Origin: an uncultured delta proteobacterium
GTDB lineage: Bacteria; Desulfobacterota; Syntrophia; Syntrophales; UBA8958
NCBI GenBank assembly: GCA_903885795.1
Contig: CAISJV010000056.1
Coordinates: forward strand, 1 to 64,000
DNA length: 64,000 bases
Direction: 5' to 3'
Numbering within the stretch: position 1 is the first letter of the stretch; every line of letters begins with the position of its first letter. Below are positions 1 to 64,000 of the stretch, one piece after another. The notes beneath the pieces were generated by a model. The model saw nothing but the letters and a program-made list of their open reading frames with translations, was not told where the DNA came from and did no database searches. A program made the position numbers and the translations under genes.

Positions 1-507
1 CGTGACAATTACCGCCCCCGATGTTGTCGCGTTATAGTTGGTATCAGTGGCCTTGGTGGCAGTCACGGAGCATGTCCCGGTGCCGCTGTTGGCTGTAAGC
101 GTTGAACCCGCTACCGTGCAACTGCCGGAAGCAGCATATGTCACCGCACCTGTGCCACTGCCACCCAACGTGCTCAGTGTCTCCGATGCAAGGTAAGCCA
201 GCGGAGTCGTGGCATTCACTGTCAAAGTCGCCTGATTGGCCTTGCTGAGCGTGACTCTTACCGCCCCCGACGTTGCCGCGTTGTAGTTGGTATCAGCATC
301 CTTAGTTGCAGTTACGTCACAATAACCGGTGCCGCTCTGAGCAGTAAGCGTCGAACCCGACACTGTACAACTGCCACCGCCACCGCCAGTGGCGGCATAA
401 GTTACCGCACCTGTGCCGCTGCCACCCGACGTGCTCAGCGTCTGCGATGCAAGGTAAGCCAGCGGAGTCGTGGCATTCACTGTCAAAGTTGCCTGATTGC
501 CCTTTCC
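1..507. repeat. In-frame tandem repeats (about 249-261 bp) encoding Ig-like domains
   Basis: Two nearly identical units can be aligned within the adhesin gene. A block starting CGATGCAAGGTAAGCC recurs at 184 and 445, and a block starting CGTGAC recurs at 1 and 250. The spacing difference of 12 bp comes from a short Gly-codon insertion in one unit. The period is 83-87 codons, so unit gain or loss stays in frame. More units may lie beyond the left edge. Confidence 0.85.
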
Positions 508-2970
508 AACCGAAATGCCCCCTGTTACCTGTGGCGCCGCGTTGTAATTTGCATCACCCGCCTGATTGGCTGCAATGGTGCAGGCGCCTGCAGCTACGCC
601 GGTGACTGTACTGCCGCTGATGGTGCATACACTGGTGGTTAATGAGCTGAAGGTAACCGCTAAGCCTGATGTGGCAGTAGCGCTCACTGTTGTTGTGCCG
701 CCCACCGCTAATGTGCTCGGTGTGAAAGTGATTGATCCTATCGTCTGATCGCCCTTCTGACTTACCAGGAAAATCTGCCCGGCAACGGTAATACTGCCGT
801 TCCTCCCCGGACCGGGATTGGCAGCCACGTTGTAAGTAATCGTCTGCGGACCGCCTGTGCCTGTACCGCTGACCGGTGCGAGGGCGGTGATCCAGGTTGC
901 GCCGGAGGTTACAGAAGCTGTCCAAGGGCAGCCAGCTCCCGCAGTTATTGTGAAAGAGTAGTTCCCGCCGCTTGTAGGAGGTGCTGCGCTGGCGGGGTTC
1001 AACGTATAGGTACATCCGCTGGCCTGATAGACCTCGAAAGGCTTCCAGCCTATGGTTATCGCATTGTGTCTTGCTGCTCCTGTATTGGCGGTTGCGGCAT
1101 AGGCGACAGACTGAGCCCCACCCGTGCCTGTTCCCCTGGCAGGGGTAACGGTGATCCAGGTATTGCCGTTATTGCTTGTGGTCCAGGGGCAGCCAGTTCC
1201 TGCTGTTACCGTGACAGTACCGTTGCTGCCAGCCGTCTTCGCAAGCGGTGAACCAACATTTGAGTCAGCACTGAGTGCATAGGTACAATTGCTCGCCGCC
1301 TGATAGACGGTGAAAGTCTGTCCGGCAATGTTTATATAGCCGGTCCTAGATGAGCCAGTACTATTGGTGGCAAGGGCATAGTTGACCGTTCCATTGCCTT
1401 TACCATAGGTACCTGATGTAATCGTGATCCAGTCGGAGCCGCCAACGCTCGATGCCATCCAGTAACAGTTTGATGTTGTTGTGACCATAACACTTCCAGT
1501 ACCGGCTGCCCATGTATAAGTTGCGTCTGTGGGTGAAATAGAATAAGTGCATGCCGTGTCCTGCGGGAAAAAAACGCTGAGATTGGCGATCGTTACCAGG
1601 TCATAAGCCCCGCCCGTTGCTTCTGTGAAGCCGAGATATATTTTGTCAAAATCAGAATGATCCTGTGCCGAGAGGGAAACGCCAGTCTTGACAATATTTG
1701 CAGCCGTATCCGTGTATTGTACAGTGACGTCCTGGAACTTGCTCTGCGTGAGACCGGAAAGAGTGTCCTTGCGGACAATCCAAGACCGAATTTCATACGT
1801 TCCGCTTGATGACGTTGGACGTACAATTTCTATCCTCACACTGTAGGGATATCCGTCTTCCATCCAGTTGCAAGTATTAGCCGAACTCAGACATGTTGTA
1901 GCTGCTCCGGCATAGAATCCGTGGTTAGTGCCTGAAACGTGATCTGCATTTTGAGGATCGGTACCTGAACCTCCAGCATTATGTCGGTTGTCATCAAAAC
2001 TCCCTTTGGGGCTATTATTGGAATTGCTGCAATTGCCGGACAGTGTTCTGGAACCCCAGAACATGATTGCAGTATGATTGCTATTGTAATTATTGCCAGT
2101 CGGATCATCTCTGCTTCCCGCTTGACAAACGTCATTAGTGCTATTTGGATAAACATCGAATTCCAGGGCCATTTTTGGCGGATTCAGACCAAGCTTGTCG
2201 GACGTATTTCCCGGACCGGCGTAACCCATTAGTTCCCCTTCGCTATAGGTTGACGGCGCCCCGGCAGTGCGGTCGATTGTGTTGTTTATGGCGCTCCAGA
2301 CAGCAAATGTGAATCCATCGCCATAGGTTGTGCTGCTGGCGGAGTGATCTTCTTGTTTGAAGGTAAAATCGAAATACACACGAAGGCCCAAACCAAAACT
2401 GCACTTACCGGCGACGCATGAGCCCACGGCATTGCCCCCTTGATACACTATATTGCCGTATGCGTCGTTTGTATTGTTGCCTAAAGTAACTGTATTCTGC
2501 GCGGAACCAGGACTAATTTCATTGAACACAATGGGGGAGGTGGGAAAAGTACCAGGGATAGGATTTATTGTGTAATTATCTTTGCGTCCCAAGTCTATAA
2601 TGGGGGGAGTCAGAGCCGCTGCAACATTAGTGTTATATGCGAGCTTTCTGTTGGCGGCAAGAAAGCTTCCCTGGTTAACGTTACCCACGGATTGGTACTG
2701 TTTGAGTCCACCGACGGTGGTACTCGTGATCGTGAAGGATTGGCCATCCGACATATTATAGGTGCCCTCCGGGGACAAGGCACTATTGAAGGCGGCATAA
2801 CGCAGTCCGGACTTTGCGAGTTGATAAGCATTATAGTCTCTGGTTGCCAGGAGCTCGCTGAAAGTGGAGGATGTGGTCAGGGTGTAGATTCCAGCTCCTA
2901 GCGCAGTCATCATGACGATCGCTATGATTATGGTCAACAGAGCAAACCCTTTTTGTTTTTTAAATCGCAT
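1..2970 (-). CDS. Minor pilin fused to lectin, BACON and Ig-like domains (putative pilus-tip adhesin; partial, C-terminus beyond window)
   Basis: One uninterrupted frame of 990 codons runs from an ATG at 2970 (SD GGAGG just upstream) to the window edge. Residues 1-30 are a class III signal-like N-terminus (basic, then GFALLTIII) without the Glu5 of major pilins, as in PilX/MshP/GspK-type minor pilins. Residues about 190-450 look like an L-type lectin fold (DGFTFAV, ALEFDVYP). Residues about 472-737 form three BACON-like repeats, each with a Cys, a Trp and a WIT motif. About 738-990 are Ig-like repeats rich in Thr, Ser and Gly. It is the last gene of a minor-pilin operon, like mshO-mshP-mshQ, but joins the pilin and lectin parts in one chain. 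Adhesion or tip function is inferred. Confidence 0.8.
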   Translation of the reverse strand, partial: MRFKKQKGFALLTIIIAIVMMTALGAGIYTLTTSSTFSELLATRDYNAYQLAKSGLRYAAFNSALSPEGTYNMSDGQSFTITSTTVGGLKQYQSVGNVNQGSFLAANRKLAYNTNVAAALTPPIIDLGRKDNYTINPIPGTFPTSPIVFNEISPGSAQNTVTLGNNTNDAYGNIVYQGGNAVGSCVAGKCSFGLGLRVYFDFTFKQEDHSASSTTYGDGFTFAVWSAINNTIDRTAGAPSTYSEGELMGYAGPGNTSDKLGLNPPKMALEFDVYPNSTNDVCQAGSRDDPTGNNYNSNHTAIMFWGSRTLSGNCSNSNNSPKGSFDDNRHNAGGSGTDPQNADHVSGTNHGFYAGAATTCLSSANTCNWMEDGYPYSVRIEIVRPTSSSGTYEIRSWIVRKDTLSGLTQSKFQDVTVQYTDTAANIVKTGVSLSAQDHSDFDKIYLGFTEATGGAYDLVTIANLSVFFPQDTACTYSISPTDATYTWAAGTGSVMVTTTSNCYWMASSVGGSDWITITSGTYGKGNGTVNYALATNSTGSSRTGYINIAGQTFTVYQAASNCTYALSADSNVGSPLAKTAGSNGTVTVTAGTGCPWTTSNNGNTWITVTPARGTGTGGAQSVAYAATANTGAARHNAITIGWKPFEVYQASGCTYTLNPASAAPPTSGGNYSFTITAGAGCPWTASVTSGATWITALAPVSGTGTGGPQTITYNVAANPGPGRNGSITVAGQIFLVSQKGDQTIGSITFTPSTLAVGGTTTVSATATSGLAVTFSSLTTSVCTISGSTVTGVAAGACTIAANQAGDANYNAAPQVTGGISVGKGNQATLTVNATTPLAYLASQTLSTSGGSGTGAVTYAATGGGGGSCTVSGSTLTAQSGTGYCDVTATKDADTNYNAATSGAVRVTLSKANQATLTVNATTPLAYLASETLSTLGGSGTGAVTYAASGSCTVAGSTLTANSGTGTCSVTATKATDTNYNATTSGAVIVT

Positions 2971-2980
2971 ATATCCTCCG

Positions 2981-3526
2981 CTAGTATGATTCCTGTATAA
3001 AGACGGTGTTATTGAAGCTTATCGGTGTGCTATTCGCTCCGTTTACCGTGAGGGTGATCACAATCCGCCGGATGTTGGCCGGTACCGATGTTGTCGCGCC
3101 TGTCCCATCATAGTAGGCGAATCCTGAAGAGGCAGTGATGACATCGTTGGTTAGGATTCCGACGGTGGTTCCACTGAGTTGCACCAGACCATTTGAAATC
3201 GTGATGGTATTTGGGATGAATGTGGTTGATCCGGAAGATTGCCGCCTCGTATAAGCGACAGAGTCTGCATCTGCGGTTGTAATGGCTGTTGCAGCGGCTG
3301 ATGCCTTCTCTGCGGCGCCCAGTTCCTTGACAATCCTCGCCATGGCGATCTGGGCCTTCTGAAAGGTTTCCGCATTTTGTTTGGCAAAGACATAGCCCTC
3401 CGTGATCTTAACCAGCCCCATTCCCGCAATAGCGGCAAGGATGCCAACCAGCACCATAGAGACAATCAATTCGATCAGGGTGAATCCTTTTTCATTCAAC
3501 ATGAGCCTGTTCATTCTACAAACCAT
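2981..3526 (-). CDS. Type IV prepilin-like minor (pseudo)pilin
   Basis: A 181-residue protein with a prepilin peptidase site and methylation motif, G|FTLIELIVS, about 14 residues in, followed by a hydrophobic helix of about 20 residues. The body is Thr/Ser/Ala-rich with no further recognisable domain. An upstream in-frame start at 3544 exists, but the ATG at 3526 has a GTGAGG SD that overlaps the stop of the preceding gene, so I chose it. It would be cleaved by PilD-like peptidase and sit in the inner membrane before joining a pilus or type II secretion pseudopilus. It lies in a coupled operon of four pilin-type genes. Its exact class (PilV, GspI or MshO-like) cannot be fixed by eye. Confidence 0.8.
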   Translation of the reverse strand: MVCRMNRLMLNEKGFTLIELIVSMVLVGILAAIAGMGLVKITEGYVFAKQNAETFQKAQIAMARIVKELGAAEKASAAATAITTADADSVAYTRRQSSGSTTFIPNTITISNGLVQLSGTTVGILTNDVITASSGFAYYDGTGATTSVPANIRRIVITLTVNGANSTPISFNNTVFIQESY

Positions 3527-3530
3527 TTCC

Positions 3531-4259
3531 TCACCGTAACACAAACAAGGTCGTTAGCGTCTCATCGGTCCGGTTGCTCTCAGACAATGGGAGTCCGATA
3601 GTGACCTTGAGATATCGCCCGTATTCTGAATCGCCCATTGCTATGGCAACTTCGTTGCCTCCAACGAATTTGATGAACCTGTTCTGGATCACACGATAGC
3701 TGACGGTGTTAACGCTTGTGGAAGCACTGCCAAAGGTCTGGGTGTAGTCACTTCCTTCCAGGCCGATTTTGGTCTGTAAGGCCATAAGCGTTGGTGCAGC
3801 GGCGTAAAGTTGCCATATGACGCCGTTGTCCGTGACCGTGCATAATGCGTCCGGCGGAGTCAGACATACATGAGCACTTACCGTTGTGCCAGGGACCGGC
3901 CATCCCGGCTCATTATCTACAGTTGCGTCCTTTAATCCGCTTGTCCCGGGGGAGGTACATATGTATTGATACCCATAAGGTTCCTGTCTTCTCGTCGGTG
4001 TAGGAATTACAGTAGATCCAGTGATATATGGCGTGCCTGGACTCCAGCGGGGAATCTGATCGTATTCGGTCGTGATTATTTCCATGATCCGATTTAACTT
4101 TTCCGCCGCATTCAGTCTGAAGAATGGGAGAGAGCTCTGGGTAATTGATGTCCCGAAATAGGAAGCCATCATGGCCGCGACAATCGCGACAACAACAAGG
4201 GTAATAATCACTTCAATAAGCGTGAAACCGGATTCTGAATGATTTTTTCTCATCTTCAT
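3531..4259 (-). CDS. Prepilin-type protein (PilW/GspJ-like)
   Basis: A 242-residue protein beginning with a short basic leader and the prepilin motif SGFTLIEVIITL. The Glu5 is present, followed by one transmembrane helix. Size and operon position suggest a PilW/GspJ-like minor pilin. The middle is unusually Pro/Thr-rich, with several Cys between residues 85 and 125. Its ATG overlaps the stop of the upstream gene as ATGA, indicating translational coupling. Class assignment is inference; the prepilin nature is seen directly. Confidence 0.8.
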   Translation of the reverse strand: MKMRKNHSESGFTLIEVIITLVVVAIVAAMMASYFGTSITQSSLPFFRLNAAEKLNRIMEIITTEYDQIPRWSPGTPYITGSTVIPTPTRRQEPYGYQYICTSPGTSGLKDATVDNEPGWPVPGTTVSAHVCLTPPDALCTVTDNGVIWQLYAAAPTLMALQTKIGLEGSDYTQTFGSASTSVNTVSYRVIQNRFIKFVGGNEVAIAMGDSEYGRYLKVTIGLPLSESNRTDETLTTLFVLR

Positions 4260-4717
4260 GGTGTAATATATCCTGTGTAGGCGCTAACGGTCAGGGTGAT
4301 CGTAGAACCGCCCTGACTCAGGGTTATTGGTATATTTGCGTTTCCCGGGCTGCCCCAGGAATCAAAAGAGACTGTTGCGCCTGAAATCGTAACGCCGGAT
4401 CCGGTTGGAAATGCGTGGCTGTTCGAGCTTTCACCCGGAAGTTTGATGGAAGCGTCGGCAGTACCGGTTTTAAGGATATAGGAGGTGCCTGCAGAAAAAT
4501 TGATTCCCCATGAGGCCGATGTATCATCACTCAAAGCCTTTAACTGGGCAAAGCGCAGATGCGATTTCACAATATCCGCCTGCGGGATCAGCTCCTGGGC
4601 TGACATGCCGCGGCCAACAACGACGGCCGCGACGATGCCAAGAATAACCAATGCGGCAATCGCCTCGATGAGGGTGAATCCGCGGTTATCAGATGTTTTC
4701 TTATGAAACAGGTTCAT
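4256..4717 (-). CDS. Prepilin-type protein (FimT/GspH-like)
   Basis: A 153-residue protein with the motif RGFTLIEAIAALVILG. After the helix, the short body fits the small FimT/GspH class (AQLKALSDD, then alternating beta-type segments and a Gly/Ser-rich C-terminus). I chose the ATG at 4717 because a GGGAG element sits 5-7 bases upstream and gives a 13-residue leader. A longer reading from 4759 (167 aa) would overlap the upstream stop as ATGA and cannot be excluded. The gene is followed by the next pilin gene with an ATGA overlap. Confidence 0.78.
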   Translation of the reverse strand: MNLFHKKTSDNRGFTLIEAIAALVILGIVAAVVVGRGMSAQELIPQADIVKSHLRFAQLKALSDDTSASWGINFSAGTSYILKTGTADASIKLPGESSNSHAFPTGSGVTISGATVSFDSWGSPGNANIPITLSQGGSTITLTVSAYTGYITP

Positions 4718-4755
4718 GGTCTCCCTTCCATGTCCGGTGTATTTCATTCGTGATT

Positions 4756-5373
4756 TCATGTAATAGTAGCTGGACCTTCGGAGATCCGCTTATTCCACGG
4801 GCTGCAAGAGAGTGCGAGAAAAATACCGGCTGCGACGCTGGTGCCCGCGACTATGGCGAAAAAAGGAATCGGCAAGAGGACGGGTTTGAACTCCATAATC
4901 AAAAGCACTCCATTGAACACCACGGCCCCGATATACAAAAGGGCGGCGAACTTCGCCCCCTTGATTCCCGCTTTCGCATTTATTTTCAAGAAGAATCCCC
5001 AAAATCCCAACCAGACGGACAGCAATAAAGAGAGCCATGGCTGCAACACAAGAAGCGGCGAAACGAGCGCTACCTCATCTATGTTTTTCACGCCTATGAG
5101 TAAAACAATGGCGAGGGTCAGGTGGGCAAAAGCGACCAGCAGGAAATAAAAGCTTCTCTCTTCATTATTGATCATCGAGCTCAAGGCCCTGATCGGGTTA
5201 AGCGTGGACTCACGAGGCATGGTAAGGAATTGCCATGTGCGTGCGGCGACCCCTTGACGTTCCTCCATGACCTTCGCCATCACGCTGGTCGTGAAAAGGT
5301 CGGGGGTGGGCGCTTTCGGCGTCGCCTCCATTAGGTGGATCAAGTCTTTATAGTCGCTCATGTTATCGTTCAT
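4756..5373 (-). CDS. Four-helix membrane protein of unknown function, first gene of pilin operon
   Basis: A 205-residue protein with a cytoplasmic N-terminal part of about 70 residues (DLFTTSVMAKVMEE) followed by four strongly hydrophobic segments, near residues 75-95, 108-128, 140-160 and 165-188. The N-terminal layout, a short soluble domain before the membrane part, is reminiscent of anti-sigma-factor-like proteins, but no zinc motif (HxxxCxxC) is present and no sigma factor gene adjoins. It overlaps or abuts the downstream pilin gene and is probably co-transcribed. I do not recognise a named family. Confidence 0.65.
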   Translation of the reverse strand: MNDNMSDYKDLIHLMEATPKAPTPDLFTTSVMAKVMEERQGVAARTWQFLTMPRESTLNPIRALSSMINNEERSFYFLLVAFAHLTLAIVLLIGVKNIDEVALVSPLLVLQPWLSLLLSVWLGFWGFFLKINAKAGIKGAKFAALLYIGAVVFNGVLLIMEFKPVLLPIPFFAIVAGTSVAAGIFLALSCSPWNKRISEGPATIT

Positions 5374-5424
5374 TTTTCAGGTTCCAGCCTCCGCCCACGA
5401 TAAGCGCGGAAAAACGTTCTTTTG

Positions 5425-5552
5425 GTACATATACAACCGGGGGTGGGGAAAAGTCACAAATTATTTTAAAAATTTTATGGTCTCCATTTGTCAGGATTGC
5501 AGCTTGAAGAAGTTGTTAATGTTTTGGTTCAATCTGCGGGATTGAGCCAGCG
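5425..5552. repeat. Interspersed repeat copy A (partial, diverged)
   Basis: Contains the family core TACAACCGGGGGTGGGGAAA at 5432-5458 and the tail block ATGTTTTGGTT...GAGCCAGC at 5519-5551. The same two blocks recur near 7235/7272, 8400/8437 and 9665/9702. The sequence between the blocks is longer and diverged here. It sits in the 199-bp gap between the pilin operon and the first toxin-antitoxin pair. No gene is evident in the gap. Confidence 0.8.
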
Positions 5553-5572
5553 GCAACATGATCAACACAGTC

Positions 5573-5983
5573 TCACGGCTCGATTCTCTTTAGGCTGGCG
5601 ATGCGCGAGAGGTGCTTCCGATCGAAGGAATATACGTCGGTGATGTTCAGTTTTTCCATCAAGGCGGCAATATAACCGTCCACGATGTCTATGTTCTTGC
5701 CTTCATAATGATCCAGCGCCCTGGCCATGAGCGCACCGTTGATCACCTCCAGACCCGGCGTCGCCAGGATGGACCGGATCATGGGTGCGATTTCTCCGGG
5801 CTTCATATCGTATGACGATTCCAGTACCCAGATGAGTTCCACGAGCACGAGATCGGCAGTGATGAGCCGCACTTTGCCTTCGGACGCTTCACCGAGAAGC
5901 GCCTCGACGCGGTCGGCCTTATCAGCGTCATCATCGGTGAGGTACCGGACGAAGAGATTGGTATCAACGAAGCAGGCACTCAT
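5573..5983 (-). CDS. vapC: PIN-domain toxin (VapC family)
   Basis: A 136-residue PIN ribonuclease. The acidic metal-binding positions are visible: FVDTN near residue 7, the Glu of VELIWVL, the Asp of DIVDGYIAAL and the late DRKHL. VapC toxins cleave tRNA or rRNA in the cytoplasm when not bound by their partner. The ATG overlaps the stop of the antitoxin gene by 4 bases (ATGA), typical of TA operons. A longer frame upstream (to 6232) is antisense-free but only reads through the antitoxin gene out of frame, so it was not used. The RNA target is unknown. Confidence 0.88.
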   Translation of the reverse strand: MSACFVDTNLFVRYLTDDDADKADRVEALLGEASEGKVRLITADLVLVELIWVLESSYDMKPGEIAPMIRSILATPGLEVINGALMARALDHYEGKNIDIVDGYIAALMEKLNITDVYSFDRKHLSRIASLKRIEP

Positions 5984-6225
5984 TCGCTTTCCCCTTTGAC
6001 CATCGCGGCGACGGCTGCCTTGGCCCTGGCCCGTTCTTCGATGAAAGAGCCGGAACCTTTCGTCTTCACCGCGCCCCGGAAGGCCTTCAGCGTCCGGAGG
6101 GGTTGGATAAGCACTCTTTCGCCTTCCCGGATGAATGCAACCCGGTCGTTGGAGCAGATTCCCATTGCATCCCGGATCGACTTGGGAATCGTTACTTGAC
6201 CCTTGGCGGTAACCGTTGATAGCAT
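5980..6225 (-). CDS. vapB: AbrB/MazE-type antitoxin
   Basis: An 81-residue protein with a swapped-hairpin AbrB DNA-binding domain in the first 50 residues (TVTAKGQVTIPKSIRDAMG is the classic signature). The Ala/Lys-rich C-terminal tail probably wraps the toxin. It is preceded by a strong SD (GAGGAGG, 7-8 bases before ATG) and a near-consensus promoter at 6258-6286. It is likely autoregulatory together with the downstream VapC. Confidence 0.9.
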   Translation of the reverse strand: MLSTVTAKGQVTIPKSIRDAMGICSNDRVAFIREGERVLIQPLRTLKAFRGAVKTKGSGSFIEERARAKAAVAAMVKGESE

Positions 6226-6257
6226 AAATCAAACCTCCTCATTTTTTCTCACCCAAG

Positions 6258-6286
6258 ATAATATGTAAGAAAAGAAGATTTGTCAA
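6258..6286 (-). promoter_or_regulatory. Sigma-70 type promoter for vapB-vapC
   Basis: Read on the minus strand: -35 TTGACA (6286-6281), 17-bp spacer, -10 TATTAT (6263-6258). The start point would fall about 25 bases before the antitoxin ATG. Hexamers match the consensus at 11 of 12 positions. Confidence 0.7.
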
Positions 6287-6316
6287 CTGTTCTCTTGACA
6301 GAAAATTCCTTTCTCA

Positions 6317-6345
6317 TTGACAAATTACCGGCCTTGAATCATAAT
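6317..6345 (+). promoter_or_regulatory. Sigma-70 type promoter for divergent TA pair
   Basis: -35 TTGACA (6317-6322), 17-bp spacer, -10 CATAAT (6340-6345). It lies back to back with the promoter at 6258-6286, only about 30 bp away. It places the transcript start near 6352, which supports the ATG at 6376 over an in-frame start upstream of the promoter. Confidence 0.7.
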
Positions 6346-6375
6346 AACGCTACATTTGAACATCGAGGTAATGTC

Positions 6376-6633
6376 ATGCAAAATGCCGCCACGCTTCAGG
6401 GAGAGAAATTTATCGAGATCATCAAGAACATCGAACGCCTGACCTCTTCCCAGCAGAAGTTCATTCAGGATATGCTGTCGCAACGCACAAAGGTCCATAA
6501 AGCATCGGGAAAGAAGATTCTCCGGAAAAGTTTTGGATTGTGGGCCGATAGGAGCGATATTACCGACAGCCAGCAGTACGTAAGTACCCTTCGAAAAGGA
6601 TGGCAGGCAAGAGTTGAAAGGATCAAGAACTGA
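6376..6633 (+). CDS. Putative antitoxin partner of PIN toxin
   Basis: An 85-residue, mostly helical, basic protein (FIEIIKNIERL, then KKILRKSFGLW and a C-terminal WQARVERIKN). No domain is recognised with certainty. It is called an antitoxin because its stop overlaps the ATG of a PIN-domain toxin (TGATG) and because of its size. I chose the ATG at 6376, preceded by GAGG, since the longer frame (from 6280) starts upstream of the predicted promoter. Its expression is probably driven from 6317-6345. Confidence 0.7.
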   Translation: MQNAATLQGEKFIEIIKNIERLTSSQQKFIQDMLSQRTKVHKASGKKILRKSFGLWADRSDITDSQQYVSTLRKGWQARVERIKN

Positions 6634-7019
6634 TGCCCGCCTCTCTCCTTCTTGACAGCGATATTCTGATCGATCACCTGAGAAAGGAACAAAAAGCTCT
6701 TGATTATCTGCAACAGGAAATCGATGCCGGTTCCCTGCTTTTCATTTCGGTCATCAGCCGCACGGAAATATTCTCGGGGGCAAGAAAAGGTGAAGAAGAA
6801 ACTATCCAGGGCCTCTTTGATTTATTGACGCCGGTTGATGTGGACGTAGCCATCGCCGACCGGGCGGGAGAATATCTGAAAAAATGCTCCAAAAGCCATT
6901 CAGTTACTATCGGTGATGCAATTATTGCCGCCACAGCGAGAGAGATGGGAGGCGCCCTCGTCACCCGCAATCTGAAGCACTACCCGATGAAAGATCTCAA
7001 GATTATAAAGCCTTATTAG
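6633..7019 (+). CDS. vapC: PIN-domain toxin (VapC family)
   Basis: A 128-residue PIN nuclease with LLDSDILIDHL near the start, the conserved Glu in SRTEIFSG, IGDAIIAATA and a C-terminal TRNLKHYPM motif. These match the VapC catalytic positions. The start codon overlaps the upstream putative antitoxin stop by one base. It is divergent from the first VapBC pair and followed by repeat copy B. The target RNA is not predictable from sequence. Confidence 0.87.
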   Translation: MPASLLLDSDILIDHLRKEQKALDYLQQEIDAGSLLFISVISRTEIFSGARKGEEETIQGLFDLLTPVDVDVAIADRAGEYLKKCSKSHSVTIGDAIIAATAREMGGALVTRNLKHYPMKDLKIIKPY

Positions 7020-7029
7020 ACCTGAACAA

Positions 7030-7306
7030 TGGGGTCAGGTCTTGCCTTGACAGTTATCCATTAACGCCCTTTTCATTTTTCCGCCTACCGCCAAAAGCCT
7101 GAGCCCGTCTGTCCCTCATCTCCTGAATAACCCCATACCCGGCGTGGGCACTACGAAAGGTGAAAATAAACGGCAACTTGCCGGTATTTTCATATAAAAT
7201 CAGAGAAGTGGTGATTTTCCTTATTTGCGCCACGTACAACCGGGGGTGGGGGAAAGTCACATGGGGTTTTGATGTTTTGGTTAAATCGGCAAGGTTGAAC
7301 CAGCCT
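7030..7306. repeat. Interspersed repeat copy B (near full length)
   Basis: About 277 bp with four recognisable blocks. These are GGTCAGGTCTTGCCTTGACA near 7033, a CCTGAGCCCGTCTGTCC block near 7098, CGGCAACTTGCCGG near 7171 (a short palindrome), and the core/tail blocks at 7235-7261 and 7272-7304. Copy C at 8190-8471 matches it almost end to end. No coding function is apparent. It fills most of the gap between the PIN toxin and tumE. Confidence 0.88.
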
Positions 7307-7366
7307 CCATAAGTGGGGCTGGCAAGGGATTATGAGAAAGCCAGATAATCGGTGACTGTCTATGAT

Positions 7367-7750
7367 TTACCTCAGTAAATGATCTGAAATCTCGTTCAGT
7401 ACATTCTCAAATTCCGGAGGTTTGGATGGAATTATCAGCCCTGCGGGCAAATGCTTGTGCTCCCGGCTATCTAATTGCGGTTTATGGCTTGCGTTATCGT
7501 ATCGAAAGATCAATCCGCCTTCTCTGTTCTGGTAGTGCACCGAATAGGTCAATTTTCCAACGCCGTAGCGAAGATCCAGATATTCCATAACATAGAGAGT
7601 AGATTCATCTATGAAATCGATGCGGCCACGAATTATCCCAATCTTCTCCGATCGCAAATCAACACCCAGATCTGATGCCAGGATTAAATCAGCTCGGTTA
7701 TATTGCGCAATTATGGATCGGATGCGCTCTAAATATTCATGAAGCAACAT
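7367..7750 (-). CDS. tumE: TumE-like toxin (DUF6516 family)
   Basis: A 127-residue protein with the family pattern of TumE/DUF6516: N-terminal EYLERIRSII, a central LTYSVHYQN and LIFRYDNASHKPQ, then HKHLP. These proteins are toxin partners in TumE-TumA modules. The mechanism is not evident from the sequence. I chose the ATG at 7750; a TTG two codons upstream (7756) is also possible. It overlaps the upstream antitoxin gene by about 14 bases, showing coupling. Confidence 0.72.
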   Translation of the reverse strand: MLLHEYLERIRSIIAQYNRADLILASDLGVDLRSEKIGIIRGRIDFIDESTLYVMEYLDLRYGVGKLTYSVHYQNREGGLIFRYDNASHKPQLDSREHKHLPAGLIIPSKPPEFENVLNEISDHLLR

Positions 7751-8033
7751 ATTCAATATCCATAAGATTCTTCAAATCTTCGAATATACGTTCTCTTATT
7801 TGCAGCTCGCCAGCCCACTGTATGTATCCCAGATCGCCGTTTTTCATGTCCTCAGCCGTATAATTGCGGAGGAAATGATCGGAAGATATATTGTACTCCT
7901 TCTCAAATCGTTCGATCTGCCGGTTCGTCTTGGCAAGACCCAGTTCAAGCCTCTTGATTTCAGATGAGATCGCCGCCTGGATGATCACGACGACCTGATC
8001 CCGCTTACCTGAGTCAATCTGCAATCTTGTCAT
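7737..8033 (-). CDS. tumA: TumA-like antitoxin
   Basis: A 98-residue protein, strongly helical, with heptad-like stretches (ISSEIKRLELGLAKTNRQI, then ERFEKEYNISS and LQIRERIFEDLKNL). This composition and the overlap with the TumE-like gene support an antitoxin role. The SD is AGGGGG before the ATG. A promoter candidate lies at 8103-8131. Confidence 0.7.
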   Translation of the reverse strand: MTRLQIDSGKRDQVVVIIQAAISSEIKRLELGLAKTNRQIERFEKEYNISSDHFLRNYTAEDMKNGDLGYIQWAGELQIRERIFEDLKNLMDIEYVAS

Positions 8034-8102
8034 GGCTATGCCCCCTGGTGATGTTTTTCAAATTTTCCTGCTGGTTCAGGATTGCTCATTATCTCTGATT
8101 TG

Positions 8103-8131
8103 TTAATAATTACTATTTTCTATTTTAACAA
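8103..8131 (-). promoter_or_regulatory. Promoter candidate for tumA-tumE
   Basis: Minus strand: -35 TTGTTA (8131-8126), 17-bp spacer, -10 TATTAA (8108-8103), in an AT-rich stretch. The similar TGTTAATAATT and AACAATTATT segments make an imperfect inverted repeat across the promoter, a possible autoregulation site. Confidence 0.45.
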
Positions 8132-8189
8132 TTATTGAGGTAAAGCCTACATGGAAAGTGATTATTGTTCAAGAACAAAGTAAAAAAAC

Positions 8190-8471
8190 CGCGGGGTCAG
8201 GTCTTGCCTTGACAGTTATCCATTAACGCTGGTTTCATTCTTCCGCTTCCTGGCAAAAGCCTGAGCCCCTCTGTCCTTCAGCTCCTAAATTACCCCCATG
8301 CCCGAAGGCGGGCACAACGAAGGATGGAAATAAACGGCAACTTGCCGGTATTTTCACATAAAAATCAGATAAGCGGTGATTTTCTTTTTTTGCGCCATAT
8401 ACAACCAGGGTTGGGGAAAAGTCACATGGGGTTTTAATGTTTTGGTTAAATCTGCAAGGTTGAACCAGCCA
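8190..8471. repeat. Interspersed repeat copy C (near full length)
   Basis: The best preserved copy. It carries GGTCAGGTCTTGCCTTGACA (near 8195), CAAAAGCCTGAGCCCCTCTG (near 8252), CGGCAACTTGCCGG (near 8335), the core at 8400-8426 and the tail at 8437-8469. It is aligned with copy B in the same orientation. A 108-codon frame across it on the minus strand is judged spurious because it changes with the repeat. Together with 8472-8605, which has no visible gene, it fills the gap between tumA and the next TA pair. Confidence 0.88.
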
Positions 8472-8605
8472 AGAATCTTCCTCTATGAAATCAATTGGTT
8501 TTGTTGATGGCGACGCTTTATTGCGTTCAGGAAGCTGTTTTGTAAAATCATCGTAACCCAAAACCTAATATTTTCCACTGCTAATGGGCCTTTTCTAATT
8601 ATTGA

Positions 8606-8968
8606 CTATATCGGCAGGCGCCGTACTCGGATGAGCCCTTCATCTACACTTATGATGACACCCTTCTCAAGCGCTTCGACATGCATATCCATGATCATAT
8701 TCAGACATATATTGACGCGATCCGGATGCATGTTCCGAAGGCGGAATATGATTACACCGGGCGATTTGCCACCACTGGCTGCGAGGAGTTCTGCAAAATC
8801 AAGATCATGAGTCAATAGAACGCGTCCTTCATTTACAGCTTTTCCCAGGATAACTGAATCGAATGCCCTATGAAGACTTTGATCCTTCAGATGAACGGCG
8901 TCATGCGCCAAAGAATTAAGGAAGGAAACCGTCTTAGGGGAAATGCCCATGTCGGCAAGAAATTTCAT
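8606..8968 (-). CDS. DUF5615 family PIN-like toxin
   Basis: A 120-residue protein with the DUF5615 layout: MKFLADMGIS (early Asp), HLKDQSLHRAFDS, the VLLTHDLDFAELLA motif (THDxDF) and GVIIFRLRN. These proteins are PIN-like nucleases usually paired with DUF433 antitoxins, as here. Start and preceding stop overlap as ATGA. The ribonuclease function is a family inference. Confidence 0.82.
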   Translation of the reverse strand: MKFLADMGISPKTVSFLNSLAHDAVHLKDQSLHRAFDSVILGKAVNEGRVLLTHDLDFAELLAASGGKSPGVIIFRLRNMHPDRVNICLNMIMDMHVEALEKGVIISVDEGLIRVRRLPI

Positions 8969-9201
8969 GCCGTTTTTGTTTCCATTGGATATAGCTCCTC
9001 TTCAGCCAGCCATGCAGCGTAATGAAGTGCCTGGCGTATGTCGTCGGGTTCGATATAAGGATAAGTGTCAAGTATCTCCTCTGTGCTCATTCCATCGGCT
9101 ACCAAGTTCAGGATCAATGACACAGTTACACGCATACCCCGGACGCATGCACGCCCTCCCATGATCTGTGAATCAAAGGTAATTCGATCAAAGCCGATCA
9201 T
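8965..9201 (-). CDS. DUF433 family antitoxin
   Basis: A 78-residue protein with the DUF433 signature: IMGGRACVRGMRVTV, then LVADGMSTEEILDTYPYI and DIRQALHYAAWLAEEE. The family is a winged-helix-like DNA-binding antitoxin. I chose the ATG at 9201, because GGAGG lies 8 bases upstream; an alternative at 9216 would overlap that SD. It is coupled to the DUF5615 toxin gene. The predicted promoter is at 9233-9261. Confidence 0.85.
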   Translation of the reverse strand: MIGFDRITFDSQIMGGRACVRGMRVTVSLILNLVADGMSTEEILDTYPYIEPDDIRQALHYAAWLAEEELYPMETKTA

Positions 9202-9232
9202 AATACAGTCCTCCATTGACTCCGTTTATCTA

Positions 9233-9261
9233 TTAATACCACCGGTCAGCTTATTTGTGAA
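9233..9261 (-). promoter_or_regulatory. Promoter candidate for DUF433-DUF5615 pair
   Basis: Minus strand: -35 TTCACA (9261-9256), 17-bp spacer, -10 TATTAA (9238-9233). The -35 lies inside the decayed HEPN gene, so the promoter may have arisen from, or been preserved in, the remnant. Confidence 0.45.
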
Positions 9262-9354
9262 GAGAAAATCGCGTGAAAGCAGCAAGCATCATAATTCGGC
9301 GATTTCCGTGCCCGCAATTCCCTCAAGGCCGTCGCAAAATCGCCTTCCCCTTTG
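9246..9354 (-). pseudogene. HEPN-domain protein remnant (N-terminal part)
   Basis: In the frame after the MNT stop, the minus strand encodes a stretch containing GDFATALRELRARKSPNY then DACCFHA, typical of the first helices of HEPN toxins. It then runs into a stop at 9246. The family continues with QQxAEKxLKA, which is missing. It is too short for a working gene and no start codon is obvious. Confidence 0.65.
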
Positions 9355-9504
9355 TCAAGCTATTCTTGCGTTATCTGCTTCATACAGTACAGCGCCCTTT
9401 TCAATGATATCTTTTAGGAAATAATCGTTCATGGCCAATCTTCGCTGAACCTGATCCGATGTGCGTACGAGGAGATCTATCGGGAAGACCGGAACAGCAC
9501 CGAG
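9355..9504 (-). pseudogene. MNT-type nucleotidyltransferase remnant (C-terminal part)
   Basis: An open stretch of 49 codons on the minus strand encodes FPIDLLVRTSDQVQRRLA followed by MNDYFLKDIIEKG and VLYEADNA. This is the C-terminal end of minimal nucleotidyltransferase (MntA-like) proteins. The catalytic GSxxxG part is absent; in-frame stops lie upstream. With the HEPN remnant directly downstream it marks a broken MNT-HEPN toxin-antitoxin pair. Confidence 0.68.
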
Positions 9505-9552
9505 TCAACAAATTCTTTCTTACCTGATGGTCATTTTCTTTCTGCGAGATGC

Positions 9553-9738
9553 ATACAATCAGGGGTTTAAAAAAGTCAAATGTGGTTTTAAAAATCTGTG
9601 CCCGTCTGTCCTTCATCTCCTGAATAAAATCAGAGAAGGGGTGATTTTCTTTGTACGTGCCATGTACAACCAGGGTTGGGGAAAAGTCACATGGGGTTGT
9701 GATGTTTCGGCTCAATCCGCAAAGACTGAACCAGCACA
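9553..9738. repeat. Interspersed repeat copy D with degenerate extra core
   Basis: Core at 9665-9691 and tail at 9702-9735 match copies B and C. A weaker core-like segment (ATACAATCAGGGGTTTAAAA at 9553) and a short GCCCGTCTGTCCTTCATCTC block precede it. Much of the left half is missing. The repeat fills the gap between the MNT remnant and the last VapC gene. Confidence 0.75.
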
Positions 9739-9767
9739 AGGCCAGCGGCGCGCAGTATTCGGTCGCC

Positions 9768-10189
9768 CTATGCTATTTGTTGCGATTTTACGGCCAATTT
9801 ATCTGCCGCTTGGAGCAGGTGCTGGTCTGATGTAACCAGTGTAAAATCGCCTGCTGAGGCAATGGCAAGGTGAAGGGCATCGAGCGTTTTTAGTGACGTG
9901 CTGAAAAGGCCGATCCAGCCACGGGCAATCCGCCAGTGTTGAGATTCGAGGGAGATGATTGTAAACAGTCCGCCATCCAGGTGGGACAAGAATTTCGATA
10001 AAATACGGTTCCCATCCAATGAGCTAAGTTCTCCCATCCGAACTTTCTTTGCAACTGCAGAGAAAAACTCTACATCTGTCAGATCGCTAACGGCAGGCTT
10101 GAACTGATCAGCCAGAAAGGATTGAACTTGTTCACTCGAGGTCTCCGGACAATAATAGGCGACCAAGACGCTCGTGTCGATGTAATACA

Positions 10190-10190
<1 letters not shown>
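9768..10190 (-). CDS. vapC: PIN-domain toxin (VapC family)
   Basis: A 140-residue PIN nuclease: YIDTSVLVAYY, the Glu of DVEFFSAVAKK, TLDALHLAIA and TSDQHLLQAA supply the four acidic catalytic positions. The ATG at 10190 shares one base with the antitoxin stop (TGATG); a TTG one codon earlier is an alternative. It is partnered with a Phd-type antitoxin. The RNA target is unknown. Confidence 0.9.
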
Positions 10191-10486
<296 letters not shown>

Positions 10487-10585
10487 CCTGTATTTTATAT
10501 GTTCTTCCATGATATCACCCCATACATAAAATATTTCTTGCCGGGTGTAACGTTTTCGTCATCTTGAATTCCACGGCCAGCATCC

Positions 10586-10711
10586 TTAATAACTCTTTGA
10601 ATATTGTTTCATGTCGCGATAGTAGTTCTCACGTGTACCGATCATGACGAGCTCCAGGTCACCGGCAACCAGAACCATCCGCATGATGTTTGCGACTTTG
10701 ATGTTTGATGA
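10586..10711 (-). pseudogene. RelE-like toxin C-terminal remnant
   Basis: The minus strand holds an open stretch ending at a TAA (10588-10586) that encodes RMVLVAGDLELVMIGTRENY then YRDMKQYSK. This resembles the C-terminus of RelE/ParE-superfamily toxins (LVAGDLELVIIGPHENFYRD). No N-terminal half or start codon is found, since the frame runs into the end of the peroxiredoxin gene. The remaining part of the 10424-10716 gap shows only the vapBC promoter. Confidence 0.45.
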
Positions 10712-10716
10712 AGCGT

Positions 10717-11178
10717 CTAGGGCATGAGAAGCTGAATGATTTCCTTTATATCAGGCAATTCCTTGATGGGATAGATCTTGACAAAGCTCACCTTGCCTTT
10801 TTCATCGATGATGATGTTGGCCCGTTCCGAAAATCCCTCCTCGCGGAGTATCCCCAACGATTTTGCCACGGCGCCGTGAGGCCAGAAATCAGCAAGGAGA
10901 CGGGTATAATGAATCTTCAGGCTTTTTGCCCACGCCGCTTTGGAGGGGACGCTATCAACGCTCAGTCCTACGGCCACGGTATTATATTTTTCAAATATTT
11001 TACGGTTTTTCTCAAGATCCTTCATCTGGTTTGCGCAAATCGGCGTCCATGCCAGGGGATGAAAAGAAAGGAGCACCTTTCTGCCTGGATATTCAGAAAG
11101 GATAAATTCCTGGCCCTTTTGATCTCTGAGAATAAAATCCTTTGCCTTTTTTCCCACATCTATACCCTTGTTTTCCAT
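10717..11178 (-). CDS. Peroxiredoxin (AhpC/TSA family)
   Basis: A 153-residue thioredoxin-fold peroxidase. The peroxidatic site is HPLAWTPIC (Thr and Cys of the PxxxTxxC motif). A later VGLSVDSV and a Trp-rich central segment follow. No obvious C-terminal resolving Cys is present, so a 1-Cys or AhpE-like mechanism is likely. It would reduce peroxides in the cytoplasm, useful to an anaerobe. The SD GGAGGAG lies before the ATG. It stands alone on the minus strand. The 11179-11400 gap to the next gene holds an extended -10-like TGCTATAAT near 11199, but no clear -35. Confidence 0.85.
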   Translation of the reverse strand: MENKGIDVGKKAKDFILRDQKGQEFILSEYPGRKVLLSFHPLAWTPICANQMKDLEKNRKIFEKYNTVAVGLSVDSVPSKAAWAKSLKIHYTRLLADFWPHGAVAKSLGILREEGFSERANIIIDEKGKVSFVKIYPIKELPDIKEIIQLLMP

Positions 11179-11400
11179 AGCTCCAATTCTCCTCCTTGTG
11201 CTATAATTATAAATGGGAGGGGTTATTTCCCATTCCTGATATACCCTTTTAATTTATTATCGCATGTCGCGAACAGGAAAGATAGAAAAATTTCTCTGAA
11301 TTAATACCCTACTTTGAGAGATTTGAAAAGTGGATTTCCCGTCTGCTTTGAACCATTTTTTCTTTTCCAAAGGGGTTAACTTTCATCACAGGAGGATGAC

Positions 11401-12294
11401 ATGATTATCGAAAGTAAGGGACAAATCCAAGACGGGCTCTATGCAATCGGCGCCGCAGAATTACCGGGTTATCTGTTGATGGGGCAGCATCCGGTTCTGT
11501 TTGACGCTGGAGTGACCTTCATGGGGCCTCTTTATCTCGCCGAACTGAAAAACCATCTGGGAAACGTCAATCGCTTGAGATTCCATCTCCTGACCCATTC
11601 TCACTTCGATCATGCCGGGGCATCGCCGTATTTAAAAAGAAATATACCGGATATGCAGATTGGCGCCAGTCCGGCGGCAGCAGAAACCTTCCGGAAACCC
11701 AACCCCATCGAACTGATCCGCAGCCTCAGCCGTTCGCTGGAGGAAAAATACCGGGACCTGATTGGCGAAGAAGATGTAACCTTCCAGGGTCTTGAAATCG
11801 ACCTTGTTCTTGACGAGGGATCAGAGATCGATCTGGGAGGAGGACTGACCTGCAGGGTCATTGCCACCCCCGGGCATACCCGGGACTCGCTCTCTTTCTA
11901 CATCCCCGCAATTAAGGCCGTCGTCACCGGTGAGGCGGTGGGTGTATTCGACAAGAATTTTACCATCCATCCGGAATTTTCATCGAGCTACAAGGACTAT
12001 ATGAACTCTCTGGACAAGTTGGCGGCATTGGACATTGATATCCTCATGATGAGCCATTTTTTCACCCTTACCGGTAAAGACGCCCGTGAATATATAAAAA
12101 ACTCCATAGACAAGACGGAGGTCTTCAAGGAGAGGATTGAACGTTATTTGACGGATTCGAATGGGGATCGCAAGTCAGTGGTTCAGAAAATCTTCAAGGA
12201 AGATTTTGAAGGGACGGGGGCCATTCTTCAGGATGCTAGGCCCTATCTGATCAATCTGGAGGCAAAGGTGCGTGTAATCGCCGAAGGAAGGTAA
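11401..12294 (+). CDS. MBL-fold metallo-hydrolase
   Basis: A 297-residue metallo-beta-lactamase fold protein. THSHFDHAG (residues about 65-73) is the HxHxDH metal motif. ATPGHTRDS supplies the next His, GEAVGVFD the bridging acid region and MSHFFTLTG a late His. The C-terminal 60 residues are helical. This is the glyoxalase II-like branch, but the substrate cannot be told. SD AGGAGG, 6 bases before ATG. Confidence 0.85.
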   Translation: MIIESKGQIQDGLYAIGAAELPGYLLMGQHPVLFDAGVTFMGPLYLAELKNHLGNVNRLRFHLLTHSHFDHAGASPYLKRNIPDMQIGASPAAAETFRKPNPIELIRSLSRSLEEKYRDLIGEEDVTFQGLEIDLVLDEGSEIDLGGGLTCRVIATPGHTRDSLSFYIPAIKAVVTGEAVGVFDKNFTIHPEFSSSYKDYMNSLDKLAALDIDILMMSHFFTLTGKDAREYIKNSIDKTEVFKERIERYLTDSNGDRKSVVQKIFKEDFEGTGAILQDARPYLINLEAKVRVIAEGR

Positions 12295-12467
12295 CCGCAG
12301 ACAAACCGAAATATCAAACCATCCTCACCCCTGCCCTGCCCTTGAATGGGAGGCAGAACATTACCTTCCGCAAGCGGACCATCAACAATCGCATCATGGT
12401 TGCGTACTTAGCCAAGTAGAGATATATTGTCTCCCCCAGTGACGGGGGAGGGTTGGGAAGTTTGCAT
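12295..12467. other. Convergent intergenic region with hairpin
   Basis: This gap of 173 bp separates two converging genes. It contains the perfect 7-bp stem CTCCCCC/GGGGGAG at 12431-12450, without a T-run. A similar CTCCCTCCCCTGC...AGGAGAGGGTTGGGG segment occurs upstream of tolC near 38433-38462, so both may be copies of a small dispersed palindromic element. I see no gene. Confidence 0.45.
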
Positions 12468-12692
12468 CTATTTTTTTGAATCAGGATAGTATGGCTTGGT
12501 AATACCCCACCAGTTTCTGGCCTTCGATTTATTGACGTCATTCTGATCGATGCTGCGATAGCCAATCCAACTGAATCCCAGGTGACTCCAGTCATTGTAT
12601 ACTGAATCATGTTTGAAAAACTCGGATTCCCTGATCGCCGCCCCGCAACCGCAGAGCATAATGATCAGGCCTGCAATCAGCAGTTTTTTCAT
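12468..12692 (-). CDS. Small lipoprotein of unknown function
   Basis: A 74-residue protein starting MKKLLIAGLIIMLCGCGA, a type II signal peptide with lipobox (LCGC). The mature part is short and hydrophilic with a Trp/Tyr-rich C-terminus (WSHLGFSWIGYRS, WWGITKPYYP). A strong SD (AAGGAGG) 7 bases before the ATG fixes the start. It is the last gene of the adenylate cyclase operon. Confidence 0.8.
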   Translation of the reverse strand: MKKLLIAGLIIMLCGCGAAIRESEFFKHDSVYNDWSHLGFSWIGYRSIDQNDVNKSKARNWWGITKPYYPDSKK

Positions 12693-12756
12693 TAACAACC
12701 TCCTTTTTGTGCCTAGTCGGTGGCCTGTCTTTAACGACAAGCCCCAACACCTCCGG

Positions 12757-12936
12757 CTATTTACGCTTTTTAAAGAAACCCATTAAAAATTCACTATCTA
12801 CGGGGGAAAGATCGAACTTGAATACCGCCTGTTCGATAAGCTTCGGAATGGATTGGTCCGGTTTTTCCTCAATACAATGCGAGATCCATTTAATCGCCCT
12901 TTGTACATCATCGCTGTCCGGCATGATCGTTGCCAT
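12757..12936 (-). CDS. Small conserved-looking protein of unknown function
   Basis: A 59-residue protein (MATIMPDSDDVQRAIKWI at the N-terminus, LIEQAVFKFDLSP in the middle, FLMGFFKKRK at the end). The SD AAGGAGG lies about 10 bases upstream of the ATG. It lies 30 bp downstream of the adenylate cyclase gene and 64 bp upstream of the lipoprotein gene, all on the minus strand. The acidic/helical N-terminus and basic tail suggest a small soluble helical protein. I recognise no family. Confidence 0.68.
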   Translation of the reverse strand: MATIMPDSDDVQRAIKWISHCIEEKPDQSIPKLIEQAVFKFDLSPVDSEFLMGFFKKRK

Positions 12937-12966
12937 AAAAAAAATACCTCCTTCTTTTAATTATTG

Positions 12967-15567
12967 TTAATTATTTCTATGCTGCTGACCGAGAACCTCG
13001 TAAACGGCCAGATTGCCAATTTGCTGAGGCGCCTCGACAAACTCTATCTTCCTTACATCCACAACGGAACGAATCACCGATTGATAGGTCTTCTCCGTCA
13101 TTAAAATCGAGTCCGGCAACAATTTCGTTAGTCCTTGAAGCCGAAAAACAATGTTGACGGAATCGCCTATTACGGAATAGTCCATTTTTTTCTCAAAACC
13201 GATATTCCCGACCACGGCCTCACCAGTATGAATGCTGATCCCCATTTTTAGGGGCTTGTCGATGAGTTTCTTCGCGAACTCGTTCACTTCCGTCATCGCC
13301 GCCTGCATCTCAAGGGCCGCACTGATGGCGTTATCTGCGTCATAGGAAGAGGATACCGGGGCGCCGAATATCGCTAAAAAACCGTCCCCCAGATATTTAT
13401 CCACGATCCCCCGATATTTGAAAATTATTTCCCCCATGACGCTGAAAAATTTATTCAGCATCGCCACCGTTTTTCTGGGGCCGATGTTCATGGAGAGGGC
13501 GGAGAATTCACGTAGATCGATATTGAGCATCGTCAACATACGAATCTCCTCGGTCACGGGTTGATCCATCGTCACGTTGTGAGCAATCCGGTCCACCACT
13601 TCTTTCGGAACGAACTTCTGGAACATACCCCGGATACAACGTTCCTGTTCTGCCATGGCTAGCGTCTTCTGATACAATCGGGCATTTTCAAGGGCAATAC
13701 TCACCGACGTTCCGATTGACTGAAGAAGCTGAAGATCCCCCTCATTGAACTCGTCCTTGAGCTTATTGAGTACTTCAATCACACCCAGCACCCTTCCCTT
13801 GGAAATCAGGGGCACACATAGCACTGATTTGGTCGTAAAACCAGTCTTCTCATCCACGAAGGGATAAAAATATTGGGACGTCCGCACGTCCCGAATCAGG
13901 ATCGGCTCTCCTCTTGTCGCCGCATAACCGGCAACACCTCTCCCCAGTTTCAGTTTCAGGTTCTTCAGCTCATCAAGGTTAAAGTTCTGGTTGGAATTGA
14001 ATGATTCCTTGAATACGAGTTCATCGCCTTCGAGAAGGAGCAGCGAACCCGCTTCAACATTGATAACTGTCTGGATCATGTGCAGGGTGTGTTTGATGAC
14101 CTCATCAATATCAAATGTCGAAGCGGCGAGAATACTGCCAATTTGCTTCATAAAAGCCATTTCCTGGTCTTTTTTGTCAACCATGCCGGAAAGACGGTCT
14201 CTCTCCAGAGCCATGGACAGGAGACTGGCTACCAGCCCCATCTGTTCTTCTCTTTCCGAAAAAGCACATTCCTGCTGAGAGCCCAGAACTAGAATGCCTG
14301 AGGTTTCTCCCTCGCTATGCAAAGGAGACATGCCGACGGACAGCAACTGCTGTCTGTTAAAAAGTTCCTGTTCAACGGGATGGGCATTGTGCCCCGAATA
14401 ATGATCAATGATCAGCGTATTTCCTTGCTGCATGACCTTTTCAAGTAGGGAACCCTGGCAGGGATAATCCGCGTTTCTTCTCAAGTCAACAGACATGCTG
14501 GCGAGATAATCAAAGACATACAGAGTGGAGTGGTGATCCTTCCTGGCCATCATGATGATGGCCAGATCAAAAGGAACAGCGCTGCGCAACTGGAAAAAGA
14601 ACGCATGGATCATATCGAGATCCATAGTTTTCGCCTCGATCATTTTAAATCCCACGTCCATGACTTTGACAAGCTGTTTCTTTTCTGCATCGGCCTTCAT
14701 CAGTGCCAGATTGTCGTAGGTGAAAGCGGCATTACTCAACATGGGAGCGAGGATATCGGCATCCTCCAGCGTAAAAGGCTTATCTTCCGCTCTTCTCGAC
14801 ATTGTCAACACGCCAATGATCGCGTTAATTCCTTTCAATGGCATGCAGAGGAATGATTTTGTTCCATACTGATCCCTGTTCATGCGGCCAAAACGGTTAT
14901 CAGTTTCAATGTCTGTAATCAGGAGGGGGGACTTGTTAATCACGGCAAATTTCGCGATACTGGTGCCAAAATCTATAAGGTCCCCTTTTTTTACTTTATC
15001 TCCATGACCAATGCTGGACTGGACAATGAAGTTTTCCCGCCGGGGACGCTCCAGAATCAGCACGGTGCCAATATCGGCGTTGACGATTTTTAAGGCCCTC
15101 TCCAAGGTTATGAAAAAGAGATCTTCCGTGTCAAAGGTTACATAACAAAGATCCGATAGTTCCTTCAGGGTGGAAATCTGCGATGCCTTTTCACGCAACT
15201 GGCCGAAACTTGACCTTAATTCCCTCTCGAGGGACTGAAATGACATGACGATCCCTTCCAGTTCATTGGCGGCGGCATCCTGCCGGGTTCCCGAAAGACC
15301 GGAGGCTGTGGACTCAGATACGTTTTTGGAAACCGTAGCAATAGTGTCAAAGATCTTCCGGATCATTGAGTAACCGAACAGGGAAAAGATGAGAATGGAA
15401 ATGAAATATATCGGAATATATTCATCGTCAAGGATATCATATTTGATGGCAAAAAAGAAAAATCCGAGCAGGGGAACGAGAAAGAACAGGCTGAATATTA
15501 TGGTCAGGCGATAGTTGAGACCTTTACTCTCTATCGACATTGATGAAAACCATCTTCGGAAGTTCAC
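12967..15567 (-). CDS. Membrane-bound GAF-domain adenylate/guanylate cyclase (class III)
   Basis: An 866-residue protein. Two transmembrane helices (about 22-43 and 51-70) are followed by a helical linker and GAF domains at about 150-300 and 480-640, with a diverged GAF-like segment between. A class III cyclase domain ends the protein (about 670-855). The catalytic domain shows NIDLREFS (first metal Asp), KYLGDGFLAIFGAP (second Asp) and YSVIGDSVNIVFRLQ (base-recognising Asp and transition-state Asn/Arg). It probably makes cAMP in response to a small ligand or oxidation state. The start is GTG with AGGAG 6 bases upstream. It is the first gene of a three-gene operon. Confidence 0.88.
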   Translation of the reverse strand: MNFRRWFSSMSIESKGLNYRLTIIFSLFFLVPLLGFFFFAIKYDILDDEYIPIYFISILIFSLFGYSMIRKIFDTIATVSKNVSESTASGLSGTRQDAAANELEGIVMSFQSLERELRSSFGQLREKASQISTLKELSDLCYVTFDTEDLFFITLERALKIVNADIGTVLILERPRRENFIVQSSIGHGDKVKKGDLIDFGTSIAKFAVINKSPLLITDIETDNRFGRMNRDQYGTKSFLCMPLKGINAIIGVLTMSRRAEDKPFTLEDADILAPMLSNAAFTYDNLALMKADAEKKQLVKVMDVGFKMIEAKTMDLDMIHAFFFQLRSAVPFDLAIIMMARKDHHSTLYVFDYLASMSVDLRRNADYPCQGSLLEKVMQQGNTLIIDHYSGHNAHPVEQELFNRQQLLSVGMSPLHSEGETSGILVLGSQQECAFSEREEQMGLVASLLSMALERDRLSGMVDKKDQEMAFMKQIGSILAASTFDIDEVIKHTLHMIQTVINVEAGSLLLLEGDELVFKESFNSNQNFNLDELKNLKLKLGRGVAGYAATRGEPILIRDVRTSQYFYPFVDEKTGFTTKSVLCVPLISKGRVLGVIEVLNKLKDEFNEGDLQLLQSIGTSVSIALENARLYQKTLAMAEQERCIRGMFQKFVPKEVVDRIAHNVTMDQPVTEEIRMLTMLNIDLREFSALSMNIGPRKTVAMLNKFFSVMGEIIFKYRGIVDKYLGDGFLAIFGAPVSSSYDADNAISAALEMQAAMTEVNEFAKKLIDKPLKMGISIHTGEAVVGNIGFEKKMDYSVIGDSVNIVFRLQGLTKLLPDSILMTEKTYQSVIRSVVDVRKIEFVEAPQQIGNLAVYEVLGQQHRNN

Positions 15568-15785
15568 GGCCGCTCCTTTCCCACAAAGGGAGAGATATAC
15601 TCGTCTTTTGTAGACTTACCGGAATATGCTTCGATTTTCAAGTTGATTCCTTCATTATTTTTTACTTTAACAAAGTCCTTGATTTCTGAAGAAACCTGAT
15701 GTAGTAAGCGCGTTCGTTTTACATAAATCAACAGGACTCCTTGTCCAGGCCCAGTGCCTGGACTTTAGAGCCGAAAGGAGGACAG
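15568..15785. other. Divergent intergenic region upstream of rpsF
   Basis: This 218-bp gap holds the presumptive promoters of the cyclase operon (leftward) and the rpsF operon (rightward) plus the structured leader at 15737-15780. A weak rightward promoter candidate is TTGATT (15679-15684), 17 bp, TAGTAA (15702-15707). Nothing else is visible. Confidence 0.4.
15737..15780 (+). promoter_or_regulatory. Probable S6:S18-binding mRNA leader (autoregulatory)
   Basis: The leader folds into an inner 8-bp stem (GTCCAGGC 15743-15750 with GCCTGGAC 15756-15763) and an outer stem CTCCTT (15737-15742) with AAGGAG (15775-15780). A purine-rich bulge contains GCCG (about 15770-15773). The outer stem hides the rpsF Shine-Dalgarno. 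A CCG-containing bulge next to a stem is the known signature of the S6:S18 ribosomal-protein leader found widely in bacteria. Binding of S6:S18 would then stop translation of rpsF. The structure is seen; the binding is inferred. Confidence 0.72.
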
Positions 15786-16229
15786 ATGCCAAGAAGATAC
15801 GAAACCATCTTCATTACCCCCGCCGACATACCTGATGAGGAGCTGCAAGCCTTGATTGAAAGGTACAGCGCCATCATTACCGGACGAAAAGGGATCCTGG
15901 TCAAGGTCGAAAAATGGGGCAAGCGGAAATTGGCGTACGAAATCAAGAAGCACTTGCGAGGTTATTACATCTTGCTTGATTTCGCCGGCCAGACAGATGT
16001 CGTCAACGAAATTGAAAGAAACTTCAAGATTGACGATAAGATTCTCAAGTACATGACCATCAAGAAGGAGGATGTTGCCGATCTGAAGGTCCTGGAAACG
16101 GAAATCAACTTGCCCGCAAAGGAAACCAAGCCCGAGGAAGCTATTGTCCCGCCCGCCAGTTCTGAAGAGGCGGAAACGGAAGAGGAAAAGGACTCCATAG
16201 CGCCGGCTGCCGACGAAACATCAGGATAA
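15786..16229 (+). CDS. rpsF: 30S ribosomal protein S6
   Basis: A 147-residue S6. The RRM-like core spans residues 1-95 ([35 protein letters not shown]). It is followed by an acidic, Glu-rich tail of about 45 residues, longer than in Escherichia coli. S6 binds S18 in the platform of the 30S subunit. The ATG at 15786 is preceded by AAAGGAGG. It is the first gene of rpsF-rpsR-DUF2232-rplI-dnaB. Confidence 0.96.
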
Positions 16230-16248
16230 TCAAGGGGAGGTAAAAAAC

Positions 16249-16512
16249 GTGACACCCGTAAGAAGCTCAAGGCCACAAAGGCCCCAGAAGAAATTTTTCC
16301 ATCGCCGTAAATTCTGCCGATTCTGTACGGATTCCAATCTGAAAATTGATTACAAGGATCCCCACACTTTGAGGGACTTTGTCACCGAACGGGGCAAGAT
16401 CATGCCGAGGAGAATCACCGGAAATTGTTCTAAACACCAGCGAACTCTGACCCTCGCCGTAAAAAGGGCAAGAACCATCGCGCTGTTGCCTTTTGCAGTA
16501 TCCGAAGGTTGA
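16249..16512 (+). CDS. rpsR: 30S ribosomal protein S18 (zinc-binding form)
   Basis: An 87-residue S18 with a GTG start (SD GGAGG, 7-8 bases upstream). Residues about 20-25 contain CRFC and residues about 60-63 contain CSKH, the Cys-rich arrangement of the zinc-containing S18 paralogue. The basic C-terminus contacts 16S rRNA and S6. It lies 19 bp downstream of rpsF and is translationally linked to the operon. Confidence 0.95.
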
Positions 16513-16534
16513 CCTATAAATACGCCCGACTCTC

Positions 16535-16574
16535 AACCGGAATGGATGCACCCGCGCGGGGATCCATTCCGGTT
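16535..16574. repeat. Perfect inverted repeat between rpsR and DUF2232 gene
   Basis: AACCGGAATGGAT at 16535-16547 is exactly repeated in reverse complement at 16562-16574, with an inner CCCGCGCGGG that can extend pairing. No T-run follows, so it is not a standard terminator. It may be a processing site or an RNA stabilising element within the operon. Confidence 0.8.
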
Positions 16575-16591
16575 AGATCGTAAGAAGGCGG

Positions 16592-17569
16592 ATGTTGCCA
16601 GTGGACGCGGGAAGAAGGGGCTTCTTGATTGCTGAGGTTTTCCGGGGTGTTTTCATATCATCCCTCGTATTTCTTACCGTTACCATGGTTCCTTTGCTCA
16701 GTACCATGATGCTAATCCTGGCCCCCCTTCCTGTCTGCTTCTTCTTTACAAAACTTGGCAGAATTAAAGGTTCCTTAGTCTTTGTCTTTTCCCTGTCGAT
16801 TGTGGGGGCGGTGGAATATGCCGTCGCTGCTCAGACGTCCATGACCGTTTTATTTACTCTGGGCGCCTTGGGAATGGTTATGTCTGAAATCATGAAGAGG
16901 GGACTGACTATAGGCTGGACGACTTCCCTTGCCGCATTCGCGGGCATTTTTTGCATGGGCGCTATCCTTCTCTACAACAGCATCCACTTAGGAAAGCTTC
17001 CCTGGGACCAGATATATGTATATGTATCCAGTATGGTTCAGGAAAATATCAAATTGTATGGACAGCTCGATCTTCCCTCGGAACAGCTTCAGTATATCAA
17101 GGAAAATTCCGGCAAAATCGCTCGCATTCTTACCTACACCTTCCCTGCTCTTTCCCTGATCAGCCTGTCCGTGATCAGCCTGGTTAACATCCTTATCTGC
17201 AGAACATTGTTCAAGGTTAAGGAACTTTCCTGCCCCGATTATGGCGACCTGTCCCTCTGGAAAGCATCGGATTATCTGGTCTGGGTGTTGATTGTCTCCG
17301 GTGCAGGCCTCCTGATTCCCCTTTTATGGATCAAATTTACGGCCCTGAACTTTCTGATCCTGTGTCTATTCACTTATTTTCTCCAAGGGATTGCGATTAT
17401 TGAATTTTTCTTTAAAAGGAAAAAAGCGCCGTTTTACTTGCGTTTTCTATTTTATTTCCTTATCATGATCCAGCAATACTTGATGTTTTTTGTTGTCGCC
17501 GCCGGTCTGTTCGACCTGTGGATCGATTTCAGGAAAACGCCGGCCCCGACAAAAGACCTTAACCCATAG
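16592..17569 (+). CDS. DUF2232 (YybS-like) multipass membrane protein
   Basis: A 325-residue protein with about eight or nine hydrophobic helices and a large gap only between residues 130 and 190. Family DUF2232 genes are often found between rpsR and rplI, as here. The function is unknown, though a transport or membrane-stress role has been proposed for related YybS. It starts with ATG after a weak purine stretch (AAGAAGGCGG). Confidence 0.85.
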   Translation: MLPVDAGRRGFLIAEVFRGVFISSLVFLTVTMVPLLSTMMLILAPLPVCFFFTKLGRIKGSLVFVFSLSIVGAVEYAVAAQTSMTVLFTLGALGMVMSEIMKRGLTIGWTTSLAAFAGIFCMGAILLYNSIHLGKLPWDQIYVYVSSMVQENIKLYGQLDLPSEQLQYIKENSGKIARILTYTFPALSLISLSVISLVNILICRTLFKVKELSCPDYGDLSLWKASDYLVWVLIVSGAGLLIPLLWIKFTALNFLILCLFTYFLQGIAIIEFFFKRKKAPFYLRFLFYFLIMIQQYLMFFVVAAGLFDLWIDFRKTPAPTKDLNP

Positions 17570-17596
17570 CTTCAGCTAAAACGCAGGAGGACCATC

Positions 17597-18043
17597 ATGA
17601 AAGTCATTTTGAAGCAGAATATCGACGACCTCGGCAAGATTGGAGAAATTATCAATGTTTCTGACGGTTTTGCGAGAAATTACTTAATACCTAAGGGATT
17701 GGCTGCGGAAGCAAGCAGCAGGACCATCCAGTCCCTGGAACATGAAAAGAAGAAGATTCTCCAGAAGGCGGAAAAGGAAAAACATAATGCCCAGGTCCTC
17801 CTGGATAAACTCGCTGGCGTCAACTGCATCATTGCGAGGCGCGTCGGCGAACAGGACAAGCTTTTCGGCTCCGTGAACACCAAGGATATCGAAAGCGCCC
17901 TCAAAGAACAGGGTCTGGAAATTGATCGTAAGGACATTGTGATGGACGAACCGCTCAAGGCCTTGGGAGAATTTACAGTTAAAATAAAGCTTACCGCCGG
18001 TCTTTCCACCGAGATTAAAGTTCAAGTTGTAAAGGAAGGCTGA
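17597..18043 (+). CDS. rplI: 50S ribosomal protein L9
   Basis: A 148-residue L9 with the conserved N-terminal VILKQNIDDLGKIGEI and the GFARNYLIPKGLA motif, a long connecting helix (about 41-75) and the C-terminal domain containing GSVNTKDI. L9 is on the 50S side near the L1 stalk. SD GGAGG before the ATG. It lies between DUF2232 and dnaB. Confidence 0.96.
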   Translation: MKVILKQNIDDLGKIGEIINVSDGFARNYLIPKGLAAEASSRTIQSLEHEKKKILQKAEKEKHNAQVLLDKLAGVNCIIARRVGEQDKLFGSVNTKDIESALKEQGLEIDRKDIVMDEPLKALGEFTVKIKLTAGLSTEIKVQVVKEG

Positions 18044-18049
18044 ATAAAT

Positions 18050-19408
18050 ATGAAAGGCGGCAAGGACATTGATTCAGCCCTCCATCGTATCCCGCCCCAG
18101 AATCTGGAGGCAGAACAATCCATTCTCGGAGGAATTCTCCTTGACAATCAAGGTATCAATGCCGTCCTGGAGCTCCTATCGGCCCGGGATTTTTACAGTG
18201 AGTCCCATCGCCGGATATTTGAGGCGATCCTCAGCCTGTCGGATCGAAGTGACCCCATTGATCTGATCACGCTGAGCAGTATCCTCAAGGACCAGAAGCA
18301 ACTTGACAGGGTGGGCGGCGCAGCCTATCTGGCCGGATTGGTGGACAATGTTCCCTCGGCGGCCAATATCGCTTACTATGCCAAAATTGTTAAGGAAAAA
18401 GCAATTTTGAGAGGGCTGATCAGCACGGCTACAGAGATTCTCACCAAAACTTACGACGCCGGCGCCGATGTGGATACTGTCCTGGACGAAGCCGAACACG
18501 CTATCTTTGAAATCTCGGAAAACAAGATCCGTCGTGATTTTTCCCCAATCAAAGAAATCATCAAGGACAGCTTTCGAACCATCGAAGATCTCTATGCCCG
18601 CAAGGAACTTGTCACCGGGGTTCCCACGGGCTTTGATAAGGTTGACGATCTTACCTCAGGACTGCAAAACGCCGACCTGATCATTATTGCCGGGCGGCCC
18701 AGCATGGGTAAGACGGCCTTTGCCCTTAATATCGCCCAGTATGTCGGCACGCAAAAATCTATCCCCGTATGCCTGTTCTCGCTGGAAATGGCCAAGGAGC
18801 AAATTGCCATGCGTATGCTCGCCTCGTTGGCCAAAGTCGATTCCCAAAGGATTCGTAAGGGATTTCTCGGGGAAACGGACTGGCCAAAGCTGACCACAGC
18901 GGCAGGCAGCCTTTCCGAGGCTCCCATATTCATCGATGACTCTGCGGGAATTACCGTCCTGGAAATGAAGGCCAAAGCGCGACGCCTTAAAGCGGAACGT
19001 GGTCTCGGTCTGGTCATTATCGACTATCTGCAGCTGATGAGGAGTGGAAGCAGGAAAGATTCCCGGGAACAGGAAATCTCGGAAATAAGCCGCTCCCTGA
19101 AGGCCCTTGCCAAGGAATTGAATGTCCCCGTAATCGCCCTTTCCCAGCTCAACCGGCAGGTAGAGGTTCGCACCAATCGCCGCCCCCAGATGGCGGATTT
19201 GCGGGAATCGGGAGCCATCGAACAGGACGCCGATGTCATCGCCTTCATCTACCGGGATGAAGTTTATAACAAGGCGGAAGACAATCCCGAAAAGGGAATC
19301 GCCGAGGTCATCATCGCCAAGCAGCGTAACGGTCCCATCGGAATGGCGAAACTGGCCTTTCTTGAAAAATATACTTCCTTTGAGAATCTTGCCCGGATAG
19401 ATGATTAA
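18050..19408 (+). CDS. dnaB: Replicative DNA helicase DnaB
   Basis: A 452-residue hexameric helicase that unwinds DNA at the replication fork. The N-terminal domain has PQNLEAEQSILGG; the RecA-like domain has Walker A GRPSMGKTA (residues about 214-222), a Walker B-type LVIIDYLQLM and the arginine finger region. It is 6 bp downstream of rplI with only a weak SD. The end is 1 bp from the convergent rpoH stop. Confidence 0.97.
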   Translation: MKGGKDIDSALHRIPPQNLEAEQSILGGILLDNQGINAVLELLSARDFYSESHRRIFEAILSLSDRSDPIDLITLSSILKDQKQLDRVGGAAYLAGLVDNVPSAANIAYYAKIVKEKAILRGLISTATEILTKTYDAGADVDTVLDEAEHAIFEISENKIRRDFSPIKEIIKDSFRTIEDLYARKELVTGVPTGFDKVDDLTSGLQNADLIIIAGRPSMGKTAFALNIAQYVGTQKSIPVCLFSLEMAKEQIAMRMLASLAKVDSQRIRKGFLGETDWPKLTTAAGSLSEAPIFIDDSAGITVLEMKAKARRLKAERGLGLVIIDYLQLMRSGSRKDSREQEISEISRSLKALAKELNVPVIALSQLNRQVEVRTNRRPQMADLRESGAIEQDADVIAFIYRDEVYNKAEDNPEKGIAEVIIAKQRNGPIGMAKLAFLEKYTSFENLARIDD

Positions 19409-19409
19409 T

Positions 19410-20285
19410 TCAGTTTTCTAAAAGCTGAGGCGTCTCTCCTGAATAAGGGATGGACAGGCGAAGTTTTTTCAAGGCCTGCTTCTCGATCTGCCGCGCCCGC
19501 TCCCGGGTGATTTTATATCGGTCGCCGATCTCCTGAAGCGTCAGGGGATTGTCCGCCATCACGCGTTGTTTGATTATAAACTCCTCTTTTTCCGTCAATT
19601 TGGCCAAGGCCCCGGCTATGTGTCTCGAGACAATCTCCGTCTCCTCTTTCTTGATAAGGGCCGCTTCCTGGTTTTCACCGTCATAGGTTAGATAGTCGAT
19701 GTGTGTGGCGCCACTATCATCGTTTATGTAGGCATCCAGAGAAACGTCGCGGTTGGTCATCCGCAAATCCATTTCCTGGATTTCCCCTGATTTTACACCG
19801 AGGGACGCTGCGATCTCACCAAATTCGGGATTTTTATGCGAGAGGGCTTCCAGCTTTTTTTTGGCCTGCCCCAATTTGAAAAATAATTTTCGCTGGACCT
19901 GGGTTGTACCGATCTTGACCAGACTCCAAGTTTTAATGATATAATTCTGCATGTACGCCCTGATCCACCAGACCGCATAGGAGATGAGGCGATAACCTTT
20001 GTAGGGATCGAACTTCTTGACCGCATGCATCAGACCGATGTTCCCTTCCTGGATAAGGTCGGCCAACTTGATCCCATAATTACGATATTCATGGGCAACC
20101 TTGACGACAAAACGCAGATTGGATACAACGAGTTTTTCCGCTGCCGCCATATCATTAAACTTCTTCAGACGGACAGCAATGGCGAATTCCTCCTCCGGAG
20201 TAAGGAGTGGGAATTGATTGATTTCTGCAATATAGCGATCAAGAGTGCCGGTAAGGGCTGGAAAATCCAAAGAGTCAATCCTCAT
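19410..20285 (-). CDS. rpoH: Heat-shock sigma factor RpoH (sigma-32)
   Basis: A 291-residue group 3-like sigma-70 factor. Region 2 (LVVSNLRFVVKVAHEYRN, DLIQEGNIGLMHAVKKFD) and the -10 recognising YAVWWIRAYMQNYI are intact. The RpoH box QRKLFFKL (about residues 132-139) follows and region 4 contains LTLQEIGDRYKITRERARQ. I chose the ATG at 20285; a TTG at 20291 is also in frame. No strong SD is visible. RpoH directs transcription of chaperone and protease genes, and faces the clpB operon here. Confidence 0.93.
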   Translation of the reverse strand: MRIDSLDFPALTGTLDRYIAEINQFPLLTPEEEFAIAVRLKKFNDMAAAEKLVVSNLRFVVKVAHEYRNYGIKLADLIQEGNIGLMHAVKKFDPYKGYRLISYAVWWIRAYMQNYIIKTWSLVKIGTTQVQRKLFFKLGQAKKKLEALSHKNPEFGEIAASLGVKSGEIQEMDLRMTNRDVSLDAYINDDSGATHIDYLTYDGENQEAALIKKEETEIVSRHIAGALAKLTEKEEFIIKQRVMADNPLTLQEIGDRYKITRERARQIEKQALKKLRLSIPYSGETPQLLEN

Positions 20286-20299
20286 ATTCAAGTAATTAC

Positions 20300-20316
20300 A
20301 TAAGGTTACGCCTTAT
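20300..20316. promoter_or_regulatory. Palindrome at the rpoH transcription start
   Basis: ATAAGG TTACG CCTTAT is a perfect 6-bp inverted repeat overlapping the -10 and the expected start site of the rpoH promoter. It could be an operator or form a short 5' hairpin in the mRNA. Confidence 0.45.
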
Positions 20317-20340
20317 AGTCTGCTTTTGGACCCCTGTCAA
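20312..20340 (-). promoter_or_regulatory. Strong sigma-70 promoter for rpoH
   Basis: Minus strand: -35 TTGACA (20340-20335), exactly 17 bp, -10 TATAAG (20317-20312). This is 11 of 12 consensus positions and predicts a 5' UTR of only about 20 bases. Confidence 0.7.
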
Positions 20341-20366
20341 GTATTTTTTCTCATACCGGTCATACC

Positions 20367-20395
20367 TTGACATCAATGCTTAAGGTGGTTAATTT
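20367..20395 (+). promoter_or_regulatory. Promoter candidate for the c-di-AMP cyclase-clpB operon
   Basis: -35 TTGACA (20367-20372), 17-bp spacer, -10 TAATTT (20390-20395). The -35 is perfect and the -10 weak. No convincing sigma-32 type element (CTTGAA...CCCCAT) was seen upstream. Confidence 0.45.
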
Positions 20396-20428
20396 ACGGC
20401 GGAATATAAATAACCATGGGGGCAGGAT

Positions 20429-21295
20429 ATGACAACGATTCACAAGACCATTCTTGATTTTGGATGCCGGATCGCACGGGAAGTGGAGGCCCGGGCACTG
20501 CTCATGTATGCCGACTCCGCTGCGGAGCTCCCCCTCTGCGAAGACACGCTTCCCGGTTTCGATCTTATTCTCGTGACAAAAGACAACTCTATTCCCGAGA
20601 GATTTGAAGGCGCCTGTATCATCCTCAACGTTCCCAACGTCAACCTGACCAGGGTCGGTCAGATCAAAATTGCCATTACCAAGGGAATAGCTATCGGCCT
20701 TTTCAAGAAAGGCGATAAGGTCGTGTGTCTTAGTGGTGTTCCCAAGTTCGGGTATGTGGACAGCATCTTTGTCATCGATGTGGGAAGGGAGTTTGAAATC
20801 CTAACATCTGAACATCTGGTGAGTCTTACCGAAAAGGTTTATCCGGAAGTCTTTGGGGCTATTCTTAACTTATCGATCGAACTGGCCGCCCAGGGACGGG
20901 AAGGACGTAAAGTTGGCACCAGTTTTATTATCGGGGATCATGACAGGGTTCTCCAGCTATCACGGCAGATGATTATCAATCCCTTCATGGGCTATTCAGA
21001 AACGGAGCGAAACGTCCTGAACCCGGAATTGAAGGAAACCCTCAAGGAATTCTCCGCCATCGACGGGGCCTTTGTAATCAAGGAAGACGGAACGATTATC
21101 ACTGCGGGCCGCCATTTGAGCGCCGCCCTGGAAAGCAAGGACTTCCCTCAGGGCCTTGGCAGCCGCCATATCGCCGCTGCGGGAATCACCGGCATTACTA
21201 ATGCCACGGCCATTGTCCTGTCCGAATCTACTGGTAACGTAAGCATATTCAAGAATGGTAAAATCTTCGTCAGCATTGAAAAACCCGTAGATTAA
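20429..21295 (+). CDS. Diadenylate cyclase with pyruvate-kinase-C-like domain (c-di-AMP synthase)
   Basis: A 288-residue protein. The first 130 residues resemble the pyruvate kinase C-terminal-like domain (CRIAREVEARALLMYADSA). The C-terminal half is a DisA_N (DAC) domain with IDGAFVI (DGA motif, about residue 210) and GSRHIAAAG (RHR-type motif with RHI, about residue 249). DAC enzymes condense two ATP to c-di-AMP. It has no transmembrane helix, so it is cytoplasmic, like DacZ-type enzymes. It is the first gene before clpB-htpX, 12 bp upstream of clpB. Confidence 0.85.
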   Translation: MTTIHKTILDFGCRIAREVEARALLMYADSAAELPLCEDTLPGFDLILVTKDNSIPERFEGACIILNVPNVNLTRVGQIKIAITKGIAIGLFKKGDKVVCLSGVPKFGYVDSIFVIDVGREFEILTSEHLVSLTEKVYPEVFGAILNLSIELAAQGREGRKVGTSFIIGDHDRVLQLSRQMIINPFMGYSETERNVLNPELKETLKEFSAIDGAFVIKEDGTIITAGRHLSAALESKDFPQGLGSRHIAAAGITGITNATAIVLSESTGNVSIFKNGKIFVSIEKPVD

Positions 21296-21307
21296 GGGAG
21301 GATGTAA

Positions 21308-23920
21308 ATGAGATTTGATAAAATGACAATCAAGGTCCAGGAGGCGATTCAGGAAGCCCAGACCTTGGCCAATACATACGGGCACCAGATTATCGACGTC
21401 GAACATCTGCTGCTGGCCTTGGTTCGCCAGCCGGAGGGTATTGCCGGGGCCATTTTGAAAAAATTGGGCGCCGACCCGCGGGCCGTTGATGAATCTCTGA
21501 AAACATATCTTGAGCGGTTACCGAAGGTAGATGGTTCCGGAGCGGGGCAACCTTATCTCAGTCCACGCCTGAACAAGCTAATCGATCAGGCAACAACAGA
21601 GGCGGCCCGGCTCAAAGACGAGTACATCAGCGCCGAGCATCTCCTCATCGCCATGTCCGAGGAAAAGGGCAATGAAGCGGTTCGCATCCTGCGCAATGCG
21701 GGAATATCAAAAGACAACATTTTTAAAATTCTCGTGGATATTCGGGGAAAGCAACGGGTCACCGACCCCAATCCGGAAGAAAAATATCAGGCCCTCAAAC
21801 GTTACGCCAAGGATTTTAATGAACTGGCCAGAAAAGGAGCCTTTGATCCTGTGATCGGCAGAGATGACGAGATCCGTCGGATCATGCAGGTCCTCTCCCG
21901 GCGGACCAAGAACAACCCCATCCTCATCGGTGAACCCGGCGTCGGAAAGACGGCCATTGTCGAGGGCCTTGCCCAGCGTATTATCAACGGCGATGTACCG
22001 GAAAACCTGAAAGACAAGCGCGTCATCGGACTCGATATCGGCGCCCTGATCGCCGGGGCCAAGTATCGGGGGGAATTTGAGGAACGCCTCAAGGCTGTCC
22101 TCAAGGAAGTTATTGACGCGGAAGGGGAAATCATTCTTTTTATCGATGAGATCCATACCGTTGTTGGCGCAGGCGCTTCCGAAGGTTCAGTGGACGCATC
22201 CAACATGCTCAAGCCTGCTCTTGCCCGGGGAGAACTTCGTTGTGTAGGGGCTACCACCATCAATGAATACCGTAAGTACATTGAAAAGGATTCTGCCCTG
22301 GAACGGCGCTTCCAACCGATTATGGTGCTTGAACCTACAGTTGAAGATACCATTGCCATCCTGCGCGGTCTCAAGGAAAGGTACGAGGTACATCACGGTG
22401 TTCGGATCAAGGATGCGGCTATTATTGCGGCCGCCACTCTCTCCAACCGTTATATCAGCGATCGCTTTCTCCCGGACAAAGCCGTGGATCTAATTGACGA
22501 AGCGGCCTCCCACTTGCGCATAGAGTTGGACAGCATGCCTGCGGAGATCGACGCCATCGACAGGAAAGTCATCCAGCTTGAGATTGAACGCCAGTCCCTG
22601 AAAAAGGAAACGGATCCGACTTCCGTGGAAAGGCGCGACAAGATTGACAAAGAATTGGCAGAACTCCGGGAATCCATGGACCAGATGAAAATACACTGGA
22701 ACAGCGAAAAAGAAGCAATCAAAAAAATCCAAGCGATTAAAAGCCAAATAGAGGCCCTGAAGACGGAGGAGATCAACGCCCAACGGGAAGGCAACCTCGC
22801 CCGGGCCGCGGAGATTCGCTACGGCAGGCTCGTTGAACTGAAGAAGGAAATAGAAAACGAACAGACCCGCCTCGAGTCGGCTCAACAGGATAAAAAGATG
22901 CTTAAGGAAGAAGTGGATGCGGAGGATGTGGCGGAAGTTGTCGCCAACTGGACCGGTATCCCTGTCTCCAGAATGATGGAAAGTGACGTCCAGAAGTTGA
23001 TTTATATGGAAGACAGGCTCAAGAAGCGAATAATAGGCCAGGATGAAGGCATCGCGGCCGTATCCAGCGCCTTGCGTCGGGCGCGCGCCGGCCTGCAGGA
23101 TCCTAATCGTCCCATTGGATCCTTTATCTTCCTGGGACCAACGGGAGTCGGCAAGACGGAACTGGGACGCGCGTTGGCCGAATTCATGTTCGACAACGAA
23201 CAGGCCATGATCCGCATCGACATGTCCGAATATATGGAAAAACACGCCGTGGCCCGATTGATCGGCGCTCCTCCCGGCTATGTCGGTTACGATGAAGGGG
23301 GATTCCTGACTGAGGCAGTAAGAAGACGCCCTTATGCGGTTCTGCTTTTCGACGAGATTGAAAAGGCCCATCCCGATGTATTCAACATCCTCCTCCAGAT
23401 TCTCGACGACGGACGTCTGACAGATGGTCATGGCCGCACCGTGGATTTCAAGAATACGGTTGTAATCATGACCTCCAATGTCGGCAGCCAGTGGATTCAG
23501 GATAGTGATCTCGATGAAGAGGAAAAGCGCCTGCGGACCATGGATACCTTACGAGCGACATTCAAACCGGAGTTCCTAAACCGGATAGACGACATCATTA
23601 ACTTCCGTGCCCTGACCATTGAGGACATCGAGAAAATCGTCAATATCCAAATCGTCCTTATTCAGAAACGCCTCGAAGAACGGAAGCTGACCCTGGAATT
23701 GACAGACCGGGCGAAAGATTATATAGCTCGCACAGGCTACAGCCCCGTTTATGGCGCCAGACCACTGAAGCGGGCACTCCAGAAAATGATTCTCGACCCC
23801 TTAGCCATGAAGATCCTGTCCGGGACGTTCGTGGAGGGCGATAAAATTATCGTGGATCTCAACAGCATGGAAGAGCTGCAGTTTTCAAAGAAAGAAAGCA
23901 AAAAGAGGAGGTCACCATGA
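21308..23920 (+). CDS. clpB: ATP-dependent disaggregase ClpB
   Basis: An 870-residue AAA+ chaperone. It has the N-domain repeats (residues 1-145), NBD1 with Walker [10 protein letters not shown] (about 208), the coiled-coil middle domain (about 410-530) typical of ClpB rather than ClpA, and NBD2 with GPTGVGKTE (about 610). It resolubilises protein aggregates with DnaK. The SD is GGGAGGATG before the ATG. Its stop overlaps the htpX start as ATGA. Confidence 0.97.
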
Positions 23921-24762
23921 ATACCTTAAAGACAACCATTTTATTAGGCGCTTTAACAGGTCTGCTAATGCTTATCGGTGGTTACTTCGGAGGAAGGGGA
24001 GGCGTTGCCATTGCCTTTATTTTTGCCATTGTCATGAACTTCGGGGCCTACTGGTTTTCAGATAAAATCATCCTGCGGATGTATAGTGCCCAGGAAGTCA
24101 CCGAAACCCAGGCCCCGGAACTGTACACCATGGTAAGAGGGCTGGCCATGAGGGCGTCTCTGCCCATGCCCAAAGTCTATATTATTCCCGAAGAAACGCC
24201 CAATGCCTTTGCAACTGGCCGGGATGAACACCATGCTGTTGTCGCCGTGACAGAGGGGATTCTGAGAATTCTTAACGCTGATGAACTGGAGGGTGTCCTT
24301 GCCCATGAGCTTACCCATATCAAAAACCGCGATATGCTGATCGGTTCCATCGCAGCCACCCTGGCCGGGGCAATTATGATGATGGCCAATATGGCACAGT
24401 GGGCCGCCATATTCGGGGGTGTCAGCAGGGATGATGATGAAGGCGGCGGAATCATCGGTCTGATCCTGATGGCCATCCTGGCCCCCCTTGCGGCGTCTTT
24501 GATTCAGATGGCCATCTCCCGGTCCAGAGAATATCTGGCTGATGAGGGAGGGGCAAGAATATCCGGCAAACCGTATGGTCTGGCAGGGGCACTTGAAAAG
24601 CTTGGAAGGGCATCTCAGGCTATTCCTATGGACGCCAATCCCTCCACTGCACACATGTTTATTGTCAACCCGCTGTCGGGACGCGCACTGATGAACCTGT
24701 TTAGCACCCATCCCCCCATCGAGGAAAGAATTTCCAGATTGAGGGGCATGCGACCAGTTTAA
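23917..24762 (+). CDS. htpX: Membrane zinc metalloprotease HtpX
   Basis: A 281-residue M48B protease. Transmembrane helices lie at about 7-24, 30-50, 145-165 and 180-200. The catalytic HELTH is at about residues 130-134, and the third zinc ligand Glu is in [11 protein letters not shown]. It degrades misfolded inner-membrane proteins. It is translationally coupled to clpB, which suits heat-shock induction. Confidence 0.95.
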
Positions 24763-24775
24763 AAAGGAGAGGAAA

Positions 24776-25234
24776 ATGGAAGAGGAAAAAATTGAAAAAG
24801 GATTTGTAATTCGGGATCGGCGCCACTTCGATGAGACCGGAGAGGTGCGCCAGGAATCGGAATCCACCACCAAGGAAGAAAAGCCCAAGGAAGTTAAACC
24901 CGATGAAGCAAAGAATGACGAGCCACCCCCGGAACAGCCCGGGGACGCTGTTGAGCAAGACCTCCCGGAGGAAGATCTGAAAGGGTATCTTCCGGAGGCT
25001 AACTTCATGAATTTCATCCTCTCAATGAGTACGACCGCCATGTTTCATTTCGGCGATTTTCCTGACCCGGCATCCGGTAAGGCCGCAAAAAATCTTGCCG
25101 CCGCAAAACATACCATCGATACCATTGGCATCCTGAAAGCCAAGACAGAGGGGAATCTGGACGATAATGAAAAAACGCTTATTGACGCAGTGCTTTTTGA
25201 GCTCCGCATGCGTTACGTCAAAGAGAGCGCTTAA
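24776..25234 (+). CDS. DUF1844 domain protein
   Basis: A 152-residue soluble protein. An acidic Pro/Glu/Lys-rich, probably disordered N-terminal half (residues 1-70) is followed by the DUF1844 domain (FMNFILSMSTTAMFHFGDFP, AKHTIDTIGILKAKTEGNL, LLIDAV-like). The family has no known function. SD AAGGAGAGG before ATG. It sits between htpX and ispE. Confidence 0.85.
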   Translation: MEEEKIEKGFVIRDRRHFDETGEVRQESESTTKEEKPKEVKPDEAKNDEPPPEQPGDAVEQDLPEEDLKGYLPEANFMNFILSMSTTAMFHFGDFPDPASGKAAKNLAAAKHTIDTIGILKAKTEGNLDDNEKTLIDAVLFELRMRYVKESA

Positions 25235-25241
25235 TGCAATA

Positions 25242-26087
25242 ATGAGCCCCATCGTTCGTTTAGCCCCGGCCAAGGTTAACCTCTATCTGAAGGTAATCAG
25301 GAAGAGAGAGGACGGTTATCACGACCTTGCCACCCTGATGCAGCGGATCAGTCTCTATGATGAATTGATCTTCAAGCGGGCAAGCAAGGGGGGGGTCGTC
25401 CTCCATTGCCCCCATACAAACCTTCCCGAAGACAGTAGCAACATCGTGTACCGGGCAGCCGCCATTTTTCTCCGGAAAGTGCCCTTTCCGTATGGCATCG
25501 ACATTACCATCAATAAATCCATCCCTGTTGCCGCCGGACTTGGCGGCGGCAGTTCCAACGCTGCAACTACCCTCATGACCCTCAATGAACTTGCAGGACA
25601 TCCGTTAAGCAGAACGGCCTTGATGGAAATGGGCGCTTCCTTGGGCGCCGATGTGCCCTTTTTCATTCTTGAACAAACCGCCTGGGCTTTTGGCATCGGT
25701 GATAGCCTGGAGGCTGTATCCGAGGCGCCACATCTTTTTTTTCTGCTGGTCAATCCTGGTTTCGAACTTTCCACCCGGGATATTTATGAAGGTTTGAATT
25801 TAAGATTGACAAAAGAGACAATCCATTATAGCATCCCTCGATTTTTTGAACGCCATGATGTCATCATGGAGCTGCATAACGACTTGGAGAAGGTTTCCAT
25901 CAATCTTCATCCCGTCTTGGAAGAAATCAAGACGCTTCTCTTAAGTCATGGCGCATCGGGCGCCTTGATGTCAGGCAGCGGTCCTACAGTCTTCGGTGTC
26001 TTTGACAGCGAAGAGATGGCCATAAAAACGGAACAATCATTGAAGGGATACGGGACCTGGTCTCTTTTTCGTGCCCACTCCATATAG
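25242..26087 (+). CDS. ispE: 4-diphosphocytidyl-2-C-methyl-D-erythritol kinase
   Basis: A 281-residue GHMP kinase of the non-mevalonate isoprenoid pathway. The N-terminus LAPAKVNLYLKVIRKREDGYH and the ATP-binding PVAAGLGGGSSNAA are characteristic, followed by GADVPFFI and LMSGSGPTVFG. I chose the ATG at 25242, where the family similarity begins; the open frame extends upstream to 25167 inside the previous gene. The SD is weak, so coupling to DUF1844 is possible. Confidence 0.94.
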   Translation: MSPIVRLAPAKVNLYLKVIRKREDGYHDLATLMQRISLYDELIFKRASKGGVVLHCPHTNLPEDSSNIVYRAAAIFLRKVPFPYGIDITINKSIPVAAGLGGGSSNAATTLMTLNELAGHPLSRTALMEMGASLGADVPFFILEQTAWAFGIGDSLEAVSEAPHLFFLLVNPGFELSTRDIYEGLNLRLTKETIHYSIPRFFERHDVIMELHNDLEKVSINLHPVLEEIKTLLLSHGASGALMSGSGPTVFGVFDSEEMAIKTEQSLKGYGTWSLFRAHSI

Positions 26088-26161
26088 ATATTACCCCCGG
26101 CACGATCCTCTCGCTGTTTTTTCGTCATAACAAAGCGTTCTTTTCGGATCACGGACAATAA

Positions 26162-26236
26162 TGGGGCGTCGTCAAGCGGTAAGACACAAGAATTTGGATC
26201 TTGCACTCGGAGGTTCGAATCCTCCCGCCCCAGCCA
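26162..26236 (+). tRNA. tRNA-Gln (anticodon TTG)
   Basis: Acceptor TGGGGCG pairs with CGCCCCA; the anticodon stem CAAGA/TCTTG encloses ATTTGGA, giving anticodon TTG (Gln). The T-loop TTCGAAT is intact, the discriminator is G and the CCA is encoded. It lies between ispE and prs, on the same strand. Confidence 0.96.
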
Positions 26237-26269
26237 ATTTGTACAAGAGCGTGTCAAAAGAGGCCTCTA

Positions 26270-27211
26270 ATGCTTGAAAGAATTCGTATCTTTACGGGAA
26301 ATGCTACACCTGATTTAGCTGCTAAAATCACCAATAATCTTGGTGTCCCCCTCGGCAAGGCAAATGTTTCATTCTTCAGTGACGGAGAAACACGAGTAGA
26401 AATCAATGAAAACGTCCGGGGAATGGATGTCTTTATCATCCAGTCGACCTGTCCGCCGGTAAGTGTCACGCTCATGGAGCTCCTCATCATGATTGATGCC
26501 ATGAAAAGGGCTTCGGCGTACCGAATTACAGCGGTCATTCCCTATTACGGCTATGCCCGTCAGGACAGGAAAGTCACGCCCAGAGCCCCGATTACAGCCA
26601 AACTCGTGGCTGACCTGATCGCCACGGCCGGGGCCAACCGGGTCCTTTCCATGGATCTTCATGCCGGTCAGATTCAAGGTTTTTTCAATATCCCTGTGGA
26701 TAACCTCTTTGCTACCCCCGTACTTCTCGATTATATCAAGGAAGATTATCGCACCAATACCGTGATCGTTTCTCCCGACACGGGGGGGGTCGTGCGGGCC
26801 CGGGCCTTTGCTACCCGCCTGGGCGTAAATCTTGCCATCATCGATAAGCGCCGGGAAGGCCCGAACGAAGCTCAGGTTATGAATATTATCGGTAATGTCG
26901 CAGGAAAAAAAGTTGTCGTTCTTGATGATCTCATCGACACAGCCGGTACCGTAGTTCAGGCAGCCAAAGCGCTGAAAGAGGCCGGGGCACTCGACGTATC
27001 CGTGTGCTGCACCCATCCGGTGCTCTCCGGACCCGCCATTGAACGTCTCGAAAGCTCAGACATCAAAGAAATTATCGTAACCGACACAATTCCCCTCCAC
27101 GACGGGGCGAAGGCCTGTAAACGCGTCAAGGTTCTTTCTGTTGCCGGTCTCCTCAGCGAGGCGGTAAGAAGGATTTATTATGATGATTCAGTCAGTTCAC
27201 TCTTTATTTAG
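26270..27211 (+). CDS. prs: Ribose-phosphate pyrophosphokinase
   Basis: A 313-residue PRPP synthetase. It makes PRPP from ribose 5-phosphate and ATP for nucleotide, His and Trp synthesis. Conserved features are YYGYARQDRK, DLHAGQIQGFF, VSPDTGG and the PRPP-binding VVVLDDLIDTAGT. I chose the ATG at 26270 (SD AAGAGG) because the longer frame includes the tRNA. It is followed 9 bp later by rplY. Confidence 0.97.
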   Translation: MLERIRIFTGNATPDLAAKITNNLGVPLGKANVSFFSDGETRVEINENVRGMDVFIIQSTCPPVSVTLMELLIMIDAMKRASAYRITAVIPYYGYARQDRKVTPRAPITAKLVADLIATAGANRVLSMDLHAGQIQGFFNIPVDNLFATPVLLDYIKEDYRTNTVIVSPDTGGVVRARAFATRLGVNLAIIDKRREGPNEAQVMNIIGNVAGKKVVVLDDLIDTAGTVVQAAKALKEAGALDVSVCCTHPVLSGPAIERLESSDIKEIIVTDTIPLHDGAKACKRVKVLSVAGLLSEAVRRIYYDDSVSSLFI

Positions 27212-27220
27212 GAGGCATGC

Positions 27221-27862
27221 ATGGAAACCATAGCATTAAGGGCGTCTGCCCGCAAGACATCAGGAAAAGGACCCGCCCGCCGTGCTCGTATGAGCGGACT
27301 GATCCCGGCCGTTTTTTACAATCCCAAAGCTGAATCGCTCACATTGACTGTCAGCGCCGCAGATATGAAAAACATCCTCAAGAAAAAGGACGAGAATATT
27401 TTTATCAACTTGCAGATCGAGGACGAGGGAAAGTCAACAGACAGGATGTCCATTATCAAAGATATCCAGCTAGATTGCCTTACGGGGCAGATTATTCATA
27501 TTGATTTTTATGAAATCAACATGGATCACAAATTGACTGTCGATGTTCCCTTGCATTTCGAGGGTGGTCAGGAGGTTGTCAAACAAGGCGGTGAATTGCA
27601 GATCATGAAAAGGGAAGTGTCCATCTCCTGCCTGCCTTCGATACTGCCTGATCATATTGCCGTGGACGTCAGCGGGCTGAAGGTCGGCGAGGCATTACGG
27701 GTCAGGGATCTGCCCCTTACAGAAGGCATGACTATACTCGAATCAGAAGATGCAATCCTGGCCATGGTCTCCGTAACCAGGGAGGAAACTAAACCGGAAG
27801 CTGAAGAAGAAATAGTAAAAGAACCCGAAGCCTTGAAACAGAAGGCTAAGGCTAAAGAATAA
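27221..27862 (+). CDS. rplY: 50S ribosomal protein L25 (Ctc/TL5 long form)
   Basis: A 213-residue L25. The 5S rRNA-binding N-terminal domain (residues 1-95, SARKTSGKGPARRARMSGLIPAV region) is followed by the C-terminal TL5/Ctc domain. A charged Glu/Lys tail closes the protein. It binds 5S rRNA in the 50S subunit. The prs-rplY-pth order is common in bacteria. Confidence 0.95.
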   Translation: METIALRASARKTSGKGPARRARMSGLIPAVFYNPKAESLTLTVSAADMKNILKKKDENIFINLQIEDEGKSTDRMSIIKDIQLDCLTGQIIHIDFYEINMDHKLTVDVPLHFEGGQEVVKQGGELQIMKREVSISCLPSILPDHIAVDVSGLKVGEALRVRDLPLTEGMTILESEDAILAMVSVTREETKPEAEEEIVKEPEALKQKAKAKE

Positions 27863-27908
27863 GAGGGGAGAAACGAACAATCTGCGGAGTCGCCAGGGAT
27901 AAAACAGA

Positions 27909-28501
27909 ATGGTCTTGATAGTTGGACTTGGCAATCCCGGCAGGATTTTTGAAAAAGGGCGCCACAACGCAGGTTTCATGGTTGTTGATCGTCTGGCTTT
28001 GGATCTTCAGATTTCCGTAGAGCAGAAAAAGTTTAGTGCCCTCTCCGGTAGAGGACAAATTAACGATACTCAGGTCATATTCGTCAAACCGCAGTCATAC
28101 ATGAACCTGAGTGGGGAGTCGGTACGCAGGTTCTTTGACTTTTATAAGATGGAAAGACCCGAAGACGTCATAGTCGTCCATGATGACCTCGACCTTTCTT
28201 TCTCCGTCATACGGCTGAAAGCAGGCGGTGGTCATGGAGGGCATAAGGGGCTGTTATCGATCGTTCAACATCTGGGGAGCCCGGACTTTCTGAGAGTGCG
28301 CATAGGCATAGGAAAGCCGGACGACAAGGAAATGACCGAGCGACACGTCCTCGAACCCTTCTCCAGAGAGGAGGTGAAACGCTTGACCGGGGTTGTTACT
28401 ACAGCCGGATTAGCGGTCAGTGAAATAGTTTCATCAGGGATTCAGGCGGCTATGAACAAATATAACGGTAGTACTATAAATAATTTATCTGAGGAGGTTT
28501 A

Positions 28502-28502
<1 letters not shown>
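27909..28502 (+). CDS. pth: Peptidyl-tRNA hydrolase
   Basis: A 197-residue Pth. GLGNPG, GRHNAGF (catalytic His), VHDDLDL and GGGHGGHKGL are all present. It rescues stalled peptidyl-tRNA in the cytoplasm. Its stop shares a base with the start of hppA (TAATG). Confidence 0.96.
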
Positions 28503-30949
<2,447 letters not shown>

Positions 30950-30982
30950 AACCTTCCTGAATTAATCAGGAAATAACAATTC

Positions 30983-31015
30983 AAAGGCGCCTCCTTAACG
31001 GGAGGCGCCTTTTTT
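30983..31015 (+). terminator. Rho-independent terminator after hppA
   Basis: AAAGGCGCCTCC pairs with GGAGGCGCCTTT around the loop TTAACG and is followed by a run of T. It ends the prs-rplY-pth-hppA transcript. Confidence 0.93.
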
Positions 31016-31020
31016 GCCAC

Positions 31021-31405
31021 TTAGCCTTTTTCCACCAGGAAAGCGCAGCGGGTAGACTCTTGCCGTGCATCTTGCACATGGGCCGTGTCCGCGATCAGGT
31101 TAGCCTCCACCTGTTTCAACATCTCTTCATAGATGCGTCAGTCCAGCTTGAACAAAGCATCACCTCGTTTCAGATCCTGACTCTCTTTGAAATAGGCTTG
31201 GGTAGTCTGCCCCGTGATCTGGGTTTTTACCGAGATGGTCTGATAGGGCTCGACAGCGCTGATCGCCTCGGCCTGTATGGGGAATAGTTTTCTGGATAGC
31301 TGCAGCCACGGTGACCGGAACGGGATGTTTTGCAGGGGGTTATTTTGGCGATAAGCAGGCAAAAAGGAAGATCAAAAGCGCGACCACCAAGATCAGTCCT
31401 CTCAT
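31021..31405 (-). pseudogene. Decayed RND efflux adaptor (HlyD/MFP family)
   Basis: On the minus strand a lipoprotein-like start (MRGLILVVALLIFLFAC) is followed by an in-frame TAA, a frameshift and another stop. Between them the adaptor family pattern is visible (EPYQTISVKTQITGQ, FKESQDLKRGDALFKLD). It ends at CAFLVEKG, which aligns with RYAFLLGKG of the intact adaptor encoded at 35777-37003. It is therefore a broken paralogue. The C-terminal two thirds are missing. Confidence 0.82.
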
Positions 31406-31449
31406 AACAGAAGTTCTAGGTAGCGTAGATCTCCACCCCGCTATTTCTA

Positions 31450-31563
31450 TCAAGGCCTTCTTTTTGGCTGCTTATCAACCTTGTTTTTTGATTTTTGTTT
31501 CTCTTTTTCGGCGTTCTGTTTCTGACCCTTTTCCTTGTCTTTCTTGCCGCCTTTGTCTCCCAT
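31450..31563 (-). CDS. Tiny Lys/Gln-rich protein
   Basis: A 37-residue protein (MGDKGGKKDKEKGQKQ..., ending DKQPKRRP) with SD GGAGAG before the ATG. About half of it is Lys or Arg; the rest is Gln, Asn and Glu. It is fully disordered and could bind nucleic acid or be a small stress protein. I recall similar small proteins in related delta-lineage genomes, but the function is unknown. The 31564-31719 gap to the patatin gene shows no other gene. Confidence 0.62.
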   Translation of the reverse strand: MGDKGGKKDKEKGQKQNAEKEKQKSKNKVDKQPKRRP

Positions 31564-31719
31564 TATGTCTCTCCTCTTTTTTATTTTCCAAAGCATCTTT
31601 TTCTGTCAGCGTGGTTTCTGATGTAGCCATAGTACACTCATCATTGTCGATTGCAACCTTGCATACTTTTCAAAAACAGTCAATTACCGCTTTCATAACA
31701 ATTTTTCCCATAGATCCTG

Positions 31720-32637
31720 TCAGGGCAACCGGCCTTCCTGCCTTAGTTTCGACAATACCTGTTGGATGGCGGGCATAGCAGCAAGGGCGGCCTTCTCCCC
31801 TTCCATTATGGCCTCATGCCGTCTGGACAAATCCGCCCCGCTTATAAACCCTACATTGGGCCGAATCACTATATCAGCCTTACTTAAATGACTTACCGCA
31901 ATACGATTATGCATGATGTCGATAGCTTTGAGAATTGTATCTATGGTGCCCTGCGGCGCCGTCGGGCTCACGCCACCGGAGATATCCACGGCGATGATCA
32001 CATCCGCTCCAATTCTCTTCGCCGCTTCCACGGCTACGGGAGCCACGACGCCACCATCAACATAGACTGCATTCCCGAACTTGGGCGGCTGAAATACCCC
32101 CGGGACGGAGCAGCTCGCACGCACGGCCATCCCGGCGTTACCCTGACCGAAAACAGTCTCCTCGCCCGTCTGGATATTCGTTGCCACAGCATGGAAGGGA
32201 ATCCGGAACTTTTCAATGGGGGCGCCTCGGACCGCTTTGTTGACGTATTGTTGGAGCTTCTCCCCTTTCAGAAATCCATTATCGGGCAGTGTCAGATCGA
32301 CAATATCATCCTTGTCGAGGACCATGGCGATACTCTGGAGCTGATAGGCCGTGTATCCATATGCGTAGAGGCTGCCGACAAAGCTCCCGGCGCTGGTGCC
32401 GACGATCATGTGAATGGGAACCTTCTGGGCTTCAAGAACCTTCAGGACGCCAATGTGGGCAAACCCCTTGGCAGCACCGGCGCCCAGGACAACGGCGATT
32501 TTCACCGGTTGCAACGGAGGGGGAATGGCCTTCGGCAGGCAGCCGGCAACAAGCATGGTCAGGCAAAGGATGGCCGTCCAGCGAATTATATGGTATTGTG
32601 GAAGCATTATTTTCATCAATAAAGCAGTTGTCCGCAT
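31720..32637 (-). CDS. Patatin-like phospholipase lipoprotein
   Basis: A 305-residue serine hydrolase. A lipoprotein signal peptide (ILCLTMLVAGC) is followed by the oxyanion motif GAGAAKGFAHIGVL, the nucleophile motif GTSAG (about residue 78-82) and the catalytic dyad DGG (VDGGVVAP). It would act in the periplasm on phospholipids or other esters. I chose the ATG at 32637; two later ATGs (32616 and 32607) are also possible. It lies 56 bp after the RND pump gene and may be cotranscribed. Confidence 0.87.
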   Translation of the reverse strand: MRTTALLMKIMLPQYHIIRWTAILCLTMLVAGCLPKAIPPPLQPVKIAVVLGAGAAKGFAHIGVLKVLEAQKVPIHMIVGTSAGSFVGSLYAYGYTAYQLQSIAMVLDKDDIVDLTLPDNGFLKGEKLQQYVNKAVRGAPIEKFRIPFHAVATNIQTGEETVFGQGNAGMAVRASCSVPGVFQPPKFGNAVYVDGGVVAPVAVEAAKRIGADVIIAVDISGGVSPTAPQGTIDTILKAIDIMHNRIAVSHLSKADIVIRPNVGFISGADLSRRHEAIMEGEKAALAAMPAIQQVLSKLRQEGRLP

Positions 32638-32693
32638 ATTCTTTATATCCCTTTTCCTTAGAATAATTACCTTGCATGTTGAACAAATCTTGT

Positions 32694-35600
32694 TCAGGCT
32701 GCCGGTGTTTTCAACTCTCTTCTCCTCGTTAGCCTCGTATTCAAATTGTCTATGTAGACATAAAAGACCGGCGTAATGTACATGGTCAAAAATTGTGAAA
32801 AGAAGAGCCCCCCGACTACGGCCACCCCCAGTGGTTGCCGCGACTCGCCGCCGGCTCCAATGCCGAGGGCGATGGGGAGGGTCCCGAAAAGGGCTGCCAT
32901 CGTTGTCATCATAATGGGTCGAAAACGGACGAGACAAGCATCGAGAATGGCTTCTTCCGCAGGTTTATTTTCATTGCGCTCCGCTTCCAGAGCAAAGTCG
33001 ATCATCATGATGCCGTTCTTCTTGACAAGGCCGACCAGTAGGATAATACCAACGAAGGCATAAAGGTCAAGCTCCATCCTAAAGATCCTCAGCGCCACGA
33101 GGGCACCGAAACCAGCCAGGGGCAAAGCGGACAGAATTGTAATCGGATGGAGATAGCTCTCGTAAAGTATTCCCAGGACAATATAGATCACAACGATGGT
33201 GACAAATAGGAGGAACCCCAATTTGGCAAAAGACGTTTCAAAGGCCTGCGCCGCCCCTTCAAAACTGCCGGAGATGCTGGTCGGGAGAACCTTATCCGCC
33301 AATTTTCTGATCTGTTCCGTGGCCGGGCCGATGGAATAGCCGGGTAGCAGATTGAAGGAAATGGTCGCAGCAGGACGCTGACCCTGGTGGTTTACCGACA
33401 GTGGTCCCAGGGTCTTTTTTATCGTGGCAACGGTGTTCAGGGGCACGAGTTTCCCCCGGTCGGATTTGATAAAGAGCAATTCCAGGATGTCGGGATAGGC
33501 GCTGAAAGATTCATCCAGCTCCAGATCAACGTCGTACTGGGTCGTCGCCGCGTAGATCGTGCTCACCCTACCGCCACTGAAGGCGTAAGTAAGGGCATTT
33601 TCGATCTGCTGGGCTGTCAGTCCCAACGCGGAGGCCTTATCCCGGTCAATGTTGATCTCCATTTTCAGGCTTCGGAAACTCAAATCACTGCTCACATCGG
33701 TTAGCCCCGGAATGGTCCTTACCCGTTGTTCGAAATCCTTGCCATACACATAAAGATTATCCAGATCTTCACTCTTCAGGGTATAACTATACAAGGCGTT
33801 TGACTCCTTCCCGCCAATCTCTATGGGGGGGGGATTCATGGGAAAGACCATCAGTCCGGGGATGACATTTACCTTGGGACGCAGTTCGTTGATGATCTGA
33901 TCAATGGAACGCTTGCGTTTCTTGCTGTCCACAGAGCGGGCAAAGATAAAACCCTTGTTGTTGTTGGGAACCGCTGCCACGGAAATGATGGCGTCCACAT
34001 CGGGATCATCGATGACGATCTTGTTGAGGACGTCCTGATGGGCAGCCATATCGGCATAGGAGACCGTATCGGAGGCCATGACGAAACAGATGAAGAAGTT
34101 CCGGTCTTCACTGGGGATGAAGCCTCCGGGGGATATTTTATAGACCCATACTGCTCCCGCCATGATTATGATGGTAAAGATCAGAGCTATCAAGCGGTAT
34201 TGCAATACCTTGCGGAGGCTCTTTTCATAGAAGGCCAGCATAGCGTTGAAGACCCGTTCGGAGTATTCATACAATCTGCCATGTTTGCCGGCAGCACGAT
34301 TCATCAGAAAACGACTGGCCATCATCGGTGTCAGGGTAAGGGAGACGAACCCGGAAATAAGGATGGCCGCGGCGATGCTCACGGAAAACTCCCGCAGAAT
34401 CCGGCCCACGATACCGCCCATGAAGAGGACGGGGATAAAGACGACGACGAGGGAAATCGTCATGGATAGGATAGTAAAGCCGATCTCCTGAGAGCCGCGG
34501 ATGGAAGCCGTCATGGCATCCTCGCCCATCTCCATGCGGCGGATGATGTTTTCCAGCATGACGATGGCGTCGTCCACGACAAAACCGACGGACAGCACGA
34601 GGGCCATCAGGGAGAGGTTGTTGAGGCTGTAGCCGCAGAGGTACATGACGGCGAAGGTGGCAACCAGGGACAGGGGGACGGCGATACTGGTGATGATTGT
34701 CGGCCTGAATGAGCGCAAAAAGAGGAAGATGACAATTACGACCAGGACAACAGTCAATAATAGGGTAAACTGGACGTCCTTGATAGAACTTCTGATAAAG
34801 TCTGTCTGATCAAAGAGGAGACGAACCTCAATACCCTGGGGAATCTCCCCCTGCAGTTTAGGCATAATTTTCTTGACCTGCCGGGCCACGTCCACGGCAT
34901 TGGCTCCCGGCTGCTTCCTGATGGCAAAGACAACTGTCTTCTGGGACATCTCGTCGTTTACATACCAGACCGTCGCCCGCTTGCTGTCCACACTATCAAT
35001 ACTTTTCCCCACATCCTGAACGCGGACCGGATAGCCTTTCTGATAGGCGATAATCAACGAATTATAGTCTTCGGCCTTTTTCAGTTGTCCCTGGGGATCG
35101 AGGGTGTAGGACTGATAAGGACCGTCCAGGCTGCCGCCGGGAATGTTGACGTTGGCCGCAGACAGTGCGGAGGCTACTTCATTGATTCCGATACCTTTGG
35201 TAGTAAGGCTGTGGGGATTGACCTGGATCCGGACGGCGTATTTCTTTCCGTATTTGATTACCTCGGAAACGCCCTGGATCGTAGAGAGGTTTGGAGCAAT
35301 AACGGAATCGACGTAGTTATAAGTCGTCGTATCCTTGACCGTCTCCCCGATCATGGCGTAGTACATGATCGGCCACTCAGCCGGATTGACCTTCTGGTAG
35401 GTGGGGGGCGCCGGCATCGTCGGCAGGACCCCCATCGACGCCGAGATCATGGAATTCACATCCTGTGCCGCCGCGTCGATATTGCGGTCCAGAGAAAATT
35501 GCATGGTAATGGATGTGGAACCCTGGGTGTTCGTGGAGGTCATGGATTCGAGACCCTGGATTGTGGAAAATTTCTTCTCCAGGGGGGTGGCAACAGTAGC

Positions 35601-35780
35601 GGCCATAACCTCCGGGCTGGCCCCGGGCAGGTTAGCGGAAACCTGGATCGTCGGATAGTCCATCTGGGGTAAGTCGTTAACGGGAAGATTGCGATAGCCG
35701 ATGATCCCAAAAAACAGGATGCTGATCATGACCAGGCTGGTCATGATGGGCCGACGGATCCAGAGAGCGGAGATGTTCAC
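32694..35780 (-). CDS. RND-family efflux pump inner-membrane protein (HAE1 type)
   Basis: A 1028-residue AcrB-like proton-driven exporter. Twelve helices surround two large periplasmic loops. The proton-relay Asp pair is in VLSVGFVVDDAIVML (about residue 405). The N-terminal RRPIMTSLVMISILFFG and motif PGASPEVMAATVATPLEKKF are typical. It exports drugs or lipophilic compounds. It is translationally coupled (ATGA) to the adaptor gene upstream. Confidence 0.94.
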   Translation of the reverse strand: MNISALWIRRPIMTSLVMISILFFGIIGYRNLPVNDLPQMDYPTIQVSANLPGASPEVMAATVATPLEKKFSTIQGLESMTSTNTQGSTSITMQFSLDRNIDAAAQDVNSMISASMGVLPTMPAPPTYQKVNPAEWPIMYYAMIGETVKDTTTYNYVDSVIAPNLSTIQGVSEVIKYGKKYAVRIQVNPHSLTTKGIGINEVASALSAANVNIPGGSLDGPYQSYTLDPQGQLKKAEDYNSLIIAYQKGYPVRVQDVGKSIDSVDSKRATVWYVNDEMSQKTVVFAIRKQPGANAVDVARQVKKIMPKLQGEIPQGIEVRLLFDQTDFIRSSIKDVQFTLLLTVVLVVIVIFLFLRSFRPTIITSIAVPLSLVATFAVMYLCGYSLNNLSLMALVLSVGFVVDDAIVMLENIIRRMEMGEDAMTASIRGSQEIGFTILSMTISLVVVFIPVLFMGGIVGRILREFSVSIAAAILISGFVSLTLTPMMASRFLMNRAAGKHGRLYEYSERVFNAMLAFYEKSLRKVLQYRLIALIFTIIIMAGAVWVYKISPGGFIPSEDRNFFICFVMASDTVSYADMAAHQDVLNKIVIDDPDVDAIISVAAVPNNNKGFIFARSVDSKKRKRSIDQIINELRPKVNVIPGLMVFPMNPPPIEIGGKESNALYSYTLKSEDLDNLYVYGKDFEQRVRTIPGLTDVSSDLSFRSLKMEINIDRDKASALGLTAQQIENALTYAFSGGRVSTIYAATTQYDVDLELDESFSAYPDILELLFIKSDRGKLVPLNTVATIKKTLGPLSVNHQGQRPAATISFNLLPGYSIGPATEQIRKLADKVLPTSISGSFEGAAQAFETSFAKLGFLLFVTIVVIYIVLGILYESYLHPITILSALPLAGFGALVALRIFRMELDLYAFVGIILLVGLVKKNGIMMIDFALEAERNENKPAEEAILDACLVRFRPIMMTTMAALFGTLPIALGIGAGGESRQPLGVAVVGGLFFSQFLTMYITPVFYVYIDNLNTRLTRRRELKTPAA

Positions 35781-37003
35781 TTGCCACTTCCCCCTGGTGC
35801 CGGTTTAGCATTGTTGTTTCCCTGGGTGGCCCCGAGGTTCTCCTTGATCTCCACTTTACCTCCCGGCCGCACCTTGAGGTGACCATCGGTAATTACGGTT
35901 TCTCCGGCAGACAAACCCTTGGCAATCACGGCCTCCTCGCCTATGGTACGATCAACGACGATAGGTCTGATATCTGCGGTCATATCCGGCTTGACGACAA
36001 AAACGAATTGCCCCTTATCGCCCTGCTGAACAGCCCGAAGGGGCGCTACGACGGCGCCTGGTTGCATCGTTAGATGGACTGAAACATTCACAAACTGTCC
36101 TGGCCAGAGGAATTTATCTACATTGGCAAACTCCGCCTTCAACGTGATCATGCCCGTACTGGTATCGATGGTATTATCAATAAAGACGAGCTGGCCGGCG
36201 GGAATCTCGCCGGTGAAGTTTTTCGTCGGACTGACCTTTACCTTAACCGATCCGCTCTTGACGTACTTGTGAATGTCCGCCAGATGCCTTTCGGCAACGG
36301 AAAACCGCACATAGACGGGAGTGATCTGATTGAGGGTGGTAAGCGAGGTTTCATTGATCCGGACAATGGTTCCGAGGTGGACGCCATAGGTGCTCGTACG
36401 GCCGTCGAAAGGGGCGGTGATGGAACAATAGGCCAGACTTAACCTCGCGTCTTCCACTTCTGCCCGATCTGATTTGACATTGGCGTTGTATAAGGCGGCT
36501 TCGGTGAGGTATTTATCCGCTTCCGATTTAGACACCGCACCTTTTCCCAAAAGAAAGGCATAACGTTTCGCCTCCTCATCGTTGAACTTTAGTTGAGCGA
36601 TATCTTTTGCCAATTTGGCCTCCGCCTGATGGAGCTTCTCCCGGTAGGCCGCGGAATCGATCGTAAAGAGGAGCTGGCCCCGGCGGACATCCTGACCTTC
36701 CCGAAAATGTATTTGGAGAAGTTGTCCGTTGACACGGGAATATATATTGATGGACTTTTGAGCCTCCACAGTACCAATAGCGGGAATCGCCAGGGGCATC
36801 TCTTTCTGCACCGTCTTGGCGGCAAGGACGGTCGCGGGTGGAAATCCTGGCGGCGGCGCCTCTTTGCCACATCCGGTAACGCCAATAATCAGAACCGCCA
36901 ACATAATGAGAGACAAGGGATAACGAATCCACAAGAGGCCCGCCGATTTTCCAGTCCTTTCAAGACCAGGATTGCTGATTAGATGAATGGTCAAATAATT
37001 CAA
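35777..37003 (-). CDS. RND efflux periplasmic adaptor (MFP)
   Basis: A 408-residue lipoprotein. The lipobox is GVTGC, followed by the barrel-sandwich motif (ALAIPAIGTVEAQKSINIYS and REGQDVRRGQLLFTID), an alpha hairpin and a beta-barrel domain. It links the RND pump to TolC. The open frame extends to 37216, but TTG at 37003 has GGAG 8 bases upstream and gives a normal leader. Start choice is uncertain. It is followed by the pump gene with ATGA overlap. Confidence 0.87.
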   Translation of the reverse strand: MNYLTIHLISNPGLERTGKSAGLLWIRYPLSLIMLAVLIIGVTGCGKEAPPPGFPPATVLAAKTVQKEMPLAIPAIGTVEAQKSINIYSRVNGQLLQIHFREGQDVRRGQLLFTIDSAAYREKLHQAEAKLAKDIAQLKFNDEEAKRYAFLLGKGAVSKSEADKYLTEAALYNANVKSDRAEVEDARLSLAYCSITAPFDGRTSTYGVHLGTIVRINETSLTTLNQITPVYVRFSVAERHLADIHKYVKSGSVKVKVSPTKNFTGEIPAGQLVFIDNTIDTSTGMITLKAEFANVDKFLWPGQFVNVSVHLTMQPGAVVAPLRAVQQGDKGQFVFVVKPDMTADIRPIVVDRTIGEEAVIAKGLSAGETVITDGHLKVRPGGKVEIKENLGATQGNNNAKPAPGGSGK

Positions 37004-37112
37004 AATGTTATCTCCAGTTCGTCTGTTTTCCTTATTCTCTAATGAAGCCCATACCCACCCTGACCAACCCCTTGAAGAGGAGTGAAATATTTCACCTATT
37101 GCCTTCTTTCTA

Positions 37113-38429
37113 TTACCTGCCTCCCATCGCTTTTTCGAGATTGGCTTTTGCGGTAACATAATCGTACAGAGAAGTGATGTGCGTCTGTTTGGCTTGGCTG
37201 TAATTGACGGTGGCAATCGTTACTTCCAGGGTCGTCCCCAGACCCATCTGATAACGGAGGTCAGCCAATTCCATATTCTCCGTTGCCTGCCTGACCTGAA
37301 CCTTGGCGTTGGCGATGGATTCCTCGGCCTTCTTAAGGTTAAGGAGGGCCGTCTTGACTTCCTGGGTGATCTGGAGTTTGAGGATGGCAATTTTGGCTTC
37401 TGTAACCCTCATATTCGCCAAGGCTTTCTGCACCGCCTGCTGGGTTGAAAACCCCTGGAAGAGATTCCATGACAGGCTTACTCCTGCCGTCCATCCCTGG
37501 GCCACGGGCGTTTGACTGCCAGCAAATTCATAGCCGGCGTTGGCGTCAAAGGAAGGGAAATAGTCCTTTTTTGCCAGGGACACCGATTTTTCCGCCGAGG
37601 CCTTCTGCACAAGGAGGGATTGCAGATCCTGACGGTTTTTATTTGCCCGCTCTACAGCGTCCTGCTCCGTAATTTTATAACTTTCAAGGGTCTTGATCTC
37701 TTTAACAGTGTAAGACGCGGGACCGTCATAACCCATCGCGGTGTTCAGGGAAACCCAGGCCTTGCTCAATTCGTTTTCACCCTCGATGAGCTTGAGATCG
37801 GCATTGCTTAGATAGACCTCAACGTTGGTCACGTCGTATTTCGGCTTCTTTCCGGCTTCAAAGAACAGTTTGGCCTGCTCCAACTGTTTGCGGTACTGAT
37901 CCCTGACGTCAATATAGACATCCCGGGAATATTTTGACTTAAGGACGAGATAATAGGCGTTCTTGACACTATTGACCACCGTGGTGATCTGATTTTCCAC
38001 ATCCTTCCGTGATGAATCGAGGTTGAGACTTGCCACATCGACGCCGTCTTCCCGTTTCCCGAAATCATATATTTTCTGGGTAAGGTTAAGGGTATTATCG
38101 CCATACTTGTATCCATAAGCCGTATTAATGGGAGGATAGGGGTCGCCCGTCTGCTTGACGGCATTGTAGCTGGTAAAGGATGAATAGGCATCCAATTTGG
38201 GGTAATATCCTGATTTTGCCTGCCCCAATTGGGCCTCATTAGCCTGGGTGGTATAGAGATACTGCATTATTACCGGTTGATTCTTGACGGCGATTTCCAG
38301 ACATCGTTCCAGTGAAAGTTCCTCCCCTTCCCGGATCAGGGGTTCTGCCGCTGGCGCCTCGCCAAAAGAGATGATCAAGGCGGCGCAGAGAATCAACATT
38401 GTCAAGTATCTTTTCAACTGAAAAAACAA
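37113..38429 (-). CDS. TolC-family outer-membrane efflux protein
   Basis: A 438-residue outer membrane channel. A signal peptide (about residues 1-28, ending APAAEP) is followed by two OEP repeats (LSLERCLEIAVKNQP and a second set with LAKKDYFPSFDANAGY). Start is TTG with GGGAGGGAGAAAG upstream; an ATG in the signal peptide (38399) is less likely. It is the first gene of a tolC-adaptor-RND operon. Confidence 0.92.
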   Translation of the reverse strand: MFFQLKRYLTMLILCAALIISFGEAPAAEPLIREGEELSLERCLEIAVKNQPVIMQYLYTTQANEAQLGQAKSGYYPKLDAYSSFTSYNAVKQTGDPYPPINTAYGYKYGDNTLNLTQKIYDFGKREDGVDVASLNLDSSRKDVENQITTVVNSVKNAYYLVLKSKYSRDVYIDVRDQYRKQLEQAKLFFEAGKKPKYDVTNVEVYLSNADLKLIEGENELSKAWVSLNTAMGYDGPASYTVKEIKTLESYKITEQDAVERANKNRQDLQSLLVQKASAEKSVSLAKKDYFPSFDANAGYEFAGSQTPVAQGWTAGVSLSWNLFQGFSTQQAVQKALANMRVTEAKIAILKLQITQEVKTALLNLKKAEESIANAKVQVRQATENMELADLRYQMGLGTTLEVTIATVNYSQAKQTHITSLYDYVTAKANLEKAMGGR

Positions 38430-38616
38430 CTTTCTCCCTCCCCTGCAAGGAGAGGGTTGGGGTAGGATGGGTTTGATCTTGATTTTCTTCTCCCTTTGTG
38501 ACGGCTGCCCGCAATGCCGGTACTATTACAGGCCCTCCCAAAAAAGATGAAATAGCTATCACATCGAGTATCCATTTGTCAAAAAAAGTACCCTTTCGTA
38601 GGGCGCGGAGGGGGTG
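38430..38616. other. Intergenic region between tolC and beta-CASP gene
   Basis: This 187-bp gap lies upstream of the leftward tolC operon and downstream of the leftward beta-CASP gene. It holds a small palindromic segment (CTCCCTCCCCTGC...AGGAGAGGG near 38433-38456) similar to that at 12431-12450. No gene is seen. Confidence 0.4.
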
Positions 38617-40203
38617 TTAATCGTCGATCGTTCCTTTCCCCATTTCACCGCCGTCAAGACCGTCACAGGGCATTGCTCCGTTCTTACGCTCCCGGTCCTG
38701 CTGTTCGGCAGAAAGAATAATCCTGTCGTTCAACTCCGGTGCGATGGCCTTGAAACCGAGATTGCTTTCAATCATCCGCGCCATATTAATCGTATTTTCC
38801 TTGTCTCCATGAACGACAAAAATCTCCTTTGTCTTCCCGAAACCGGCCAGCCAGTTCAATACCTGGCAAGCATCGGCATGGTTGGAGAAGAGGTCAAACT
38901 GCATTATTCTCATTTTTACATCCTTTTCGACAGGGCCGGTGCTTAGAGCACCTTCCCCTTCCCTCCGGACGGGAATCCTGACCCGCGGCTCCCCGGAAAG
39001 GAGCTGTGAGCCTAGAGAACCCGGGGCCTGCCAGCCGACAATAGCGAGGAGATTTTGAGGGTTCTCGATCATCTTTTCAAGATGCTGCGGGGCGTTGCCA
39101 TGATCCATCATTCCGCTCGAAGTTAGATAAATCGCCGGCTTTCCCAAGTCTTGCGCCCGGAGGGACTCCGCCCCGGAAACGTCTTGTAGGCCCGGGAAAA
39201 GGAAGAGATCCTGACCGCCATCCTTAAGCTTACGTACTTCTGGACGGAAATATCCGCTGTATCGTCCATAAACCCTCGTTATTTTCCTTCCCATGCCGCT
39301 GTCGGCGTAAACGGGTGTCTCCTCAGTAATAATTCCTTCCCGCTTCAATCTGCCCAGCATGAACAGGACCTTCTGGGTACGATCAAGGGTAAAGGCCGGG
39401 ATCAAAACGCTTCCTCCGGCTTCCAAGGTCTTGCGTATCTCCGTTCTGAACTGAGTCGTTTTGCTCCCGGTCCGCTGTGTCGTTCCGTAAGTCGCCTCAA
39501 CAATGACAAAATCTCCTTCCCTGATATCAAAGGGCGCCTTGAGCAGCGGTATGGATGTATTTCCCATATCACCGGTAAACACGATTTTTATGGATTTTTC
39601 GCCGTCTTTGCACCAGATTTCGATCATGGCCGAACCGAGTATATGGCCGGCATTCCGAAAGCGGACGGCGATGTCCGGCGCTAGATCAATTTTGTGATCA
39701 TAGGAGAGGGACGTGAAGTTTTTCATCATCGCCGAAATATCCTGAGAACCGAACAGGGCAGCCGTTTCCCCGCCCGTATAATCAAGACTGGCGCCCATAA
39801 TCAAGCGGGTGAGGGCTTTTGTGGCCCCAATACCAACCACCTTGCCTCGAAAACCATTTTTATACAAAAGAGGTATTCTGCCCATATGATCGCTATGGGC
39901 ATGGGTCAGGAGCACGTAATTTATGGTTGAGGGATCGAAGGGTAATATATTGTTACGGAAACGATCCTCATGGCTCACAAATAAACCGAAATCAATGAGG
40001 ACTCTGTATTTCCCCGACTCCAGAAGATAGGCGCTGCCGCCGACTGTCCTGGCGGCGCCGAGGAATTGAAGGGAGGTCGTCGCCTGCGCCCAGGAAGGCA
40101 AGGCCAAAAACAGAAAGATAATGGTTGCCGATAACACTTGCCACCATTGGATATCCGCAGGTTCTCGCTTCTGGAACCGATCATGCATTTCATGTCTAGG
40201 CAT
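38617..40203 (-). CDS. Exported beta-CASP metallo-beta-lactamase protein
   Basis: A 528-residue MBL plus beta-CASP protein of the CPSF73/Ysh1-like class. A hydrophobic segment near residues 22-41 (ATIIFLFLALPSWAQA) has a signal peptide form with a likely cleavage after AQA. The MBL core has THAHSDHMGR (HxHxDH, about residues 100-106), FRNAGHILGSAMIE, FTGDMGN and the beta-CASP motifs with VEATYGTT, LTSSGMMDHGNA and FSNHADACQVL. Family members are RNA nucleases. The signal peptide suggests export, which is unusual. Substrate is unknown. An internal ATG (MHDRFQ) could shorten it slightly. Confidence 0.83.
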   Translation of the reverse strand: MPRHEMHDRFQKREPADIQWWQVLSATIIFLFLALPSWAQATTSLQFLGAARTVGGSAYLLESGKYRVLIDFGLFVSHEDRFRNNILPFDPSTINYVLLTHAHSDHMGRIPLLYKNGFRGKVVGIGATKALTRLIMGASLDYTGGETAALFGSQDISAMMKNFTSLSYDHKIDLAPDIAVRFRNAGHILGSAMIEIWCKDGEKSIKIVFTGDMGNTSIPLLKAPFDIREGDFVIVEATYGTTQRTGSKTTQFRTEIRKTLEAGGSVLIPAFTLDRTQKVLFMLGRLKREGIITEETPVYADSGMGRKITRVYGRYSGYFRPEVRKLKDGGQDLFLFPGLQDVSGAESLRAQDLGKPAIYLTSSGMMDHGNAPQHLEKMIENPQNLLAIVGWQAPGSLGSQLLSGEPRVRIPVRREGEGALSTGPVEKDVKMRIMQFDLFSNHADACQVLNWLAGFGKTKEIFVVHGDKENTINMARMIESNLGFKAIAPELNDRIILSAEQQDRERKNGAMPCDGLDGGEMGKGTIDD

Positions 40204-40272
40204 GGAATCTTTAAATCACAGCCGGAAAAACAATGCAAAAGAATAATGTGGTCAGGCAATTGCATCATTTCC

Positions 40273-40302
40273 TTGACACATCAGACGTCTGCGGCTTATA
40301 GA
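40273..40302 (+). promoter_or_regulatory. Promoter with internal palindrome for PAS-LuxR gene
   Basis: -35 TTGACA (40273-40278), 18-bp spacer, -10 TATAGA (40297-40302). The perfect palindrome CAGACGTCTG (40282-40291) lies in the spacer and may be an operator. The transcription start would be near 40309, almost at the ATG (40311), where no SD is visible. Confidence 0.55.
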
Positions 40303-40310
40303 TTTAGGCA

Positions 40311-41573
40311 ATGGACATCTCATCGAATAATATTGAAAATGCCAACCTCCCACTGCGAAGCAACAAATCCCCAGGCGAAATGGCAGATCTCTTTCAGACA
40401 ATGACGGAAAAATCCGTAGCCGGCATCTATGTGGTTCAGGAGGGCAAATTCGTTTTTGTCAACGCGAACGCCGCCTACTACGCCGGCTATACGAGGGAGG
40501 AACTCGTCGGGAAAAAATCGGATATTCTCGTGCCTCCCGAGGATCGGGAAACGGTCAAAAAAAACGCCCGCATGATGCTCCAGGGCGAACGGATATCCCC
40601 CCATGAATTTCAGATCATCGCCAAAGACGGCCAGAGGCGCTGGATCATGGAGACGGTAGCCTCAATCTCATACGAAGGCAAACCTGCTATTCTGGGCAAT
40701 TCCATGGATATTTCCGATCGCAAGCAGGCAGAAGAAAGAATCAAAGAGTCGGAAAACTGGTACCGAACGGTCTTCGAAACCACGGGAGCGGCAACGATGG
40801 TCCTTGAGAAAGACACCACCATCTCCTTTGTAAACAATGAATTTGTAAAACAATTCGGCTATACCAAGGAAGAAATCGAAAACCGGAAAAGTTGGACGGA
40901 ATTTACCTATCCCGATGATGTAGAGGCCATGATGACCTATCACTACCTTAGACGCATTAACCCCCATATTCCCCCAAAGAATTATGAATTCCGCTGGTAC
41001 AATAAGAAAGGCGATCTGCGGAATATATATTTGACCGTGGATCTGATTCCGGGAACCACCAAGAGCATTGCCTCGTTTCTCGACATCACCGACTACAAGG
41101 AAGCCGAGGCGGCCCTTAAAAAGCGTGGTGAAGAACTGGAAGCAAAAACCCACGAACTGGAGGAATTGAACGCAGCCTTGAGGGTCTTGCTTAAAAAGCG
41201 GGAGGAGGATAAAAAAGAATTGGCCGTGGATGTCCTGTCCAATGTGAAGAAACTCGTCATCCCTTACGTGGATAAGCTAAAAAAACAGATAGAGGACCCT
41301 CATTTGCGGGCGGACTTAAAGGTTCTCGAATCTAACCTGAGAGACATTGTGTCACCCTTCTCCCGTACCCTTTCTTCCCGGCACATGAATCTGACGCCCC
41401 GGGAAATCCAGGTGGCCAATCTAATTAAGGAAGGAAAATCAAGCAAGGAGATTGCCGACTTTTTCAACATCTCCCCAAGCGCTGTCAACATCTGCCGCCA
41501 TCGCATTCGTCTGAAACTCGGTCTGAATAAGCAGAAAACCAATCTTCAGTCTTATCTCTCATCTTTTTCTTAA
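40311..41573 (+). CDS. PAS-PAS-LuxR transcriptional regulator
   Basis: A 420-residue regulator. Two PAS domains (about residues 30-145 and 150-270) precede a coiled coil (about 275-335) and a C-terminal LuxR-type helix-turn-helix (LTPREIQVANLIKEGKSSKE). PAS domains sense redox, light or small ligands; no heme-binding motif is obvious. It lacks a phosphoacceptor receiver domain. It lies upstream of the CoA-transferase gene and may control it. Confidence 0.87.
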   Translation: MDISSNNIENANLPLRSNKSPGEMADLFQTMTEKSVAGIYVVQEGKFVFVNANAAYYAGYTREELVGKKSDILVPPEDRETVKKNARMMLQGERISPHEFQIIAKDGQRRWIMETVASISYEGKPAILGNSMDISDRKQAEERIKESENWYRTVFETTGAATMVLEKDTTISFVNNEFVKQFGYTKEEIENRKSWTEFTYPDDVEAMMTYHYLRRINPHIPPKNYEFRWYNKKGDLRNIYLTVDLIPGTTKSIASFLDITDYKEAEAALKKRGEELEAKTHELEELNAALRVLLKKREEDKKELAVDVLSNVKKLVIPYVDKLKKQIEDPHLRADLKVLESNLRDIVSPFSRTLSSRHMNLTPREIQVANLIKEGKSSKEIADFFNISPSAVNICRHRIRLKLGLNKQKTNLQSYLSSFS

Positions 41574-41735
41574 ATTACATTTATTGTAATATTACTGTTA
41601 ATATCTTTTGATATTGATTATTTTGACTTTCCGAAATAAGCATACAGCCTCGTTACGACTTCTTGTCTTTGATCTCTATGTTTGGAGATTGTTTTGTTAA
41701 AAGAATTGTCACAATCTTTCGCAGTACCTACCAAA

Positions 41736-41762
41736 GGGGCCGGGGAACGCCAACCCGGTCCC
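41736..41762. other. Strong hairpin between the PAS-LuxR gene and the CoA-transferase gene
   Basis: GGGGCCGGG (41736-41744) pairs with CCCGGTCCC (41754-41762) as nine pairs with one G-U, loop GAACGCCAA. No U-run follows. It may end the regulator transcript by a Rho-aided mechanism or act in the leader of the CoA-transferase mRNA. The rest of the 41574-41857 gap shows an imperfect ATTGT/ACAAT inverted repeat near 41699-41719. Confidence 0.5.
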
Positions 41763-41857
41763 GCCTTCTCCCCGTCGGGTTCAAAGCACTCAGTAGATGA
41801 CGCTTTATACATTTAGGTACGAAAGTCTTACACAAAATTTAACAGGGAGGGAATTTC

Positions 41858-43204
41858 ATGAGTTTACAAGAGGATTACAAGAAGAAGCTGGTAACGGCAG
41901 CGCAGGCGGTGGGTCTTGTCAAATCGGGAAACTGGGTGGAATATGGATCCTTCACCGGCATGGTGCGGGCCTGCGACAAGGCCCTGGCGCAACGTAAGGA
42001 AGAACTCCGGGACGTAAAGGTTCGTAGTTGCGTTACCGCTTATCTGCCCGAAGTCCTCGTTGCTGATCCCAAGGGAGAGTCCTTCACCTGGGTGAGTTGG
42101 CATTTCTCCGGGGCGGACCGGAAGTTTGCCGACAAGGGAGTCCCGGCCTACTATACGCCCATAAAATATTCGGAAGTTCCCCGCATAGTTAGGGAAGAAA
42201 TAGATGATATAGATTTCTTCATGCTCCAGGTTGCCCCCATGGACAAGCACGGCTTCTTCAATTTCGGCCCCCAGTGCTCCCATTCCAAGGCCCTGTGCGA
42301 GCGAGCCAAAACGGTCATCGTGGAGGTCAATGAAAAGATGCCCCGCTGCCTGGGGGGGTATGAAGAGGCCATTCATATCAGCGAGGTCGATTATATCGTC
42401 GAGGGGGAAAATCCGCCCCTGACGCAGCTCCCATCGGCGCCGCCTTCGGATGTGGACAAGAAAGTGGCCGAGTTGATAGTCGAGGACATGATCGACGGCA
42501 GTTGCATCCAGCTCGGCATCGGCGGCATGCCCAACGCCGTCGGGATGCTCATCGCCGCATCGGGCCTGAGGGACCTCGGCTGTCACACAGAGATGCTCGT
42601 GGACGCCTACGTGCACATGTTCGAATCTGGCAAGCTGACGGGTGCGAAAAAGGCTATCGACCCCTACAAGATCGTCTATACCTTCGCCCTGGGAACACAG
42701 ATCCTTTATGACTTCCTTGACGACAACCCCCGCTGCGCGACCTATCCCGTCAATTACACCAACAAGCCGGCCATCGCCGCCCTCAATAACAATCTGATAA
42801 CTATTAACAATGCCATCGAGGTGGACCTCTATGGCCAGATCTGCTCGGAATCCTCAGGTTTCCGCCAGATCACCGGTACGGGAGGACAACTTGACTATGT
42901 CCTGGCGGGCTATGAGTCGAAAGGAGGAAAATCTTTTGTCTGCCTGCCCTCCAGCTATAAGGATAAGGAAGGCAAGGTTAAATCGCGGATCGTTCCCTTC
43001 CTGCCCCCAGGGGGCATCGTCACCGCCACCAGGACAATCGCCCACATCTTCGTCACCGAACACGGAAAGTTCAATGTAAAGGGAAGGAACACCTGGCAAC
43101 GGGCCGAAGGACTTATCAACATTTCCCATCCCGATACGCGGGATGAACTGATCAAGTCTGCTGAGGCACAGGGCATCTGGAGGAAATCAAATAAGCGGGA
43201 CTGA
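41858..43204 (+). CDS. Butyryl-CoA/4-hydroxybutyrate-type CoA-transferase
   Basis: A 448-residue acetyl-CoA hydrolase/transferase. The catalytic Glu region is visible as LYGQICSESSGFRQ followed by TGTGGQLDYVLAG; the Gly-rich QLGIGGMPNAVG lies upstream. It would exchange CoA between acetate and butyryl-CoA, 4-hydroxybutyryl-CoA or a similar acid, with no ATP cost. This fits a syntrophic butyrate or fatty-acid degrader. Exact substrate is not predictable. SD AGGGAGGG before the ATG. A terminator follows. Confidence 0.88.
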   Translation: MSLQEDYKKKLVTAAQAVGLVKSGNWVEYGSFTGMVRACDKALAQRKEELRDVKVRSCVTAYLPEVLVADPKGESFTWVSWHFSGADRKFADKGVPAYYTPIKYSEVPRIVREEIDDIDFFMLQVAPMDKHGFFNFGPQCSHSKALCERAKTVIVEVNEKMPRCLGGYEEAIHISEVDYIVEGENPPLTQLPSAPPSDVDKKVAELIVEDMIDGSCIQLGIGGMPNAVGMLIAASGLRDLGCHTEMLVDAYVHMFESGKLTGAKKAIDPYKIVYTFALGTQILYDFLDDNPRCATYPVNYTNKPAIAALNNNLITINNAIEVDLYGQICSESSGFRQITGTGGQLDYVLAGYESKGGKSFVCLPSSYKDKEGKVKSRIVPFLPPGGIVTATRTIAHIFVTEHGKFNVKGRNTWQRAEGLINISHPDTRDELIKSAEAQGIWRKSNKRD

Positions 43205-43231
43205 TTAGCCTTTTTGACTAGTAAACATTTA

Positions 43232-43275
43232 AAAGGGGTTGCGATTTTAACTTCGTAACCCCTTTCTTTTTTTTA
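43232..43275 (+). terminator. Terminator after CoA-transferase gene
   Basis: AAAGGGGTTGCGA pairs with TTCGTAACCCCTTT and is followed by a long T-rich run (TTCTTTTTTTT). Loop of about 8 bases. It also lies downstream of the convergent Cys-rich gene. Confidence 0.88.
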
Positions 43276-43287
43276 GCAGCCTAATGA

Positions 43288-43581
43288 TCAGGCCCTGAAG
43301 AGTACATCGATCCTAACGCTTTTTCCATTATTCTGGTTTTGCAAATTTCTCTCAAAATCTTCCCGGGATATCTCCATTTTCATCTTCCAGGAACCAATGC
43401 GGATGTTTTCGGCTCCATTGCCCTTCACCCTGATGATTTCCGCATAAGCCCCCACCCGATTGCAGTCACAATAGCAGGTCAGGTAGGGCCAGATCCCCTG
43501 AACATTCTTTTGATAGCAGTCTGGGCAGAAGCCCAGGCTTAGTGAGAGATCGGGGCAGGTTATCTCGATAGCATCGTCCAT
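43288..43581 (-). CDS. Cysteine-rich small protein
   Basis: A 97-residue soluble protein. Seven to eight residues are Cys/His-type metal ligands in two clusters (FCPDCYQ and LTCYCDCN), suggesting a zinc ribbon or iron-sulfur binding. Followed by a beta-like C-terminus (IRIGSWKMKMEIS). I recognise no family. It is 27 bp from the next gene in the same direction. Confidence 0.55.
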   Translation of the reverse strand: MDDAIEITCPDLSLSLGFCPDCYQKNVQGIWPYLTCYCDCNRVGAYAEIIRVKGNGAENIRIGSWKMKMEISREDFERNLQNQNNGKSVRIDVLFRA

Positions 43582-43608
43582 TTATTAAAATCCATTTATA
43601 GTCGTCTA

Positions 43609-43923
43609 TCAGTGTTTGTTGTATTTGAACAGGACGTTGGCCCCGACCACGATTAGCAGCACCGGCATCAGATATTTCCCCATGGCATAGATTTGCATAC
43701 CAAAGACCTCGGTCAGGAGAAAGACCACACCGACGGCAAGAATGATCCACCCTCCCAGGTCCTTGAAGCGCTGGATCAACGTGCCCACGGCAATAACAAT
43801 CAAGAGCACCGGCCAGCTCCGGCTGAAGGACCAGATTTGGGTGTTCCCCAGAATAACGAGCACCCCGAGGGTGATCAGGACCATACCGCCGGTAATAACG
43901 TGCATCTTTTCCTTTTTTTCCAT
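43609..43923 (-). CDS. DUF5668/LiaF-type transmembrane protein
   Basis: A 104-residue membrane protein with three or four short helices; GGMVLITLGVLVILGN and SWPVLLIVIAVGTLIQ repeats match the LiaF/DUF5668 TM module found with cell-envelope stress proteins. ATG at 43923 preferred, with GGAGG about 10 bases upstream; an earlier TTG is less likely. It sits after the slipin gene. Confidence 0.75.
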   Translation of the reverse strand: MEKKEKMHVITGGMVLITLGVLVILGNTQIWSFSRSWPVLLIVIAVGTLIQRFKDLGGWIILAVGVVFLLTEVFGMQIYAMGKYLMPVLLIVVGANVLFKYNKH

Positions 43924-43957
43924 GCCGTTCAATCCTCCCTGTCAAAAAAGTACGTTT

Positions 43958-44707
43958 TTATTTGTCATCCCCTTTCAGAAAATGCCGGAAGAAATCAATT
44001 GGAATGGGAAAGACGATGGTCGAATTGTTTTCCGCCGCAATCTGATTCAGGGTCTGCAAATATCTCAACTGCAAAGAGATGGGCTCCTTGGTCATGACCA
44101 TTGCTGCCTCCAAAAGTTTCTCCGCCGCCTGATATTCTCCTTCGGCAGCGATAACTTTGGCCCTTCTCTCCCGTTCCGCTTCAGCCTGTTTGGCGATGGC
44201 CCGTTTCATCTCTTCAGGCAGATCGATTTGCTTGACTTCCACCAACGACACCTTGATGCCCCAGGGATCGGTGCTGCGATCAAGAATTTCCTGAAGATGC
44301 ATATTGATTTTTTCTCTTTGTGATAAAATCTCATCTAGCTCCACCTGCCCGCAAACGCTCCTCAGGGTTGTCTGGGCAAGCTGCGACGTGGCGTAGAGAT
44401 AGTTTTCCACGTCAGTGACTGCTGCATTTGCGTCGATAACCCGGAAATAGACAACGGCATTAACTTTAATCGAAACATTATCCCGGGTAATCACGTCCTG
44501 AGGAGGAACATCCATCGTGATGGTACGCATATCGACTTTGACCATCTTATCGACAACGGGAATCAGGATGATCAGTCCCGGCCCTTTTACATCGATAATC
44601 CTTCCCAGGCGAAATATCACAGCCCGCTCGTATTCATTCAAAATCCGTATGGCCGACGCCAAAAACATAATGACCAAAAAAACCAGTATTGTTATGGTGT
44701 ACGTCAT
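43958..44707 (-). CDS. Slipin/stomatin-like SPFH protein
   Basis: A 249-residue membrane protein: one N-terminal helix (about 5-25), the SPFH band-7 domain ([25 protein letters not shown]) and an alpha-helical C-terminus. SPFH proteins scaffold lipid microdomains. It is paired with the upstream NfeD1b-type protease gene, a classical slipin-NfeD operon. Confidence 0.93.
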
Positions 44708-44768
44708 GTTACTGCCCTCCCTTTCGACATGTCATTTATTAAAATAATGTTTAGAAACAGCGCGCCTA

Positions 44769-46070
44769 TTATTGTTCCTGCTTTTCAACCTTGACCTTTA
44801 AGCCATCGATCTTTATAACCCTGACCCGCGTCCCCTCTTCAAGGGGCATATCGCTAAAGGCCGCCCAATATTCTCCCTTCACCATTACTTTCCCTTCTTC
44901 ATGAACCTTGGTCACGGTTTTTCCTTCGGCCCCGATCATCCCCTCTTTCCCGGTGTACTTCTTTTGCATCTGGGCTTTAATGACCAACCTGATGACACCG
45001 ACAAAAAACAGTGAAATAATGGTCAGGGTCGGGATTAAAACTTCGAGGGAGACCCGCAGGGCTGGATCCGGAGAATCGAAGAGCATCAGGGAACCAATTG
45101 CCAGGGAAACTATCCCGCCGACCGTGAGGATGCCGTGACTGACAACCTTGATTTCGGCAACAAAAAGAACGATCCCGAAGAGGATGAGCATCACCGCTGC
45201 ATAATTTACCGGCAGGGTTTGCATGGCGAAGAAGGCCATAATCAGCGAGATACCGCCCACAACACCCGGCAAAATGGCCCCGGGGGTGGAAAACTCAAAA
45301 TACAACCCCGCCAAGCCCACTAAAAAGAGGACATAGGCGATGTTCGGATCGCTCAGGGTCGTGAGGATTCGATGGCGGAGGCCCATTTTTCTTTCTTTCA
45401 GGATCGCCCCGGAAGTCTTCAATATTTTCTTTTTATCGCCGACAAGTACCTGCTTCCCATCGGCCAGTTTGAGAAGTTGCTGTACATCCGAAGCGACATA
45501 ATCAATCACGCCATTTTTCAGGGCCTCTTCCGCCGTAATGGAAGCGCTTATTCTCACCGCCTTTTCTACCCACTCCTCGTTTCTTCCTCTTATTTTGGCG
45601 ATGCTCCGCACATAGGCTGCGGCATCATTGGCGACCTTTTCCATCATGGTCTTATCCCCACCGCCACCGCCAAGACCAACCGGATGGGCGGCCCCGATGT
45701 TCGTTCCCGGGGCCATCCCAGCCACATGGGCCGCCACGGTAATGATGACGCCAGCAGAGGCCGCCCGGGCCCCGGAGGGAAATACATAGACAAAGACAGG
45801 TATCTGGGCGTTGAGGATGCTTTTGGCGATATCCCGCATGGCCAGATCGAGCCCTCCGGGGGTGTCAAGGAGGATAATCAGGCCATCTGCCCCTTCTTTC
45901 CCGGCTTCACTGATGTTCTGAGTAATGTACTCAGCCGCCGGAGGGGTAATGGCGCCGCTGATGGAAATGACATTAAATACTGGTGAAGGTTCCGCAGACA
46001 CAGCGCAACAGGGCCAAGTGAAGATGAGCAGAAACTGCAACAACACTATCAGTCTTTTATTGATCGACAT
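44769..46070 (-). CDS. NfeD1b-type membrane serine protease
   Basis: A 433-residue protein. A signal peptide (about 1-24) is followed by a ClpP/crotonase-like protease domain with the Ser in ARAASAGV and the catalytic Lys region. Four membrane helices (about 240-340) and an OB-fold NfeD domain at the end complete it. It cleaves slipin-type partners. Both ATG at 46070 and one at 46085 have plausible SDs; I chose the former for its leader. Confidence 0.9.
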   Translation of the reverse strand: MSINKRLIVLLQFLLIFTWPCCAVSAEPSPVFNVISISGAITPPAAEYITQNISEAGKEGADGLIILLDTPGGLDLAMRDIAKSILNAQIPVFVYVFPSGARAASAGVIITVAAHVAGMAPGTNIGAAHPVGLGGGGGDKTMMEKVANDAAAYVRSIAKIRGRNEEWVEKAVRISASITAEEALKNGVIDYVASDVQQLLKLADGKQVLVGDKKKILKTSGAILKERKMGLRHRILTTLSDPNIAYVLFLVGLAGLYFEFSTPGAILPGVVGGISLIMAFFAMQTLPVNYAAVMLILFGIVLFVAEIKVVSHGILTVGGIVSLAIGSLMLFDSPDPALRVSLEVLIPTLTIISLFFVGVIRLVIKAQMQKKYTGKEGMIGAEGKTVTKVHEEGKVMVKGEYWAAFSDMPLEEGTRVRVIKIDGLKVKVEKQEQ

Positions 46071-46096
46071 TTTTTCCCTTACCATGATCCTCTCTC

Positions 46097-46957
46097 CTAT
46101 CCTGAGTCAGCCGCTAACATATTCATGATCTGTTGAACGTCTTCCCAGACTTGACGCTTCTGGGATGGATTCCGCAAGAGATAGGCCGGGTGATAAGTCG
46201 GCATCAGGGGAATGTCGTGATAACGGTGAAATTTCCCCCTCATAAGGGAGATGGGAACATCGCTCTTTAACAGTGTTTGAGCGGCAAACGTCCCCAGGGC
46301 GCAGATCACCTTCGGCCGGATGGCCTCCAATTGTTTTACAAGAAAAGGCTCACAGGCGGCAATTTCGCCGGGGGCGGGATTACGATTACCCGGCGGCCGG
46401 CACTTGAGGATATTGCAAATATAGACATCCTGCCGCTGCAACTTCATGGCCTCAATGATCTTCGTGAGGAGCTGCCCGGCCCGGCCGACAAAAGGCCGCC
46501 CCTGCTCATCTTCGTCCGCCCCCGGAGCCTCGCCAACAAAGACAAGCCCGGCGTGGGGATTGCCTTCCCCGAAGACGATATTCTTTCTCCCCATGTGGAG
46601 GTCACAGCGTCGGCAATCTCCCAAGTCCGTGCGCACATCGTTCAGAGCGCCTGAATCGCTTGAGTCCTTCAGGTTATCGGACATTTCGGGAACGCCATGC
46701 CGGCGGTACGGTCCCGGGACGAGGATTTGAGGCGGGCTGGACGACCCCGGCGACGCTAATTGAAGCACGCCTTCTTGCTGCCCCATAGTTTGGCGACCAG
46801 TATTACTCTTAGCAGACCTGCTCGTTGACGTCGTCTCCGGCAGGGGTCCTTGCATGCAAAAGGAGGGCACGTTCCCAGGCAACTCCCGGTCCGCCTCGAT
46901 ATGGGAGCGCAGGGACCTGATCAGGACCAGCAACTCATCTTTAGCTTCGTTTTGCAT
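46097..46957 (-). CDS. Uracil-DNA glycosylase, family 4 (Fe-S)
   Basis: A 286-residue protein. The N-terminal 100 residues are a Ser/Pro-rich linker not usual for the family; the glycosylase domain begins with DCRRCDLH. GEAPGADEDEQG is the uracil-binding motif and MPTYHPAYLLR the catalytic His motif. Four Cys (DCRRC, ILKCRPP, AACEP) hold a 4Fe-4S cluster. It removes uracil from DNA. It overlaps the coaBC stop by 17 bases. Confidence 0.9.
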   Translation of the reverse strand: MQNEAKDELLVLIRSLRSHIEADRELPGNVPSFCMQGPLPETTSTSRSAKSNTGRQTMGQQEGVLQLASPGSSSPPQILVPGPYRRHGVPEMSDNLKDSSDSGALNDVRTDLGDCRRCDLHMGRKNIVFGEGNPHAGLVFVGEAPGADEDEQGRPFVGRAGQLLTKIIEAMKLQRQDVYICNILKCRPPGNRNPAPGEIAACEPFLVKQLEAIRPKVICALGTFAAQTLLKSDVPISLMRGKFHRYHDIPLMPTYHPAYLLRNPSQKRQVWEDVQQIMNMLAADSG

Positions 46958-48140
46958 TTGTCAGTATCTTTACCCGGTCCAGGATCCGGTTGGCAATATC
47001 CATCTTATCCATCAGGGGGACCTCTTCTACCCCTCCCTGGGGATCAAGAATCTTGATGATATTGGTATCACCTTGAAAGCCCGCCCCCTCCTGATGGAGA
47101 TCATTGGCCACAATGAGATCCATGTTCTTCCCGAGCAGTTTGGCACGGGCATTTTCCAGGAGATCTTCCGACTCCATGGCAAAACCCACGAGGACCCTGT
47201 TTTCTTTCCTGACCCCGATCTCGGCGATGATGTCGGGATTTCTTTCCAACTGGAGGGTCAGGGGACCTTTCTTCTTTTTGATCTTGGCTTCAGAAAGGAC
47301 GGCGGGCCGGTAATCCGCCACGGCGGCCGCCTTGATGATCGCCGTGGTTCCATCGAGGTGCTTCATCACGGCATTTCGCATCTCCAGGGCGCTCGCTACG
47401 GAGATGAAAGTAATCCCCCGGGGAACGGTCAGGGAAGACGGTCCGCTGACAAGAATAACCTCCGCCCCTCTCCTTGCGGCGATCGTCGCCAAGGCGTAAC
47501 CCATTTTCCCCGACGAATAATTGGTAATGAAACGAACGGGATCAAAGGGCTCCCGGGTGGGGCCGGCGGTGACAAGAATGCGTTCGCCCCGCAGGTCCTT
47601 ATCCGTCCATGCCGACTCGATGGCCTCCACAATATCGTCAACATCGGCCAATCGTCCCACCCCTTCCGTCTTGCAGGCCAACTCACCATATCCCGGCGCT
47701 ACGAACTGAATGCCGTTTTTTTTCAATTTTGACATATTGTCCTGAACAATCCTGTGGGTATACATATTATCGTTCATGGCCGGACAGACGACGACGGGGA
47801 CCTTGGTTGCCAAAAGCACTGTGGACAAGAGGTCATCGGCTATCCCCGCTGCCATCTTGCCGATGATATTGGCCGTAGCCGGTGCGATGACGATCACATT
47901 CCCATACTCCGCCAGGGAGATATGGTTCATGTCGTAGTGCTCCTGGGAAAACATGTCGCTGAAAACAGGGCCCCCGGAGAGGACCTGAAAGGTCAGGGGA
48001 GAGACAAATTCCTTGGCATGCCCGGTCATGACCACCTTGACGGATACGCCTTTCTTTACAAGCGCCCTGGTCAACGCAGCAGCCTTATAGACCGCAATAC
48101 CCCCAGTCACACCAAGAACAACGCGTTTCCCTTCTATCAT
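46941..48140 (-). CDS. coaBC: Bifunctional CoaBC (phosphopantothenoylcysteine synthetase/decarboxylase)
   Basis: A 399-residue enzyme of CoA biosynthesis. The CoaC flavodoxin-like part has the active-site His (MNHISLAEY), PAMNDNMY and CKTEGVGRLAD (conserved Cys). CoaB has TAGPTREPFDPVRFITN and the Lys-rich AAAVADYRP segment. It makes 4'-phosphopantetheine from phosphopantothenate and Cys. It is upstream of the UDG gene with short overlap. Confidence 0.96.
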   Translation of the reverse strand: MIEGKRVVLGVTGGIAVYKAAALTRALVKKGVSVKVVMTGHAKEFVSPLTFQVLSGGPVFSDMFSQEHYDMNHISLAEYGNVIVIAPATANIIGKMAAGIADDLLSTVLLATKVPVVVCPAMNDNMYTHRIVQDNMSKLKKNGIQFVAPGYGELACKTEGVGRLADVDDIVEAIESAWTDKDLRGERILVTAGPTREPFDPVRFITNYSSGKMGYALATIAARRGAEVILVSGPSSLTVPRGITFISVASALEMRNAVMKHLDGTTAIIKAAAVADYRPAVLSEAKIKKKKGPLTLQLERNPDIIAEIGVRKENRVLVGFAMESEDLLENARAKLLGKNMDLIVANDLHQEGAGFQGDTNIIKILDPQGGVEEVPLMDKMDIANRILDRVKILTNAKRS

Positions 48141-48251
48141 CTTCTATATTTCCTTATGAATGGTCTTTGAGTTAATCAGCCGTTCGACTATAGCAATTCT
48201 GAACACCAAGATCAAGGTAATGAATGCATCATTTGGCAGCGCAGGTATCGC

Positions 48252-48280
48252 TTGCAAAAGGGAAAGAAAATCACTATAGA
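48252..48280 (+). promoter_or_regulatory. Promoter candidate for M23 peptidase gene
   Basis: -35 TTGCAA (48252-48257), 17-bp spacer, -10 TATAGA (48275-48280), about 65 bp before the ATG. It lies in the divergent gap with coaBC. The match is moderate. No other element is seen in the 48141-48351 gap. Confidence 0.4.
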
Positions 48281-48351
48281 CTCGTCAAAATGTCAAGAAG
48301 TGGATGCGGCATGCCTTGCGCTCCACTATTACATCTATTAACGGGGTTGCC

Positions 48352-49680
48352 ATGAAGACATACAAGATTTACGTTATATCTGTGATTGCCATACTTACTT
48401 GTGTTTCATCGTGGTGGTTTTTCGCCACGATCGGGGAAATGGGAAAGCCGCAGATCCAAATGATGCAGGATATCCGCAGTATTGGACAACGGACGGTCCT
48501 GGAGGTCACCTTCTCGGACAGCGGCAGCGGCCTGAGGAGCTCTATCATCACCCTTACCCAGGACAATCAGCCCCGTGTCCTCTCCAACCTGCAGTACAAG
48601 GGTAAGAAAACCAACCGCAACGCCGTCTCGATCCCTGTTGACCCGATCGCCCTGAAGCTCCATGATGGTCCGGCCACCCTGACCATCACTGCGGAGGATC
48701 AGGCGGTCTGGAAAAATTCGGCATCCATAGCCAGGATGGTAAACGTCGATGTGGTTCCTCCCCAGATCTTTCTCCTCACGCCGGTGAATCATATCAATCC
48801 AGGCGGAACCTGCATGCTCCTTTTCAGGACATCCAAGTCCGTGCCCATATCCGGGGTCCGTGTCGATGATCGCCTCTTTCCCTCCTATCCGGTGATGATC
48901 AATAGCAAGCCCTGTCAACTGGCCTATTTCGCCCTTCCGATCCAGGCGGCCTCCCAGACATCGCAAATAAAGGTTTACGCCCGGGATCAAGGGGGGAATG
49001 AAACGGTCCAGTCGGTTCCCCATCTTCTCCTTAAAAAGAAATATCGTGATGATAAAATGCCCCTTTCCGACTCCTTCTTACAGAACAAAATGCCGGAATT
49101 TGTCGCCCAATATCCAGCTCTTGCGGGGAAATCGCTCATCGATGTCTTTATCTATGTCAACAGCACCTTGCGGGAGGATAATTTCCGTACAATTCAGACC
49201 ATCTGCCAGAAATCTGCACCCCGTCAGCTATGGGAAGGTACTTTTCTCCGGATGAAAGACGCCTCTCCCATGGCCCAGTTCGGCGACCGCCGCACTTATG
49301 TATACTCCGGGAAAACCGTCGGAGAAAGCACTCATCTGGGCGCCGATCTCGCCTCTACGGCTAACGCCCCCATCGAAGCGGCCAACAGCGGCGTGGTGGT
49401 ACATGCCGGCTACCTCGGCATTTACGGCAATATGCTCATGATCGACCATGGCCTTGGATTGTTCAGTCTTTATGCCCATCTATCCAATATTGATGTGAAA
49501 AACGGGCAAGCTGTCAAGAAGGGGGAGGTTCTTGGAAAAAGCGGTCTTACCGGTTTGGCCGGGGGAGATCATCTCCATTTTTCGCTACTTGTCGCTGGTC
49601 AGTTCGTCAGTCCGACGGAGTGGTGGGACCCCCACTGGATACAGGATAACGTGACGAAGAAGATGCAGGTCTCCTTTTAA
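48352..49680 (+). CDS. M23 (LytM) family peptidase
   Basis: A 442-residue protein with an N-terminal signal anchor (about 7-24) and two beta-rich domains (about 40-240) before the LytM domain (about 320-430). The latter has [23 protein letters not shown] and GDHLHFSLL (HxxxD and HxH). It cuts cross-bridges in peptidoglycan. I chose the ATG at 48352, not the one at 48304, because the signal sequence begins there. The stop overlaps the convergent rapZ stop. Confidence 0.88.
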
Positions 49681-50534
49681 CTCTTGCCGATATCCCGGTG
49701 ATTAACATGGACATTGTAATCCTTATCGGAAAGATAGGCGGCGAGTTCATTGGCCATCGCCACAGACCGATGCCTGCCTCCCGTACAACCAAGAGCAATA
49801 TTTAGCCGCACTTTTCCCTCCTTTTCATAGAGGGGCAGAAGAAAAGACATCAGGGCAAACAGCTTTTCGATAAATTTTTCACCCTCTTCTGAAGCCACTA
49901 CGTACTTTCTCACCCCTGGATGGTGTCCATCATGATTCTTCAGTGATTCTACAAAGTAAGGATTTGCCAGGAAACGGACATCGAGAACAATATCTGCATC
50001 GACAGGTAACCCGTAGCGGTATCCAAAAGATGTCACATAGATCATGAGTCTCTTTTCCGTTGTTGAAGACAGGAACATTCTCTGTACGGCATCCTTCAGT
50101 TGATGCACATTATATGATGTTGTGTCGATGACCTTGTCTGCCATCAATTTCAGTGAGGAAAGTTTTTCCCTTTCAATGCTGATCCCTTCCATAACCGACC
50201 CCTTCATCGCCAGGGGATGGGTTCTCCTGGTTTCACTGAAGCGGTGCAACAAGGCGTCATCAAAGGAATCCAGGAACAGGATTTCTACAGTATACCCCTT
50301 GTCTTTGAGTCGTCTGAAAATGCGGGGATACTTTTCCAGAAAACCCTGTTCTCTCAGATCCATAACCATGGCGACTCTGGAAATCTTCTTCGCAACTTCA
50401 GATTGGATTTCCAGAAATTTTGGCAACAGTACAATTGGCAAATTGTCCACACAGAAAAAACCGATATCCTCGAGAGCACGCAATGCCGTGCTCTTTCCTG
50501 AACCAGACAATCCAGTAATAACAACTATTTGCAT
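49677..50534 (-). CDS. rapZ: RNase adapter protein RapZ
   Basis: A 285-residue P-loop protein. Walker [10 protein letters not shown] (about residue 7-15) and the C-terminal [11 protein letters not shown] are conserved. In enteric bacteria it controls GlmS via small RNAs. Its neighbours hprK and ptsN fit PTS-linked regulation. The stop overlaps the convergent M23 gene. Confidence 0.93.
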
Positions 50535-50538
50535 GTAC

Positions 50539-51030
50539 TTACGCCCCCTTTTGACCTCCCATTTGCCGCCGGACGCGATTCAGGATAGCATTAACCGTCC
50601 TGGCAGTATCCGCGAAAACCGAAACACGGGCACATGGTATTTTAACTTCCATAGCATCCCGTAATTTGCCCGCAGTTAAACCCTTTTTGCGAACTTTTTC
50701 AAGTTTTTTTGTTAGCTCAATGACGATGTCCACCCTGGTCTCACCGGCCACAAGGACGGGGTGTAAGGACCGGATATCAATGATCCCTTCTGCACGCAAA
50801 TGTAGTAGGTTGCGGATTTTTTCGTGGGCTCTTCCGGATAGGGTCTTATCAGGCAGGCAGCTCAGAACGACAATATCATCAGCAATCCAGGTTCCCCCTC
50901 TTTTTGATATTTCAAGGGCGCAGGTCGTTTTTCCGACGCCGCTGTCCCCCGCGAGGAGGATACCCATCCCTTCCCATTGCACAAGACACCCATGTACGGT
51001 GGCGCTTGTTCCGGTTTTCTCTCTCTTCAT
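50539..51030 (-). CDS. hprK: HPr kinase/phosphorylase, C-terminal domain only
   Basis: A 163-residue kinase lacking the N-terminal domain of the usual roughly 310-residue HprK. The P-loop GDSGVGKTT, the upstream His (VHGCLVQ), the Asp pair (IADDIVVLS) and the signature [13 protein letters not shown] are intact. It could phosphorylate HPr on Ser, but no HPr or EI gene is in this segment. Its 5' end lies next to 21-bp tandem repeats, which may mark the lost part. It precedes rapZ by 4 bases. Confidence 0.8.
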
Positions 51031-51271
51031 GATATTAAAGGAAAGCTTTGAATTTCCCGCGAATAAGTCATTCCGGTGAAAACCGGAAATCGAAGATTAA
51101 TGTTCGCAAAATGAAGTTTAGTGTTCATAAGACGAAGTTTAATGTTCATAATCCAGTATTTTGTTCATGGTTCCCGGCTTTCGCCAGGATGGCGGGGCGT
51201 GAGACTTTTTGCGTATCTATCTGGCTTGTTAAGAGGATATGACTTAATTACTCAGGAGCCAGGAATCCTCG
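51031..51271. other. Intergenic region with 21-bp repeats between ptsN and hprK
   Basis: This 241-bp stretch lies inside an otherwise tight operon. It contains a small hairpin (CCGGTGAAAACCGG near 51073-51086), the 21-bp repeats of 51092-51154 and a second dispersed-type segment (CCCGGCTTTCGCCAGGATGG). No gene remnant of the HprK N-domain is visible. Confidence 0.6.
51092..51154. repeat. Tandem 21-bp direct repeats (three units)
   Basis: Units at 51092-51112, 51113-51133 and 51134-51154 share GAAG(A/T)TTA(A/G)TGTTC; units two and three differ at only a few bases. A decayed fourth unit may follow. The period is 21 bp. Confidence 0.8.
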
Positions 51272-51733
51272 TCAACATGTATCATCCTTATCGATGATGA
51301 TTCGGTAAAGTTCTTCCCTGGTTGTGGCTTCAAGAAGATTCTTACGAAATGTCGAATCTTTGAGCATTCTGGAGAGTTTGGCAAGCATTTTCAAATGCTG
51401 ACCCGCGGCATTCTCCGGCGCCAGAAGTAGGAAGAAAAGATGCACCGGCTTTCCATCCATGGCGTTGAAATCGATTCCTTCCTGGCTTCGTCCGAAAGAA
51501 ACAGCCAAGGCATCTATAATATTAAGTTTCCCATGAGGGATGGCGATGCCGTCCCCGATACCGGTGCTTCCCAATTTTTCCCTCTCAAGAAGGATATTAA
51601 CGGTTTCCCCGGGGTGATAGTCAGGGCGTTCACTTAAAATAACGCCAGCCAATTCCTGAAGCACGTCCCCCTTGGTTCTTGACGTCAACTCTGTATGAAT
51701 AAAGTCCTTTTTTAAAACCTCAGCTATTTTCAT
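51272..51733 (-). CDS. ptsN: PTS EIIA-Ntr (PtsN)
   Basis: A 153-residue EIIA of the nitrogen PTS. The phosphorylated His is in GIAIPHGK (about residue 67); KGDVLQELAGVI and LLLAPENAAGQHLKMLAKLSR fit the family. It regulates K+ and stress responses, rather than sugar uptake. It lies between hpf and hprK. Confidence 0.94.
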   Translation of the reverse strand: MKIAEVLKKDFIHTELTSRTKGDVLQELAGVILSERPDYHPGETVNILLEREKLGSTGIGDGIAIPHGKLNIIDALAVSFGRSQEGIDFNAMDGKPVHLFFLLLAPENAAGQHLKMLAKLSRMLKDSTFRKNLLEATTREELYRIIIDKDDTC

Positions 51734-51750
51734 GTAACTTTACCTGAAGC

Positions 51751-52290
51751 CTAACTGTTGGTTTCAACAAGTACGTAATTGCCGTCATCCCGTCGATAAA
51801 TGACGGCAGCATTCTCCGTAGCGGCATCACGAAATATGATGAAGAGGTTCCTGGACGTCTCCAGTTCCATGATCGCATCATCGTGGGACATTGGTTTCAA
51901 AATTATCTTTCTGGTTTCTACAATCCTTGTCTCGTTTGCATCCTCCACATCCGCCTCGGAAGTTTTATCAAACTGGTCGTCTCCTGTTTTAGCCCCGGCG
52001 CCCTTATGAGCGCGCATCTTCTCGCGGTGCTTCTTCAATTGACGTTCGATTTTTTCCACCGCCTCATCAATGGCGAGAGCCATCTCCTTGGCCTCTTCCC
52101 TGGCATTTACGTTCATACCGTTGTCCATAAGATTAATCTCGGCGACATTCCGGAATTTTTCAACAGACAGAACTACCCTCACCTCAACCGGGCGGTCGAT
52201 GTACTTTTTCAGTTTGCCAAGTTTCTCCTCCACATAATTTTTGAACCAATCTTCCCCCTCGGTATTTCTGAAGGTCACAGAGATCTTCAT
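51751..52290 (-). CDS. hpf: Ribosome hibernation promoting factor (long form)
   Basis: A 179-residue protein. The S30AE domain (about 1-100; KNYVEEKLGKLKKYIDRP, NVNAREEAKEMALAID) is joined by a linker to the C-terminal dimerisation domain (about 120-175; RKIILKPMSHDDAIMEL, NYVLVE). The long form dimerises 70S ribosomes into 100S. A stationary-phase role is known for the family. It follows rpoN. Confidence 0.95.
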   Translation of the reverse strand: MKISVTFRNTEGEDWFKNYVEEKLGKLKKYIDRPVEVRVVLSVEKFRNVAEINLMDNGMNVNAREEAKEMALAIDEAVEKIERQLKKHREKMRAHKGAGAKTGDDQFDKTSEADVEDANETRIVETRKIILKPMSHDDAIMELETSRNLFIIFRDAATENAAVIYRRDDGNYVLVETNS

Positions 52291-52374
52291 AATGTTCCTC
52301 CCAATGGATTTTTACTCATAAAAGGTTTCGTGCTATATTGACGTCACAGTAAAAAGTCAATAACTTTTTTATAT

Positions 52375-53841
52375 TCAAAAGTATTTTTTCCTTCGTGATG
52401 ATGGCAGAATGTGCATCATTTCCCTGTACTTAGCCACAGTACGCCTGGCGATTTTGATACCAGACAAGTCCAAGAGCTCGACTATTTCACTGTCGCTGAG
52501 GGGACTTTTATGGTTTTCTTCGCTGATCACTTTCTTTATTTCTTCCTTGACGCTTTTGGAAGCGATATTTTCCCCTCCGTCGTTTTTTGAAATTCCGCTG
52601 CTGAAAAAATATTTCAATTCAAAAAGACCGGCGGGGGTTTGCATATATTTGTTGGTGACAACCCTGCTGATCGTCGATTCATGCATATCAACATCCAGAG
52701 CGATGTCTCTCAGGACCAATGGCCTTAAGTAATTTATTCCTTTATCGAAAAAATTACGCTGATAATTTACGATGCTTTCCGTAACCCGATAGATCGTCTT
52801 CTGACGCTGCTGGATGCTCTTGATGAGCCAAGTTGCCGACTGAACCCTTTCCTTTATGTACTTCTTCCCCGTATCGGCCTCTCTGCTACCATCTACACCC
52901 GACATGATTTCTTTGTAGAAATTACTGATCCTCAACCTTGGCATACCGTCGTCATTCAGGATAACCTTGTATTCGTCTCCGGCTTTATACACAAAAACGT
53001 CGGGAATGATCGTCTGTACCCTCTCCTCCTGATAAATACTTCCCGGTTTCGGATCCATGTTGCTGATCACCATGACCGCCTGTAAGACATCATCAATGGT
53101 AACCTTCAACTTCCTGGTGATCTGGGTATAATTCTTCGTTTCCAGATCTTTGAGATGATCTTTTATGATTTTTTCCACCAACGGGTTTGACTTTCCGAGG
53201 AGACGCGCCTGAATCAGCAGGCACTCTGTCAGGTCACGGGCGGCAATCCCGGGAGGATCGAAGGATTGAACCTTTTCGAGTACCGACTCCACAACATCAA
53301 CTTCAGCATGCTCCTGATCGGCAATTTCTTCCACTGTAGTCTGAAGGTAGCCATTTTGGTCAAGGTTACAGATAATCTGTTCTCCTACCCGCATCTCTGC
53401 ATCATTCAAAGGTAGGAACTTCAATTGCCACATAAGGTGGTCGGTCAGAGACAGCGTTCTGGTCAGCAGATTATCCCATGAAGCACCCTCTTCGTCCGCA
53501 CGTTGATAGGTAACCCCCATCGGACCGTAGTCTTCCAGATAGTTGTTCCAGTCAAAATCCTCCCTGCCATCCCCTTCTCCCGTGACTTCGACGGTATGAT
53601 CAACGGACTTGATCTCCTCAGTCTCAAGGGTTCGCAAGTTATCGCTTTCTGACAGACTTTCCTCGACAATCTCTTCGCTCCCGGAGATTTCCTCAAGGAG
53701 GGGATTTTCCTCCATCTCCTGATTGATCATGTCCACCATTTCCAGCCTCGATAGTTGCAGGAGCTTGATGGCCTGCTGAAGCTGCGGCGTCATAATCAGT
53801 TGCTGGGAAAGTTTCAGAGTCTGTTTCAGTTCAAAAGCCAT
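52375..53841 (-). CDS. rpoN: RNA polymerase sigma-54 factor
   Basis: A 488-residue sigma-54. The N-terminal Gln-rich region I (LKQTLKLSQQLIMTPQLQQA) binds activators, an acidic region II follows, and the C-terminal RpoN box ARRTVAKYRE reads the -24 element. Directs transcription of nitrogen, flagellar and stress genes with activators. It follows lptB in the operon. Confidence 0.96.
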   Translation of the reverse strand: MAFELKQTLKLSQQLIMTPQLQQAIKLLQLSRLEMVDMINQEMEENPLLEEISGSEEIVEESLSESDNLRTLETEEIKSVDHTVEVTGEGDGREDFDWNNYLEDYGPMGVTYQRADEEGASWDNLLTRTLSLTDHLMWQLKFLPLNDAEMRVGEQIICNLDQNGYLQTTVEEIADQEHAEVDVVESVLEKVQSFDPPGIAARDLTECLLIQARLLGKSNPLVEKIIKDHLKDLETKNYTQITRKLKVTIDDVLQAVMVISNMDPKPGSIYQEERVQTIIPDVFVYKAGDEYKVILNDDGMPRLRISNFYKEIMSGVDGSREADTGKKYIKERVQSATWLIKSIQQRQKTIYRVTESIVNYQRNFFDKGINYLRPLVLRDIALDVDMHESTISRVVTNKYMQTPAGLFELKYFFSSGISKNDGGENIASKSVKEEIKKVISEENHKSPLSDSEIVELLDLSGIKIARRTVAKYREMMHILPSSRRKKYF

Positions 53842-53853
53842 GAATATGAATCC

Positions 53854-54582
53854 TCAAAGACAAAAGTCTTCACCGAAATAAATCTTTTTAGCCTGCTCGC
53901 AGGAAGCAATCGTATCAGGATCTCCTTCTACAAGGACGCTTCCCTCGTTCACGATATACGCTCTATCGCACACAGAAAGGGTCTCCCGAACATTGTGATC
54001 GGAAATAACCACTCCGATACCCTTTGCTTTTAGTTTATATATGATCTTTTGAATATCTGCAACTGCAAGTGGATCAATGCCGGCAAAAGGTTCATCCAGG
54101 AGAATATATTTGGGCGAAGTGACAAGGGCTCTGGTAATTTCCACGCGCCGCCGCTCTCCGCCGGAAAGGGAATAGGCCGGATTATCGGCAAGACTGGTCA
54201 AATCCAGTTCGCCAAGAAGTGACTCTAATCGCTCTTTTCTCTGCCGCGAATTCATATCCAGAGTCTCCAGAATCGCCAATATATTTTCGGCAACGGTCAG
54301 CTTGCGGAAGATGGATGGTTCTTGGGGCAGATAGTTCAGCCCCCTTTTCGCCCGCAGATACATGGGATACTTACTGATGTCTTCCCCATTGAGGAAGATG
54401 CTCCCACCGTCGGGACGGATCAATCCGACAATCATATAAAAGGTCGTCGTCTTGCCGGCGCCGTTTGGTCCGAGGAGCCCGACAACCTCTCCGGGGAAAA
54501 TGTTGAGATCGATGTTGTTGACAACCTTACGGCCTCCATAAATCTTCACAAGTTCTCTTGCTGCGAGCTGCCCTGTATCCAT
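53854..54582 (-). CDS. lptB: LPS-export ABC transporter ATPase LptB
   Basis: A 242-residue ABC ATPase. Walker A GPNGAGKTT (about residue 40-48), signature LSGGERRR (about 145) and Walker B YILLDEPFAGID are intact. It powers LPS extraction with LptFG, whose genes are not in this window. It is 12 bp upstream of rpoN. Confidence 0.95.
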   Translation of the reverse strand: MDTGQLAARELVKIYGGRKVVNNIDLNIFPGEVVGLLGPNGAGKTTTFYMIVGLIRPDGGSIFLNGEDISKYPMYLRAKRGLNYLPQEPSIFRKLTVAENILAILETLDMNSRQRKERLESLLGELDLTSLADNPAYSLSGGERRRVEITRALVTSPKYILLDEPFAGIDPLAVADIQKIIYKLKAKGIGVVISDHNVRETLSVCDRAYIVNEGSVLVEGDPDTIASCEQAKKIYFGEDFCL

Positions 54583-54591
54583 CGTGTAACC

Positions 54592-55233
54592 CTATTTCTT
54601 TTGTTTACCATCTTCAGCGGGATAAATCGTCGCGGTCACACGTTTCTTTTCTGGAGAGTCCACAATCCCCCGGTTTTCATTGAGGAGAACCGTAATCCGG
54701 TCGCCTTTGACAATATTGGGTCCCTCGCGCATCACAGCATTGCCGGACACGATGATCTTTTGATCATCCTGATAATAGACGGCCTCATCGCCGGTTACGA
54801 TCTTTTTGAGCTGGGTGATCCGCACCGGTCCTTTGGCTTCGATTCGATCAAGATCTCCCCCCTGGCCGACACTCGCCGTTGCCGATTCCTTGCCCTCATC
54901 GGCGCTTTTTTTATAATAAACGAGCAGTTTGTCCGACCTGATCACCTTATCGCCCTGCACAGCAACGGCATTTCCCGAAAATACAATCAAGCGCTCATCG
55001 TTGAAAGCCTCCAGGGTATCAGAGGTAATATGGACGGGTTCTTTGGAGCTGGGCTGCTTGAGGCCGGTCTGTTTGGATGCGGGCGGCTTGGAATCCGGCT
55101 GTTTGGGAACTGACTGCACGGAAACAGGTTTTGCGGGCTCGGGCTCCTTCGCCACCGTTTGAAATACTAATAGCGAGGCCATGCAGACCGTCATTAAAAT
55201 GATCCCTAATGCAATGCGATAGATTCTCGTCAC
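54592..55233 (-). CDS. lptA: LPS transport periplasmic protein LptA
   Basis: A 213-residue protein with a signal peptide (about 1-27), a Pro/Lys/Ser-rich linker (about 30-75) and an OstA jelly-roll domain (VHITSDTLEAF, RLIVFSGNAVAVQGD). The repeating linker is longer than in Escherichia coli LptA. LptA bridges the periplasm for LPS. It is in the lptC-lptA-lptB block. Confidence 0.9.
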   Translation of the reverse strand: MTRIYRIALGIILMTVCMASLLVFQTVAKEPEPAKPVSVQSVPKQPDSKPPASKQTGLKQPSSKEPVHITSDTLEAFNDERLIVFSGNAVAVQGDKVIRSDKLLVYYKKSADEGKESATASVGQGGDLDRIEAKGPVRITQLKKIVTGDEAVYYQDDQKIIVSGNAVMREGPNIVKGDRITVLLNENRGIVDSPEKKRVTATIYPAEDGKQKK

Positions 55234-55241
55234 GGGTCTTC

Positions 55242-55793
55242 CTATTTCTTTGCTTTGATCAGTGCGTTCACATTTGACATGATTTGAACATGCCGTTTGC
55301 TGATATCAATCCGCATGCCCTTTCCTTTTAGTCGCGTTGTTGCATTATCAAGCGTTACATCAGAATCCGTTGACATTATTTTATCCCGATCGGTATAACG
55401 AAGAACGTCCATTGTTATGCGATCCCCCTGGTCAGAGATAATCACAACATCTCCCGTTACATCCAGATCTTTTGTCGTCGTCCAGAAACGTCCTTTTTTT
55501 CCGGTCATTACAAATACTCGTCCATCTGACTGGATCATTTTTACAATCACCTGATCAAAGAGCGCGAGATTCTCCTTCCGGACATATGTAACTGTCTTTG
55601 CTTTTATTTCCCATTTTGAACCGTCCGCTGATACGTCCGTATAAAGAACGTCGCGCACCTGCATGTCCACATGATCCGGCAAAACCTTGAGAATCTTTTT
55701 ACCAGCTTCTTTTCCCTGTTCCCAGAGGAAGAGCAGTATGGCGAAAACCGCAACAAGGATCAGCGCTACGGTTACAAGCACAGGTTTTTTCAT
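55242..55793 (-). CDS. lptC: LPS export protein LptC
   Basis: A 183-residue protein: an N-terminal membrane anchor (KKPVLVTVALILVAVFAIL) and a periplasmic jelly-roll (SKWEIKAKTVTYVRKENLA). The longer open frame (to 55886) reads into kdsC; I use the ATG at 55793, where the anchor begins. It passes LPS from LptBFG to LptA. Confidence 0.88.
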   Translation of the reverse strand: MKKPVLVTVALILVAVFAILLFLWEQGKEAGKKILKVLPDHVDMQVRDVLYTDVSADGSKWEIKAKTVTYVRKENLALFDQVIVKMIQSDGRVFVMTGKKGRFWTTTKDLDVTGDVVIISDQGDRITMDVLRYTDRDKIMSTDSDVTLDNATTRLKGKGMRIDISKRHVQIMSNVNALIKAKK

Positions 55794-55794
55794 A

Positions 55795-56334
55795 TCAGGA
55801 GAAATACCTCTCCATAAGGCGTTCCCATTTGCCCTGCCCCTTGAGGAGCAGATCACAGACCTCCCTGACGGCCCCCCTGCCACCATCTCTCCTGGTCACA
55901 TAGTCGGCAATCTGCTTAACCTCATCAACGGCGTCGTTGACCGCCACCGCAAATCCGACCCTCTTCAAGAGGGGAATATCTACAATATCGTCTCCCACAC
56001 ACGCCACTTCCTGGGCCGTAAGTTTTCTTCTTTCCAGGACTTCTTCGTATACCTGTACTTTATTCCATATTAATTGATGAATTTCCTGAACCCCCAAATC
56101 TCTGGCACGGTGTTCAACAACCGCTGATTTCCGACCTGTGATCCATACCACGTCGATACCGCAACGTACCAGGACCTTCAAACCATGTCCATCTTTCACA
56201 TCGAAAAATTTGCTTTCCTGTCCCAGGTCATTCATCACAATCCGACCATCGGTCAAGACGCCGTCCACATCAAGGATAAGCAGACGAATCGGCTGGATTT
56301 TCTCGATCAGATTTGGGGGTATTTGATTGGTCAT
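55795..56334 (-). CDS. kdsC: Kdo-8-phosphate phosphatase KdsC
   Basis: A 179-residue HAD hydrolase. The nucleophile motif is LILDVDGVLTDG; GRKS (motif II Arg) and GDDIVDIPLLKRVG (motif III-IV) follow. Removes phosphate from Kdo 8-phosphate in LPS core synthesis. It overlaps kdsA by ATGA. Confidence 0.95.
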   Translation of the reverse strand: MTNQIPPNLIEKIQPIRLLILDVDGVLTDGRIVMNDLGQESKFFDVKDGHGLKVLVRCGIDVVWITGRKSAVVEHRARDLGVQEIHQLIWNKVQVYEEVLERRKLTAQEVACVGDDIVDIPLLKRVGFAVAVNDAVDEVKQIADYVTRRDGGRGAVREVCDLLLKGQGKWERLMERYFS

Positions 56335-57161
56335 AATTCTCCGGTTGTCTTCACTAAGCGATCAATTTTCGTCAACACCTTAAGTAGCTTCTCCAGATCC
56401 ACCAGTCGCAGAGAGTTGGGGCCGTCGCAAAGGGCGGCTTCGGGATGGGGATGAACCTCAAAAAAAAGGCCGTCCACTCCCGTGGCCACAGCGGCCCTCG
56501 CCAGGAAGGGAATCATCTCCCGCTGTCCACCGGAGGCTGTTCCCATGCCTCCAGGCAACTGCACGCTATGGGTGGCGTCAAAAATAACCGGGTATCCAAA
56601 GGTCCTCATGATCGGTATCGCTCTCATATCCGCTACCAGGTTGTTATATCCGAATGAGGCGCCTCGTTCCGTGATCATGAGGCCTTCCATGCCTGCCGCT
56701 TCGATTTTTTCGATAACGTTTTTCACATCCCAGGGCGCAAGAAACTGTCCCTTCTTGATATTGATAACCTTGGCCTTTTTGGCCATTTCCATGATGAAAT
56801 CCGTCTGTCGGCAGAGGAAAGCAGGAACCTGCATTACATCGAGGACCTCCGCCGCGGGCTCAATCTCCTCGAAACGATGGACATCGGACAGGATCGATAT
56901 ATGAAAATCCCTTTTGATCCTTGCCAGGATCTCCAGTCCCCGGAGCGCTCCCGGACCCCGGTAACCCATCAGGGAGGTCCGGTTGGCCTTATCATAGGAG
57001 GCCTTGAAGATGAAAGGGATATTGAGACGGTCCGTCAGTTCTTTAAGGAATCCGGCAATATCCCGTGTCTTTACCTCGTCCTCGATAACACAGGGACCGG
57101 CAATGAGTGTGAAGGGGTTGTTCCCGCCGATTACCGCCTTGCCTACCTGGATGTTCTTCAT
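56331..57161 (-). CDS. kdsA: Kdo-8-phosphate synthase KdsA
   Basis: A 276-residue aldolase-type enzyme that condenses PEP with arabinose 5-phosphate. LIAGPCVIEDE, FKASYDKANRTS and TERGASFGYNNLV are signature motifs; the Asn (NRTS) and Asp/His of FEVHPHPE are active-site residues. It heads the Kdo/Lpt part of the operon and follows the TPR gene by 29 bp. Confidence 0.96.
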   Translation of the reverse strand: MKNIQVGKAVIGGNNPFTLIAGPCVIEDEVKTRDIAGFLKELTDRLNIPFIFKASYDKANRTSLMGYRGPGALRGLEILARIKRDFHISILSDVHRFEEIEPAAEVLDVMQVPAFLCRQTDFIMEMAKKAKVINIKKGQFLAPWDVKNVIEKIEAAGMEGLMITERGASFGYNNLVADMRAIPIMRTFGYPVIFDATHSVQLPGGMGTASGGQREMIPFLARAAVATGVDGLFFEVHPHPEAALCDGPNSLRLVDLEKLLKVLTKIDRLVKTTGEL

Positions 57162-57190
57162 CTGCTCCCTTCCATTTTCTTTGCGTACGG

Positions 57191-59221
57191 TTACGATTCC
57201 GTCTGATGCTTATCCTGCATGATCTTAATCTTAAGGGCGGGAATTCTTCTGGCCGCCCTGGCCGATTCCGGATTGAGTTCATATGCCTTTTGATAGGCGT
57301 TAAGGGCCTCATGGGGCTGCCCCTTCTTTTCATAGGCCTCTCCGAGACCTGAATAAACGGCGTCGTCCTCAGCATCATATCGCAAGGACAACCTGTACAT
57401 TTCAATGGCCTTGTCCACATCACCTTTGGCGCCGTAGGCCCGACCCAGAGTGGCATAAGGAGCTGCCTTCTTCTTGGTGGAGGACAAAAGCTTTTTTGAC
57501 ACTCTGATCGCGTCATCATATCTTTTTTCGCGCATATAGGATTCAGCCAGTGTATTCACTACATTATCGGCAGGATGGGTCGCCGCATACTTTTCATAAT
57601 TTGCGGTGGCCTCTTTCCTCTTTCCCAGTTTGGTGTAGGTCAAGGCAAGGTTATAGTAAATCTGAGGGCTTCGATTACCTGCCTTCAGCGCTTTTTCATA
57701 TCTGTCCGCAGATGTTTTATAAACCTTTACCTCCCCGTAAGCAAAACCAAGGTTCGCATATACGGAAGCCTTATTCTTGATCTTTGGCAGGGCTTTTTCA
57801 TAGAATTTAATTGCCTGATCGTATTTTTTGTTCTTCATTTCCATATCGGCAAGTCTCATGGCTGCATCGGCGTCATCTGGGTTGATCTCAAGAACTTTGC
57901 GATAGTGCGTAGCCGCTTGCTGAGTCTTCCCTGATTTCTCCAGCGCCGCCGCTATGTTGAACTGAATTACCGGATCTTTCGGATGCAAGTTCAGTGCTTT
58001 TCGGTACTGTTCCATTTCCTGGGTGGGAACGCCCTTATTGCCGTAGGCCAGGCCCATATTGGCGTATGCCATCGCATTATTGGGCTGCCTCTTCAACACT
58101 TCCTTGTACCATTTAATCGCCTCGTCCTGCTGACCTGCCTTAAGATTCGCGTTTGCTAAGGCGAGAACTATCTCATCAGCAGCGGGATTTTTATTCAAGG
58201 CAATCTGATACTCTGCGATGGCTTCTTTCTTTTTATTTGTCGCCTCGTAGACCTGGCCCAGCTTGAAATGAGCGTTGCCATCCTCCGGATTCATCTGCAG
58301 AGCCTGCTGATAAGCAGCGACGGCTTTAGACCAATTGCCCATGGCTGCGTAGGTCAGGCCAAGGCTTGAATACACCGTTGAATCAATTGGTTGTATTATG
58401 AGCAACCGCCGATAAGCCCCGATCGCCTGTTCATATTTCTTCTGGCTTTGATAACAGCGTGCTAACTCCTTCAAGGCCGCCGCATCGTCAGGCTTCAACT
58501 TCAATATCGTCTGATATTCTTCGCCGGCCTCACGAACCATGCCCAGGCGATAATAAATGCCGGCCAGAACTTTTCTGATCCCAATGTCTCCCGGATTTGT
58601 AGCTATGGCCTGTTTCAGATAATCAATTTGCTGTCTTTCACTGTTCGATCCCTGGGCATAACGCAGCCAGTCCTGGGGCAGAAGGGTAATCTTCAGGGGA
58701 ACTGTCCCGATTTCCTTCTCAAGATAACGGATATGAATGCGATAATCCCCCTTGACAGGTTCGGCGGCAGCCCTGCGGCCCTGTTTCATTACCCGGTCGA
58801 CAAATTCGACCCCCTTCATGAGAACCTGTAAATCATTGCGCCTTCCTGTACCGTCAACATCCACGGTAATTCCCTTTCCGCGCAGGTCATCAGACGTCAC
58901 ACCAGTAATGATGAATTCGTCCTTGTAAGTAACCTCGAATAAATCCTTGGGGGTAAGGCGATATACCTTCCCGTTCTTTTCGATATCCAGATGATAAAAT
59001 TGCGGCTGCTTGCCGAGAATCGTAAAGGCAACAAAATTTTTCACTCTCGCACACCCGGTAGAAAGGGAATTGAAACGCTGAGGAAAGACGGTCGCCAATC
59101 CCCATACCAATCCTGTCAGAACCACCAGGAGTCCGGCCAGGGCGGATAAGGCAAGGGTCCAGCGCCTATATCTCCCGTAATCGGCAGGTTTTTTCCTTTT
59201 GCAAATAAAGTCTGTTTCCAT
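57191..59221 (-). CDS. TPR-repeat protein with N-terminal membrane anchor
   Basis: A 676-residue protein. One transmembrane helix (about 22-46) is followed by a short beta-type region (about 70-180) and 12 to 13 TPR units (about 195-665). The repeats share A-x-x-L-G-x-x-Y and a Pro at the end of helix B (NPxD). It is probably a scaffold for envelope or pilus assembly. The exact partner is unknown. It lies between xerD and kdsA. Confidence 0.85.
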   Translation of the reverse strand: METDFICKRKKPADYGRYRRWTLALSALAGLLVVLTGLVWGLATVFPQRFNSLSTGCARVKNFVAFTILGKQPQFYHLDIEKNGKVYRLTPKDLFEVTYKDEFIITGVTSDDLRGKGITVDVDGTGRRNDLQVLMKGVEFVDRVMKQGRRAAAEPVKGDYRIHIRYLEKEIGTVPLKITLLPQDWLRYAQGSNSERQQIDYLKQAIATNPGDIGIRKVLAGIYYRLGMVREAGEEYQTILKLKPDDAAALKELARCYQSQKKYEQAIGAYRRLLIIQPIDSTVYSSLGLTYAAMGNWSKAVAAYQQALQMNPEDGNAHFKLGQVYEATNKKKEAIAEYQIALNKNPAADEIVLALANANLKAGQQDEAIKWYKEVLKRQPNNAMAYANMGLAYGNKGVPTQEMEQYRKALNLHPKDPVIQFNIAAALEKSGKTQQAATHYRKVLEINPDDADAAMRLADMEMKNKKYDQAIKFYEKALPKIKNKASVYANLGFAYGEVKVYKTSADRYEKALKAGNRSPQIYYNLALTYTKLGKRKEATANYEKYAATHPADNVVNTLAESYMREKRYDDAIRVSKKLLSSTKKKAAPYATLGRAYGAKGDVDKAIEMYRLSLRYDAEDDAVYSGLGEAYEKKGQPHEALNAYQKAYELNPESARAARRIPALKIKIMQDKHQTES

Positions 59222-59242
59222 CTACCTCAAATTCTCAACTTT

Positions 59243-60259
59243 TCAACTTCTCGGATGATATTTTTTATGAACTGCCTTTAGTCTTTCTCTGGTCACATGG
59301 GTATAAATCTGGGTTGTCGAGATGTCGGCGTGACCCAGCATGATCTGTACCGCCCTCAAATCTGCCCCTCCCTCCAAGAGATGGGTGGCAAAGGTATGAC
59401 GAAATGTATGGGGATGCACCTTGTCCTCCAGACCCGCCAGGCGGGAATATTTCTTCACCAGTTTCCATAGCCCCTGCCTGCTGAAAAGCCTTCCCGACCT
59501 ATTTAAAAACAGGAAATTGGTGGACTTCCCCTTGACCAGATCGTTTCTCGCTTCTTCCACATAGCGCCTCAGCAGGTCATAAGCAGACCTACCCACCGGC
59601 ACCACCCTTTCCTTCCTTCCTTTTCCCATCACGACCACATAACCTGCCTGCCAGTTGATGCTATTCATAGTCAGGTTAACCAGCTCCGAAACCCGCAGTC
59701 CCGACGCGTACATCAATTCGAGAATCGCCGCATCGCGGAGGGCGGCCGGATTCTTCGACAGGCCCGGCTGTTCCAGCAGGCGGTTCATATCCTGGGGACT
59801 GAGAACATCGGGAAGACGCATCCATGTCTTCCCCTGTAACAGACGGTCAACGGGGCTCACAACTTTGTAACCCTGCTTTGGAAGAAATTTATAAAAACCG
59901 CGGATGGCCGCAAGGGAGCGGTTGACGGAATTCGCCGACAGCCCGCCGACCCTTAGCTCGGATATGAAAGCCATCACATCTTCAGGTGTGACCGTTTCTG
60001 CTCCCTCTTTTCCCAGCCCCGCCATGAAATTGGCAAAACGGATGAGATCCCGGCTATACGCCTCCAGGGTATGGCGGGAAGCCCCCTTTTCCACCGTCAG
60101 ATAGTTAAAATAAGTCTCCAGCAGTTCCTTCACGTCTTTTTTGTAGCCTAAATCAACGCAGGACGCAAAGCTTTTTTCCTGCGCATTCCCCTTCCCCGCT
60201 TCCAGAACAATTTGATTCCCAGGACGATTGACCTGGATATTCTGCTTGATTATTGACAT
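59243..60259 (-). CDS. xerD: Site-specific tyrosine recombinase XerD/XerC
   Basis: A 338-residue tyrosine recombinase that resolves chromosome dimers at dif. The N-terminal SAM-like domain precedes the catalytic domain with Arg (ASGLRVSEL), His-x-x-Arg (HTFRHTFATHLLEGG), His (LGHADISTTQ) and Tyr (IYTHV). I chose the ATG at 60259; an internal GTG near KDVKELL would give the usual 300 residues. The first 40 residues may not be translated. It is the first gene of a 10.6-kb operon. Confidence 0.9.
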   Translation of the reverse strand: MSIIKQNIQVNRPGNQIVLEAGKGNAQEKSFASCVDLGYKKDVKELLETYFNYLTVEKGASRHTLEAYSRDLIRFANFMAGLGKEGAETVTPEDVMAFISELRVGGLSANSVNRSLAAIRGFYKFLPKQGYKVVSPVDRLLQGKTWMRLPDVLSPQDMNRLLEQPGLSKNPAALRDAAILELMYASGLRVSELVNLTMNSINWQAGYVVVMGKGRKERVVPVGRSAYDLLRRYVEEARNDLVKGKSTNFLFLNRSGRLFSRQGLWKLVKKYSRLAGLEDKVHPHTFRHTFATHLLEGGADLRAVQIMLGHADISTTQIYTHVTRERLKAVHKKYHPRS

Positions 60260-60409
60260 ATAGCCGCTTACTGTCATAAGCGTACCGTAGCAACACGGTC
60301 TATATCCTGACCTCGCTCTTCCGCCGGGATCGCTGGAAATGGCTGAAGGCGAACAGTAACCGGATGAGGCTGGCCGTTGCCCATAATTACTGAGACGAGA
60401 GGAGATTAC

Positions 60410-60808
60410 ATGAACTCTTTTCCCGTGAAAACATCCGCACGGTTTGAGATGATCGATATTACGAAACAAGTCCGGGACATCATTCTGGAGACCGGCGCCG
60501 GGAGCGGCCTTTGTCATGTCTTTGTCCCCCACACCACAGCAGCGGTGACGATAAATGAAAATGCCGATCCCGATGTCCCCAGAGACATCATCAGCATCCT
60601 GGATCGGCTGATTCCCCTGCACGGCCCCTACCGGCATGGAGAAGGCAACTCGGCAGCCCATGTCAAAGCGTCCATGATGGGGGCATCGGAAACTGTCCTG
60701 TTCGAAAATGGCCAACTGGTCCTGGGAACCTGGCAATCCATCTTTTTCTGCGAGTTTGACGGTCCCCGCATGCGGAATGTTTTTGTAAAGGTCATCGCAG
60801 CCCCATGA
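60410..60808 (+). CDS. yjbQ: YjbQ (UPF0047) family protein
   Basis: A 132-residue protein with the family HTTAAVTINENADPD and GTWQSIFFCEFDGPR motifs. It forms a trimer and has been linked to thiamin phosphate synthase activity in some members. SD GAGAGGAG. Its stop overlaps the following fragment as ATGA. Confidence 0.93.
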   Translation: MNSFPVKTSARFEMIDITKQVRDIILETGAGSGLCHVFVPHTTAAVTINENADPDVPRDIISILDRLIPLHGPYRHGEGNSAAHVKASMMGASETVLFENGQLVLGTWQSIFFCEFDGPRMRNVFVKVIAAP

Positions 60809-60948
60809 TGACTGATACATCCGCCAGCATCATCGACGCTGAGAAAAAAAAGCGCATTCGCTGGATCGTCTTCAGCATCGCCCTCACCGTTTTCATGGTC
60901 CGCCTGCATAGTTTGGTCATGTTCTTTTTCTCTATAATTGTGATATGA
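60805..60948 (+). pseudogene. N-terminal fragment of an MFS transporter
   Basis: A 47-codon frame: MTDTSASIIDAEKKKRIRW then IVFSIALTVFMVRLHSLV, resembling the first segment of MFS drug transporters (FMVRLDS in intact members). It ends at a stop in helix 1, and no transporter sequence follows. It is coupled to yjbQ. Could be a short membrane peptide instead. Confidence 0.5.
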
Positions 60949-61009
60949 ATGATGTAAATGTTGACGGCACCATGGCCATGAAAAACAAGATGACAGGGAG
61001 GAATTACTT

Positions 61010-61345
61010 ATGAAGGATAGAGTCAAACAGGCAAATGAAATGAATATCTCAGACTGGTTGGACAAAAAAGAAGCGGAAAACATTGATGTATCTCAAATTG
61101 TATTACCTGATGAACTGTCTTATGACGAAGTCCCCGATGAAACCATTTTCTTCGAGGAGATTAATTTTGATGGAATTCTCTCAACAGCCGATCATCCGTT
61201 TTCTACTGTAGAGCGCTTTGGACATTGGTATTATTGCAGGGGTCGCGACAAGGTAACCGGCAATCACTCGTCAGGTATGGAGTGGAAATTATTTACAAAG
61301 GATAAAGATCTCGCTCTTAAAATAGCTAAATCACACATAGAATAA
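61010..61345 (+). CDS. Small acidic protein of unknown function
   Basis: A 111-residue protein. Its N-terminal half is acidic (EEINFD, DELSYDEV) and the C-terminal half contains GHWYYCRGRDKVTGNHSSG, similar to a basic beta motif. No family is recognised. SD GGGAGG at good distance. It lies between the MFS fragment and the ArsS gene; no other feature is seen in 60949-61009 or 61346-61477. Confidence 0.65.
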   Translation: MKDRVKQANEMNISDWLDKKEAENIDVSQIVLPDELSYDEVPDETIFFEEINFDGILSTADHPFSTVERFGHWYYCRGRDKVTGNHSSGMEWKLFTKDKDLALKIAKSHIE

Positions 61346-61477
61346 AATATTGGGGGTAGCTGACAGATTCCCTCCCTCGACAAATCCCCTGCAAGTAGAC
61401 GCAGGTGGTGAGCCATTTCTATTTGCGGCAACCGCTCAAAAGTCATCGATATTGCCAGAAAAAACGAGGAACAGACC

Positions 61478-62431
61478 ATGAATGCCTTTGACACATCACT
61501 TTCCCGAATATGGCCCCAAGGATTGCGTAGCGATCACATCGAGACCCTTCAGATCAATATCGGTCGTTACTGCAATCTCGCCTGCCGACACTGTCACCTT
61601 GAATGCTCACCCGCCCGGACCGAAACGATGTCCTGGAATACAATGCTTCATATTTTAGGGGCCTTACAGGTATCGGCATTCAATCGGGTTGATATTACTG
61701 GCGGTGCGCCGGAGTTCCATCCCCATTTCCGTTCGTTTATAGAAGCTGCCCGTAAAGCAGGTCAATCCATTCAGGTACGGACGAACCTCGTCTCTCTCCT
61801 GGAGCCCGACCTTGACGGCATGGCGGAATTTCTCAGGGATCACCGCGTAAGTCTGGTTGGTTCGCTTCCCTGTTATCTTGAGGAAAACGTCACAGCGCAG
61901 CGCGGCCCCGGTGTCCACAGAAAGAGCATCGATGCGATCAGAATGCTCAACGAGCTGGGTTACGCCAGAAATGAAGACTTGCTTTTGAATCTTGTTCATA
62001 ATCCGGGAGGATCTCTCCTGGCCGGAGAGCAGTCCGAACTGGAAACGGCATACCGGGATGAGCTAAAGGACGGCTTTGGCATCTCTTTCAATAGCCTATT
62101 TGTAATCAACAATATGCCCATCGGGCGCTTTCGGCAGGTCCTTGATCAAAGGGGGGAGTCCGACCAATATTCTTGTTCCCTGCAGGATGCTTTTGATCCG
62201 GCGAACATACCCGGCCTCATGTGCCGGCATCAGATCTGCGTGGACTGGGACGGCAAGCTCTACGACTGCGACTTTAATCTCGCCTTGGGACTGGCGGTGA
62301 ATCATGGCGCTTCCAACAAAATAGATACTTATGACGGGAAGGTTCTCGATTGCCGGCAGATTGTCACCGGTCCCCACTGTTTCGGTTGCACCGCGGGCCA
62401 AGGCTCATCATGCGGCGGATCTTTGCGGTAA
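61478..62431 (+). CDS. arsS: ArsS-type radical SAM protein (arsenosugar biosynthesis)
   Basis: A 317-residue radical SAM enzyme. CNLACRHCH (CxxxCxxC) binds the 4Fe-4S cluster that cleaves SAM. The C-terminal half has a SPASM-like Cys set: MCRHQICVDWDGKLYDCDF and CFGCTAGQGSSCGG. ArsS moves adenosyl groups onto methylated arsenic to make arsenosugars. SD is weak. It is followed by a disulfide reductase. Confidence 0.82.
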   Translation: MNAFDTSLSRIWPQGLRSDHIETLQINIGRYCNLACRHCHLECSPARTETMSWNTMLHILGALQVSAFNRVDITGGAPEFHPHFRSFIEAARKAGQSIQVRTNLVSLLEPDLDGMAEFLRDHRVSLVGSLPCYLEENVTAQRGPGVHRKSIDAIRMLNELGYARNEDLLLNLVHNPGGSLLAGEQSELETAYRDELKDGFGISFNSLFVINNMPIGRFRQVLDQRGESDQYSCSLQDAFDPANIPGLMCRHQICVDWDGKLYDCDFNLALGLAVNHGASNKIDTYDGKVLDCRQIVTGPHCFGCTAGQGSSCGGSLR

Positions 62432-62545
62432 AAAGCGGGAAGGGAATTGGCGGGTAAATGGCTAGAAGGAAATTGTGACCATAGCGAGAAATAGTCATCC
62501 GTTAACATGCATTCGCTTTCCATCTAGATGATTATAAAGGGATAT

Positions 62546-64000
62546 ATGCCTAGTTACGATTACGATATCGGAATCATCGGCGGCGGCGCTGCTGGTCTCA
62601 CGGCAGCGGCCGGGGCCGCCCAGTTCGGTGCAAAAACCATCCTGATTGAGAAAACGGCTCGACTGGGCGGTGACTGTCTTCATTTCGGATGCGTGCCGTC
62701 AAAAACCCTGATCCGTACGGCAGGTGTGTGGGCACTGGCAAGGCGTTCAGCGGAATTCGGCCTTCCGACATTGTCATTGCCCCCGGTGGACCTGGGCGCC
62801 GTCATGGCAAGGGTGCAGGCCGTTATCGACACTATTCAGCGCCATGACTCTCCCCAACGCTTCTGCGGACTGGGGGCGGCGGTGCAATTCGGAAGCCCCT
62901 CCTTTGCTGACGAACATGTTGTTGATCTTGATGGTAAAAGGATTTCAGCAAAATGCTGGATCATCGCTACGGGTTCACGACCCGTCATTCCCCCTATCGA
63001 TGGTCTTGCAACTGTACCTTACTGGACCAATGAAACGGTTTTCTCACAGAGGACCCTGCCTGGTCGTCTGATTGTTCTCGGTGGCGGGCCGATCGGACTG
63101 GAAATTGCCCAGTCCTTTGCCCGTCTCGGATCCAAAGTGATGATTGTTGAATTTATGGAACAGATCCTGGGACCGGAAGACGCCGACATGGCAGAAATAC
63201 TGAAGTCCCGCCTCGAAGCGGAGGGTGTCATAATCCGTACGGGAACCAAGGCTCTCAAGGTGGAATCGAAAGGCACCGCGATCCTGTTGACAGTGGCCCC
63301 TGTAGCCAACGAAGGTCAATCTGCGATTATCGAAGGCGATGCCCTGTTCTTGTCCACGGGCAGACAACCCAATATTGGCGATCTTGAACTTGTCAAGGCC
63401 GGTGTAAACTTTACAACACGCGGTATCACGACGGATGCCAGAATGAAAACCAATATCTCCCATATCTACGCCTGCGGTGACGTGAACGGTCAGTTGCCCT
63501 TTACCCATGTAGCAGGATATGAAGCCGGCATTGCCCTGACGAATGCAGTCCTCCATCTTCCCAGAAAGGCGGATTACGCAAAAATCGGCTGGTGTACCTA
63601 TACAGACCCAGAAGTGGCCAGTATCGGTTACAACGAAAAGCGAGCCCGGAAGGAAGGATTGGAGTATCGAATTATTGAGGAATTATTTGAGGATAACGAC
63701 CGTGCCCTTACCGAAGGGGAGTCTCTCGGCAAGATCAAGATGCTTCTCGATGGCAAACACAAAATTCTGGGCTGTCAGATAATCGGCGCCCATGCCGGGG
63801 AGTTGATCCACGAATGGATTATTGCGGTAAACGGCGGTGTGAAGCTTTCCACCATGGCCGGGGCCGTACATGTTTATCCGACCTTGTCTGAAATATCCAA
63901 ACGAGTTGCGGGCCGGGTCTTTGCCGACAAACTGTTCGGTGACCGGACGAAAAAAATTCTCAAGTTTCTGTTCAACCTTAAGGGAAGGGCCTGTACATTG
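62546..64000 (+). CDS. Pyridine nucleotide-disulfide oxidoreductase (mercuric reductase/dihydrolipoamide dehydrogenase-like; partial)
   Basis: An open frame of 485 codons runs from the ATG at 62546 to the window edge with no stop. GIIGGGAAGLTAA is the FAD motif; GGDCLHFGCVPSK holds the redox Cys pair; VLGGGPIGLEIAQSFARLG is the NAD(P) motif; the dimerisation domain is present with HVYPTLSEISK. No N-terminal HMA domain, so it is not a classic MerA. It may recycle thiols for metal or arsenic resistance with the ArsS gene 114 bp upstream. C-terminal end lies beyond the window. Confidence 0.87.
   Translation, partial: MPSYDYDIGIIGGGAAGLTAAAGAAQFGAKTILIEKTARLGGDCLHFGCVPSKTLIRTAGVWALARRSAEFGLPTLSLPPVDLGAVMARVQAVIDTIQRHDSPQRFCGLGAAVQFGSPSFADEHVVDLDGKRISAKCWIIATGSRPVIPPIDGLATVPYWTNETVFSQRTLPGRLIVLGGGPIGLEIAQSFARLGSKVMIVEFMEQILGPEDADMAEILKSRLEAEGVIIRTGTKALKVESKGTAILLTVAPVANEGQSAIIEGDALFLSTGRQPNIGDLELVKAGVNFTTRGITTDARMKTNISHIYACGDVNGQLPFTHVAGYEAGIALTNAVLHLPRKADYAKIGWCTYTDPEVASIGYNEKRARKEGLEYRIIEELFEDNDRALTEGESLGKIKMLLDGKHKILGCQIIGAHAGELIHEWIIAVNGGVKLSTMAGAVHVYPTLSEISKRVAGRVFADKLFGDRTKKILKFLFNLKGRACTL

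Follow-up and report, generated by a model that had tools for sequence, protein, structure and literature searches.

A candidate pilus-tip adhesin joining a Glu5-less minor pilin to lectin-family and BACON domains in an uncultured Syntrophales bacterium

In MSHA pili, the minor pilin MshP is encoded beside a large lectin-like protein, MshQ, the C-terminus of which we take to be DUF6701. PilC of Streptococcus sanguinis is a proven lectin pilin with Ig-like and ConA-like lectin modules and has been modelled at the pilus tip (PMC9934059). A survey of modular type IV pilins, for which the entry criterion was IPR012902, the GFxxxE-type motif, collected more than 1,200 proteins in 264 architectures, including lectin-like and PA14 modules (PMC8179133). 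In published systems, the K subunit (PilX, GspK) lacks Glu5 and tops the minor-pilin complex (PMC9934059; PMC7541494); in Myxococcus xanthus, PilX contacts and stabilises PilY1, a tip adhesin that is exported separately (PMC7541494). How the pilus tip keeps hold of a separately made adhesin of the PilY1 kind is, for the most part, still a matter of inference.

The window analysed here is a stretch of 64,000 nucleotides from an uncultured bacterium of the order Syntrophales (genome G000). At its first base lies a gene in which a Glu5-less minor pilin is continuous with a lectin-like region, BACON domains and Ig-like repeats. Relatives encode the same kind of lectin both fused to such a pilin and as a separate protein, and this fused/split series suggests how sugar-binding adhesins get mounted at pilus tips.

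The gene and its minor-pilin cassette

The gene occupies window positions 1-2970 on the minus strand as a single uninterrupted open frame of 990 amino acids, which starts with an ATG at 2970, has GGAGG directly upstream and runs off the window end without a stop. Because window base 1 is also the first base of contig C56, the gene must have been cut by an assembly break. Over 141 bases, the end of another contig, C13 (6,083 bp), is identical to window 1-141, and C13 continues the frame with the final 85 residues and the stop; the tail encoded there is 56% identical to the corresponding repeat/tail region of the homologue L044, a likeness that supports the join. Across both contigs the protein comes to about 1,075 amino acids, which is a lower bound, as is the repeat number, because the break falls within the repeats. 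The pilin-lectin-BACON order recurs in two named records annotated as Syntrophaceae, in which the pilin-lectin part is 61% and 46% identical to that of the window protein; this argues against a frameshift and confirms, at the level of sequence comparison, that the fusion is genuine. The features discussed below are as follows.

1-2970, minus strand: modular minor pilin with lectin, probably in the K position, 990 aa (85 aa more on C13, 5685-5942)
2617-2970, minus strand: prepilin part, residues 1-118, with leader MRFKKQKG, hydrophobic helix and short globular part
1561-2493, minus strand: L-type lectin domain, as supported at family level, residues 160-470
751-1551, minus strand: three BACON domains (Pfam PF13004), residues ~474-740
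1-744, minus strand: Ig-like/MBG-like stalk repeats, residues 743-990, ending at the contig end
2981-3544, minus strand: J-like minor pilin with GFTLIE, the true start probably lying inside the frame
3531-4259, minus strand: I-like minor pilin with an insert resembling CBM5/12 (module W..T.Y..G..V.PT..GTSG..EP.W)
4256-4759, minus strand: H-like minor pilin, best weak equivalog match GspH
4756-5373, minus strand: membrane protein preceding the cassette in the window and in relatives, candidate anti-sigma factor

The leader MRFKKQKG is followed by the mature N-terminus FALLTIIIAIVMMTALGA (FALLT...), with a hydrophobic N-terminal helix in which mature position 5 is Thr, not Glu. Glu5 is likewise absent from all 25 relatives compared (18 of them fused, the other 7 stand-alone K pilins). 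The gene is the last of an H-I-J-K cassette, an order shared by the minor pilins of T4aP and T2SS, with three pilin genes directly upstream both in the window and in relatives; the labels H, I and J reflect gene order and weak matches, the H and J pilins matching Gsp models weakly. None of the PilX_N, PilX or GspK family models in Pfam and NCBIfam matches the window protein. Its cassette position, the missing Glu5 and its homology to other K-like pilins together indicate that it probably holds the K (PilX/GspK), tip-capping position. Having a predicted prepilin N-terminus and a non-pilus domain on one chain, it belongs by its sequence with the modular type IV pilins. In the Pfam scan, the window protein gave no match at E 0.1 to PF07963, the Pfam model of the GFxxxE-type motif, and K pilins of this Glu5-less kind were therefore probably missed by the IPR012902-based survey.

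The insert in the I-like pilin is conserved and is matched as CBM5/12 in four of the seven members of alignment A5 (best E 0.019) and is a putative second carbohydrate-binding part of the tip complex. By eye, the I-like pilin of L044 carries two such inserts. In relatives, an ECF sigma factor often adjoins the membrane protein that precedes the cassette, and this protein is possibly an anti-sigma factor. Further upstream, window 5573-10193 contains what appear by eye to be several PIN-domain-like toxin-antitoxin genes; in some relatives the ECF sigma factor lies there.

The lectin, BACON and stalk regions

Taken alone, the window lectin domain (residues 160-470) matched no lectin family model, and its identity emerges at the level of the family. 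PF18483 (Lectin_L-type) matches 9 of 20 and later 17 of 28 family members, with a best value of 8.3e-12, and PF00139 matches 6 of the 28. When a profile of the 28-member family was compared with all PDB sequences, legume lectins were recovered almost exclusively (best E 2.2e-4), in an alignment spanning a region that ends in EFDTYPN; the single window protein and a 7-sequence profile gave no match in the PDB search, for which broader profiles were needed. In an alignment of 28 divergent sequences (A4, window numbering), E270, D272 and D289 do not vary, and conservation of H299 is 90% or more. These residues, together with Y274 and N276, we take to be the legume-lectin metal site (Mn/Ca ligands), in the same order, and D218 in GDGFTF is presumably the sugar-binding Asp of legume lectins. 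It is these family-level matches and the conserved metal motif, rather than the window protein by itself, that support residues 160-470 as an L-type lectin domain. An AlphaFold prediction of the pilin and lectin parts, made from three sequences only, had a mean pLDDT of 29. Weak matches to Ntox30 and Thi_PPkinase_C (E 0.05-0.13) were dismissed as chance.

Downstream of the lectin, PF13004 (BACON) matches the window protein in three stretches, scoring 40.7 bits (cut-off 25; 2.3e-10), and the Ig-like region that follows is repetitive, with 126-nt direct repeats that are 89% and 79% identical. An earlier note on this DNA, made from the sequence letters, had read the frame as a Glu5-less pilin N-terminus joined to a lectin-like domain, three BACON-like repeats and Ig-like repeats. 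The uninterrupted 990-aa frame with Thr5 and the three PF13004 stretches bear out this reading, and the lectin-like domain stands through the Pfam and PDB matches of its family, the window protein alone matching no lectin model.

The tail of the K pilin is otherwise exchangeable, relatives having PA14, MBG, glycine-rich, CBM5/12 or unknown domains. The K pilin of the nearest relative (L044, 8001-12413) is 1,470 aa long and carries, after the lectin and one BACON domain, two PA14 domains, two MBG domains, He_PIG and a glycine-rich domain. Another large C-terminal domain family on K pilins, A6 (L031, L035, L038-L043), has the motif SYDLQxK ... DDFAIQ; neither the lectin profile nor any solved structure showed a detectable relation to this YDLQxK-type tail.

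Fused and separate forms among relatives

In the table inspected, the lectin domain occurs in 21 of the 155 genomes of the order. Fusions to a short K pilin are present in the window genome and in L024-L027, L044, L045 and L123-L125, and in L131 a long K (~320 aa) is fused to a lectin that is 54% identical to a stand-alone one. A separate lectin protein, in most cases with a Sec signal peptide as judged by eye, is found in L126-L129 and L132-L135. Wherever its neighbour is on the contig and readable, the stand-alone lectin comes after a K-like pilin of 305-376 aa, and the K and lectin genes adjoin in L126, L127, L129, L132, L134, L135 and L169; no K was recognised beside the lectin of L133, and in L128 the K pilin is truncated by the contig end. 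Near a contig end in L130, an apparent K-pilin end and the lectin share one frame, possibly a further fusion. The two halves of the window protein correspond to the separate partners: residues 4-132 match a stand-alone K pilin (e-10), and residues 157-657 match a stand-alone lectin-BACON protein (e-108). A gene pair that is fused in some genomes and split in others is the usual genetic sign of two proteins acting together, and with the same lectin occurring both free beside K and fused to K, the genetic case for an action of the free form on K is a good one.

The earlier note had suggested looking for the same architecture in other Syntrophales, and the fusion is indeed present in relatives within the order; the separation of pilin and lectin that it described for other systems is also found, since several genomes within the order encode the two as separate neighbours. 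It had further held that split genes in related genomes would speak against the fusion. Taken literally, such split genes exist, yet the nearest relatives are fused, and the fusion is therefore not an error.

The fusion in L131 probably arose separately from that of the window, because its lectin is 54% identical to a stand-alone one and its K is of the long type. A tree test in which L130 was counted as split weakly rejected a single clade of fused K-lectins (p-AU 0.043; 0.086 without L131). At least two fusion events are thus weakly suggested, with the L131 architecture weighing as much as the tree. More widely, a sample of the phylum contained the domain at E 1e-10 or better in 12 of 395 genomes. 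One or two K-lectin fusions, in tandem with further K paralogues, are present in genomes of another family (L166, L167, L174), some of which are assembled in one or two contigs, and family f74 contains both fused and split forms (L169-L171). In L172/L173, a divergent lectin is mounted on a Glu5-type pilin.

Several further arrangements were noticed. In L166, L167 and L174, J is followed by two or three tandem K-like paralogues, of which one or two bear an L-type lectin. In L135 (G092), two pilin cassettes lie back to back and oppositely oriented; a split lectin belongs to one, a different K of 436 aa to the other. Single frames of ~1,100-1,280 aa in L030, L031, L035, L036 and L040 contain two prepilins in one polypeptide, in the order J-like prepilin, CFI-box-CTERM, hydrophobic stretch, K-type prepilin and large unknown domain; the CFI-box-CTERM part matches NCBIfam at 1e-18 to 1e-22, and many genomes of the order have frames of about this length. 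Our literature search found no paper for the term CFI-box-CTERM.

All ten stand-alone lectins, L130 being counted among them, contain AQKTITTY or a close variant; in those with a visible signal peptide, it sits close to the mature N-terminus. The motif is present in no lectin region of the window protein or of the 18 fused relatives; one match in L045 lies in the pilin region and was taken as chance. It was spotted after the sequences had been viewed and is thus a hypothesis, not a prior prediction. Within these bounds, the AQK-type motif is a candidate docking peptide, and this short stretch, which the fused forms lack, is suggested as the contact. With a little less than even confidence, we propose that the L-type lectin-BACON proteins are a distinct class of Desulfobacterota tip adhesins, equivalent to PilY1, and that they would dock via the AQKxxTxY peptide at their mature N-terminus on a Glu5-less K and would have been fused to K more than once. 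If this is true, the fused and split pairs offer a direct route to mapping the attachment of a tip adhesin to K.

Filament machinery, tip function and comparison with known systems

Several type IV filament systems are encoded in the genome, their machinery lying on contigs other than that of the cassette. A pilus locus on contig C2 comprises PilQ, a PilM-like protein, a PilB-like ATPase that carries a c-di-GMP domain of the MshE type, and a pair of genes resembling major pilins, and it may be this machinery that serves the cassette. Other secretion-type ATPases are present, including a pair on contig C1 that is PilT-like in appearance. The MSHA framing given in the earlier note is not supported: in a secretin comparison that covered the C2 locus, the secretin scored 331 bits with PilQ (cut-off 284) and 108 with MshL (cut-off 250), and the cassette has the general H-I-J-K order. 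The Pfam scan of the window protein also listed no DUF6701. The pilus-tip adhesin that the same note proposed is, in contrast, the best reading, with tip location and binding presumed from sequence. The relevance to syntrophic contact that it suggested finds no support in these data.

We consider it likely that the gene product takes the K (PilX/GspK) position in a type IV pilus tip complex and carries its adhesin on the same chain. Cleavage by prepilin peptidase would follow Gly8, and the Glu5-less helix would place the K-lectin topmost on an H-I-J-K priming complex. As the pilus extends, the L-type lectin, held out on its BACON and Ig-like stalk, would be brought to the filament tip, where it may bind a glycan in a metal-dependent manner. 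In relatives with split genes, the separate lectin-BACON protein would leave via its Sec signal peptide and dock on the longer K, perhaps by its AQK(T/V)xTxY N-terminus; fusion would take the place of docking. Such a protein represents a concrete glycan-recognition candidate for environmental, mostly uncultured anaerobes.

No PilY1 (PF05567) was found in the window protein or in the G000 genome; each of the ten further family members sampled has a match. Replacement of PilY1 by the K-lectin fits G000 and its family, and across the order the two are not mutually exclusive: PilY1 occurs in 13 of 21 lectin genomes and in 67 of 133 others (Fisher p 0.36).

The tip-lectin anatomy set out above is also compatible with a variant in which the ligand is the cell's own exopolysaccharide and not a partner cell or foreign surface, the lectin serving as an anchor for the matrix or for retraction. 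We regard this as a realistic possibility, although not the expected outcome. The lectin type is silent on whose glycan is bound, the I pilin bears a second putative carbohydrate-binding insert, and the binding of Myxococcus pili to the cells' own exopolysaccharide is established (PMC9109919); nothing in our data, however, separates own from foreign glycans.

It is unlikely that the cassette instead belongs to a T2SS-like system, with the K-lectin capping a short periplasmic pseudopilus and the lectin recognising a secreted glycoprotein or polysaccharide substrate. The H-I-J-K order is also that of T2SS, two of the upstream pilins, H and J, give weak matches to Gsp models, and GspK, which lacks Glu5, is a proposed site of substrate contact in T2SS (PMC7541494). 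However, the genome has a separate T2SS-like locus on C88 with its own I-J-K set, the K of which matches the GspK model, below its cut-off, and in some relatives (L124, L129) MshA-like major pilins or a GspF-like gene lie near the lectin cassette. A BACON and Ig-like stalk would, moreover, fit surface display better than the periplasm.

A jelly roll that has decayed into a stalk or docking part and no longer binds sugar would agree with how weakly the window protein resembles lectin models, but the invariance of the metal-site Glu and both Asp in 28 sequences, with the His at least 90% conserved, makes this improbable. An artefact of assembly or annotation that joined two neighbouring genes is hardly credible as the source of the fusion and in our judgement already contradicted: relatives with split genes exist and the gene sits at a contig end, but the pilin-lectin junction is ~2.5 kb away from that end and the same fusion recurs in many independent assemblies, including the one- and two-contig genomes of another family.

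Returning to the tip adhesin, modular and lectin pilins are already known; what sets the present case apart is the Glu5-less K as carrier, the L-type lectin and the natural split/fused series. In the open-access literature, we found no paper on this combination. Like the modular pilins of the published survey, the window protein has foreign functional domains grafted onto a pilin, and it would extend them to the Glu5-less K subunit, a class outside the design of that survey. As in PilC, a type IV pilin module bears Ig-like and lectin modules. PilC, however, has Glu5, a galectin-like lectin, a monoderm host and no reported BACON domain, whereas the window protein presents an L-type lectin with a legume metal motif on a Glu5-less K subunit. 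With legume lectins (PF18483/PF00139), the window lectin shares an EFDTYPN-like motif, metal ligands and an ADG-type motif in the same order, but it is bacterial, larger, equipped with cysteines and inserts, and mounted on a pilin. MshP-MshQ resembles the split K/lectin form, although the machinery locus of the window genome on C2 is PilQ-type, not MshL-type. The PilX-PilY1 tip complex of type IVa pili, in which a Glu5-less PilX atop the minor pilins carries a signal-peptide-exported adhesin from the same cluster, is, through the work in M. xanthus, the closest functional precedent; here the adhesin differs, an L-type lectin with BACON domains instead of PilY1, and is fused to K, so that by analogy the fusion would be a covalent version of that arrangement with another adhesin.
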